Notes under the pieces: generated by a model
Database searches by the model: none
Told to the model about the DNA's origin: nothing
Seen by the model: the letters and a program-made list of their open reading frames with translations, nothing else
Source of the DNA: Candidatus Zipacnadia bacterium
Lineage (GTDB): Bacteria; Armatimonadota; Zipacnadia; Zipacnadales; UBA5352
Direction: 5' to 3'
Assembly (NCBI GenBank): GCA_029820295.1
Contig: JALGVA010000033.1
Span: 1 to 35,722 of the forward strand
Length of the DNA stretch: 35,722 nucleotides
Translations under genes and position numbers: made by a program
Shown: piece by piece, positions 1-35,722 of the stretch
Layout: each line of letters starts with the position of its first letter
How positions within the stretch are numbered: position 1 is the first letter of the stretch

Positions 1-123
1 GCGACCACGATCTACGGCGTGTCAAAGTGGGGCGTCGCGGGCCTGACGCGCGGCCTCGGGCGCAAGTGGGCGGGCCAGCGCGTGCGCATCAACGCCATCT
101 GCCCGGGACCGGTCATGGATTAG
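1..123 (+). pseudogene. 3' fragment of short-chain dehydrogenase/reductase, truncated
   Basis: The first 40 codons match the second half of a classical SDR (Rossmann-fold NAD(P)-dependent oxidoreductase). The catalytic Y-x-x-x-K is visible as YGVSK (Y5, K9 of the visible part), followed by the conserved stretch RVRINAICPGPV. SDRs normally continue about 50-70 residues beyond PGPV to form the substrate lid. Here a TAG stop follows two codons later, exactly where sequence matching a transposase on the opposite strand begins. The gene therefore appears cut by an insertion-sequence remnant and is probably inactive. The 5' part lies outside the window, so the specific substrate cannot be judged. 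Confidence 0.75.
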
Positions 124-467
124 AAGCTGCGCCCGGAACTGCTGCAGCGTGCTTTTGGCGAAGGGGCGCTCATTCAGCTCGATCCCCAGCGCCACCTTCC
201 AGCACATGTCATATGTGGCCCGTCGGGTGGCCTCCGCACCCGAGGCCCTATCGTGCGCCTGCAGCAGCGGCGCCACTGCCAGCATCCCCGGTGGCACCGA
301 CGCCCGACCGAAGCCCTCGCAGTAGAGATGGCCGCGAAGTCGTCGTCGGGGAACAGCTCGCGACCGTGGCGCGTCAGAAAACCGTACAAGCTGTCCGCGC
401 CCACGAAGTCCAGGTATTGCGTGTCGGCGGAGAACAGATTGCCCTGGTCGGCGGGGCGGCCCAGCAT
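112..467 (-). pseudogene. Decayed IS1182/IS5-type transposase fragment
   Basis: Read on the minus strand, the segment starts with ATG at 467 (MLGRPADQGNLFSADTQYL) and runs about 45 codons to near 332. It then shifts frame and continues from about 327 as YCEGFGRASVPPGMLAVAPL and then CWKVALGIELNERPFAKST, ending at LLIHD near 112. This is the typical N-terminal DUF772 region of IS1182/IS5-like transposases. Only about 115 of the expected 400-500 residues remain; there is one frameshift, and the DDE catalytic core is missing. The end abuts the SDR fragment. No terminal inverted repeat was identified. It is a dead remnant; the family is secure, the subgroup less so. Confidence 0.75.
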
Positions 468-595
468 ACCATCCACTCCTGGTCGGGAGATGGCACCCAC
501 ACTCAGATTCCCGACTCGCCACCTCGCGCCCTTCACACAGAGCGACTTTCCGGCCGGGTTTCCAGCCGTACGGCGTATGGCAATGGGGGCGGCGC

Positions 596-634
596 GAGCG
601 CAGCTCGGGGCGGGGGGCCCGCGCTCGGGGCCCC
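596..634 (-). terminator. GC-rich hairpin downstream of aldo/keto reductase
   Basis: Two alternative stems lie just after the reductase stop codon. GGGGCCC (614-620) pairs with GGGCCCC (628-634) around a 7-nt loop, and GAGCGC (596-601) pairs with GCGCTC (621-626). There is no T-tract, so it is at best a candidate transcription end. The first stem touches the stop codon at 634-636. Nothing else was recognised in 468-595. Confidence 0.3.
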
Positions 635-1692
635 TACTTCCCCGCCAGCTCCCGATGGCGCGCCAGCACCGGGCCGAAGGTGCGGTAGATGCGCTCCAGC
701 GCCGCCGGGATGTCGATGCCGAAGGGGCAGGAGGCGGCGCACTCGTCGCGGATGTCGCAGGTGAAGCACCGCTCGATGGTCGCCACATCCGCGTCCCAGT
801 TGCGCTCGAGCGCCTCGGCGACCCCGTGGCGCTGGTAGAGCACGTCCATGATCATCAGGCGGCTGATCTCGACCCCGTGCGGGCAGATGTGATGGCGGTA
901 GCACAGCCGGCAGCAGTCGGGCAGACGCACCTCGGCCATCTCGTCGAGGACGGCGGCCTCGTCGTCGCTCAGCGGCACGAAGTCGCGGCCCACCATCGCG
1001 TTGGCCTCGACCTCGAAGCGGCGCCACATGCCCGGGATGGTGGTGTGCACGCCCTCCTGCGAGAGCACCCAGCGCAGCGCGAGGTCGGCGTGCGCAGCCA
1101 GCAGACAGCCGCCCAGGGGCTTCAGCACCGCCACGCCCACATTGTCGGCCGCCGCGCGCGGTAACACCTCCTCGACCATGCGCCGGTTCACGTAGTTGAG
1201 CATCACCAGGACTACGTCCATGATCCCGGTCTCGAGGCCGGCCATGACCACGTCGGGGTTGTGGCTGGTCATGCCGATGAAGCGCACCTTGCCTGCATCG
1301 CGTGCCTCGTCGAGCGCCTCGAAGGCGCCGCCGGGCGCCAGGCACTCGTCAAGGTCCTCCGGTTGATGCAGCTCGTGGCACTGGTATACGTCCACGTAGT
1401 CGGTGCCCAGGGTCTGCAGGCTGGTGTCGATGGCGGCCGCCATCTCGCCCTTGGTGTGCGACAGATCTCGTGAGCAAATGACCACCTCGTCGCGCCGGCC
1501 CCGGATGGCCTCGCCCAGCCGCTCTTCGCAGCGCACATAGGCGCGCGCGCAGTCGAAGTAGGTGATGCCCAGGTCCATGGCGCGGCGGTAGAGCGCGACG
1601 GCCTCGTCGTGCGGCGGGCGGCGGATGGGGATGCCGCCAAAGCCGATGACCGAGACCTCGAGTCCGGTGCGGCCGAGGGTGCGCGTACGCAT
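634..1692 (-). CDS. Aldo/keto reductase with C-terminal iron-sulfur-type domain
   Basis: This 352-residue protein has an N-terminal TIM-barrel aldo/keto reductase domain (about 1-240) and a cysteine-rich C-terminal ferredoxin-like tail. The barrel opens with TLGRTGLEVSVIGFGGIPI. The family tetrad is seen as D47, Y52 and H106, but the position usually held by lysine (normally in a TK motif) reads R75 in ICSRD. The tail has C260/261, C264 and C270-P, then C309, C312, C318 and C322-P. This resembles the 4Fe-4S AKR subgroup, but with altered spacing and a His in place of one cysteine. The ATG at 1692 follows GGAAAGGAAG. It is divergent from rex. It is probably an NAD(P)H-dependent oxidoreductase; the substrate is unknown. 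Confidence 0.85.
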   Translation of the reverse strand: MRTRTLGRTGLEVSVIGFGGIPIRRPPHDEAVALYRRAMDLGITYFDCARAYVRCEERLGEAIRGRRDEVVICSRDLSHTKGEMAAAIDTSLQTLGTDYVDVYQCHELHQPEDLDECLAPGGAFEALDEARDAGKVRFIGMTSHNPDVVMAGLETGIMDVVLVMLNYVNRRMVEEVLPRAAADNVGVAVLKPLGGCLLAAHADLALRWVLSQEGVHTTIPGMWRRFEVEANAMVGRDFVPLSDDEAAVLDEMAEVRLPDCCRLCYRHHICPHGVEISRLMIMDVLYQRHGVAEALERNWDADVATIERCFTCDIRDECAASCPFGIDIPAALERIYRTFGPVLARHRELAGK

Positions 1693-1855
1693 GATCGGTG
1701 CTTCCTTTCCAGTGAGGGCTGACGGCGCGCGGCGCAGATTCGTCAGGGCAGGGCGCGCGTCCTGCCGTGCACCCCGATGGGACATGGAGGTGCCGGGTGA
1801 GGACGTGCCGAATAACACGCGGCAACAGGCCAACGCCGCCCTGTGAGGCCCGAAG

Positions 1856-2473
1856 ATGCCTGAGCGCAAGCCGGTGCCTGACCCCACGCTGCTGCGCATC
1901 TGCCGTTACCTGCGCATCCTGGAGCGCCAGGAGGCGAACACGATCTCGTCGGCCGCCATCGCCGACGCCGCGGGCGTGAACGCCGCCCAGGTGCGCAAGG
2001 ACCTGTCGTTCTTCGGCGAGTTCGGCCAGCCCGGCGTGGGCTACAACGTGCAGCACCTGCTGGCCTCGCTCAAGCGCATGATGGGCCTCGACCGCGAGCG
2101 CGAGGTGGTGGTGATCGGCGCAGGCGCGCTGGGCTCAGCGCTGATCAACTACCCCGGCTTCGAGTCGCGCGGCTTTAGGATCGTCGGCGTCTTCGACAAC
2201 AACCCGGCCAAGATCGGGCACCGGCTGCGCGGCTACGAGGTCATGGCCTTCGACCGCCTCGCAGAGGAGATCGCCGACAGGAACGTGAGCCTGGCGATCA
2301 TCGCGGTGCCGCGCCTCGCCGCGCAGGACGTCGCCGACGCGCTCATCGCCGCAGGGGTCCGAGGCCTGCTCAACTTCGCTCCCGTGACGCTGCGCGTCCC
2401 TGACCACGTGGTCGTGCGCACCGTGGACCTGACCCTGCAGCTCGAGACGCTCGCCTACCACCTGGGAGACTGA
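1856..2473 (+). CDS. rex: Redox-sensing transcriptional repressor Rex
   Basis: At 205 residues this is the usual Rex length. Residues 1-80 form a winged helix, with the Rex signature AAQVRKDLSFFGEFGQPGVG at 43-62. The rest is a Rossmann domain with GAGALG at 88-93, the acidic end of the next strand in FDNNP, and a swapped C-terminal helix. Rex binds operator DNA when NAD+ is plentiful and releases it when NADH rises, thereby controlling fermentative and respiratory genes. It is transcribed away from the aldo/keto reductase, across a 163-bp gap. I could not identify a convincing TTGTGAA-type operator there, so autoregulation or control of the reductase is unproven. The ATG at 1856 is chosen because the Rex N-terminus aligns from there; its ribosome site is weak. 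Its 3' end faces the GHL6-like gene with a 13-nt gap. Confidence 0.95.
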   Translation: MPERKPVPDPTLLRICRYLRILERQEANTISSAAIADAAGVNAAQVRKDLSFFGEFGQPGVGYNVQHLLASLKRMMGLDREREVVVIGAGALGSALINYPGFESRGFRIVGVFDNNPAKIGHRLRGYEVMAFDRLAEEIADRNVSLAIIAVPRLAAQDVADALIAAGVRGLLNFAPVTLRVPDHVVVRTVDLTLQLETLAYHLGD

Positions 2474-2486
2474 GGCGCGGCGGACC

Positions 2487-4427
2487 TCAGCACAACACCA
2501 CCGCGTACGTGTCCAGCTCCCGCACCACCAGTCCTCCCTCGTCCCCTTGCGCCAGCGATGTGCCCTCGTCAGGCGTAATGAGTTCGCATCCCTCGCCGCG
2601 CAGATCCTGCCGAAGGCGGATGCTGACCGGCCCCACGGCCTGCGAGTTGGCGTAGTTCAGCAGATGCACCGCCACGCGTCCGTCGGCCGTCCGGTATATA
2701 CCGACGCCCACATAGCGCCCGGCGACGACCTCGACCGGCAGGCCGGAAGGGACTGCGGCGATGACCTGCGCGGCGATCTCATCGTGAGCCTCGGGCAGAT
2801 GCGGGTGGAGCGGGCTCACCCGGCCGTCGGCCCCGGCCGGGGCACGCTCCCGGCCGTCGGGGAGGTGAGTGACGCGCTCGTGCCCGTAAAGGTCGGCCAG
2901 GGCATCGCCAGGGCGCTCGCGGCGGTGCTCGTCGAAGCGCCCGGGCTCACCGGTGAGCAGCAGCGCGCCACCGCCTTCGAGGTGCGTGCGCAGCGCCGCC
3001 ACCTCGGCGTCACTCAGCAGGCGCTGGTTGGGCACGCACACCAGCTCCGTGGCGAAGCGCTCGCCTGCCTCGATGCCGACGATGATCTCGAAGGGCACCT
3101 GGTGCTGCAGCAGCGTCTGCTCCAGCCCCTGCAGGTGCGCGAGGGCGACGTCGCGGTCGAAGTCGCAGGAGGCCGGAGCGTAGAACACGCCGACGTTCGC
3201 CAGCGACTGCGAGCCGGCGTACAGATCCTCGTGCCGGGCGAAAAACTGCATGTAGCGCGCGAGCGCCGGGCCGCGCTGAGGATCCAGGTAGAGCGTCTTC
3301 CCGTCCCGCTGCCACGGACGGTTCGCCCAGGTAGCCGGGAAGGGATGCCCGCCATAGCAGGCCGACTCGGCGATCGAGAGCTTGACCTCGGCGGGCGTGC
3401 GCGGCGCGCGGTAGCCGCTGGGGTCGTTGATCCACGCGGTCACGAAGGCCGGCACGCCCAACGCCGAGCACTGCTTGATGTGCCGCACCGAGCCGACGAG
3501 CAGGCCGTCGTCGGTCACGCGCGGCATCTCGTGCGTCTCGGCGGTCGCGAGGTCGAGATAGTCGCCCACCCAGGGCATGACGCGGTCGCGGTCCGGACGG
3601 CTCAACTGCGGCGCGTGCGGGTAGGTGGCGAAGATCGCGTCCTCGCGCACGGCCTTGGTGTGCGCGTACAGCTCGCGCAAACGCCGGTGCATCACCTCGC
3701 AGCGGAACTCCAGCCACGCCTGGTACATCGGGTCGGCGCCCGCGATGTGCGGCGGCGGTAGCGCGTGGTCGAAGTGCGGCAAACCGAACAGCTCCTGCGC
3801 GCGCTCCTCGTACCGCTCGCGCAGGAACTCCCGGAAGGCGGCCAAGCAGCGCTCGCAGTAGCACGAGTACTGCGTCCCGTCCCACTCCACACCATCGAGG
3901 CCGATCTCCTCGAGACCCTGCGTGACCACGCCACGCAGATAGTCGATGAACAGATCGCTGGACAGGTCGCCCTGCCAGCGGAAGTAGCAGGACTTCCCGT
4001 AGAGGCGCTTCGCGCCGTCGGGCCCGTACTGAACGTGCCGCTCGAGGCCGGGGATCTCGTCGAGCATGGTCTCCGGGTACACGGTGGTGAGCTGGCAGTA
4101 GCCGAGCACGTGGATGCCGTGGGCGTGGCATAGCTCCACCAGCTCGCGCGTACGTTCCATCTCGGCGGCCTCGGCGCGCAGCCCGAAGCCCTTGTAGTAG
4201 TGCGTGGTGGTCAGGTTGATGCCCATCTCCGCCATGGCGCGCACGTGCTCTTCGGAGTGCAGGTAGTCCCACCACTTGGGCGCCCACAACGCACGACCGT
4301 TGACGCCGCCGGAGAGGCTGCCGGCGCGCACGTAGAACTCGGGCGGCTCCCAGCCGCCCCATGCCCAGCGGCTCCTCCCGCGCTCGAACCACTCGGGCAG
4401 CCGTCCCGGCTTCGTCCACGCGTCCAT
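2487..4427 (-). CDS. Glycoside-hydrolase-like protein (GHL6-type barrel plus amidotransferase-like domain)
   Basis: This 646-residue protein has no signal peptide and appears cytosolic. About 1-400 is a TIM-barrel of the hypothetical glycosyl hydrolase 6 type. It contains EMGINLTTTHYYKG, HAHGIHVLGYCQL and the motif LDGVEWDG, followed by a CYCERC knuckle. About 430-600 resembles the class-I amidotransferase-like, beta-galactosidase trimerisation fold (LRTHLEGGGALLLTGEPG). The C-terminus is a small beta domain of the type that closes GH42-like enzymes. Start: ATG at 4427, with GAGGAG 7 nt upstream. It is divergent from the transferase at 4587 and convergent with rex. It probably acts on a beta-linked sugar, but no substrate can be assigned, and the acid/base and nucleophile are not certain from sequence alone. 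Confidence 0.7.
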   Translation of the reverse strand: MDAWTKPGRLPEWFERGRSRWAWGGWEPPEFYVRAGSLSGGVNGRALWAPKWWDYLHSEEHVRAMAEMGINLTTTHYYKGFGLRAEAAEMERTRELVELCHAHGIHVLGYCQLTTVYPETMLDEIPGLERHVQYGPDGAKRLYGKSCYFRWQGDLSSDLFIDYLRGVVTQGLEEIGLDGVEWDGTQYSCYCERCLAAFREFLRERYEERAQELFGLPHFDHALPPPHIAGADPMYQAWLEFRCEVMHRRLRELYAHTKAVREDAIFATYPHAPQLSRPDRDRVMPWVGDYLDLATAETHEMPRVTDDGLLVGSVRHIKQCSALGVPAFVTAWINDPSGYRAPRTPAEVKLSIAESACYGGHPFPATWANRPWQRDGKTLYLDPQRGPALARYMQFFARHEDLYAGSQSLANVGVFYAPASCDFDRDVALAHLQGLEQTLLQHQVPFEIIVGIEAGERFATELVCVPNQRLLSDAEVAALRTHLEGGGALLLTGEPGRFDEHRRERPGDALADLYGHERVTHLPDGRERAPAGADGRVSPLHPHLPEAHDEIAAQVIAAVPSGLPVEVVAGRYVGVGIYRTADGRVAVHLLNYANSQAVGPVSIRLRQDLRGEGCELITPDEGTSLAQGDEGGLVVRELDTYAVVLC

Positions 4428-4586
4428 GGCGCACGCTCCTCGCGGTGCGGCCTGCTCGTCGCGCGCCGCTTCGTCGCCCACGACCCGTCTCCCTGCCCGC
4501 GCGCAGGTGCGTGGCGAGGGGGCCGCGAACTTCCCGCTGTCGCCCGCCCGCACCAGAGATCGCGATGCGAAAGCAGTGGCAGCGGC

Positions 4587-6407
4587 ATGGATCGTCTCAT
4601 CGTGACCAACTCGGCACTCGCCTACCCGCGCGTCCCCGACAGCGTGCTGCGCCCCGGCGACGAGGTGCTGCCGTTGGTGGAGCGCTTCGAGGAAGCGCTC
4701 TTCATGCCGAGCGCGTACTACGACGAGCTGCGCGGGCTGTTCCCGGGCTACAACGTGGAACTGCGCCGGATCGCGCACTCACTCGGTGAGCTGCTGCCGA
4801 AGCGACTGGGCGCGCCCCGCCCGCAGTGGGGCCACTCGGCCTGGGATGTCTACGCCGACCGCTTCGTTAAGTTCGGGTGCGGCCCTGTGCTGTGTAATCT
4901 GCACCTGGCCCGGCTGGCCGCCGAGGAGCACCCATCGGAAGTCCTGGCCTGGGAGAGACCCGATGACCCGGGCTGGTGGACCGGCCGGCAGATGGTGGCC
5001 GAGATGGCCGCCGTGATCGCCCGCAAGTGTGGCGCAACGCTGCGCAGAACCGCGCCCGTGCACCGGCGCATGGCACACGGGCTGGCTGCGCCGGTTCTGG
5101 CCTTGGGGCAGGCGCTGCGCGAGCTGTCGCGCCATCGCACGGCACACTCGGACACGCCGCCCCGGGCCGATGTCATCTTCCCGATCCTCGCGCCCACACT
5201 CGTACCGCTCTACGACCTGATTGGGGGCCACCTCCAAGAGCACTACGGCCTGACCGTGCTGGGCATCGACCTGCCTCACGGCGGCTGCGCAGCGACTACC
5301 GCGCCGGGCAAGCTCCCCCGCTTCATGCTGCGCGACCTGGTTGAGCCGTGGATGATCCGTCGCGGGATGGCGGAGGCCGCGGCCGGGCCATGGGCCGCGC
5401 GCGACTTCGCGCGCGAGTTGCGGCGTATCGAGCCGTTCGCCGAGATGCCGACGGAGGCGTGGGGTGTCGTGACGCGCCGCCTGCATGTTACGGTCACGCG
5501 CGAGTTGACCCTGTGCACGCTCTACGCGCGGTTGTGGGAATGCGCGCTGGACCTGATCCGCCCATCCGTGCTTGTCAGCTTCAACACCTACAACGAACTC
5601 CTGGCGCCCGGGGTGCTGCAATCGAGGCATCGGGGCGTGCCGACGATATGCGCGCAGCACGGCATCTGGGGCCCACTCTTCCACGCCGCGGCGCTACTGC
5701 CGTACGACGAGGTGCTTGTCTTCGGCAAGTACGCTCGGGAGATGCTCGAGCCGCTGGCCCGGCGCGAAACCGTCTTCAACACCACGGGCCACAGCCTCTA
5801 CGACACGCTGAGCGATGCGCCCCCGCCGGCGGCGCCGCGTGAGCGGTTGCTGGACGGGCGGCGCTACCTGGTGCTGGTGACCACGCAGCCCATCGAGATG
5901 GCCCAGCGTGCCTGCGAGCGGCGCTGGTGGCTGGAGGTGCTGGCGGAGGCGTGCCGGGAACTCGATGCGCGCGTGCTGATCAAGCCGCACCCGCGCGAGG
6001 AGGAGCTGCAGCCCTATCGCGACGTCGCGCGGCAATGGCCCGAGCACGTACGTGTCGTGGAACACGGCGAGTTCGAGCTGTCCTCGCTGATCGTGGCCGC
6101 CGACGTGCTCATCACCCGCTTCTCGACCACGGCCATCGAGGCGGCCCTGATGCACACGCCGGTGATGACCGTGAACCTGGCCGCCGGCCTGGATCAGTAC
6201 CCCTTCGCTCAGGAAGGCGCAGCCTTGGGCGTCTACGCCGAGGAAGACCTGGCGCCCACGCTGCGACGCCTGCTGACCGACGAAGCCCTGCGCGCGGAGC
6301 TGACCCGCACGCAGGAGGTCTTCCTGGACAGACACCTGGGAGTGCGCGACGGCCGGGCCACCGAGCGGATTGCCGCCCGCATCGCCGCACGGGCCGGGTC
6401 GGGTTGA
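4587..6407 (+). CDS. GT-B-type surface polysaccharide transferase (CDP-glycerol/capsule-like)
   Basis: This 606-residue protein without an obvious membrane segment is related to GT-B-fold transferases such as CDP-glycerol glycerophosphotransferases and capsule-polysaccharide synthases. The C-terminal half shows the nucleotide-binding signatures LIKPHPREEEL (KPHP at about 466-469) and ADVLITRFSTTAIEAALMHT (about 507-526). These are typical of this superfamily, as is AQHGIWGP earlier in the chain. The N-terminal about 330 residues are less conserved and not recognised. The ATG at 4587 is preferred because upstream codons overlap the divergent gene; the ribosome site is weak. It likely transfers a sugar or polyol phosphate onto an envelope polymer. 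The DUF4838 gene follows after 57 nt and may be cotranscribed. Confidence 0.6.
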   Translation: MDRLIVTNSALAYPRVPDSVLRPGDEVLPLVERFEEALFMPSAYYDELRGLFPGYNVELRRIAHSLGELLPKRLGAPRPQWGHSAWDVYADRFVKFGCGPVLCNLHLARLAAEEHPSEVLAWERPDDPGWWTGRQMVAEMAAVIARKCGATLRRTAPVHRRMAHGLAAPVLALGQALRELSRHRTAHSDTPPRADVIFPILAPTLVPLYDLIGGHLQEHYGLTVLGIDLPHGGCAATTAPGKLPRFMLRDLVEPWMIRRGMAEAAAGPWAARDFARELRRIEPFAEMPTEAWGVVTRRLHVTVTRELTLCTLYARLWECALDLIRPSVLVSFNTYNELLAPGVLQSRHRGVPTICAQHGIWGPLFHAAALLPYDEVLVFGKYAREMLEPLARRETVFNTTGHSLYDTLSDAPPPAAPRERLLDGRRYLVLVTTQPIEMAQRACERRWWLEVLAEACRELDARVLIKPHPREEELQPYRDVARQWPEHVRVVEHGEFELSSLIVAADVLITRFSTTAIEAALMHTPVMTVNLAAGLDQYPFAQEGAALGVYAEEDLAPTLRRLLTDEALRAELTRTQEVFLDRHLGVRDGRATERIAARIAARAGSG

Positions 6408-6464
6408 CCGACCGACAACGGTGCCGACAGCAACTACCGACCGATCACGCCTGGAGGAGTGGAT

Positions 6465-8822
6465 ATGTCCCGCACATTGACCATCGCCGCCATCGGCCTG
6501 CTCGCCACGTCAGTCTTCGCGCACGCCGTGACGCTTGCCGCGCCCGGACAGGCCCCGGCGCCCATCGTCCTCGCCGATGGCGCCATCGCGCCGGAACAGA
6601 CCGCCGCGGACCAGCTCGCGCACTACCTCGGCCGGGCGGCCGCAACCGAGTTCGAGATCGTCGCCGAGGCCGAGGCGCTCGCGGATACGCCCGCGATCTT
6701 CGTCGGCCCGACGGCGCGAGCCGCGGAGGCCGGCATCGACGTCGCCGCCCTGGCGGCCGAGCAGTGGATCGTGCGCACCGTGGATGATGACCTGATCATC
6801 GCCGGCGGGCGGCCGCGCGGCACGCTCTACGCCGCCTGCCACTTCCTTGAGGACGTCATCGGCGTACACTGGTGGAGTCCGTGGGCGGAGAACGTGCCAA
6901 CCATGCCGACCATCGAGGTCGCCGACCTCGACCTGAGCGGCGAGCCGGTGCTGCAGTACCGCGACATCTACACGCTCTACGGCAATGATGGCGGGGCGTT
7001 TGCGGCGCGCAACCGCCTCAACCGCCAGGGCGATGCGAAGATCGCGGGCGAGTGGGGCGGCGGCATGGATTACGGGCCGCCCTACCACGTGCACACGTTC
7101 TTCATGTACATCCGCCCGGACGAGTACTTCGAGGCGCACCCGGAGTACTTCTCGCTCATCAACGGCGAGCGCAAGGCCGAGCGCACGCAGCTCTGCCTGA
7201 CCAACCCGGAGCTGCGCGAGCTGTTCCGCGACAAGCTCATCGCGTACATCGAGCAATCGCGTGCGCAGGCCGCAGAAGCGGGCGAGCCGGCGCCGCGCGT
7301 GTTCTCGATCTCACAAAACGACTGGGGTGGCGCCTGTCAGTGCGACGTCTGTCAGGCCATCGCGCAGGCCGAGGGCTCGGAGGCCGGACCGCTGCTCGAC
7401 TTCGTGAACTACATGGCCGACGCCATCGCCGAGGACTACCCGGACGTCTACGTCAGCACGCTGGCCTACCAGTACACACAGGCGCCGCCGGCCAGCATCC
7501 GCCCGCGTGACAACGTGATCATCCGCCTGTGCGACACGACCAGCAACTTCACCCGCGCCATCACCGACCCGGAGAACGAGCAGTTCCACGACTTCCTGCT
7601 GTCCTGGGCGGAGATCGCGCCGAACCTGCGCGTGTGGGACTACGCGGTCACATATGCGGAGCCGCGCGGCATGCCCATGCCCAGCGTGCACACCTACGCG
7701 CGCGACTTCCAGTTCTACGCCGAAAACAACGTCGAGGGCGTCTTCACCGAACTGGAGTACCCGGTGCGGGCCGACATGCGCGATCTCAAGGTCTGGATGA
7801 TGATCAAGCTGCTTGAAGACCCCTACCAGGACTACGGCGCGCTGCTGGAGACCTTCACCGACGGCTTCTACGGACCCGCGGGGCCGATGATCCGCGAGTA
7901 CCTGGCGGCGCTGGAGGCGTCGTCGCAGGAGCACCTGAGCTACATCAGCATGGGCGCGGCGCTGCCCGCCTACCGCTACCTGACGCTGGACTTCGTACGC
8001 GCGGCGCACGGTATCTTCGACCGCGCGGAGGCGGCGGTGGCGGGCGACGACGAACTGCTGCAGCGTGTGCGCCACGCGCGCATGCCGCTCGACCGGGCGA
8101 CGGTGGCGCTGTTCCGCGCGCTCAGCCGGCAGTGGGCGCAGGCGGGCAACGATCCCGCGACCATCCCTCTCGACCGCGACGCCATCGCCGCGCGCTACGA
8201 GGAGACCTGGACGGTGGAGGCCGAGCGGCGTCTGTCCGGCGCGGGGGTGGAGCAGTCACTGGCGCAGTTGCAGGACGAGCTGACGCGGTGGACATCGCTG
8301 CCCGTGTTCGTGCCGCTGCCGGAGAGGTTCGCGGACCTGCCCGCCGAGCGCGTCTTCGACTTCACCGCCGACACCACCCGCAACTGGAAGGGCATCGTGC
8401 GCGTGGTCGAGGACGAGGAGGCCGAAAGCGGCATCACCAATCGCCTCGAGTTCCCGACCAAGATCGCGACCGACGACCATCCGCTGGAGCGCTACAGGCT
8501 GCCCATGCCCTGGGGCCTCTACGACCAGATCAACCGCAAGGCCGCGGGCAGCGGGACGATCAAGCCCGAGGACGTGCCGGGGCCGGGCTACCACTGGTAC
8601 AAGATGGGCGAGTTCGCGCTCGGCCAGTCCTACTACCTCTACTTCTTCTGGAGCTGGATCATCCAGGTGGACGTCGATTCCGCCTGGGATCAGGCGCGCC
8701 CCGACCGCAAGTTCGAGGTCTGGGCGCGCATCAAGTTCGAGGGCCCGGCCTTCCCCCACGGCGACGAAGCCGACCAGAACGCCATCTGCGTCGAGCGCGT
8801 GGTGCTGGTGGCGGAGGAGTAA
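6465..8822 (+). CDS. Secreted DUF4838 protein (alpha-glucuronidase-like)
   Basis: This 785-residue protein has a Sec signal peptide (positive MSRTL, hydrophobic core to about 19, probable cleavage near AHA-V). About 30-150 resembles the alpha-glucuronidase N-terminal / GH20b-like domain (AADQLAHYLGRA, then AGGRPRGTLYAACHFLEDVIGV). DUF4838 spans about 220-520, with ISQNDWGGACQCDVCQ around 284-299, a metal-like CxCxxC. The last about 150 residues are unassigned and end in a WARIKFEGP beta segment. GGAGGAG at 6453-6459 places the start at the ATG at 6465 rather than the GTG at 6459. DUF4838 proteins are common in polysaccharide-utilisation loci, usually without a proven reaction. It probably acts outside the cytoplasm on uronic-acid-type glycans, by homology only. 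Confidence 0.8.
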   Translation: MSRTLTIAAIGLLATSVFAHAVTLAAPGQAPAPIVLADGAIAPEQTAADQLAHYLGRAAATEFEIVAEAEALADTPAIFVGPTARAAEAGIDVAALAAEQWIVRTVDDDLIIAGGRPRGTLYAACHFLEDVIGVHWWSPWAENVPTMPTIEVADLDLSGEPVLQYRDIYTLYGNDGGAFAARNRLNRQGDAKIAGEWGGGMDYGPPYHVHTFFMYIRPDEYFEAHPEYFSLINGERKAERTQLCLTNPELRELFRDKLIAYIEQSRAQAAEAGEPAPRVFSISQNDWGGACQCDVCQAIAQAEGSEAGPLLDFVNYMADAIAEDYPDVYVSTLAYQYTQAPPASIRPRDNVIIRLCDTTSNFTRAITDPENEQFHDFLLSWAEIAPNLRVWDYAVTYAEPRGMPMPSVHTYARDFQFYAENNVEGVFTELEYPVRADMRDLKVWMMIKLLEDPYQDYGALLETFTDGFYGPAGPMIREYLAALEASSQEHLSYISMGAALPAYRYLTLDFVRAAHGIFDRAEAAVAGDDELLQRVRHARMPLDRATVALFRALSRQWAQAGNDPATIPLDRDAIAARYEETWTVEAERRLSGAGVEQSLAQLQDELTRWTSLPVFVPLPERFADLPAERVFDFTADTTRNWKGIVRVVEDEEAESGITNRLEFPTKIATDDHPLERYRLPMPWGLYDQINRKAAGSGTIKPEDVPGPGYHWYKMGEFALGQSYYLYFFWSWIIQVDVDSAWDQARPDRKFEVWARIKFEGPAFPHGDEADQNAICVERVVLVAEE

Positions 8823-8854
8823 GGCCGGCCGTAGTGCCTGCCTGCCTCGCCCCC

Positions 8855-8968
8855 CCGGAACGGAGGGGGCAGCGGGCCGCGGGGGAGGCACGACGCTGAG
8901 CACGCGTTCGCCGGGCCTCCCCCTGCCCGAGCAAGCTGGGGCTGTCGCCCTCCGTTCCGGAGGGCGAC
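8855..8968. terminator. Nested inverted repeats between converging genes
   Basis: The gap between two converging stop codons holds several hairpins. The strongest is GTCGCCCTCCG (8944-8954), pairing perfectly with CGGAGGGCGAC (8958-8968) around a TTC loop. CCGGAACGGAGGG (8855-8867) is also the exact reverse complement of 8948-8960, and GGGGGAGGC (8881-8889) pairs with GCCTCCCCC (8915-8923). No T-run follows. It probably terminates both units; the nested arrangement could also be a mobile intergenic palindrome. Confidence 0.6.
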
Positions 8969-8974
8969 GGGGCG

Positions 8975-10564
8975 TTACTGCCCCACAAACTCCTCCGCAT
9001 ACCGCCGTCCGACCTCGATGGCCTGCTCAACGCGCTCCGGGGCGTTGGCGATGGTGCCATCGACGAAGGTGACCGTCGGCCACATGTCGCGGCGCAGCGG
9101 CGGCGGGCTCCACGGGTTTGTGCCCAGCTCGTGCACGCCCGTCGAGCCGCGGCTGGGGTCGCCGGTGTTCAGGTGCTGCCAGCGCCGGTTGTAGCGCGCA
9201 AAGACCACGTCGTTGAACTCCTCCGGCGCCCACGAGTGACTGACCGGGAAGATGCTGCCCAACGGCGAGTACCAGTGCTCGCCGGTCACCAGCAGCTCAG
9301 GGAAGCGCGCCTTGAGACGGTCGCGCAGGCGCATCATGCCCTCGAAGACCGGGTGGTTCGGATCGTTGGTCCAGCTCGCGTTGGTGTCGTAGAAGGTCGC
9401 GTCCACGCCGAAGTCCTCGATGACGCGCACGCTCTCCTCGAACAGGCGGTTGCCCCAGCCGGGCGCGCCCGGGTTCAGCCAGGCCTGCCAGCCCGGATCA
9501 TGCGCGCGGGAGACGTCCCAGTCGGGCTTGTTGCCCTGCAGCACATAGCCACCCGCCGAGACCAGGTGCGAACGCGCTCCCCACTGCTCGAAGTTCTCCA
9601 GGCCCTCGTTGGCACAGTTGCAGCCGAACATCGGGCAGACGTGCACGCCCAGGTCATGCGCGCCATCGACCAGCCGCCGGAAGGCCTCCGGCCCACCCAG
9701 GCGTGGGTGGGGCCGGTAGTGCCCGTACTGCCAGTAGTAGCGGCCCTCCCAGCCGGGCAGGAAGGCGAGGACGCGGCGACCGTCGATGCGCCTGCACACC
9801 CAGTCGAGCACCTCGAGCGCCCGGTCGTAGGTGTTGAACACATAGCCGCTCCAGTGCATCATGTGGATGGCGGCGACGAAGCTGATTTCGCGCGCCCACG
9901 CGGGCACATCCGGCCGCGTCTCCCACGGCTGCAGGCCGAAGGATCGCTCCACGTGCGCCTGCTGCTCGGCCACGATCTCCGCCGGGTCGGCGCAGCGCCC
10001 GATCTCCCAGGTGGGCGCCTGCGTCTCGTTGGTCATCTCGTGGCCGGCGTCCTCATGAATCAGCTCCACGGTGACGCCCGCGTCGGTGCGGTAGACGGCG
10101 AAGCGCTTCTCACGCACGCGGTCGTCCAGCGAGCGGAAGTAGAGCCACTCGTCGGCCTCGGGGTCGTGCAGGCAGATGAGCGGCTGGGGCACACCGCCGC
10201 GCGGCCAGCCCACGATGACGCCGCCGTCGGGGACGGGACTCCGCTCCCAGCGCGCTCCCAGCAGCGTGCCGTCGGGCAGGCCGCTGAGGATGAGCTTGGT
10301 GCAGCGGATCTTCTTCTCGTGGCGCGCGCTGATGTCCACGCGCAGCCGGTCGGGGCCGCCCTCGGTGGCGATAAGTGCGCGCCCGTCACAGCGCTCCTGG
10401 CCGCCCGCCCAGCGCAGGCCGCCGGCGACGATCACCGAGCCCTCTACGTCGGTACGCGCGGGGTCGAGGCCGTAGGTGTTCTCGAAGGTGATCACCTGCA
10501 GGCCCAGCCGCCAGCCGCTGACGGTGTACTCCGGGTCGCCGAAGTCGAAGCTGAACTGCTGCAT
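8975..10564 (-). CDS. Cytosolic TIM-barrel protein, possible DUF6259/glycosidase-like
   Basis: This 529-residue protein lacks a signal peptide. The N-terminal about 180 residues are beta-rich (sugar-mutarotase-like in appearance). They are followed by a barrel with HMMHWSGYVFNTYDRALEVL, DLGVHVCPMFGCNCANEG, VDATFYDTNASW and ELLVTGEHWYSP, the last resembling barrel strands that carry catalytic carboxylates. This pattern recalls DUF6259-type glycosidase-like proteins, but I do not recognise the family firmly. The ATG at 10564 has AGGAGGGA about 7 nt upstream. Only 17 nt separate it from the DUF4091 gene, so the two are likely cotranscribed and act on the same glycan. Confidence 0.55.
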   Translation of the reverse strand: MQQFSFDFGDPEYTVSGWRLGLQVITFENTYGLDPARTDVEGSVIVAGGLRWAGGQERCDGRALIATEGGPDRLRVDISARHEKKIRCTKLILSGLPDGTLLGARWERSPVPDGGVIVGWPRGGVPQPLICLHDPEADEWLYFRSLDDRVREKRFAVYRTDAGVTVELIHEDAGHEMTNETQAPTWEIGRCADPAEIVAEQQAHVERSFGLQPWETRPDVPAWAREISFVAAIHMMHWSGYVFNTYDRALEVLDWVCRRIDGRRVLAFLPGWEGRYYWQYGHYRPHPRLGGPEAFRRLVDGAHDLGVHVCPMFGCNCANEGLENFEQWGARSHLVSAGGYVLQGNKPDWDVSRAHDPGWQAWLNPGAPGWGNRLFEESVRVIEDFGVDATFYDTNASWTNDPNHPVFEGMMRLRDRLKARFPELLVTGEHWYSPLGSIFPVSHSWAPEEFNDVVFARYNRRWQHLNTGDPSRGSTGVHELGTNPWSPPPLRRDMWPTVTFVDGTIANAPERVEQAIEVGRRYAEEFVGQ

Positions 10565-10581
10565 CGCGGTCCCTCCTGGGT

Positions 10582-12846
10582 TCAAAGCGCGTCCTGCATC
10601 TGCTCGATCGCCGCGGCGAGCGCCTCGCGCGCGTCATCCACGGCGGTCACATCCAGCGTGTAGGGCTGATCGTTGGCGGTCCGCACCACCGGCCAGCGCT
10701 CGACCAGCGACAGCGCACGGTCGATGGCCTCGCGCCCGATGCGGGCGGCGTCCGCGTTCCCCGCATCCTCAAGGCGCTGCGCGAGGTCGGCCGCCATCTC
10801 CATGTACTCGTAGTCCTCCAGGCCCTCGCGGAACAGTTCCCAGCGCACCGAATCGATGGGGCCGCGCTCGTCGGGGGTGCGGGGCGGGTACATGAGCACC
10901 CCCGAGCTGCCTGCGCCGGCGCTCCACGGGTCGGCGACGTCGCCCCGCCAGCACACCGTGCCCCACCACGAGTAGGTGCCATCGACCGCGTACGCCCGCA
11001 GCAGCCACGGCCACAGGCGCACGCGGATCGGGTTGTGCTCGGGGTAGTTGACCGCGTTGTTGTAGACCAGGATGGCGTCGCCGGCCGCGCGCGCCATCTC
11101 AATCTGTGGCACGGAGCGATCCCACGCGTCCGTGTGCAGGACCCACTGGTGCGTGACGTCGAGCAGCTCCGGGTGCGGGGACGAGACGGTGTTGGCGATC
11201 TGCAGCTCCGGCTCGATGTCGAGCAGCAGCTCGCTCAGGGCGCGGATGCCGTTGCGCGTGGGCTCGTCGTCGAGGCGCGGCTCGTCGATGAAGCGCACCG
11301 ATGGTTCAAGGCAGACCCCTGCGTCGCGTAGCGCAGCGACAAGCCGGCCCATGTACTCGCGGAAGGGCAGCTCGAATTCCGGGTTCAGCTCAGTCAGCGC
11401 GTCGTTGGCGAAGATGGCGATGCCCCGCCACTGCGCGTCGCGGGGCATGAGGTGGTCGCCGCCGTGGCCGATCCACAGCGACGGGATGTCGAAGCGCGTC
11501 GCGCCCAGTTCATCGCGCATGAACACGAGGTGCTCGATGTACTCGGCGGCGTCCAGCTCGACCCGGCCGTCCTGCACGCGCACGCGCGGCTGCACGCCCG
11601 GCGCGCAGCGGCTGCGGTGGCCGTACACGTCCTCGTAGTAGCGTCTCATGATCTCGTCCGGGTCACCGGCCTCGCGCTCCAGCACCAGGTTGAAGCGTAC
11701 GTTCGAGCGCACGTTCAGCGAGGGCCGCGCCGGGATCGCGAAATCATGGAGGTGCAGGCGCAGGGGCACGGTCACGACCGCCTCGTCGCCGACGGTCAGC
11801 GCCAACTCGCCCTCGTAGTCGCCGGGCGGCTGATCCTCGGGCACCTGCAGCGTGAACCAGAAGCCCTGGTTCACGCCGGCGGGGATGTCCACCGGGAGCA
11901 TCTCAGTGAGCGCGTCGGGGTTCAGGCCCTGGTGGCCATAGGGGCCCATGGCGCGCTGAATGTCCACGCACTCGATGCGGCGCACGCGCAAAGCATCGCG
12001 GGACAGCGTCCGCGGGCCGGAGAGAGCGCCCCAGGCGAAATCAACGGCCTGCGCGCCGTTCGTTGGCGTGACCGCGAGCTGGAAGGATTCGAACTCGCCG
12101 CGCGCGGCCGACAGCTCGACGGCCGCCAGCGGCTCGCCCGAGGGCACCTCGCGATCGGGCAGGATCTTGGTGTTCTCGTTGTCGGTCCACAGCACGCCGG
12201 CGGGGAACTTGGCGAGCAGCCGCGCGGTGTCGGCGACCTCGCGCACCTCGGCGGCGGTGACGATGACATCGTCGAGCCACAGGCGCGCGAAGGGGTTGTC
12301 GCTGGTGAGCTTGATGAGCAGGGAGACCGCGTCCTCGCCCTCGGGCGCCCGGAAGTCGCCGATGTCGGCCTGCACCCAGCCCTCCTCATCGGCGCCGCCG
12401 ACCCAGACGCCGTCGACGAACTGGCCCTGCCGGTCGGCGGGGATGGTCGGGGTCGGCAGGTAGAGCAGCGACTGCATCTCGCGCACGCCCACCGGGTAGC
12501 GCACGAAGACGGTCACGCGACTCGGGCCACCCTCGGCGCGGTAGTGCAGGCTGAGCGTGTACACCGCACCGGGCGTGACGGGGACGACGGTGCTCCAGCC
12601 GCCGTTGGGGCCTTCGAGACCGAGGCTGCGCGCGCCGGTGTGCGCGTGCTCGGTGTCCCACCAGCCCCGCGAGTCCTGCCACGAGTAGTAGCTCCAGTCG
12701 GCGGGCTCCTCCCCCGCTCCCTGCTCGAAGCTCGGGTTCGGGGCGAGGCTGACGACCTCGCCCTCCTGGGCGGCGGCGCAGCTCATCGCGAGCAGAATGA
12801 GGGGAATGAGATGACCCACCGGCCGATGCACCCGCACGTGTTCCAT
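10582..12846 (-). CDS. Secreted DUF4091 (glycoside hydrolase 123-like) protein
   Basis: This 754-residue exported protein has an N-terminal signal (hydrophobic LIPLILLAMSCAAA, cleavage near AAA-QEGE). A carbohydrate-binding-like beta-sandwich follows (NPSFEQGAGEEPADWSYYS, then a jelly-roll to about 190). Next come a beta domain starting SAARGEFESFQLAV and a DUF4091 catalytic-like barrel with SVRFIDEPRLDDEPT. The C-terminus, WELFREGLEDYEYMEMAADL, is the hallmark DUF4091 end. DUF4091 is related to GH123 N-acetylgalactosaminidases; activity here is not established. An AGGAG lies 10 nt before the ATG at 12846. A GTG at 12855 is too close to that site, so the ATG was chosen. The gene follows the L,D-transpeptidase after 27 nt. 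Confidence 0.8.
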   Translation of the reverse strand: MEHVRVHRPVGHLIPLILLAMSCAAAQEGEVVSLAPNPSFEQGAGEEPADWSYYSWQDSRGWWDTEHAHTGARSLGLEGPNGGWSTVVPVTPGAVYTLSLHYRAEGGPSRVTVFVRYPVGVREMQSLLYLPTPTIPADRQGQFVDGVWVGGADEEGWVQADIGDFRAPEGEDAVSLLIKLTSDNPFARLWLDDVIVTAAEVREVADTARLLAKFPAGVLWTDNENTKILPDREVPSGEPLAAVELSAARGEFESFQLAVTPTNGAQAVDFAWGALSGPRTLSRDALRVRRIECVDIQRAMGPYGHQGLNPDALTEMLPVDIPAGVNQGFWFTLQVPEDQPPGDYEGELALTVGDEAVVTVPLRLHLHDFAIPARPSLNVRSNVRFNLVLEREAGDPDEIMRRYYEDVYGHRSRCAPGVQPRVRVQDGRVELDAAEYIEHLVFMRDELGATRFDIPSLWIGHGGDHLMPRDAQWRGIAIFANDALTELNPEFELPFREYMGRLVAALRDAGVCLEPSVRFIDEPRLDDEPTRNGIRALSELLLDIEPELQIANTVSSPHPELLDVTHQWVLHTDAWDRSVPQIEMARAAGDAILVYNNAVNYPEHNPIRVRLWPWLLRAYAVDGTYSWWGTVCWRGDVADPWSAGAGSSGVLMYPPRTPDERGPIDSVRWELFREGLEDYEYMEMAADLAQRLEDAGNADAARIGREAIDRALSLVERWPVVRTANDQPYTLDVTAVDDAREALAAAIEQMQDAL

Positions 12847-12873
12847 GGCACTCACGCTCCTGCGGTCCGCACG

Positions 12874-13551
12874 TCACTTGCGGATACTGACAACAGTGCC
12901 CGGCCTCGTGTGGCGGTAGATCTCTTCGGCGTGCGCCCGTTGCAGGGCGATGCAGCCCTGCGTCCAGGTCCGTGGCTCTATCCCGCCCGCGTGTATGCCG
13001 ATCCCGGAGCCCAGGTTGGTCTCGCGCGGGGGGATCTCCCCCGCCGCGATGGCGCGCTCAATCGCGCGGGCCTGCTCCTCGGTGATGAGACCGTCCTGCA
13101 GCCCCCGGCGAGCGTCCTCAGCGTTGGGATAGCTCAGACGCATCCAGACCGCGTCCCAGGCACGGCTGCGGGGCTTGAGGTTGCGCTGGCACACGTAGAA
13201 CTCGCCCTCCGGGGTCAGACGGTCGTCTCGGCGTTGTTTGTCATCGAGCGAACTCGTGCCCAAGGCGATCGGGTATGTCTTCACCACCTCGCCGCCGATG
13301 AGCACCTGCAGCGTAAGGTCGGATTTGTCGATCAGCAGCGACACCTCGGCGTCCTCTGCCTGTGCGTGAGCCGCCAGAAGCACCTCGAGCGGAATGTCTG
13401 GCTCCGCGGGGGTGTACGCGTGCAGCATCTCCCGGGAGAGAAGCTCAGTCGGTCCAGCAACCACCAGGCCCGTCGCGCGCAGGCCGACGCATACCGCCGC
13501 GGCCACGGCCAGCACGATTCCTGCGGTGAACGCGACCCTGCGCCCGCCCAT
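12874..13551 (-). CDS. L,D-transpeptidase (YkuD family), membrane-anchored
   Basis: This 225-residue protein begins with one N-terminal membrane or uncleaved signal segment (about 5-30) and carries a YkuD domain (about 68-225). The catalytic motif is GIGIHAGG with H187, then WTQGC with C200, followed by IALQ. The canonical SHGC is replaced by TQGC; the cysteine and upstream histidine remain. Such enzymes form 3-3 peptidoglycan crosslinks or attach proteins to peptidoglycan, in the periplasm or at the wall. Start: ATG at 13551, 8 nt after the lipoprotein stop; a GAGGGG lies upstream. Longer in-frame starts would overlap the lipoprotein gene and add residues without homology. It is likely part of the lipoprotein operon. 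Confidence 0.85.
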   Translation of the reverse strand: MGGRRVAFTAGIVLAVAAAVCVGLRATGLVVAGPTELLSREMLHAYTPAEPDIPLEVLLAAHAQAEDAEVSLLIDKSDLTLQVLIGGEVVKTYPIALGTSSLDDKQRRDDRLTPEGEFYVCQRNLKPRSRAWDAVWMRLSYPNAEDARRGLQDGLITEEQARAIERAIAAGEIPPRETNLGSGIGIHAGGIEPRTWTQGCIALQRAHAEEIYRHTRPGTVVSIRK

Positions 13552-13559
13552 CGCCGCCG

Positions 13560-14564
13560 TCAGCCCCCTCGCCACAGCGCCGCCCGATCCGCCGAGGGCC
13601 CCGGGACGCAGCCCGGGCAGCTTGCGCGCGAGACCGCCGGCTGCACCTCGAAGGCGAGGTCCGCTTCGAGGACCCACGCCCAGAACCCGCCGCCCTCCAG
13701 CGCGCGCTCGGCGTCCATGTTGTCGTGAAAGCTCTCCTCGGTCAGGTTGAACTGCACCCGGTACTCGCCGGGCGGTAGGCGCACCTCACCGATCGCGGGG
13801 CGGTCGGGCTCCCATTCGGCGAACATCCCCGCATCGGCGACCGTGCCCGCGAGGCCGGGCGGGTAGGCGTGCTCGCCGCGCTCAATGCGGTACCAGCGTG
13901 GCGGACCGTCCTCGGGCGCGCGCTCGCGCTGGCCGACGCGCCAGAGCACGTGCAGGCTGCTGTCGAGCGCGAAATCGCGAGTGGCGTTGCCGGAGGCATC
14001 GGTGACCAGCCAGTCGAAGAGCAGGTAGCCGCGCACCGTGTGACCTTCGGCGACGTGCTGTGCGAGGTCGGCGTCGGAGACGTTCCAGTGGCAGTGCTCG
14101 CACCACCAGCGCCCGATGCGCCCGAGCTGCCAGCTCGACCATGCCGCCGGGTCTCCGGCGTTGGCCGCCTCGTCGGGGCCGCGGATGCCGCGCCGGCCAA
14201 CCAGCTTGAGCTGGTAGGCGAACCACGGCTTGAGCGCGGTCGCGGTGATGGTGCCGGTAAGGGTCGGGGCCTGCGGCCGGTAGTGCACCTCGACGCGATG
14301 GGCGCCGGGGTCGGCGTAGTCGAAGCCGGCGCGGAAGTCGTCGGAGTACGCGGCGCCGGTGATGTCGCGCCAGCGCGGCTGCTGGGGCGGCGTCACCTCG
14401 AGCGCCCGCATAGTGATCTGCGTTGACTCCTGCAGGATGATCACCCCGCCCGGCGGCACGGTGGTCTCGGCGGTCTGGTTGCAGGACAGCCCGAGCGCGG
14501 CCGCCAGCACCACGATCACGAGCATGCCGGTTGGCGGGCGGGAGCGGCGCTCAGCGTTGGTCAT
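13560..14564 (-). CDS. Lipoprotein of unknown function with C2H2-like motif
   Basis: This 334-residue protein has a lipoprotein signal: a short charged N-terminus, a hydrophobic run MLVIVVLAAALGLSC and lipobox cysteine C28. I do not recognise the family. The body is beta-rich (HRVEVHYRPQAPTLTG, then PPGEYRVQFNLTEESFHDNM). It contains C155-x2-C158-x11-H170-x4-H175 within a tryptophan-rich stretch (GRWWCEHCHWNVSD), which looks like a zinc-knuckle or C2H2 site. Two more cysteines occur near the C-terminus (SCPGC). GGGGGAGAG precedes the ATG at 14564. It sits 8 nt before the L,D-transpeptidase, suggesting a joint envelope role. It should be anchored outside the cytoplasmic membrane. Confidence 0.65.
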   Translation of the reverse strand: MTNAERRSRPPTGMLVIVVLAAALGLSCNQTAETTVPPGGVIILQESTQITMRALEVTPPQQPRWRDITGAAYSDDFRAGFDYADPGAHRVEVHYRPQAPTLTGTITATALKPWFAYQLKLVGRRGIRGPDEAANAGDPAAWSSWQLGRIGRWWCEHCHWNVSDADLAQHVAEGHTVRGYLLFDWLVTDASGNATRDFALDSSLHVLWRVGQRERAPEDGPPRWYRIERGEHAYPPGLAGTVADAGMFAEWEPDRPAIGEVRLPPGEYRVQFNLTEESFHDNMDAERALEGGGFWAWVLEADLAFEVQPAVSRASCPGCVPGPSADRAALWRGG

Positions 14565-14625
14565 CGGCTCTCCCCCGGCGATTCGCGCCCTGGACGAGGA
14601 ATCCCTTGTGCCGGGCGTACACGCC

Positions 14626-14653
14626 GACGCGCGGGCTCGCAGGCCCGCGCGTC
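14626..14653 (-). terminator. 11-bp GC hairpin downstream of prepilin gene
   Basis: GACGCGCGGGC (14626-14636) pairs perfectly with GCCCGCGCGTC (14643-14653) around a 6-nt loop, 20 nt after the prepilin stop. No T-tract is present. It probably ends or attenuates the GH2/prepilin transcript before the lipoprotein operon. Confidence 0.55.
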
Positions 14654-14673
14654 GTCAGCTCGATGCGCATGCG

Positions 14674-15318
14674 CTACTCGCTCGGCGTGGTCGGGTTCCA
14701 GTAGATGTTGGTATCGAGCTGCTCCTCGCGCGCCCACTTGACGTGCCCGTCCACGAAACCGTAGATGATGCCGTCATTGTGCCGCTGCGGCCAGCGGTTG
14801 CCCAGGAAGCTGTTGTCCGACGGCGCGCCGGTCAGGTCGGCGCCGGGATCATTCATCCACCACTCCGGGCTGCCGTAGCTCGAGTCGCCCAGGCCCACCT
14901 TGCCGTCGGCGCCGATGGCCTCGGGGCGGATGTCGCCGATGATGATCTTGGTGGCCGCATCCCAGAAGCTGCCGAGGCTGACGCCGCTGGCCAGGTAGTT
15001 CAGGCCATAGCCAGGTGCGTTGTCCTTGCGGTCGGGGCAGAACATGATCTGCCGGTTGCGCGTGTAGGCGAAGATGCTGTTGTACCACTCGGATTGGGCG
15101 TCGATCGGGTTGAGGATGCCGCGCGGCATGACTTCATCATAATCCTGAGCGTACATGAGGATGGCGGTGCCGATCTGCTTGACATTGGAGATGCAGGCCG
15201 CCTGCCTGCCTTTGCCCCGCGCCCGCGAAAAGACGGGGAACAGGATGGAGGCAAGAATAGAGATGATGGCGATGACCACCAGAAGCTCGATGAGTGTGAA
15301 ACCGGTGCGTCGCTTCAT
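14674..15318 (-). CDS. Type II secretion/type IV-like prepilin (DUF1559, H-X9-DG)
   Basis: This 214-residue pseudopilin starts MKRRTGFTLIELLVVIAIIS, the standard prepilin leader: cleavage after G6, N-methylated F7, E11, then a hydrophobic helix. SRARGKGRQAACISNVKQIG follows, typical of DUF1559. The C-terminus carries an exact H-X9-DG: His of QRHNDG, nine residues, then DG of FVDGHVKW. Such proteins are highly multiplied in Planctomycetota, Lentisphaerota and Armatimonadota, and form pseudopili or surface filaments; individual roles are mostly unknown. The ATG at 15318 follows GGAGG by 9 nt. A 25-codon ORF ends 24 nt upstream. Confidence 0.93.
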   Translation of the reverse strand: MKRRTGFTLIELLVVIAIISILASILFPVFSRARGKGRQAACISNVKQIGTAILMYAQDYDEVMPRGILNPIDAQSEWYNSIFAYTRNRQIMFCPDRKDNAPGYGLNYLASGVSLGSFWDAATKIIIGDIRPEAIGADGKVGLGDSSYGSPEWWMNDPGADLTGAPSDNSFLGNRWPQRHNDGIIYGFVDGHVKWAREEQLDTNIYWNPTTPSE

Positions 15319-15342
15319 GCACAGAGGCCTCCTTGAGACGCG

Positions 15343-15420
15343 CTACGAGTAACGCCCGCCGCCGCCGCCGGTTGTTCTAAGAAACACATCCGGCGCCCGG
15401 AAGTTTCGCTTGCGCGACAT
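15343..15420 (-). CDS. Possible 25-residue peptide with pentaglycine tail
   Basis: A short reading frame of 25 codons lies between the GH2 and prepilin genes. It starts with ATG at 15420, preceded at 4-nt spacing by GGAGGG, and ends TAG at 15343. The peptide begins MSRKRNFRAPDVFLRTT, continues with five glycines and ends RYS. It lies 34 nt after the GH2 stop and 24 nt before the prepilin start, so it could be cotranscribed or act as a leader peptide. The glycines come from a GGC repeat. I do not recognise a family; the glycine-rich end and basic start resemble a ribosomally made precursor peptide only superficially. Coding status is uncertain. Confidence 0.4.
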   Translation of the reverse strand: MSRKRNFRAPDVFLRTTGGGGGRYS

Positions 15421-15454
15421 GAGACCCTCCACGAACGGCGATTCACGCTGCTTG

Positions 15455-18160
15455 TCACAGAAACTTAATGAAAAGGGTGACGTCACACGGGTAGCGTCCC
15501 GCCCGCGATCCGTAGACCGTCAGCCCCCCGCGATCACTCGCTGCCCGCTCGGTGGTGAAGGTAACGCTCACCGTGCCGCCCTCAACGGCGGCCCGTGCCT
15601 GCTCACCCGCGAGCTTCGCGGTCACCAGTGTTCCGTAGCGCCCGAGCAGGCCGTGCATATGCGAAAGCGCGCCGCGCGCGTCGGCGGGCTGATCCGGCAG
15701 TTCCAGCTCTGCCGCCTCGGTCGCGCCGAGGGCCACGCGCAGGCGCGTGGGCCAGCGATCCGCCGAGGTCTGGGGCGCACCCTCCCGCGCGCTGGACAGC
15801 TCTGCCAGCACGGTTAGGGACGCTACATCTTCACCGCGGATTCCATCCGGCAGCGCGAACCGGTAGGTTAGCTCGCCATCGCCGCGTCCGGCCAGCAGGT
15901 GCGCCACGCCATCGACCTCGGCGCGCTCCACCGGGCCCTCGAAGTCGGCCTCGCCGGCCCCGGCGAGAAGGCGCAGCGCCAGCCCGCCGTCCACCGTCGC
16001 GTCTTCGTTGCCATCAACGATCTCGATGAAGCGCAGGTTCATGGCCGAGGGGCGGCCCCGGCGGTCCCGGGCCAGGGCCTCGATGCGCACCAGTCCCGGC
16101 TCCTCGGGCACGGTCACCGCGATCGAGGCACGGTCGCCTGCGACGCCCTTGAGCGCGCAGGGGCGGACCAGCACGCGCTCGTGGCCGAAGCGGTCGGTGA
16201 AGGTGGCGCGCCAGGTCGTGCGCCGGGCCAGCGATGCCGCCCGCGCCGACGGCCGCAGGAACACCGGCGTCTCGACCGTCGCTCCGGGCGCCACCGTGAT
16301 AGCCGGTACGCAGTCGAAGCCCACGAACTCCTCGCCGAGGATCAGCGCCGGATCGTAGCCGAACTGCTTCGTCCCGCGGTCATAGTCGTAGATCCCGTTG
16401 TGCTCCCACTCGATGTCGGTCAGCTCGGTGTACACGTAGCCGCACACCTGCTCGTGGCGGCGCAGTTCGTTGGTCAGGAAGAGCAGGCACCAGGAGACGT
16501 CGAGGTCGCCCATGCGCGCGGAGATGCCACCGTACTCGCTGTTGAGCAGCGGTTCATCGCCCTGCTCGTGGCCGGGGACGTAGTTGAACGGGGAGCCGGG
16601 GCGGGTCTGCGCGACCACGTGCTCAACATGCTCCCGCGCCTGCTCGCAGTCGTTGATGTAGAAGTGCCAGGAGTTGATGTCCGTGATCACGTGGTCGTAC
16701 AGGCAGGCGGAGTTGTCCTCGACCAGCCGTGTCGGGTCGAGACGCTTCGCCTCTTCGTAACAGGCGCGCACCCACTCCTGGCGTTCGGGAAGGTCGGCGT
16801 ACTCGCGTCCGCCCAGGCCCCAGGTCTCGTTGAACAGGCACCAGGCGAAGATACTGGGGTGGTTGAAGTCGCGCCGGATCTGCCCCCACGCGTTGCGCTC
16901 CCAGCGCCGCTTCGCCGGCTCCGAGTAGCCGTCATAGCCGAAGCCGGGCATGTCGCACATGAGTAGCACGCCCACGCGGTCGGCCCAGTAGCAGTAGCGC
17001 GGATCGGGCGTCTTGATGTGCAGGCGCAGGAAGTTCAGGCCCGCCTGCTTCGCCAGAAGCAGGTCGCGGCGGATGGCTTCGTTGCTCGGATGGCTGTACA
17101 CGCCCTCGGGGTGGAACGATTGGTCGAGTGCTCCGCGCAGGTAGACCGAGCGCCCGTTGAGCCGGATGTACGCCGGCCCGTCCTCATCCAGTGGCCCCAC
17201 GTCGATGTCGCGCATGCCGAACTGCGTGTGCACGGTGTCGAGCGTCTCATCATCACTCAGCACGCGCACGGTCACGCGGTACATGTGCGGCGCATCGGGC
17301 GTCCAGGGGATCGGCGCGGGGATCTCGGCGGCCAGCCGCACCTCGCCCTCCTCCCCCACACGCGCGGGGCCGACCGTGGCCACCGTCGGCCCCGCGGCGG
17401 CGCGCACATCGGCCTCGACGACGAGATCACACATTCCATCGGGAGCGCGCACCGAGACGACCAGCTCCGCCCGCTCATCCGCGAGGTCAGGCAGCACCCG
17501 CACCTCCGTCGCGTATGCCTCCCCGCGGGGCTCCAGCCAGACGGTCTGCCAGATGCCGCTGGTGCGCGTGTACCAGTTCGAGATCTGCTTGCCGATCGGC
17601 TGCTGTGAGTGATCCTCGGGGTCTTCGACGCGGATGACCAGCGTGTTCTCCCCCGCGCCGAGGGCGTCGGTCAGGTCGAACTCGATCGGCAGGTAGCCGC
17701 TCTCGGCAGCGCCGACCTCCTGCCCGTTGAGCCACACGCGCGCCTGCCAGTCGGCGGCGCCGATGATCAGCCACACGCGTCTACCGTGCCAGTCCTCGGG
17801 TAGCGTAAAGCTGCGACGGTACCACCCGACGGTGTGCCGCGCCGCCTCGCGGTAGTTGTCGCGGGTGACCGACCCCGGGTCGAGCCAGGCCTCGCGGCTG
17901 AACCAGTCGTCATTGCCGGCCTGCGCCTGTGTGCCCCAGGCCAGATGGCTCTCCCACGGGAACGGCACGACGATGGTGCGCGGGAAGGGCTCGCGCGACG
18001 GCTCCGACCAGCCCTCGCTGAGGCCACGATCATCGGGGTCGAAGGCGAAGTGCCAATCGCCGTTGAGGTTCTGCCAGTCGATCCCCGGGCGCATGCCACG
18101 GTGGAGATCGGGGCGCGGGTGCTCGGGCCGCGGCAACGAGGCGTGCGGGTTGACGGTCAT
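15455..18160 (-). CDS. Glycoside hydrolase family 2 protein
   Basis: This 901-residue protein, without a clear signal peptide, has the GH2 order. An N-terminal sugar-binding jelly-roll comes first (PFPWESHLAWG, then WHGRRVWLIIGAADWQARVW, LNGQEVG). An Ig-like domain follows, then a TIM-barrel with FHPEGVYSHPSNEAIRRDL. The acid/base is E445 in CLFNETWG and the nucleophile E542 in LNSEYGG. A C-terminal beta region follows from about 640. GH2 enzymes include beta-galactosidases, beta-glucuronidases and beta-mannosidases; the subfamily cannot be fixed here. The ATG at 18160 has a modest GGTGAG site. It is divergent from the winged-helix/KaiC unit and may head the transcript that reads through to the prepilin. 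Confidence 0.9.
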   Translation of the reverse strand: MTVNPHASLPRPEHPRPDLHRGMRPGIDWQNLNGDWHFAFDPDDRGLSEGWSEPSREPFPRTIVVPFPWESHLAWGTQAQAGNDDWFSREAWLDPGSVTRDNYREAARHTVGWYRRSFTLPEDWHGRRVWLIIGAADWQARVWLNGQEVGAAESGYLPIEFDLTDALGAGENTLVIRVEDPEDHSQQPIGKQISNWYTRTSGIWQTVWLEPRGEAYATEVRVLPDLADERAELVVSVRAPDGMCDLVVEADVRAAAGPTVATVGPARVGEEGEVRLAAEIPAPIPWTPDAPHMYRVTVRVLSDDETLDTVHTQFGMRDIDVGPLDEDGPAYIRLNGRSVYLRGALDQSFHPEGVYSHPSNEAIRRDLLLAKQAGLNFLRLHIKTPDPRYCYWADRVGVLLMCDMPGFGYDGYSEPAKRRWERNAWGQIRRDFNHPSIFAWCLFNETWGLGGREYADLPERQEWVRACYEEAKRLDPTRLVEDNSACLYDHVITDINSWHFYINDCEQAREHVEHVVAQTRPGSPFNYVPGHEQGDEPLLNSEYGGISARMGDLDVSWCLLFLTNELRRHEQVCGYVYTELTDIEWEHNGIYDYDRGTKQFGYDPALILGEEFVGFDCVPAITVAPGATVETPVFLRPSARAASLARRTTWRATFTDRFGHERVLVRPCALKGVAGDRASIAVTVPEEPGLVRIEALARDRRGRPSAMNLRFIEIVDGNEDATVDGGLALRLLAGAGEADFEGPVERAEVDGVAHLLAGRGDGELTYRFALPDGIRGEDVASLTVLAELSSAREGAPQTSADRWPTRLRVALGATEAAELELPDQPADARGALSHMHGLLGRYGTLVTAKLAGEQARAAVEGGTVSVTFTTERAASDRGGLTVYGSRAGRYPCDVTLFIKFL

Positions 18161-18346
18161 GATCTCACCGCCCGCGGCGTGCACGCACAGAACTTGCGCA
18201 TCGCCGTGGTGTTCTCTAGGGTGTCGTCGGCGGAAGGAGGCGTGCGACCAAGAGTACTTCGGCCCCAGGGGCCGACGCACCTCCGCGGACAAGGTTCTGG
18301 CAGCAAAGGAGGATTCCCGCCACGCCCGTTGAACTTCACTTAAGGT

Positions 18347-18383
18347 TGTGCTGTGCGTCTGGTGGATCGACATGCACAGCACA
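18347..18383. promoter_or_regulatory. 10-bp inverted repeat, candidate operator
   Basis: TGTGCTGTGC (18347-18356) and its exact reverse complement GCACAGCACA (18374-18383) are separated by 17 bp. They lie 26 bp before the winged-helix gene, in the 249-bp divergent gap with the GH2 gene. The geometry fits a dimeric regulator, plausibly the adjacent winged-helix protein, or an mRNA hairpin in the leader. No clear -35/-10 pair was recognised in the gap. Confidence 0.4.
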
Positions 18384-18409
18384 CAGTGGCCCACGGCGGA
18401 TGGACCGGC

Positions 18410-18799
18410 ATGGATGAGCGAGTGCGCAACTTCATCGAGGAGACCGCACAGGACCTGGTGGGCCTGGACGTCGCGCTGTTCTACCAGGCCAACCCGCGGG
18501 CCTTCGACACTGCCTCGGGGATCGCGCTGCGCACGCATCGCGCGGTCGATGAGGTGGAGCCGGCGCTCAGCCGCATGAGCGAGAACGGCTTCCTCGAGGT
18601 GCTCTCCCGCGGAGACGGGCGCTATCGCGTCTACGCGCTGTCGCCCGCGCCGGAGGCGTGGCGCACGCTGTGCCGGGTCAGCGAGGCGTACCACGAGGAC
18701 CCGGAGGCCCGCAGAGAGATCATTCTGATGCTTGTGCAGCGCCGCCTGCAGGAGCGGATGACCGGAGACGCGCCCGGCGGGGGTGGCGGCGATGGTTGA
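18410..18799 (+). CDS. Small winged-helix DNA-binding-like protein
   Basis: This is a 129-residue protein. About 15-80 reads as a winged helix: VGLDVALFYQANPRAF, a TASGIALRTHRAVDEVEPAL recognition-helix region, then MSENGFLEVLSRGDGRYRVY for the wing. It resembles the MarR/ArsR-like fold without a named family. The C-terminus is helical and ends in a Gly-rich tail. The ATG at 18410, with GGATGG upstream, is preferred over a GTG at 18353 that would lie inside the inverted repeat. Its stop codon overlaps the start of the KaiC-fusion gene by 8 nt, so the two proteins are translationally coupled and probably work together. It likely binds DNA, perhaps the repeat just upstream; no cysteine or metal-sensing site is evident. 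Confidence 0.6.
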   Translation: MDERVRNFIEETAQDLVGLDVALFYQANPRAFDTASGIALRTHRAVDEVEPALSRMSENGFLEVLSRGDGRYRVYALSPAPEAWRTLCRVSEAYHEDPEARREIILMLVQRRLQERMTGDAPGGGGGDG

Positions 18800-21419
18800 T
18801 GTGGTCAGCACGGGGATTCCCGGACTGGACGAGATCCTGGGGGGCGGCCTGCGACAGGGCTCCGTCACTCTGCTGGAGGGCATCCCCGGCACCGGTAAGA
18901 CCACGGTCGGGCTCGGCTTCCTCTACCACGGCGCGACCGCCTGCGACGAACCCGGCATCGCGATCACCTTCGAGCAGTTCCCCGAGCAGATGATCGCCGA
19001 CGCCGCGCAGTTTGGCTGGGATTTCGCCGACCTCGAGGCCGGCGGGATGGTGCGCATCATGTGCACCTCGCCCGACGTCTTCCTCGACCAGCTCAGCGAG
19101 GTGGGCGGGGTGGTGGACCGCATCCTGCGTGAGATGGACGCGCGTCGCGTGCTCATCGACAGCGCCTCACACCTGCAGCAGATCACCCCCGACCCCAACC
19201 AGCACCGCGCGCTGTTCTACAGCATGATCAACGGCCTCAAGCGCGCGGGCCTGACCACCATCGTCACCAAGGAATTCGAGTCCACCGAGGCAACCCAGAT
19301 CCCCTTCGAGGAGTACCTGTGCGACTCGGTGGTGCGGCTGGACAACCGCATGGTCGGCAACTTCCGCCGCCGCCGCTTCATCGAGGTCATCAAGTCCCGG
19401 GGCATGGCCCACCGCAGCGGCCGCCACGGCTTCGAACTTAGTGACAGCGGGCCGCGCGTCTACCCCCGCTATGATCCGGCACCGCGGCCGCTCGCCGAGG
19501 CGTGCCCGATCGACAAGCTGTCCACCGGCGTGGCCGGCCTCGACCGCATGCTCGCAGGCGGGCTGCTGGCCGGGAGCGCGACGCTGGTCGCGGGCAGCGC
19601 CGGCGTGGGCAAGACCACGCTGGGCCTGCAGTTCATCTGCGAGGGTGCCCGCGCGGGCGAGCCGGGCGTCTACGTGACCTTCGAGGAGTCCCCGACCAAG
19701 CTGTCATGCCAGGCGGCCGGCTTCGGCCTCGACCTGCAGGCGCACCGCGACAACGGGACGATCTCGGTGGTGCACAACTTCCCGGTGTCGGTGCACTTCG
19801 AGAAGCTGCTGACGCAGATCAGTGACGAGGTCGACCGCATCGGCGCGCGGCGGCTGGTGTTCGACAGCCTGACCGACCTGGACATGGCCTTCGGCGGCGA
19901 TGACGGCCTGCGCGAGGCCATGTACGAACTGGTGAGCATGCTCGACAGCCGCGGGGTCACGAGCATCATCGTGACCGAGGTGCCCGAGCTGTTCGGGCAG
20001 ACGCACGTCAGCGGCAAGCACCTGTCGATCATCGTTGACGGCATCATCTTGATGAAGTACCTCGAGCTGGAGAGCGAGATCCAGCGTGCGCTGTCGGTGC
20101 TCAAGATGCGCGGCTCGGGGCACGATACGGGCATCTGGCGCTACGTGATCCACAGCCGAGGCATCGACGTGCTCAGCCGCTTCGAGGGCGCCGAAGGGCT
20201 GATGGCGGGCGCGGCGCGCACCACCACCGTCGCCCTGTCGGTGCGCAGCTTCTCCGAGTTCGACGAGAGCCTCAACGCCGAGCTGCTCCAGCGCTTCTCG
20301 CAGGTGCACCCCAACGTGTCGCCGGTCTCGCTGAACCTCCCCTACAACCCCGACGAGGCGCTGGAGACGGTGCGCACCGCCCTGCGCGCCGAGAGCACGC
20401 AGCTCTCAGTCGCGCCGCTGTGCCTGTACTGGACGCCCGACGTGGTGCGCTCGCGACGCCTGCGCGAACTCGATGACCTGCTCCCCGACGAGGAGATCGA
20501 CCAACACATCCCGGAGATCGTCGAGCCGGGGATGGACGGCGGAACGCTCTACGCCATCCCGGCGATCGCGGTGTGCGGGGCGCTGCTGTTCCGGCGCGAC
20601 CTGCTCGACAAGCACGGCTTCCAGGCCCCACCGGCGACCTGGGACGAGCTGATCGAGCAGTCGCTGAAGGTGATGCGGGACGAGGGCTGCGATGACCTCA
20701 TCGGCCTGCAGTTCCCCGGCTACATGTACGAGGGCCTGAGCACGTCGTTCCTCACCGGGCTGTGGAGCAACGGCGGCGCGGTGGTGGCGGAGGACGGCTC
20801 GTGCGGGCTCGGCGGGGCGTCGGCGCAGGAGACCGTGCAGACGATGCACGACGTCATCCACGAGCACCGGATCACGCCGTTGAGCGTGACCACCTACAAC
20901 GGCGGGCTGGAGCCCCAGGCGGACTTCATCGAGGGCCGCACGCTCTTCCTCTACATGCTGCCCAGCGTGCTGCAGGAGACCAACCGGCCGGAGAGCCCGC
21001 TGCAGGGCAAGGTGGGCGTCGCGCCGCCGCCGCGCGGCCCCCACGGCGACCGCGGATACAGCTTCCTGGGCGGCTGGCACTTCGGCATCCCCGTCAACGC
21101 CAAGGCGCCGGTGGCGGCGGGTGAGTTCATCCGCTTCATGGCCAGCGCCGAGGTGCAGAAGGAACGGGCCATGCGCGGCGGGCCGCTGCCCACCATCGGC
21201 TCGCTCTATCGCGACCCCGACGTGCTGGCCTTCAACCCGCACTACCCGGTCCTGTACGAGCTGCTGCGCAGTGCGCGCAAGCGCCACGAGATCCCGCGCT
21301 ACCTCAAGGTCTCGCGCACGATCCAGCGGCGCCTGCACCCGGTCCTCACCGGCGACGCCGCGCCCGCCGAGGCGCTCGACGCCCTCTACGAGGACGTCGG
21401 CAGGCTGATCGAGCAGTAG
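18792..21419 (+). CDS. Double KaiC-domain ATPase fused to an ABC-type solute-binding domain
   Basis: This is an 875-residue protein. KaiC domain 1 (about 3-225) begins STGIPGLDEILGGGL, has Walker A GIPGTGKTT (30-38) and Walker B RRVLIDS, but reads FEQ (E61, Q62) where KaiC usually has two glutamates. Domain 2 (about 241-470) begins STGVAGLDRMLAGGL, has Walker A GSAGVGKTT (268-276), the intact pair E298-E299 and Walker B RRLVFDSLTD, then KMRGSGHDTGIWRY. From about 477 to the end lies a full-length MalE/UgpB-like family 1 solute-binding domain: YWTPDV, LYAIPAIAVCGALLFRRDLL, PATWDELIE and GGWHFGIPV, ending in the typical C-terminal helices. No signal peptide or membrane segment precedes either part, so the binding domain should be cytosolic. 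The ATG at 18792 overlaps the winged-helix stop; a GTG at 18783 is possible. It may couple ligand binding to ATP-dependent assembly; function unknown. Confidence 0.9.
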   Translation: MVDVVSTGIPGLDEILGGGLRQGSVTLLEGIPGTGKTTVGLGFLYHGATACDEPGIAITFEQFPEQMIADAAQFGWDFADLEAGGMVRIMCTSPDVFLDQLSEVGGVVDRILREMDARRVLIDSASHLQQITPDPNQHRALFYSMINGLKRAGLTTIVTKEFESTEATQIPFEEYLCDSVVRLDNRMVGNFRRRRFIEVIKSRGMAHRSGRHGFELSDSGPRVYPRYDPAPRPLAEACPIDKLSTGVAGLDRMLAGGLLAGSATLVAGSAGVGKTTLGLQFICEGARAGEPGVYVTFEESPTKLSCQAAGFGLDLQAHRDNGTISVVHNFPVSVHFEKLLTQISDEVDRIGARRLVFDSLTDLDMAFGGDDGLREAMYELVSMLDSRGVTSIIVTEVPELFGQTHVSGKHLSIIVDGIILMKYLELESEIQRALSVLKMRGSGHDTGIWRYVIHSRGIDVLSRFEGAEGLMAGAARTTTVALSVRSFSEFDESLNAELLQRFSQVHPNVSPVSLNLPYNPDEALETVRTALRAESTQLSVAPLCLYWTPDVVRSRRLRELDDLLPDEEIDQHIPEIVEPGMDGGTLYAIPAIAVCGALLFRRDLLDKHGFQAPPATWDELIEQSLKVMRDEGCDDLIGLQFPGYMYEGLSTSFLTGLWSNGGAVVAEDGSCGLGGASAQETVQTMHDVIHEHRITPLSVTTYNGGLEPQADFIEGRTLFLYMLPSVLQETNRPESPLQGKVGVAPPPRGPHGDRGYSFLGGWHFGIPVNAKAPVAAGEFIRFMASAEVQKERAMRGGPLPTIGSLYRDPDVLAFNPHYPVLYELLRSARKRHEIPRYLKVSRTIQRRLHPVLTGDAAPAEALDALYEDVGRLIEQ

Positions 21420-21436
21420 CCTTCCGGGGGGCTCCC

Positions 21437-22075
21437 ATGGACCGGCCCCGCAAGCCTGAGGGTCGCTTCGAGCACATCGAGGTCGGCGCGCCGCCGCATA
21501 AGCGCGTTCCGCTCCCTCCGCCGCGCAACCCGGGCGAGCTTCAGCAGCAGATCCGTGACAGCGGCATCGAGTGGCCCGCACCGGCGCGGTTCACGTCGCG
21601 CCGGCCACGCGGCCGCTACCGCTCGAAGCTCGGCCCGGCGCTGACCATCGACCGCGAGGGCATCCACACCCCCGACCGCCTGATGCGCTGGACCGAGATG
21701 TACGAGTGCGAGGTGCGCACCGAGCGCGGCTTCACGCCGGAGCCATCCGAGGATGACGTCGAGGATGTGGGCTGGGGTCTGTGGTGGTGCAGTCCTGACG
21801 GATGCCTCCTGGCCGGCTTGTGGGGCTTCCTGTACCACGTATGGAAGCGCGCCGCGCACGCGGGCGAGCCCTATTCCATCGCGTGGCTGGTGATGCACCC
21901 GCCCCCACGGGTGCTGGGGCCGATGCCCGGGGTGACCAACGTGCCCCTGGAGATCGTGCTGGAGACGGAGACCGCGTCGCGTGAGCGCATGACGGCGATC
22001 AGCGGGCTGGTCGGTGAGGCCTGCGACGCGACGCAGCGGTTCTACGCCCTCCGCCAGCCCGACCCCGGGCCCTGA
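21437..22075 (+). CDS. Unknown tryptophan-rich protein downstream of KaiC fusion
   Basis: This 212-residue protein starts 17 nt after the KaiC-fusion stop, with a G-run ribosome site, so it is probably in the same operon. No family was recognised. Residues 1-60 are basic and proline-rich, probably disordered. About 62-140 has alternating beta strands (ALTIDREGIHTPDRLMRW, then VGWGLWWCSPDGCLLAG) that resemble a pleckstrin-homology-like beta barrel. The tail TASRERMTAISGLVGEACDA is helical. Two cysteines (C118, C123) flank a turn. No signal peptide is evident. The conserved-looking tryptophans suggest a binding surface, and a partnership with the KaiC fusion is the natural guess, made from position only. 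Confidence 0.6.
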   Translation: MDRPRKPEGRFEHIEVGAPPHKRVPLPPPRNPGELQQQIRDSGIEWPAPARFTSRRPRGRYRSKLGPALTIDREGIHTPDRLMRWTEMYECEVRTERGFTPEPSEDDVEDVGWGLWWCSPDGCLLAGLWGFLYHVWKRAAHAGEPYSIAWLVMHPPPRVLGPMPGVTNVPLEIVLETETASRERMTAISGLVGEACDATQRFYALRQPDPGP

Positions 22076-22144
22076 CACACAGCCTGCCCCGAAGGTTTTC
22101 CAGCACCGGCGAAGTAAGCAGCAGGCGCCCTGTGCCGGACCGAC

Positions 22145-22175
22145 GGCGGGCAGGGCCGCCCGGGCCCTGCCCGCC
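22145..22175. terminator. 13-bp GC hairpin between converging genes
   Basis: GGCGGGCAGGGCC (22145-22157) pairs perfectly with GGCCCTGCCCGCC (22163-22175) around a 5-nt loop. It sits in the gap between the stop of the unknown protein (+) and that of the Gfo/Idh/MocA gene (-). It is probably a shared bidirectional terminator, although no T-run follows on the plus strand. Confidence 0.65.
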
Positions 22176-22204
22176 TGCATGTGCGTGGCTCAGCGCTGTG
22201 TCGC

Positions 22205-23290
22205 CTACCTGATCGTGACCGCCTTGCCGCTGGCGGCCGACTTGTACATGGCGTCGAGGATTCTCATGATACGCAGGCCGTCGGTTCCCGGGGAAATCGG
22301 CGGCTTGCCCCCCACCAGGCAGTCCACGAAGTGGCGCACCGCACTGTGCCGGCCCATCGCCGGGTCGGGCTCGACCTTGACGACGCGGTCAACCGCCTCG
22401 CCCTGCTCCTGGGTGAAGATCTCCAGGGTGTCGATGGCGCTGTCATCGACGCCATCGACGGCGAAGACGCGCTCGAGGCTCGCGCCCGCCTGCGTGCCCA
22501 TGAGCGTCGAGTACACCCACTCGCGCTTGATGCGCGCCGCCCACGAGGCCTCGAGCAGGATGGTCTGGCCGCCGGCAAACTTGATCATGCCCACGGCCAT
22601 GTCCTCGACATCGAACTTGCCCTTCTTGTTGGGGGTGCCCCACGGCCCGAGCGCCTCCATCTTCGGCCCGAAGACCGAGTAGGTCGAGGCCATGCATATC
22701 TCGGGCTCGGGGTTGCCCATGAGCCACATGGTCAGGTCGAGCATGTGCACCGCGAGGTCGATGAGCGGCCCGCCGCCCGCGACCTCCTCGCTCGTGAACC
22801 AGCCGCCCCAGCCCGGAATGCCGTTGCGGCGGATCCAGCCGCAGCGCGCGAAGTAGATGTCGCCGAAGGCGCCATCGTCGGCGTAGCCCTTGAGCACCTG
22901 GGCCTCGGGCCGGAAGCGGTTGTTGAACTGGATCATCAGCGTCAGGCCCGCATCCGCGGCCGCGTCCACCATCTTCTGGCCCTCGCGAGCGTTGCGCGCC
23001 AGCGGCTTCTCGCACAGCACGTTCCTGCCCGCTTTGAGGCAGTCGATGGTGATGGGCGCGTGCAGCTTGTTGGGCACGCACACGCTCACACAGTCGAGGT
23101 CCAGTTCCAGCATCTCCTCGTAGTCGGTGAACAGGCGGTCGATGCCGTAGGCCTCACCGGTCGCCGCCAGCGTCTCCTCGCTCACGTCACACAGCGCCAC
23201 GACCTCCGCGTCCGCATGCGACTGGTAGCCCTCGATGTGGTACTTGCCGATGCCCGCCCCGATAACGCCTGCCTTGATCTTCTTCGCCAC
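22205..23290 (-). CDS. Gfo/Idh/MocA family sugar oxidoreductase
   Basis: This 361-residue protein has an N-terminal Rossmann fold with GAGIGKYH (11-18) and the family signature CEKPLA (C93-E94-K95-P96, K95 catalytic). The C-terminal alpha/beta domain supplies D178 and H182 in GGGPLIDLAVHMLDL. These cytosolic NAD(P)-dependent enzymes oxidise, reduce or epimerise sugars and inositols; the exact substrate cannot be read from sequence. The start codon is GTG at 23290, with GGGAGGG about 8 nt upstream. It is divergent from the flavoprotein at 23465 and may feed sugars released by the glycosidases nearby. Confidence 0.92.
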   Translation of the reverse strand: MAKKIKAGVIGAGIGKYHIEGYQSHADAEVVALCDVSEETLAATGEAYGIDRLFTDYEEMLELDLDCVSVCVPNKLHAPITIDCLKAGRNVLCEKPLARNAREGQKMVDAAADAGLTLMIQFNNRFRPEAQVLKGYADDGAFGDIYFARCGWIRRNGIPGWGGWFTSEEVAGGGPLIDLAVHMLDLTMWLMGNPEPEICMASTYSVFGPKMEALGPWGTPNKKGKFDVEDMAVGMIKFAGGQTILLEASWAARIKREWVYSTLMGTQAGASLERVFAVDGVDDSAIDTLEIFTQEQGEAVDRVVKVEPDPAMGRHSAVRHFVDCLVGGKPPISPGTDGLRIMRILDAMYKSAASGKAVTIR

Positions 23291-23464
23291 GGCCGGACCC
23301 TCCCTGCGTGTGATCTCGCCTCAGGGGTTGCGCGTGAGTTGGCCGGTCATTTCCGCGCGGGCGGTCCGTCACCTCTTCGCCGGTGCGCGGCAGGTCCGGG
23401 CCGCGGGTGGCGCGAAGGACTCCCTGCCATGCCGACCGTCCCCGCGCGCGAGGAGTGATCGCAC

Positions 23465-25405
23465 GTGCCGCACTACGAGGCCCTGTTCGCCCCCGGACAG
23501 ATCGGCGGGCTGGCGCTCCCCAACCGCATCATCATGGCCCCGATGGGCAGCAACTTCGCCGACGAGAATCACGAGGTGACCAACCGGCTGATCGCCTACC
23601 ACGTCGCGCGCGCGGCCGGCGGCGTCGGGCTGCAGATCGTTGAGCACACCGCCGTCCATCCGCTGGGCCTGACCGGCGCGCACATGCTGGCGGTCTACGA
23701 CGACGCCATGATCCCGGGCCTGCGCCGGCTGACCGACGCCGTGCATGAAGCGGGCGGACGCATCGCCCTGCAGCTCCAACACGGAGGCCGCCAGGCCAGC
23801 GCAGACGTGATCGGGCAGCGGCCGATCGCGCCGTCGGCGGTGTCGGTGCGGGGGGGCGGCCGCCCGGAGAAAATGACCGAGGAGCAGATCCGTGAGGTCA
23901 TCGACGCCTTCGGCGAGGGGGCGCGGCGCGCCCGGGAGGCGGGCTTCGACGGCGTCGAGGTGCACATGGCGCACGGCTACCTGGGCTGCTCCTTCCTGTC
24001 CCCGCTGCTCAACCGCCGCGACGATGACTGGGGCGGCGACACGCAGCGACGCACGCGCTTCGGACGCGAGGTGCGCCGCGCCATCGCCGAGCGCTGCGGG
24101 GACGAGTTCCCGTGCTGGTGCCGCATCTCGGCGGACGAGTTCATCGACCAGGGCACGGACCTGGACGAGGCGCGCCGCTTCGCACCGATGCTCGCCGAGG
24201 CGGGCTACCAGGCGCTCCACGTCTCGGCGGCCATCGGCGAGACCAGCCGCTACGCGTCGGCGCCCTACTACATCGAGCCGGGCCACCTTCTGCCGCTGGC
24301 TGCGGGCATCCGCGAGGTCGTGGATGTGCCGGTGATCGGCGTCGGACGCATCCTGACCCCCGACCTGGCCGAGCGTGCGCTCGCCGAGGGCATGTGCGAC
24401 TTCGTGGCGCTGGGGCGGGCGCTGCTGGCCGATCCCCAGTGGCCCGCGAAGGCCCGCGAAGGGCGCGCCGAGGAGATCATCCCGTGCACCGGCTGCAACC
24501 TTGGCTGCAGCGACCGCTCATACAGCGACGGGCTGCTGCAGTGCACCGTGAACCCGTTCACCGGGCGTGAGATCGACTGGCCGGGCTACCCCGGCGGGTC
24601 GGAGCCCGAGCGCAAGCTGCGCGTGCTTGTGGTGGGCGCGGGGCCGGGCGGGATGCAGGCCGCGATCGTGGCCGCGCATCGCGGGCACGATGTGACGGTG
24701 TGGGAGCAGGCCGGGGATGTCGGTGGGGCGTTCCGGCTGGCGGCGATGGCGCCGGGCAAGAGCGTGTTCGCCGATTTCCTGCGCTGGCAGCGGGAGGAGC
24801 TGGAGCGCGCGGGGGCGCACCTGCAGACGCACACGCACGCGACGGATGAATCGGTGCTGCAGTTCGACCCCGACCAACTGATCGTGGCGACCGGGTCGCG
24901 GCCGCTGACATCGGCGGCGCTCCCCTACGGCGCGGGCGGGCGCTTCGTGCTGAGTGACGATGTGCTGAAGGGCGACGCGGAGGTCACCTCGCCGGTGTTC
25001 GTGGTGAGCAACATGGGCATGGGCGCGGAGATCGCGCACCTGCTGGCCGAGCAGGGGCACGCGGTGACGCTGCTGGAATCGGGCGACGATCCCGCGCCGC
25101 TGGTGCCGGCGGCCCCACGGGCGTTCCTGCTCGAGCGCCTGGAGGAGCTGCGCGTGACCATCCGCACGGGCCATCGCGTGCTGGGGCTCGACGCCGAAGG
25201 CATCCTGATCGAGGCCGATGGGCACGAGACGCGCGTGGACGATCCGGGCACGGTGGTGCTGGCGCTGGGCCGGCGCAGCGACGACGACCTGGCGTCGGCG
25301 CTGGAGGGGGCGCGAGTGAGCATGACCGTCATCGGTGACGCCCACCGCCCGCGCCACGCCCAGGCGGCGATCCACGAGGGAGCACTTGCCGGACGCGACA
25401 TCTGA
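23465..25405 (+). CDS. Old-yellow-enzyme/2,4-dienoyl-CoA reductase-like flavoprotein
   Basis: This 646-residue protein has three parts. An FMN-binding TIM-barrel (about 1-330) contains LPNRIIMAPMG, QLQHGGRQ and GFDGVEVHMAHGYLGCSFLSP, then RDDDWGG. A 4Fe-4S site follows at C341-x2-C344-x3-C348-x11-C360. The third part is an FAD/NAD(P)-binding domain beginning LRVLVVGAGPGG near 385. This is the full architecture of 2,4-dienoyl-CoA reductase and trimethylamine dehydrogenase-like enzymes; NAD(P)H electrons pass through FAD and Fe-S to FMN and reduce an activated C=C bond. The GTG start at 23465 follows GAGGAG by about 10 nt. It is followed after 23 nt by the UPF0173 gene. The actual substrate is unknown. 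Confidence 0.92.
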   Translation: MPHYEALFAPGQIGGLALPNRIIMAPMGSNFADENHEVTNRLIAYHVARAAGGVGLQIVEHTAVHPLGLTGAHMLAVYDDAMIPGLRRLTDAVHEAGGRIALQLQHGGRQASADVIGQRPIAPSAVSVRGGGRPEKMTEEQIREVIDAFGEGARRAREAGFDGVEVHMAHGYLGCSFLSPLLNRRDDDWGGDTQRRTRFGREVRRAIAERCGDEFPCWCRISADEFIDQGTDLDEARRFAPMLAEAGYQALHVSAAIGETSRYASAPYYIEPGHLLPLAAGIREVVDVPVIGVGRILTPDLAERALAEGMCDFVALGRALLADPQWPAKAREGRAEEIIPCTGCNLGCSDRSYSDGLLQCTVNPFTGREIDWPGYPGGSEPERKLRVLVVGAGPGGMQAAIVAAHRGHDVTVWEQAGDVGGAFRLAAMAPGKSVFADFLRWQREELERAGAHLQTHTHATDESVLQFDPDQLIVATGSRPLTSAALPYGAGGRFVLSDDVLKGDAEVTSPVFVVSNMGMGAEIAHLLAEQGHAVTLLESGDDPAPLVPAAPRAFLLERLEELRVTIRTGHRVLGLDAEGILIEADGHETRVDDPGTVVLALGRRSDDDLASALEGARVSMTVIGDAHRPRHAQAAIHEGALAGRDI

Positions 25406-25428
25406 AGGACGCGAGCGGAGGGACTGCC

Positions 25429-26124
25429 ATGGCCGCAACGCTGAAGTATCACGGACACGCCTGCTTCTCGATGGCCGCCGACGGCCACCGGGTCATCATG
25501 GACCCGTTCATCAGCGACAATCCCCAGGCCGTGGAGGAGCTGGGCGACATCGACGTCGATGTCGTGCTCATCAGCCACGTGCACTCGGACCACCTGGGCG
25601 ACGGCATCGAGCTGGCGAAGCAGTGTGACGCGCTGCTCATCGCCACCTACGAGGTCGCGCTCTACTGCGAGAGACAGGGCGTCGAAGACGTCCGGCCCAT
25701 GCACATCGGCGGCTGGGCCGACCTGGGCTTCGTAACGGTGAAGCTCACGGTTGCCCATCACAGCTCCTCGATCGTCACTGACGACAGCATCCAGATGCTG
25801 GGCGCGGCGAGCGGCTTCATCGTTACCATGGGCGGGAAGCGGCTCTACTATCCGGGCGACACCGCACTGTGCGCCGACATGGAGCTGCTCGGACGGTTGA
25901 ACGACTTCGACGTGGCCACGATTCCCATCGGCGACACCTTCACAATGGGCGTGGATGATGGTATAATCGCCGCGCAACTAATCGGCGCAAAGCTGAACAT
26001 TCCTATGCATTTCAACACCTTCCCGGTGATCGCCGCCGATCCACACGAGTTCGTGCGCCGGCTGGAGGACGAGGGCCTGAGCGGCCGGGTCATGGAGCCC
26101 GGCGAGGAGATCGAACTCCCCTAG
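25429..26124 (+). CDS. UPF0173 metal-dependent hydrolase (metallo-beta-lactamase fold)
   Basis: This 231-residue protein is of the normal UPF0173 length. It shows MAATLKYHGHACFSM, then ISHVHSDHLGDG with metal ligands H50, H52, D54 and H55, VAHHSSSIV, YYPGDTALCADM and a late MHFNTFPVI. It should bind two divalent metals and hydrolyse a phosphoester, lactone or thioester; the family's physiological substrate is not established. The ATG at 25429 follows GGAGGG. It likely shares a transcript with the flavoprotein upstream. No membrane or export signal. Confidence 0.9.
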   Translation: MAATLKYHGHACFSMAADGHRVIMDPFISDNPQAVEELGDIDVDVVLISHVHSDHLGDGIELAKQCDALLIATYEVALYCERQGVEDVRPMHIGGWADLGFVTVKLTVAHHSSSIVTDDSIQMLGAASGFIVTMGGKRLYYPGDTALCADMELLGRLNDFDVATIPIGDTFTMGVDDGIIAAQLIGAKLNIPMHFNTFPVIAADPHEFVRRLEDEGLSGRVMEPGEEIELP

Positions 26125-26228
26125 CGCCGCCGGCGTCTGCGACAGTGACTGGATCGCGGAACACACCGCTTTCTCGCACGGGAGCCCGCGCGGTCCCGCA
26201 ACGACGATCGAACGATCGACAGGAGGTG

Positions 26229-26306
26229 ATGCAGTTGGGCAGTAGACACGACTGCAGAGCGATGGTGAAGGAGACCCCGACGCGAGGATGTGGTGCGGGC
26301 GGGTAG
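26229..26306 (+). CDS. Possible 23-25 residue leader peptide
   Basis: A very strong, nearly full-length Shine-Dalgarno sequence AGGAGGTGAT (26221-26230) precedes a small frame. The ATG at 26229 overlaps it, while an in-frame TTG at 26235 lies at the usual 8-nt spacing; the frame ends with TAG at 26304-26306. The product has two cysteines (C9, C21 from the ATG) and ends VKETPTRGCGAGG. It is followed directly by mutually exclusive hairpins, so it may be a regulatory leader peptide. A small secreted or modified peptide is the alternative. No family recognised; coding not proven. Confidence 0.35.
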   Translation: MQLGSRHDCRAMVKETPTRGCGAGG

Positions 26307-26393
26307 CGCTCCGTCCCGGATTGCATCCGGCTGAGGGGAAAGAATCTCAGTAGGGGTTTCCTCAGCCCGGCTCTGCGGTCTTTTCAGATCCAT

Positions 26394-26434
26394 GGCCCCG
26401 CCGCCAGACAGCCCTGTCTGATCCCGGCGGGGCC
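26394..26434 (+). terminator. Large GC stem with inner hairpin
   Basis: GGCCCCGCCG (26394-26403) pairs with CGGCGGGGCC (26425-26434). Between them, CAGACA and TGTCTG form a second 6-bp stem with a GCCC loop. There is no U-tract after it. It is 75 nt before the next start, so it could end the upstream transcript or act as the conditional terminator of the leader. Confidence 0.45.
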
Positions 26435-26509
26435 ACTTGATTCTGCAGGTGCCACGCGTCGGCACGCCGAACCCCACCGACACCCGTGTACTTCGCTGGA
26501 GGGATGACC

Positions 26510-28465
26510 GTGGCGCTCGTCCGAACCGTTGCCATCGTTGGCGTGATCGCCCTCGCCGCCGCCTCAGCGTGCGGTCAGGGAGCCACCGTCGCCGACCTCG
26601 AAGCCGCCATCGCGGCGGCCGGGCCCCCGCCGCGGGAGGCCACCGGAAGCGCGCCCTCGGTCTGGGACGTGAACCTGCCGCTCGCGCGCCTGAAGCTCAA
26701 GAAGGCACGCATGCTCGAGGCCGGGGGCGGGGGGATGTTCGTCATCGCCCGGCCGGAGGAGGCCATCGCCGAGGGCATGGAGGCGATGGCCATGTTCGAG
26801 CGCGGCGAGGTCTACCAACCGCCGCCCGGCGAGCTGACCGAGCTGGCCTACATCACGCGCAACGATGAGACCGTGCAGCCGTTCTACGTGCACATCCCCG
26901 ACAACTACGACCCCGCGCGCCCGTGGCCGTTGATTGTCTTCCTGCACGGCTACGTGCCGAGCATCACCATGGTCGATCCGTGGCTGCTGTCCGACGAAGT
27001 GTGCGACATCGCCGAGCGCAACGGCTGCCTGCTGGTGCTGCCCTACGCGCGCCGCAACACCGATTTCCAGGGCGTCGGCGAGGTCGATGTCTTCCGGGTG
27101 ATCGAGGAGATGCGGCGGCGCTTCAACGTCGATCCCGCACGCATCCACCTCTCCGGGGTGTCGATGGGCGGGATGGGCACGTGGACCATCGGTCTACGCA
27201 ACCCGGGCTTCTTCGCCTCGCTGGCGCCGATCTCCGGGCAGACCGACATGTTCCGCTGGTGGGGCTGGGACCCCGAGCGCATGACGCCCTTCAAGCGCTT
27301 CCTGGTGGAGTGGGACAATGCCGAGGAGATGGCGCTCAACGCGCGCGGGCAGAAGATATTCCTGCAGCACGGGGAGCTGGACCATCTCATCCCGGTGATC
27401 GAATCGCGTTCGATGGTCGCGCTGCTCGGGTCGCTGGGCCTGCCCATCGAGTACTACGAGTACGCGGGAGCCAGCCACTACATCTACTGGGAGACCGAGT
27501 GCTACGAGCGGGCGTGGGGCTGGTGCCGCGACCTGGTGGTCGATCCGTCGCCCCCAGAGGTCAACTTCCGCTGCTTCTCGCTCAACTACAACCGCGCGTT
27601 CTGGCTGACCATCGACCGGCTGGAGCACTGGGGCACAGCCGCGCACGTGACCGCGCGCGTGCAGGACGATGGCTCGGCGTTGGCCATCGACTGCGACAAC
27701 GTCGCGGCGTTGACCATCGCCCTCGACGACTGCCCGCTGCAGCCCGGCGCGGAGAGCTACCGTGTGAGCATCAACGGTGAGGAGCGCACCCTCCCGCCCG
27801 ACGAGGGCAGGCTGCGCATCGTGATTGATCCGCTGGAGCCGACGGCCGAGTGGCCGCCGCTCAAGCGCAAGGGCCTGTGCGGACCGGCGGAGGATGTCTT
27901 CAACTCGCGCTTCATCGTGGTGCAGGGCACCGCCGGCGATGACGCGCAGGACATGACCATCGCCGCGCAGGTGGGCGAGTGGGCCGAGGAGTGGGACGGC
28001 TTCGCCGACGGCGAGCCCATCGTGCGCACCGATGAAGCGCTGCTCAACGCCCAGATCGCGACCGCCAACCTGGTGCTGTTCGGCACGCCGGAGACCAACT
28101 CCGTGCTCGCGCGCATCGCCGACCGCCTGCCCGTGGAGATCGGCGACCATTGCTACGAGGTTCTGGGCCGGAGGTTCGAGGGCCCCGAGCTGGGCCTCGT
28201 GCTGTGCTACCCCAACCCGCTGGCGCCGGATCACTACGTGCTCATCTACGCAGGCGAACTCTACGGCCGCCACCTGTCGATCAACCACAAGCACGACATG
28301 CTGCCCGACTTCCTGATCTTCGACAGCACCATGCTCACAGTCGGCGACACGGAGGCGAACGTCTTCGGCGGCTGGTTCGACGTGGACTGGCAGCCCAGGC
28401 CCGAGCTGGCCTGGGAGGGCGCCGTGGACGCTGAGCCGGCCGCGCGCGCCGTGCCGGGCTGGTAG
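26510..28465 (+). CDS. Exported alpha/beta hydrolase (prolyl-oligopeptidase/esterase-like)
   Basis: This 651-residue protein has an N-terminal signal (ALVRTVAIVGVIALAAASAC, cleavage near ACG; the lipobox is imperfect). The alpha/beta-hydrolase domain spans about 115-350: PWPLIVFLHGYVPS, the nucleophile elbow LSGVSMGGMG with S218, D291 in HGELDHLIPV and H323 in GASHYIYW. The remaining about 300 residues are unassigned; part resembles the C-terminal region of peptidase-like esterases (ANLVLFGTPETNSVLARIAD). Start: GTG at 26510, 7 nt after GGAGG at 26498-26502; the ATG at 26504 is too near that site. It probably cleaves ester or acetyl groups, or peptides, outside the cytoplasm. It converges on the DUF2330 gene with a 10-nt gap. 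Confidence 0.8.
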   Translation: MALVRTVAIVGVIALAAASACGQGATVADLEAAIAAAGPPPREATGSAPSVWDVNLPLARLKLKKARMLEAGGGGMFVIARPEEAIAEGMEAMAMFERGEVYQPPPGELTELAYITRNDETVQPFYVHIPDNYDPARPWPLIVFLHGYVPSITMVDPWLLSDEVCDIAERNGCLLVLPYARRNTDFQGVGEVDVFRVIEEMRRRFNVDPARIHLSGVSMGGMGTWTIGLRNPGFFASLAPISGQTDMFRWWGWDPERMTPFKRFLVEWDNAEEMALNARGQKIFLQHGELDHLIPVIESRSMVALLGSLGLPIEYYEYAGASHYIYWETECYERAWGWCRDLVVDPSPPEVNFRCFSLNYNRAFWLTIDRLEHWGTAAHVTARVQDDGSALAIDCDNVAALTIALDDCPLQPGAESYRVSINGEERTLPPDEGRLRIVIDPLEPTAEWPPLKRKGLCGPAEDVFNSRFIVVQGTAGDDAQDMTIAAQVGEWAEEWDGFADGEPIVRTDEALLNAQIATANLVLFGTPETNSVLARIADRLPVEIGDHCYEVLGRRFEGPELGLVLCYPNPLAPDHYVLIYAGELYGRHLSINHKHDMLPDFLIFDSTMLTVGDTEANVFGGWFDVDWQPRPELAWEGAVDAEPAARAVPGW

Positions 28466-28475
28466 CGCCGCCGGC

Positions 28476-29657
28476 TCACAGCAGGGCAATCAGCAGCGCA
28501 CACAGCAGGCTGCCCGCCGCCATGCGCCGCCCCTGGCGGGAGCGCAGCACCAGCCCCTGCACGCCCGCGAGCGCCACCATCGCCAGCAGGCTGCTGCCAC
28601 GCACGAAGGCGTAGGCGTCGCCGACCACGACCTCGAAACCCTCGTCCGAGGCGGCGGCGGTCAGCATGATGTCGGCGTCCATTTGCGCGGGCGTCAGGCG
28701 TGTCCGCAGGCGCGTGACGTACCAGGTGTCGCCCGCCAGGTCGAGGCCGGCGAAGGCCGCGCCGCCGAACAGGTACTCGGGCGCCCAGCCCGCGTACTCG
28801 ACCACCAGCGCGCGTCCGCCGGCGTCGGAGAGCGTGTCCTCGAGCCAGCGGTCGTAGGTCGCCGGGAAGTCATGGCCGGCCCAGCGTGCCGGCGTCTGCA
28901 CCTCAGCGGTCGCGTAGTTGTCCCCCTCAGCGCGGTGCGTCCCGATGATGTAAAGCAGCACCTCGGCGCGATTGCGCGTGCTCACGCGCGAGATGCGCAG
29001 CGGGAAGACGAGCTGTGACGTCTCGAACGTGAGCACGACCGGGCGCAGGTCCTCTCCCCCACCGGCCGGCGGCCCGCCGCCGATGTTGCCACGCGGCGTG
29101 GGCGCGATCTTCAGCGCGACGAAGTACCACTGCCGGTCCACGTAGTACTGCAGCGTGGCATCGCTTCCGGAGGGCAGGCGGTAGCCGTTCGCGGACAGCC
29201 ACGCGCCGAGGTCACTTGACTGCTCCGCCGAAAGCACCGCGACGTCGTAGCCGTCCACGCGCAGCGTCTCCCACACGGTCACGCCGGCGTCGAGGCGCCC
29301 ACTGCTCTCCGAGCCCGAGCACCCGCACAGACCGGTCGCTTCATAGCGCCCGCCCAGGTAGCGCGGGGCGGTCATTCCGTCGAGCGCGTCGAAGACCGCC
29401 GGGTCGGCGGTCGCGATCGCGTCCTGCGCGGAGATCAGCACGGGCAGCGGGATGACCCAGGCGAAGTCGGAGGCGTCGCCCTCGTAGCCGGTCTGCAGCA
29501 CGATGGTCTCGGCGTCGCCGCGGTCGATGATGATCGCGCGCTGGTCGGCGGTGTTGGCGACCCCCTCGAAGACCGGGATGAATCCGCCGTCGGCCAGGCA
29601 CAGGGGACCGGGCACAGCGAGGAGCGTGATCATCAGGAGCGACCGGCGCAGGCGCAT
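28476..29657 (-). CDS. DUF2330 exported protein, membrane-anchored
   Basis: This 393-residue protein has a signal peptide (MRLRRSLLMITLLAVPGPLCLA) and the DUF2330 start ADGGFIPVF. QRAIIIDRGDAETIVLQTGY and DFAWVIPLPVLI, typical of the family, follow, and a cysteine pair sits in GLCGCSG. The C-terminus has one or two hydrophobic segments (SSLLAMVALAGVQGLVL and GSLLCALLIALL) that should anchor it in the membrane. DUF2330 has no known function. GGGGAGG precedes the ATG at 29657. It is the last gene of the minus-strand run, 76 nt after the C39-like peptidase. Confidence 0.85.
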   Translation of the reverse strand: MRLRRSLLMITLLAVPGPLCLADGGFIPVFEGVANTADQRAIIIDRGDAETIVLQTGYEGDASDFAWVIPLPVLISAQDAIATADPAVFDALDGMTAPRYLGGRYEATGLCGCSGSESSGRLDAGVTVWETLRVDGYDVAVLSAEQSSDLGAWLSANGYRLPSGSDATLQYYVDRQWYFVALKIAPTPRGNIGGGPPAGGGEDLRPVVLTFETSQLVFPLRISRVSTRNRAEVLLYIIGTHRAEGDNYATAEVQTPARWAGHDFPATYDRWLEDTLSDAGGRALVVEYAGWAPEYLFGGAAFAGLDLAGDTWYVTRLRTRLTPAQMDADIMLTAAASDEGFEVVVGDAYAFVRGSSLLAMVALAGVQGLVLRSRQGRRMAAGSLLCALLIALL

Positions 29658-29733
29658 GACGCGACCTCCCCGCGACAGGGTGGAGGCACTCGCCGGTATG
29701 ACGGAGCGCGGGGTGCGATGGTTCCCGGCGCGC

Positions 29734-30519
29734 TCAGCGTAGCACGATCAACTCGTGGTCCCACGAGGCGAGGAACTCCTCGCGCGTATACGCGACCTGG
29801 CCGATGAGCGGGTCACCGACCGTGACCTGCTCGTTCTCGATCACCAGCACCACGACCGAGTGCCCCACCGTGGCGCCGAGCTTCCAGCCGACGATCGCGG
29901 GCTTGCGCGCGGCGACAGGGTCGTCCCAGGCGGCGCCGCGGAAGGCCGTCGCCGGCAGTCCGACACGGTGCAGCGCGCGCACCATCCCGCGCAGGCTGGT
30001 GCCCCGCAGTGGCGCGGTGACCGCCAGCTCGGCCATCTGCCGCTCGGAGGCCGGAATGCCCTCCAGGCGCGCGGTCCACGCCAGCGCCGCCGCGCCGCAC
30101 GACCAGCCGGTTGACTGCAGGACCTCCGGCGGGCCCGTGGTCTGCGGGCTCAACTCGTCCGCGAAGATCGGCAGCCAGAGCGGTGCCGCCATCTCCGTCA
30201 GCGAGTATGCGCCGAAGAGCGCGGCGACCACGAACACCAGGGTTCGCGTAGTGTCGCGCTCGATGCGCGCGCGGCACACCGACAGCAACAGGATGATCGC
30301 GACGTAGAGCGGCATGCGATCGAAGAAGACGAGGTCGTCCCACGAGAAGAGGCGCAGAAAGAGCGCGGTCAGCTCGTGGCCGTAGAACCACAGCGCGATG
30401 ACCGCAACGCAGGCGCCGGCAGTCCAGCCGAAACGCCGGGGCGTCGCGGCGAGCCACCGCCCCGAGGCCCACGCGGCGCTGATGAGCGCACTGCCGAGCA
30501 CGACTGCGGCGACCGCCAT
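29734..30519 (-). CDS. Membrane-bound C39-like cysteine peptidase
   Basis: This 261-residue protein has three or four hydrophobic segments in its first about 110 residues, followed by a papain-like C39 domain (about 128-261). Catalytic residues are visible: Q135 (VLQST), C141 (WSCGAA), H220 (TVGHSVV) and D236 (VGDPL). Classic C39 domains cut double-glycine leader peptides and are fused to ABC exporters; here there is no ATPase, so the target is unknown. The ATG at 30519 lies 3 nt after the stop of the GHL10-like gene, within a GGGAGTAG ribosome site that overlaps that stop. This implies translational coupling. Topology would place the peptidase domain on one face of the membrane; which face is uncertain. 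Confidence 0.8.
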   Translation of the reverse strand: MAVAAVVLGSALISAAWASGRWLAATPRRFGWTAGACVAVIALWFYGHELTALFLRLFSWDDLVFFDRMPLYVAIILLLSVCRARIERDTTRTLVFVVAALFGAYSLTEMAAPLWLPIFADELSPQTTGPPEVLQSTGWSCGAAALAWTARLEGIPASERQMAELAVTAPLRGTSLRGMVRALHRVGLPATAFRGAAWDDPVAARKPAIVGWKLGATVGHSVVVLVIENEQVTVGDPLIGQVAYTREEFLASWDHELIVLR

Positions 30520-30522
30520 CGG

Positions 30523-33483
30523 CTACTCCCGGCGGGCCAGCCAGCGGATGGCGTTCAGCAGCAGGTCGCGTTCGCAGCCCTCGGGTACGACTTCGGCGTC
30601 GGATGGCGACAGGCCGGTGGCCATCCCCCACGCCACATAGCGCCCCTCCCCCACCTCGCCCACGACGACCACCGCGTTGCCCGCGCTGTCGGCAACGACG
30701 GTGGTGCCCGCGTCATCGGGCTGCAGGTAGATGTGATCGTAGTAGCTGTGCGCGAAGTCCTCGCCGAGGCCCTCGCCCGCGGTCAGCGGATGCTCGGCCA
30801 CGACCGTCAGCCCGGTCTCACGGATGCGGTCGATGCCGGTCGCGACCTCCGGGAAGAGCGGCTCGTAGCCGCGCACGCCCACCGCATCGTGCGTCACCAG
30901 CACGCCGCCGCCCGCGCGAGCGAACTCCCGCAGGGCCTGCCAGGCGCCGTCCGGCAGGGACGCCGCGCCGTCGCGCAGTTGCGCGAGGATGACTACCTCA
31001 CACGGCGCGAGGAAGTCGGCGGTCACCCGGTGGAGAGCGAGGGCCTCGATGTCCTCGGCGTCGGCGAGCGCCTGCAGCATCCCCTCGCTGCCGTAGCCGC
31101 CAGCGACGATGCCCACGTGCACGCCGTCGCTCGCGAAGGCCGGCGGGGTCATCGTGGCCTGCAGCGCGGCCTGCTCCTCAGGCGCGAGGATGGTGATCGG
31201 GCGGCTGCGCAGATAGAACGGCTCCTCGTGGCCATCGTTGAAGACGACCTCGCCTCGCACGATCAGGCTGAAGATGCCCGGCTGGGGGGCGACCTCGGCG
31301 ATGATCTCGCAGGTACGTGCCCCGGCGGAGGTGTACGGGGCCAACACATCCGGCTCGCCACCGCGTGCGGGCATCAGCAGGGGCTGCGCGTTGACCCGCG
31401 TCACGTCGCCGCCGGTCGCGCTCACGGTGATCGGCACGGTCAGCGTGGCGCCGGCGGCGTAGGTGCGCGCCATGTCGGCGATGCCCTGCGGATAGGCGAA
31501 GCTCGCGGCCGCCGACTGCCAGTGGTGGGGCATGCGATCGACGAGCGTTGCGGTCGCGCCCAGGGCGACCCTCTGCATGAGCGCGTTCGAGAAGTCGGTC
31601 AGCGAGAACACCAGAAAGCCGTCGGCCCCCAGCTCGCGCGCGACCATGATCTGCTCGGACAGGTTGGCGGCGCTGTCCGAGCGCGTGGGCGAGACGCCGA
31701 TGCCGGCGTAGACCGGGACCGCTCCGTCGATGACTTCCATCTGCGGCGCCAGCTTGCCACGGAAGACCTCGACGTCGCCCGTGTAATCCATCGGGCAGAG
31801 GAAGTCGAGGTAGCCCTCACGCGCCCACGTCATCCAGTCCTGTGCGTCGTTCTCGGGCGCGCCGGTGACGCTGGCGCGTGCAGCGAGCGAGATCTGAATG
31901 TCGGGGTCGATGGCCGCGATGCGCTCGCGCATCTCCGCGACCAGCGAGGTCTGCAGGTAGCGACGCCAGTCGCGGTAGAGCGCGACGTGCTCGCCGCCCT
32001 CCCAGCAGTCGGCGGGCCAGTTCTCGACTGTGATGCCTGCCCACTCCTCGAAGAGGCGATGGCAGCGCTCGCAGTAGCAGTAGCGGTTCGACGGGTAGCG
32101 CATGAAGTCATAGTGAATGCCGTCGGGATGGTAGTTGCGCGCCAGCTCCTCCATCGCGTCGATCTCAAGCCGGCGGTTGCGCTCGTCCGAGGGGTCCAGC
32201 CAGCGCCGGCTCCACACGTACTGCCGGTCGCGCTCCTCCTCGCCCATCGCCTGCTCGACGCTGAGGACGAAACGCCCGTCCTCGAACCACTGATCGATGA
32301 GCCCCTCCGGCGCGCGATAGACCTGCCAGTTGCCGCGCCAGACGTGGACTTCGATGCCGTGCGCGTGCGCCGCCTCCATGCATGCGGCCATCTGATCGCT
32401 CTCAGTGATCTGCGGCAGGACTGCGCTCGGGTAGACGGCCGATCCCGGCGTGCACATGTTCGGGAAGACCGCGGTGAAGTGCGCGCGCTGCAGGTCGGCC
32501 ATGATCGCGTCCCAATCGGTGGTGTCGCTCGGCATGCCCATCCAGGCGCCGCGCATCTCGAACGGCCGCGACGGGTAGGTGGCCGCGACCGCCGATTGCA
32601 CGGTCTGCGCGAAGCGCTGCGCGAGGACCAACGCATCGCTGAAGCGCTCCTGGGCGAGGGCCGTGCGTGCCCCAACGGCCTCAGTGCGAGCCCGCGCGAC
32701 CAGGTCACGCGCGGTCGCGGAGCCCGCTGAGGCGGCGGCGAGCGCGTCGAGGCTGTCATGGCCGGTTGTGGCGATGGCGCCGGCCAGCGCGTCGTCGATG
32801 ATCCGCTGCCACGCGCCGGGGACGAAGTGCCCGATGGTCGCCAGCAGCAAGTGGTGCTGAGCGGCGGTGTCGGCATCCGGCCACAGCACGTGCGCGACGT
32901 AGAGGCTGTGATCGGTGAGGATGACCGCGGGCGTGCCGGTGCTCCGGCCCTCGCTGTCCAGCCAGTCGGCCAGCACGCGCGCGTCGTCGGTCAGCTCCGA
33001 CACGTAGTCACAGCTCATCGACGCCTGGCGCACGCGCTGGGGGAAGCCCGGCGGGGCGTCGTCGGCGAAGACCATGGTGTCGAGCTGGCCGGGATACTCG
33101 TTGCGGCGGTACTCCATGTGCGCGATGCCCAGCGCCTCCTGCAGGGCGCCGGGCACGGTGAAGAACCACATGACCTTGCCGCCGCCGGCGATGTACTCGA
33201 GGATCGCGGCGGTGTGCTCGGGCGTGGTGTCGATGGTGAAGGGGAAGATCGCCAGCTTGTAGTCGGCGAGCGCACCTTCGACGATCTGCTCGTCGGTGAC
33301 GATGTCGTACTCGACGGCGTTGGCGTCGAGGCCGCGCTTGACCGCCTGGTAGTAGGTGTCGATTCCCGATGTGGGGTGCTTCTCGACGGAGAAGGTCGCG
33401 TGCACCAGCGCGACATCGGCCGCATCGGTCAGCGATGCCAGCGCCATCAGCACTCCGACAAGCGCCATCGTCCGAGCCATCAT
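30523..33483 (-). CDS. Secreted GHL10-like glycoside-hydrolase protein with amidotransferase-like domains
   Basis: This 986-residue protein has a signal peptide (MMARTMALVGVLMALASLTDA). About 22-250 resembles an amidotransferase-like beta-galactosidase-trimerisation domain (LAIFPFTIDTTPEHTAAILE). About 320-690 is a GHL10/DUF187 barrel: FEMRGAWMGMPSDTTDW, HAHGIEVHVWRGNWQVY, NYHPDGIHYDFMRYPSNR and a CYCERC knuckle, then FLCPMDYTGDVEVF. A beta domain follows. The C-terminal about 190 residues repeat the amidotransferase-like fold (VGIVAGGYGSEGMLQAL, then ALREFARAGGGVLVTHDAVG). Start: ATG at 33483, with AGGAG 6 nt upstream; 3 nt separate it from alr. Extracellular glycan cleavage is likely; the bond is unknown. 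Confidence 0.8.
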   Translation of the reverse strand: MMARTMALVGVLMALASLTDAADVALVHATFSVEKHPTSGIDTYYQAVKRGLDANAVEYDIVTDEQIVEGALADYKLAIFPFTIDTTPEHTAAILEYIAGGGKVMWFFTVPGALQEALGIAHMEYRRNEYPGQLDTMVFADDAPPGFPQRVRQASMSCDYVSELTDDARVLADWLDSEGRSTGTPAVILTDHSLYVAHVLWPDADTAAQHHLLLATIGHFVPGAWQRIIDDALAGAIATTGHDSLDALAAASAGSATARDLVARARTEAVGARTALAQERFSDALVLAQRFAQTVQSAVAATYPSRPFEMRGAWMGMPSDTTDWDAIMADLQRAHFTAVFPNMCTPGSAVYPSAVLPQITESDQMAACMEAAHAHGIEVHVWRGNWQVYRAPEGLIDQWFEDGRFVLSVEQAMGEEERDRQYVWSRRWLDPSDERNRRLEIDAMEELARNYHPDGIHYDFMRYPSNRYCYCERCHRLFEEWAGITVENWPADCWEGGEHVALYRDWRRYLQTSLVAEMRERIAAIDPDIQISLAARASVTGAPENDAQDWMTWAREGYLDFLCPMDYTGDVEVFRGKLAPQMEVIDGAVPVYAGIGVSPTRSDSAANLSEQIMVARELGADGFLVFSLTDFSNALMQRVALGATATLVDRMPHHWQSAAASFAYPQGIADMARTYAAGATLTVPITVSATGGDVTRVNAQPLLMPARGGEPDVLAPYTSAGARTCEIIAEVAPQPGIFSLIVRGEVVFNDGHEEPFYLRSRPITILAPEEQAALQATMTPPAFASDGVHVGIVAGGYGSEGMLQALADAEDIEALALHRVTADFLAPCEVVILAQLRDGAASLPDGAWQALREFARAGGGVLVTHDAVGVRGYEPLFPEVATGIDRIRETGLTVVAEHPLTAGEGLGEDFAHSYYDHIYLQPDDAGTTVVADSAGNAVVVVGEVGEGRYVAWGMATGLSPSDAEVVPEGCERDLLLNAIRWLARRE

Positions 33484-33486
33484 GGT

Positions 33487-34653
33487 TCACTCCTCGCGGC
33501 GATGGTAGATGCGCGGGATGTCCGGGCTGACCGCAACGCGGCGCGCGGGCAGCACGACTTCATCGCCGAGTGCGACCTCAGGCAGGTCGGTGAGATCAAC
33601 CGTGCAGTGATCCATGGCGATGCGCCCGATGATCGGCGCCTCGCGGCCGCCGATGCGTACGGTCGGCAGGTGGCGCGCCCTGCCCCACGCCCCGGCGACG
33701 CGCGCGAGCTTGCCCTTGATCGCGGTCGCCGGCCGCGACGCCACGCTCAGCGGCGTCATGCCCAGGCCGTGCGCGTAGCCGACCGGGATGGTGCCCAGCC
33801 GCGTCTCCCGGCGCGTGCGGAACTCGCCGCCGTAGCCGATCTTGCCGCCGACGCCCACGGTGCCGATGTGCACGATGCGGCTGCGCAGCTCGAAGGCCTC
33901 GCGCAGGTCGAGGTCGCGCGCCTTCGCGTGCGCCGGGTACTGTCCGTAGAGCAGCGTGCCGACGCGCACCATGTCGAGGTGGGTCTTCGGCTCGTCGAGC
34001 AGCAGGGCGCTGGCGGCGCAGTGCACGAGCAGATCGCGCCGGTCGGCGGCCACGCGCAGGTCCTCGGCGAGCGCCCCGAACATGCGCGCTGAGACGCCCG
34101 AGCGGAAGAGGTCGAGGCCGTCGGCCAGCGCGCCCGAGCCCGGCGGGCCGTAGTGCGCGTAGAGGCCGGTGACGGTGATGCCAACACCGGTGGCCGCGTC
34201 GATGACGTCGATAGCGCGCTCATCCGCGGGCATACGCGAGAGGCCTGTGTCCACGAACACCTGCCCCTGCGCGGTCTTGCCGACGGTCTCCGCGGCCTCG
34301 TGCAGCCAGGTGACATGGCGCGTGCACGCGACCGTCGCGGTTAGCGCGTGCTCGACCAGCGCCGCGCACTCACCCGGCCCCGCCGGCATGAAGACCAGCA
34401 TGGGCGCGGTGACCCCCGCTTCGCGCAGGGCCACGCCCTCCGCCACCGAGCTGACGCCCAGCCAGCTCGCGCCCGCATCCAGGAAGACGCGCGCGGCGGG
34501 CACGAGGCCGTGGCCGTAGGCGTTCGCCTTGACCACCGCCATCAGGCGCGCGCCGCCGGTGATGCGCGCCAGCACCCGGCGCGTGTTGTGCGCCAGCGCG
34601 TCGGCGTCGATCGAGACATAGGTTGTGGGGGCGCGCTCACTCATCGCCATCAT
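33487..34653 (-). CDS. alr: Alanine racemase
   Basis: This 388-residue PLP enzyme converts L-alanine to D-alanine for peptidoglycan. The PLP lysine is K42 in MAVVKANAYGHG, and the catalytic tyrosine of the second domain is Y274 in GGKIGYGGEFRT. LGTIPVGYAHGLG and IIGRIAMDHCTVDLTDLP are family signatures. The first ATG (34653) overlaps the upstream stop codon in an ATGA arrangement, indicating translational coupling; starts at 34650 or 34644 are possible. It lies between a BatA-like membrane protein and a secreted glycosidase-like protein, in a unit that looks like a cell-envelope operon. Confidence 0.95.
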   Translation of the reverse strand: MMAMSERAPTTYVSIDADALAHNTRRVLARITGGARLMAVVKANAYGHGLVPAARVFLDAGASWLGVSSVAEGVALREAGVTAPMLVFMPAGPGECAALVEHALTATVACTRHVTWLHEAAETVGKTAQGQVFVDTGLSRMPADERAIDVIDAATGVGITVTGLYAHYGPPGSGALADGLDLFRSGVSARMFGALAEDLRVAADRRDLLVHCAASALLLDEPKTHLDMVRVGTLLYGQYPAHAKARDLDLREAFELRSRIVHIGTVGVGGKIGYGGEFRTRRETRLGTIPVGYAHGLGMTPLSVASRPATAIKGKLARVAGAWGRARHLPTVRIGGREAPIIGRIAMDHCTVDLTDLPEVALGDEVVLPARRVAVSPDIPRIYHRREE

Positions 34654-35722
34654 CCGTCCTGGCCTGCGCTCCCCGCGCCACGATGCACCACCGCCGCGTC
34701 GGCGGCCAGCGTCACCAGCGCGAGCAACGCGAAGAGGGCGGAGATGTCCACCGGTCGCGCCAGCGCCCCCCGCATACGGCCCAGGTCATCGGCGGCGACC
34801 ACGGTCACATCCATCGGCTGCAGCGTCGAGCGCAGCTCCGCGTCGGCCACGCGAGTGAGGTCCGACTCCGCCGGATCGAGGTTGACTGCGAAGGCGCAGA
34901 TGTCCTCCTCGCCCGACGTGACGCGCCAGGTTCCGATGCGGTCAGGCGTGAAACGCCACGCATCGCCGACACGCTCGACGGCAACCGCCTCGCCGTCCGG
35001 ACCGATCGCCTCAGGCGCGGCCGCATCGGGCGGCAGACGCCCGGCGGCCATCTCCCCCGGGAACGCGTCGAGCGTCGTCGGGCTGCTGCCGGCCGCGAGG
35101 TAGTGCACCAGCGTGTGCATGAGCGGCACGTAGACCGGCAGGCGCGGGAGGTCCGTCCACGCGTCATCCGGCGCGGTCGCCAGCAGCAGCACCGTGCCGC
35201 GCCCGAGCGAGGCCTCGACCATCGCCGGAGCGCCATCATCGAAGCGCGCCAGCGCAGTGGCGGACGCCTCCTCCACCGCCACGGAGCACGTGGTCGTGAA
35301 GCGCGCCACGGAGAGGTCGCCTGCGCCCGACTCAGCGAAGGCGTCGAGCGGCGGGCGGCGGCTCGCGAACTCCGCCAGCGCCAGGCCGTCCCTATGCGTG
35401 ACGGCGTCGCCGACCTCGACGCCGCCGAGGCCCAGCGCCGCCAGCACACCGGCCTCGGGCGCATCCGGGCCGACGTAGACGAGCACGCCGACGCCCCGCC
35501 GAGCGGCATCGCTCGTGGCGGCGAGGGCCTCGGGGCTCAGGCCGGCGGACTCGGCCAGCACGATGGCGTCGGCGCGCTCGAGGTCCGCGTCCGACAGCGC
35601 GACCGGATCGACGCGCGTGACCTCGATGGTCGAGCGCTCGTCGCCCGGCGGGAAGGGATCGAGCGCAGTGCGGATGAAGCGCGTGCCCTCCTCATCGCCG
35701 ACCACGACGACGCGCAGCCGCT
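34650..35722 (-). CDS. C-terminal part of BatA-like membrane protein (partial)
   Basis: This frame is open at the right window edge, so at least 357 residues are visible and the 5' end is missing; a GTG at 35705 is not the real start. The segment shows an amidotransferase-like region (LERADAIVLAESAGLSPEAL, then RRGVGVLVYVGPDAPEAGVL). A beta-rich part follows, with WRFTPDRIGTWRVTSGEED and AVNLDPAESDLTRV. A final membrane helix (ISALFALLALVTLAADAAVV) comes before a short charged tail. This is the typical C-terminus of BatA/VWA-domain membrane proteins. It probably has a double-transmembrane N-terminus outside the window. It is coupled to alr by an ATGA overlap; exact role unknown. Confidence 0.65.
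   Translation of the reverse strand, partial: RLRVVVVGDEEGTRFIRTALDPFPPGDERSTIEVTRVDPVALSDADLERADAIVLAESAGLSPEALAATSDAARRGVGVLVYVGPDAPEAGVLAALGLGGVEVGDAVTHRDGLALAEFASRRPPLDAFAESGAGDLSVARFTTTCSVAVEEASATALARFDDGAPAMVEASLGRGTVLLLATAPDDAWTDLPRLPVYVPLMHTLVHYLAAGSSPTTLDAFPGEMAAGRLPPDAAAPEAIGPDGEAVAVERVGDAWRFTPDRIGTWRVTSGEEDICAFAVNLDPAESDLTRVADAELRSTLQPMDVTVVAADDLGRMRGALARPVDISALFALLALVTLAADAAVVHRGAGSAGQDG

Follow-up and report, generated by a model that had tools for sequence, protein, structure and literature searches.

The window (the whole stretch of DNA analysed; 35,722 nucleotides, contig JALGVA010000033.1 of Candidatus Zipacnadia bacterium, assembly GCA_029820295.1) carries two overlapping plus-strand genes, one for a small winged-helix protein and one for a double-domain KaiC ATPase joined in frame to a solute-binding protein (SBP) domain, with a glycoside hydrolase gene reading away from them on the other strand:

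18410..18799, plus strand: putative winged-helix (MarR-type) protein, 129 aa; its 3' end overlaps the fusion start by 8 bp
18792..21419, plus strand: KaiC-KaiC-SBP fusion gene, 875 aa
18792..19481, plus strand: KaiC CI domain, residues 1-230; Walker A 30-38, Walker B D123, E61, K201/R203
19512..20189, plus strand: KaiC CII domain, residues 241-466; Walker A 268-276, E298/E299, D358, S412 (equivalent to KaiC S431), K438/R440
20190..20225, plus strand: A-loop-equivalent and linker between CII and SBP, residues 467-478
20226..21416, plus strand: SBP domain, residues 479-875, of the trehalose/maltose-binding subfamily, with a remodelled pocket
15455..18220, minus strand: GH2 glycoside hydrolase gene (context only), divergent from the operon; true start estimated at about 18200, the listed open reading frame being over-extended to 18904

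The fusion frame runs for 875 codons without a stop. Pfam places two KaiC domains (E 5e-106) ahead of SBP_bac_1 at residues 491–790 (E 8e-25; SBP_bac_8, E 3e-20). Both KaiC domains exceed the cut-off for PF06745 and have Walker A and B motifs, and the SBP_bac_1 (PF01547) score of 88.9 bits compares with a cut-off of 26, the two-lobe fold being complete. With a profile of relatives, the KaiC half aligned to clock KaiC structures up to about residue 469 (E about 1e-70 to 1e-82), and the SBP half (about 479–875), from first strand to last helix, aligned over almost the full length of MalE3 6dtq (E 1.7e-76) and nearly the whole fold of the trehalose/maltose-binding protein (TMBP) 1eu8 (E 4.8e-71). 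KaiC was also the top Foldseek match of the AlphaFold model of the whole protein; in that model (pTM 0.57) the arrangement of the domains is undefined, the SBP N-lobe is of lower confidence, and pLDDT falls below 50 at residues 468–477. Alignment of the homologues showed, in and just before the linker, residues R463, F464, E465, G466, G469 and G473 to be invariant.

Solute-binding proteins usually work outside the cell. The fusion has no N-terminal signal, since it begins at the KaiC domain, as do all its homologues, and it contains no segment with a 19-residue mean hydropathy above 1.52; nor did Pfam find a permease family beside it among the scanned window proteins. The signal peptide, lipobox and partner permease genes expected of a family 1 SBP, which separate the trehalose/maltose SBPs from this domain attached to a cytosolic ATPase, are thus missing. 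An exported SBP with a mis-called start was rejected, because KaiC opens every homologue and the frame runs on uninterrupted. The first-pass annotation had described an in-frame union of two KaiC domains with a full SBP domain, from first strand to last helices, lacking a signal peptide, and on all these points our results agree with it.

We examined if the fusion occurs in related genomes. Among 41 genomes from the order, 22 carried it (20 over all or nearly all of its length, 2 as contig-end fragments spanning the junction), as did one genome elsewhere in the class (G042), for a total of 23 genomes, i.e., the window genome and 22 others, whose fusions are 50–81% identical to that of the window. 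All 10 genomes of its own family are carriers, as are members of most other families of the order; those records that bear a name are Candidatus Zipacnadia, candidate division WS1 or UBA5352 bins, Zipacnadia being a class of Armatimonadota. At the score used, no fusion was seen in the remainder of the 291 Armatimonadota genomes searched, where matches were to the KaiC half only or, in one sample of genomes, to the SBP half only. A scan across all phyla used patterns suited to close relatives only, so that distant fusions outside Armatimonadota may escape it, and among 888 plasmid records matching the fusion query none covered 80% of it. The alignment of the 23 sequences is 881 columns long, compared to 875 residues in the window protein, with few indels and a conserved linker.

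The source assembly is fragmented (331 contigs), which is the one point in favor of an assembly or frameshift artefact joining two genes; against it, 23 genomes share the same junction and the same linker without stops at the divergence noted above, leaving such an artefact a negligible chance. An assembly join near position 20220, raised in the first-pass annotation as a finding that would count against the fusion, is excluded by the 23 genomes that read through the junction; nor are the two parts always separate genes, the KaiC half of this lineage standing alone only in one genome, G016.

In a maximum-likelihood tree of the KaiC half, all fused rows group with one unfused row, that of G016, which nests among them (group support 92/93, below the starred threshold). 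Given this nesting, one gain and one loss is the simplest reading, and the fusion probably arose once and was then inherited vertically. The G016 locus (L058) keeps the winged-helix gene and the KaiC, the protein ending right after the KaiC C-terminus, and has lost the SBP half; matches to an SBP remnant near this KaiC were at chance level only, and relocation of the SBP nearby was therefore rejected. Since G016 keeps regulator and KaiC without the SBP, the latter is dispensable in at least one lineage. Mean pairwise distance is 0.430 for the KaiC half and 0.418 for the SBP half, and the distances of the two halves are correlated (Mantel r 0.95, 0 of 2000 permutations). In its rate of divergence the fused SBP is close to a free lipoprotein-type SBP from the same genomes (for example, 77% versus 74% identity between G000 and G005), indicating ordinary functional constraint on it; together with the matching distances of the halves, this rate argues that selection maintains both as one protein. 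A decaying SBP was rejected on the same rate, and because cleft residues are invariant.

Within the KaiC half, the Walker A and B residues of both domains are invariant among the homologues, as are K201/R203, K438/R440, E61 and E299 (E299, D358, S412, K438 and R440 being the same residue in 23/23 rows), and the Walker A positions given in the first-pass annotation, 30–38 and 268–276, are correct. E318 is catalytic in KaiC (PMC2777353); its equivalent in the fusion, E298, is Glu in 21 of 23 sequences and Gln in 2. In CI the second Glu (62) is Q in 15/22 and E in 7/22 homologues. With regard to the phosphosite pair of clock KaiC, S431/T432, the S431 equivalent (S412) is invariant, the T432 position is Ile/Val, and the T426 position is Ser/Thr in 22/23. 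From these residues ATP hydrolysis by the fusion appears plausible, and single-site autophosphorylation perhaps plausible; the ring may not be an autokinase, because it has no T432 equivalent and in CI the second catalytic Glu is often Q.

The gene at 18410–18799 had been missed in the first-pass annotation because a longer, over-extended reverse open reading frame (15455–18904) covers it. A winged-helix gene lies upstream of the fusion at each of the 22 loci with upstream sequence, and upstream of the unfused G016 KaiC; it is single copy in the window genome. The AlphaFold model (pLDDT 92) has the order helix-helix-strand-helix-helix-strand-strand-helix-helix, i.e., a winged helix with flanking helices, and its top Foldseek matches are of the MarR family (best E about 5e-4), so that a MarR-type fold is predicted. 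The window protein itself gave no significant Pfam match and did not reach the MarR cut-off, and 5 of 15 homologues reached MarR_2, weakly (best 0.007). Profile matches to Photorhabdus lectins in the PDB were judged spurious, as they cover short N-terminal stretches of the lectin chains and contradict the predicted fold. Several unfused KaiCs of the phylum have a distant, weak relative of the gene immediately upstream; the stronger scores of these relatives are not independent, because the later profile already included most of them. Their position suggests that the regulator-KaiC pair is probably older than the SBP sensor. By eye, no conserved operator was evident in the 300-base stretches upstream of the winged-helix gene at 23 loci.

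The nearest kin of the SBP domain, judged by sequence, are the trehalose/maltose binders (6dtq MalE3, 1eu8 TMBP, Thermus 6jar and LpqY), with which it shares the whole fold and the hinge. LpqY contacts trehalose through D80, N134, E241, W259 and R404, and mutants of E241, W259 and R404 lose binding (PMC7949145). Two such landmarks are retained in the fusion, W295 of TMBP as W762 and the hinge Arg, R404 of LpqY, as R831, each kept in every or nearly every homologue; three other sugar-contact positions differ, the D70 (Thermus protein)/D80 (LpqY) position being C544, which is invariant, the D123/N134 position V/L594, and the W257/W259 position, a stacking Trp, L723. In these comparisons TMBP residue roles except that of W295 (PMC13311272), and matches to LpqY numbering except D80, are our own mapping. 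E489, D491, C544, Y546, W547, Y646, E647, W658 and N660 of the cleft region are invariant, the cleft-lining role of all of these but C544 being assigned from sequence position. The remodelled pocket (Asp to Cys, Trp to Leu) makes it probable that the ligand is not trehalose or maltose, and the sugar proposed as ligand in the first-pass annotation is weakened accordingly. A pocket constant in the family and unlike those of sugar binders suggests one particular, probably non-maltose ligand; with three sugar-contact positions changed it may bind no sugar, or nothing.

Several genes around the operon are related to glycans, at 6459–8822, 10582–12855, 15455–18220 and 30523–33483 of the window (DUF4838, GH123-like, GH2, and GHL10 with a weak ThuA match). 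A divergent GH2 gene borders the operon in the window and in about ten relatives, comprising most of its own family plus G022 and G032 (Pfam on a sample, the rest grouped by BLAST). Elsewhere in the order the neighbor is an S24-peptidase-like gene, an HD-domain gene or histidinol dehydrogenase. A prepilin-like DUF1559 protein with an N-terminal methylation motif (14674–15318) is a neighbor in much of the family. In G042 (L067), the fusion is followed by a response-regulator receiver-like gene, after which come another receiver-like gene and another KaiC, this one unfused, about 4 kb downstream.

We compared the fusion with systems already described. Over fusion residues 1–469 the CI-CII arrangement, both Walker A/B pairs, the K-x-R-G motif and the S431 equivalent are shared with the KaiCs of Synechococcus and Rhodobacter (PDB 8DBA). 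In Synechococcus, KaiA holds the A-loop out, giving faster nucleotide exchange and autophosphorylation, and in Rhodobacter KaiC regulation depends on an older element, a C-terminal tail beside the A-loop (PMC10076222). This C-terminal A-loop region, the regulation site of the KaiABC and KaiBC systems, is where the fusion, through a flexible linker, carries its SBP, a 397-residue domain where clock KaiCs have a KaiA-binding or coiled-coil tail; unlike in those systems, no KaiB was found in its genome, its T432 equivalent is gone, and its partner is instead a winged-helix protein. In Haloferax, the KaiC-like CirA and a transcription factor encoded nearby, CsmR, act in one pathway (PMC13286277), which is a precedent for an ATPase gene near a DNA-binding regulator gene and for the output proposed below; CirA has no described SBP, whereas the fusion and winged-helix genes overlap and are always paired. 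Other proteins of the phylum likewise join an SBP to another protein: L072, L073, L074 and L088 (about 800–860 aa; L073 by Pfam, the others by eye) have an N-terminal SBP and a C-terminal permease, and in contrast to the KaiC fusion such proteins have a signal-like N-terminus and are ordinary importers. A free SBP in G012 (L087; 395-aa open reading frame, minus strand), apparently without a signal peptide, is possibly another cytosolic SBP, and starts a few bases after a gene resembling, by eye, a short-chain dehydrogenase. A double KaiC of 620 aa in G277 (L081:2023-3882, minus strand) ends in a C-terminal cupin (Cupin_2, 2e-19), suggesting that C-terminal sensor domains on KaiC recur in Armatimonadota.

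The reading we consider best, at roughly 55%, is that the fusion is a cytosolic ligand-gated KaiC signalling switch read out by the winged-helix regulator. Being encoded together with a DNA-binding partner, it is probably an intracellular switch leading from a small molecule through a KaiC machine to genes; a one-protein ligand-gated device would fit the conservation, the catalytic residues, the co-evolving halves and the operon. The two KaiC domains would form an ATP-hydrolysing, probably hexameric double ring (the hexamer being suggested by the conserved motifs), with six Venus-flytrap SBP domains hanging off the C-terminal face of the CII ring, attached straight to the A-loop-equivalent. 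When the SBP closes on a small molecule in the cytosol, the A-loop-equivalent would be pulled or let go, and with it ATPase turnover and S412 phosphorylation would change; the co-translated MarR-type protein might read the state of the ring by being bound, released or modified by it, and regulate transcription. A fuller version, to which we give somewhat less than an even chance, holds that a nutrient-transport receptor was captured as the cytosolic input of KaiC, a metabolite moving the A-loop and setting ATPase activity or phosphorylation in replacement of KaiA/KaiB, with the winged-helix protein as direct output.

The remodelled pocket could also mean that the SBP takes no small ligand and is a rigid interaction or assembly module on the KaiC ring, e.g., docking the winged-helix protein or linking rings. 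The three sugar-contact positions that became non-polar or Cys are in keeping with this, as is the lineage that dispensed with the SBP, and the C-terminal extension of a KaiC can be structural, a coiled-coil tail linking two Rhodobacter KaiC hexamers (PMC10076222). A surface scaffold would not need the conservation of cleft-lining residues, R831 and W762 among them, in every or nearly every homologue, several being invariant, and we regard this alternative as unlikely, though the strongest of those considered. The same replaced contacts weigh against a reading in which the ligand is a sugar, freed or imported for glycan breakdown, and the fusion controls the nearby GH2 genes via the winged-helix protein. 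The kinship of the SBP with trehalose/maltose binders, the divergent GH2 gene in the window and about ten relatives and the further glycan genes all speak for it; since only two families have the GH2 neighbor, a link to glycan use could hold for that branch only, and as a general account we think it rather improbable.

Less probable still, with only a slight chance, is a KaiC-type timer or clock component having the SBP as metabolic input. In its favor, the nearest solved relatives, by profile search (E 1e-73 to 1e-82) and Foldseek, are clock KaiCs. However, no KaiB (PF07689, E<=0.001) was found in a genome 98.6% complete, the Thr site is missing, and the scores fall short of the NCBIfam clock-KaiC cut-offs (TIGR02655 / PRK09302; 259.5 of 546 bits and 342.3 of 408 bits); a clock protein proper was rejected for these reasons.

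Returning to the ligand-gated switch, the statement in the first-pass annotation that no described system has this architecture holds within the papers and collections searched, among which the Makarova 2017 survey of KaiC-like ATPases is not included; neither a KaiC-SBP fusion nor KaiC in Armatimonadota was the subject of any paper found in that literature. According to PMC5520375, a survey from 2017, bacterial KaiCs are nearly all around 500 residues long and do not exceed 741, which places the 875-residue fusion outside the forms described there. The fusion is real, conserved and unreported in the papers searched, and gives a known ATPase family a new domain architecture.

To our knowledge, little has been established about the inputs and outputs of most KaiC-like ATPases outside cyanobacteria. 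In this protein the sensor is part of the ATPase chain itself, and the gene for the likely output overlaps the beginning of the fusion gene, so that input, machine and output can be tested together. If the proposal is true, the KaiC superfamily would have a new route of input and solute-binding proteins a new role, a binding fold of the periplasm serving in the cytosol as allosteric input to a RecA/KaiC ring. It would also be a natural example in which to compare the ways that different C-terminal attachments (KaiA, coiled-coil, cupin, SBP) act on one and the same ring.

Follow-up and report, generated by a model that had tools for sequence, protein, structure and literature searches.

A structured RNA family with a nested small open reading frame, and possibly a dual function, in uncultured Armatimonadota

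Closest described systems

Ribosome-mediated attenuators of the trp type carry a leader ORF together with exchangeable RNA segments, and the position of the ribosome decides which of these segments pair. The RNA described here has a leader-like ORF with its own Shine-Dalgarno sequence ahead of alternative structures, as these attenuators have, but it fails two of their defining features: none of its exchangeable hairpins is the terminator, and no constant downstream gene goes with it. The mRNA of the type I toxin AapA1 reportedly contains a small ORF as well and is closed by long-range pairing between its 5' and 3' parts. The present RNA resembles it in the small ORF within a molecule closed by 5'-3' pairing, but the encoded peptides are charged and, by inspection, rich in Lys, Glu, Cys and Gly, rather than being hydrophobic membrane peptides.

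Among described kinds of RNA, dual-function RNAs come nearest. In the part of the literature on SgrS/SgrT that is drawn on here (PMC4021124), the likeness comprises a small ORF in the 5' part and, putatively, a separate small transcript and a function of the RNA itself. The same source, as far as it is used, describes species that keep the RNA after loss of the SgrS ORF (Yersinia; a changed start codon in E. coli O157:H7), and places the pairing region downstream of the ORF, with low conservation apart from about 13 nt (PMC4021124). In contrast, the ORF of the present RNA makes up one half of a three-way junction that covaries, and its end keeps to a hairpin tip. VcdRP combines a 29-aa peptide and an RNA function in one transcript, as the present RNA may do; its base-pairing segment lies in the 3' part, and an ORF-threaded junction is not described for it in the sections of the source used here (PMC8672173).

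A search against Rfam, which the initial annotation had proposed as a check, yields no family at the gathering threshold for the window or for five homologue loci, and the weak matches are all far under their cut-offs. A 6S RNA (RF00013) was considered and rejected, as the genome has its own 6S match on contig C179 and there is no match at this locus. A literature search of limited coverage did not retrieve an earlier description of this RNA. We take the structured RNA with its nested ORF to be a real and undescribed family. Our main reading, to which we assign a probability of roughly one half, is that it represents a small RNA gene, present once per genome and about 210-260 nt long, that encodes a translation-responsive dual-function RNA of a new family. 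Such a gene would be ordered as a 5' hairpin, a strong Shine-Dalgarno sequence, a small ORF, a three-way-junction RNA and a GC-rich hairpin. Comparison across genomes establishes the fold and where the stop codon sits in it, as well as the gene context and the pattern of peptide selection.

The conserved fold and its distribution

The window, i.e., the whole stretch of 35,722 nucleotides that was analyzed, lies on contig C3 in a draft genome assembly of 5.63 Mb. The region 26125-26509 is flanked by genes for a beta-lactamase-fold metal-dependent hydrolase (25429-26124) and for an S9/esterase-like hydrolase. The 23-25 codon ORF behind a near-perfect Shine-Dalgarno sequence that the initial annotation had placed in this region is present as described, and is part of a conserved structured RNA with the following features.

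26179..26198, + strand: 5' hairpin upstream of the Shine-Dalgarno sequence; a hairpin of differing sequence occurs here in most of the 15 homologues
26221..26230, + strand: Shine-Dalgarno sequence AGGAGGTGAT; GGAGGTGATGC is identical in 10/10 family genomes and AGGAGGT is present in the other five homologues
26229..26306, + strand: small ORF of 25 codons plus TAG, or of 23 codons from TTG 26235; open up to hairpin A in 14/15 homologues
26250..26260, + strand: 5' strand of P1 (segment 1), within the ORF; MFE and covariation
26269..26278, + strand: 5' strand of P2, within the ORF; fold and covariation
26286..26328, + strand: hairpin A, with the ORF end as its 5' arm (segment 2), the stop codon in its tip and segment 3 as its 3' arm; covariation and single-sequence folds
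26319..26325, + strand: core of segment 3, GATTGCA, alternative partner of 26374-26380; seven pairs, 56/56 cells paired, eight genomes
26330..26351, + strand: hairpin B, GCTGAGGGGAAAGAATCTCAGT; near-invariant in the family, covariation across families
26353..26362, + strand: 3' strand of P2, overlapping CCTCAG, the alternative partner of hairpin B; fold and covariation
26370..26380, + strand: 3' strand of P1 (segment 4); fold and covariation
26394..26434, + strand: GC-rich hairpin, candidate terminator without a T-run; a GC-rich hairpin lies 3' of P1 in 15/15 homologues
26510..28465, + strand: S9/esterase-like hydrolase with its own Shine-Dalgarno sequence (Pfam PF00326 and PF00756, start, spacing); context, outside the RNA

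The ORF supplies the 5' half of a three-way junction. In this dominant conserved fold, which differs from the one first described, P1 joins 26250-26260, within the ORF, to 26370-26380 and P2 joins 26269-26278 to 26353-26362, with hairpins A (26286-26328) and B (26330-26351) inside. The stretch 26221-26445 has a folding z-score of -5.5, and none of 200 shuffles is as stable. Folded alone, each of the 15 sequences yields P1, hairpin A and hairpin B; these folds beat all 100 shuffles in 13/15, with 1/100 (G022) and 5/100 (G014) shuffles as stable in the remaining two. Across the 15 sequences, 91.9% of the cells pair, and both partners change in 23/47 pairs and in 50 cells, compared to means of 11.3 pairs and 16.9 cells in shuffle controls (0/500 as high) and at most eight pairs in slid-structure controls, with the note that the alignment was fitted to the structure and thus favours it. 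For the putative 5' hairpin at 26179..26198, fold programs favour other pairings in the window, so that this part is the least certain.

Translation from ATG 26229 gives the 25-codon product MQLGSRHDCRAMVKETPTRGCGAGG, with the stop codon at 26304-26306, and the alternative start at TTG 26235 (23 codons) has a better Shine-Dalgarno spacing. The sequence AGGAGGTGAT occurs nine times in the 5.63 Mb genome. The stop codon resides in the apical loop of hairpin A in 11/15 homologues and at most 5 nt off in G004, G008 and G023; it is displaced from the tip only in G001, in which the ORF is frameshifted and the RNA fold retained. Since ORF lengths range from 17 to 34 codons, several changes in length have left the match between stop codon and hairpin tip intact.

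Both stems of the initial annotation and the GC stem (26394-26434) are indeed present, and the two stems do share bases 26329-26330 as described, but the dominant conserved fold had been overlooked. Stem 1, CCGGAT/ATCCGG (26316-26321/26325-26330), is not conserved: only 50% of its cells are paired in eight genomes and 215/500 shuffles are as good, for which reason it was rejected as a conserved element. Stem 2, GGCTGAGG/CCTCAGCC (26329-26336/26360-26367, with the AAA/TTT extension), fares better, being 91% paired with one double change, although 59/500 shuffles equal it.

The RNA is found in 15 genomes, comprising all 10 of the window's family (f1) and five in three sister families. A DNA search of 61 genomes retrieves the leader at E < 1e-30 in seven other genomes of the window's family (74-78% identity), in which conservation extends from the Shine-Dalgarno sequence to the GC stem. 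Covariance model R1, built from these eight sequences, finds a single copy in each of the 10/10 family genomes and a weak match in G022, and the rebuilt models R2 and R3 add G013, G014, G019 and G023. With the final model, R3, 15 of the phylum's 291 genomes give one match each (E <= 1.6e-8); the three matches that come next, with E 0.027 to 0.21, are excluded from the count. R3 was built from these same 15 and matches them by construction, so that R1 and R2 are the models that made independent discoveries. Across the order (41 genomes), carriers amount to 10/10 in f1, 3/4 in f6, 1/7 in f4, 1/2 in f5, 0/3 in f2 and 0/15 in f3.

Other candidates were set aside. G246, G050, G263, G221 and other weak matches were kept out of the family for their weak scores; inspection by eye of the matches in G246, G011, G263 and G029 showed that the arrangement of ORF and hairpin B is absent, and a pattern match in G263 was dropped as it sits in coding-like sequence. 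The GCGCGK pattern has two matches in the 41 genomes, one being the G022 homologue and the other lying in an unrelated long frame of G023. A phylum scan for a Shine-Dalgarno sequence combined with GCGCG gives four matches in three genomes. Beyond the phylum, coverage consists of a single exact-pattern scan of GTDB with 22 matches, 17 of which were dropped as they do not have hairpin B; the other five are genomes already in the set.

Several observations concern the surroundings of the RNA. Directly 3' of the GC hairpin (26435-26450), the window has a ACTTGATTCTGCAGGT-like sequence that is fairly conserved in its family. An OYE-type oxidoreductase (23465-25405 in the window), kin to mycofactocin-system and BaiCD enzymes and scoring well under their cut-offs, occurs near the RNA locus in most family members. 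In G009, the upstream beta-lactamase-fold hydrolase gene is an apparent remnant (L016, about 1731-2035), and the RNA and the S9 gene are kept. The S9 homologue of G006 (L098; G006:C44:38478-40251) is split into two pieces in different frames, the break lying either in the genome itself or in its assembly. Where examined, TAG codons flagged in frame in S9 homologues turned out to be natural ends or not to be there.

Alternative pairing and translation

Folding and conservation point to two mutually exclusive folds and, likely, to a translation-dependent switch between them. When everything 5' of a point 12 nt beyond the stop codon is deleted and the remainder refolded, a mimic of a terminating ribosome that consists solely of this deletion of the ORF, hairpin B opens in 11/15 sequences, its 5' strand pairs farther downstream and the pairing extends stem 2, GGCTGAGG/CCTCAGCC. 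Hairpin B stays closed in G014, G019, G022 and G023. In the window's family, stem 2 forms the inner portion of a longer hairpin, where GATTGCA of segment 3 (26319-26325) pairs with TGCGGTC of segment 4 (26374-26380), the latter otherwise pairing with the ORF in P1.

For this 3:4 helix, 56/56 cells are paired in eight genomes, against 27-40% in slid controls; one pair shows a double change and 66/500 shuffles are as good. The alternative helices each have one double change, with 42, 59 and 66 of 500 shuffles as good. Compared to shuffles of segment 3, the 3:4 duplex stands out in G013 (0/300), G005 (p 0.003), G019 (0.007), G023 (0.02), G014 (0.03) and G007 (0.03) and is weakly or not above shuffles in the other nine (e.g., window p 0.22, G006 0.35, G022 0.29), these values being 15 separate, uncorrected tests. 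The initial proposal is partly borne out: the ORF, the Shine-Dalgarno sequence and a structure that a ribosome would have to remodel go together, and mutually exclusive pairings are conserved, but they are mostly other pairings than the two named.

With no ribosome on the ORF, segments 1 and 4 (P1) and segments 2 and 3 (hairpin A) would be paired and hairpin B displayed. A ribosome that has arrived at the stop codon, where hairpin A has its tip, would open 1:4 and 2:3 and allow segment 3 to pair with segment 4; in the window's family, hairpin B would then open into the longer stem. The RNA may thereby report whether its own ORF is under translation. We guess that activity resides in the untranslated form and is exerted at the RNA level, either in trans or on its own stability.

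A related reading, which we consider less probable, dispenses with the peptide altogether. Here, a free-standing RNA would sense its own translation, the ORF in the window's clade mainly allowing ribosomes to flip the folds and the untranslated form with hairpin B signalling to the cell reduced translation or a shortage of charged Cys or Gly tRNA, with neither an attached gene nor a peptide being needed.

Neighbouring genes, peptide and biological role

The initial annotation interpreted the arrangement as attenuation or a riboswitch upstream of an exported hydrolase. As a cis-acting leader, the RNA would switch folds upon translation of the ORF and so alter read-through into a downstream gene for an exported protein (ribosome-mediated attenuation). 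A co-directional gene lies 3' of the RNA in 14/15 genomes (all but G013), and its product looks exported in our reading of the N-termini. In 10/10 f1 genomes this is the S9/esterase gene, with its own Shine-Dalgarno sequence, 159-397 nt after hairpin B. In f6, an unassigned protein is followed by S9 (with a low-complexity frame between in G014), such that in G014, G019 and G023 an S9 gene is located farther downstream on the same strand; in G022, a beta-helix protein follows. Moreover, TGCGGTC is followed by TTTT in the window, by which the 3:4 hairpin could terminate weakly.

Against this reading, the RNA of G013 is not a leader, because the next gene, for an EamA protein, is convergent, and in G022 and G013 the hydrolase homologue and the RNA are found on different contigs. 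The GC hairpin at 26394-26434 has no T-run, matches no terminator consensus and lies outside both alternative folds, forming in either state. A stretch of regulatory codons in the ORF is not apparent on inspection of the peptides. The proposed attenuation or riboswitch control of an exported hydrolase therefore finds no support in the unlinked and convergent loci and in the GC stem, and a role as leader appears doubtful to us. The RNA may nevertheless act in cis in the 14/15 genomes with a co-directional gene, and so too in the window's own family, where the hydrolase follows in 10/10.

The promoters were inspected as well. A sigma70-like promoter resembling TTGACA/TATAAT, with a 17-nt spacer and 9-11 of 12 matches, is located just upstream of the RNA in 6/15 genomes (G002, G006, G013, G014, G019 and G023), and in G008 the upstream neighbour is a divergent LexA gene. 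A canonical promoter adjoining the RNA was not found in the window; its best match (TTCACA, 17 nt, TATAAT and TG; 11/12, sigma70-like) is inside the upstream hydrolase gene at 25939-25967 and could drive the RNA. Overall, the RNA looks like a gene of its own rather than a leader of the hydrolase, and the attached-gene reading is weakened.

The peptides of G006, G022, G014 and G019/G023 are rich in Cys, Lys and Glu with GCGCG motifs near the end, e.g., MSESKGCCTKKKEEKKEETKKSGCGCGCGSKKKA, and four to six cysteines occur per peptide in G006, G022, G014 and G019. Synonymous codon changes are in excess between G014 and G019 (6/8, expected 1.7, p 0.002), G006 and G022 (8/14, expected 2.0, p 0.0002) and G014 and G022 (11/18, expected 2.4, p 3e-6), comparisons that share sequences and are not independent. 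No such signal is present in the window's clade, where synonymous changes make up 21/187 of the pairwise changes (expected 21.7) among seven of the eight close genomes, the frameshifted G001 being left out, and a BLOSUM-based coding test on the eight family ORFs gives p 0.36. Likewise, G002 and G013 do not show a coding signal (3/18 synonymous versus G007 and 2/12 versus G022, respectively). Some peptide selection could be masked by structural constraint on third positions. Pfam and NCBIfam contain nothing that matches three of the peptides.

Judging from these codon changes, the peptide is under coding selection in sister families, while in the window's clade this selection is absent and the fold and the Shine-Dalgarno sequence persist. 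In the hydrolase tree, G006 groups with G002 as the sister of the other eight, and f6 is placed next to f1 as its sister (supports of 0.94 and 0.98, with weak values at several nodes), a topology that fits an ancestral coding peptide lost in the window's clade. The RNA of the sister families would then also yield a selected peptide, and in the window's clade the RNA role would remain after peptide selection had gone.

An ordinary small-protein mRNA, with the (perhaps metal-binding) peptide as the product and a fold that only stabilises or autoregulates the mRNA, would account for the coding selection and the cysteines in G006, G022, G014 and G019 and for the conserved Shine-Dalgarno sequence. 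We deem it unlikely, as the window's clade keeps the fold without peptide selection and G001 keeps it after losing the frame. A metabolite riboswitch with an incidental ORF, for which the compact three-way junction and the near-invariant loop of hairpin B could be cited, is highly improbable in view of the absent Rfam match, the inconsistent downstream gene and the stop codon that tracks the hairpin tip.

Returning to the dual-function reading, the locus contributes an undescribed family of structured RNAs, from uncultured bacteria of a poorly known group, whose ORF runs through the fold and stops at the tip of a hairpin. The coding and apparently non-coding members of this one family offer a natural comparison of how a dual-function RNA can lose its peptide and keep its RNA role. 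If the switch is true, the RNA would be a compact, gene-independent reporter of translation. That the fold is kept by evolution where the tiny protein seems no longer to matter suggests an RNA that responds to being translated.
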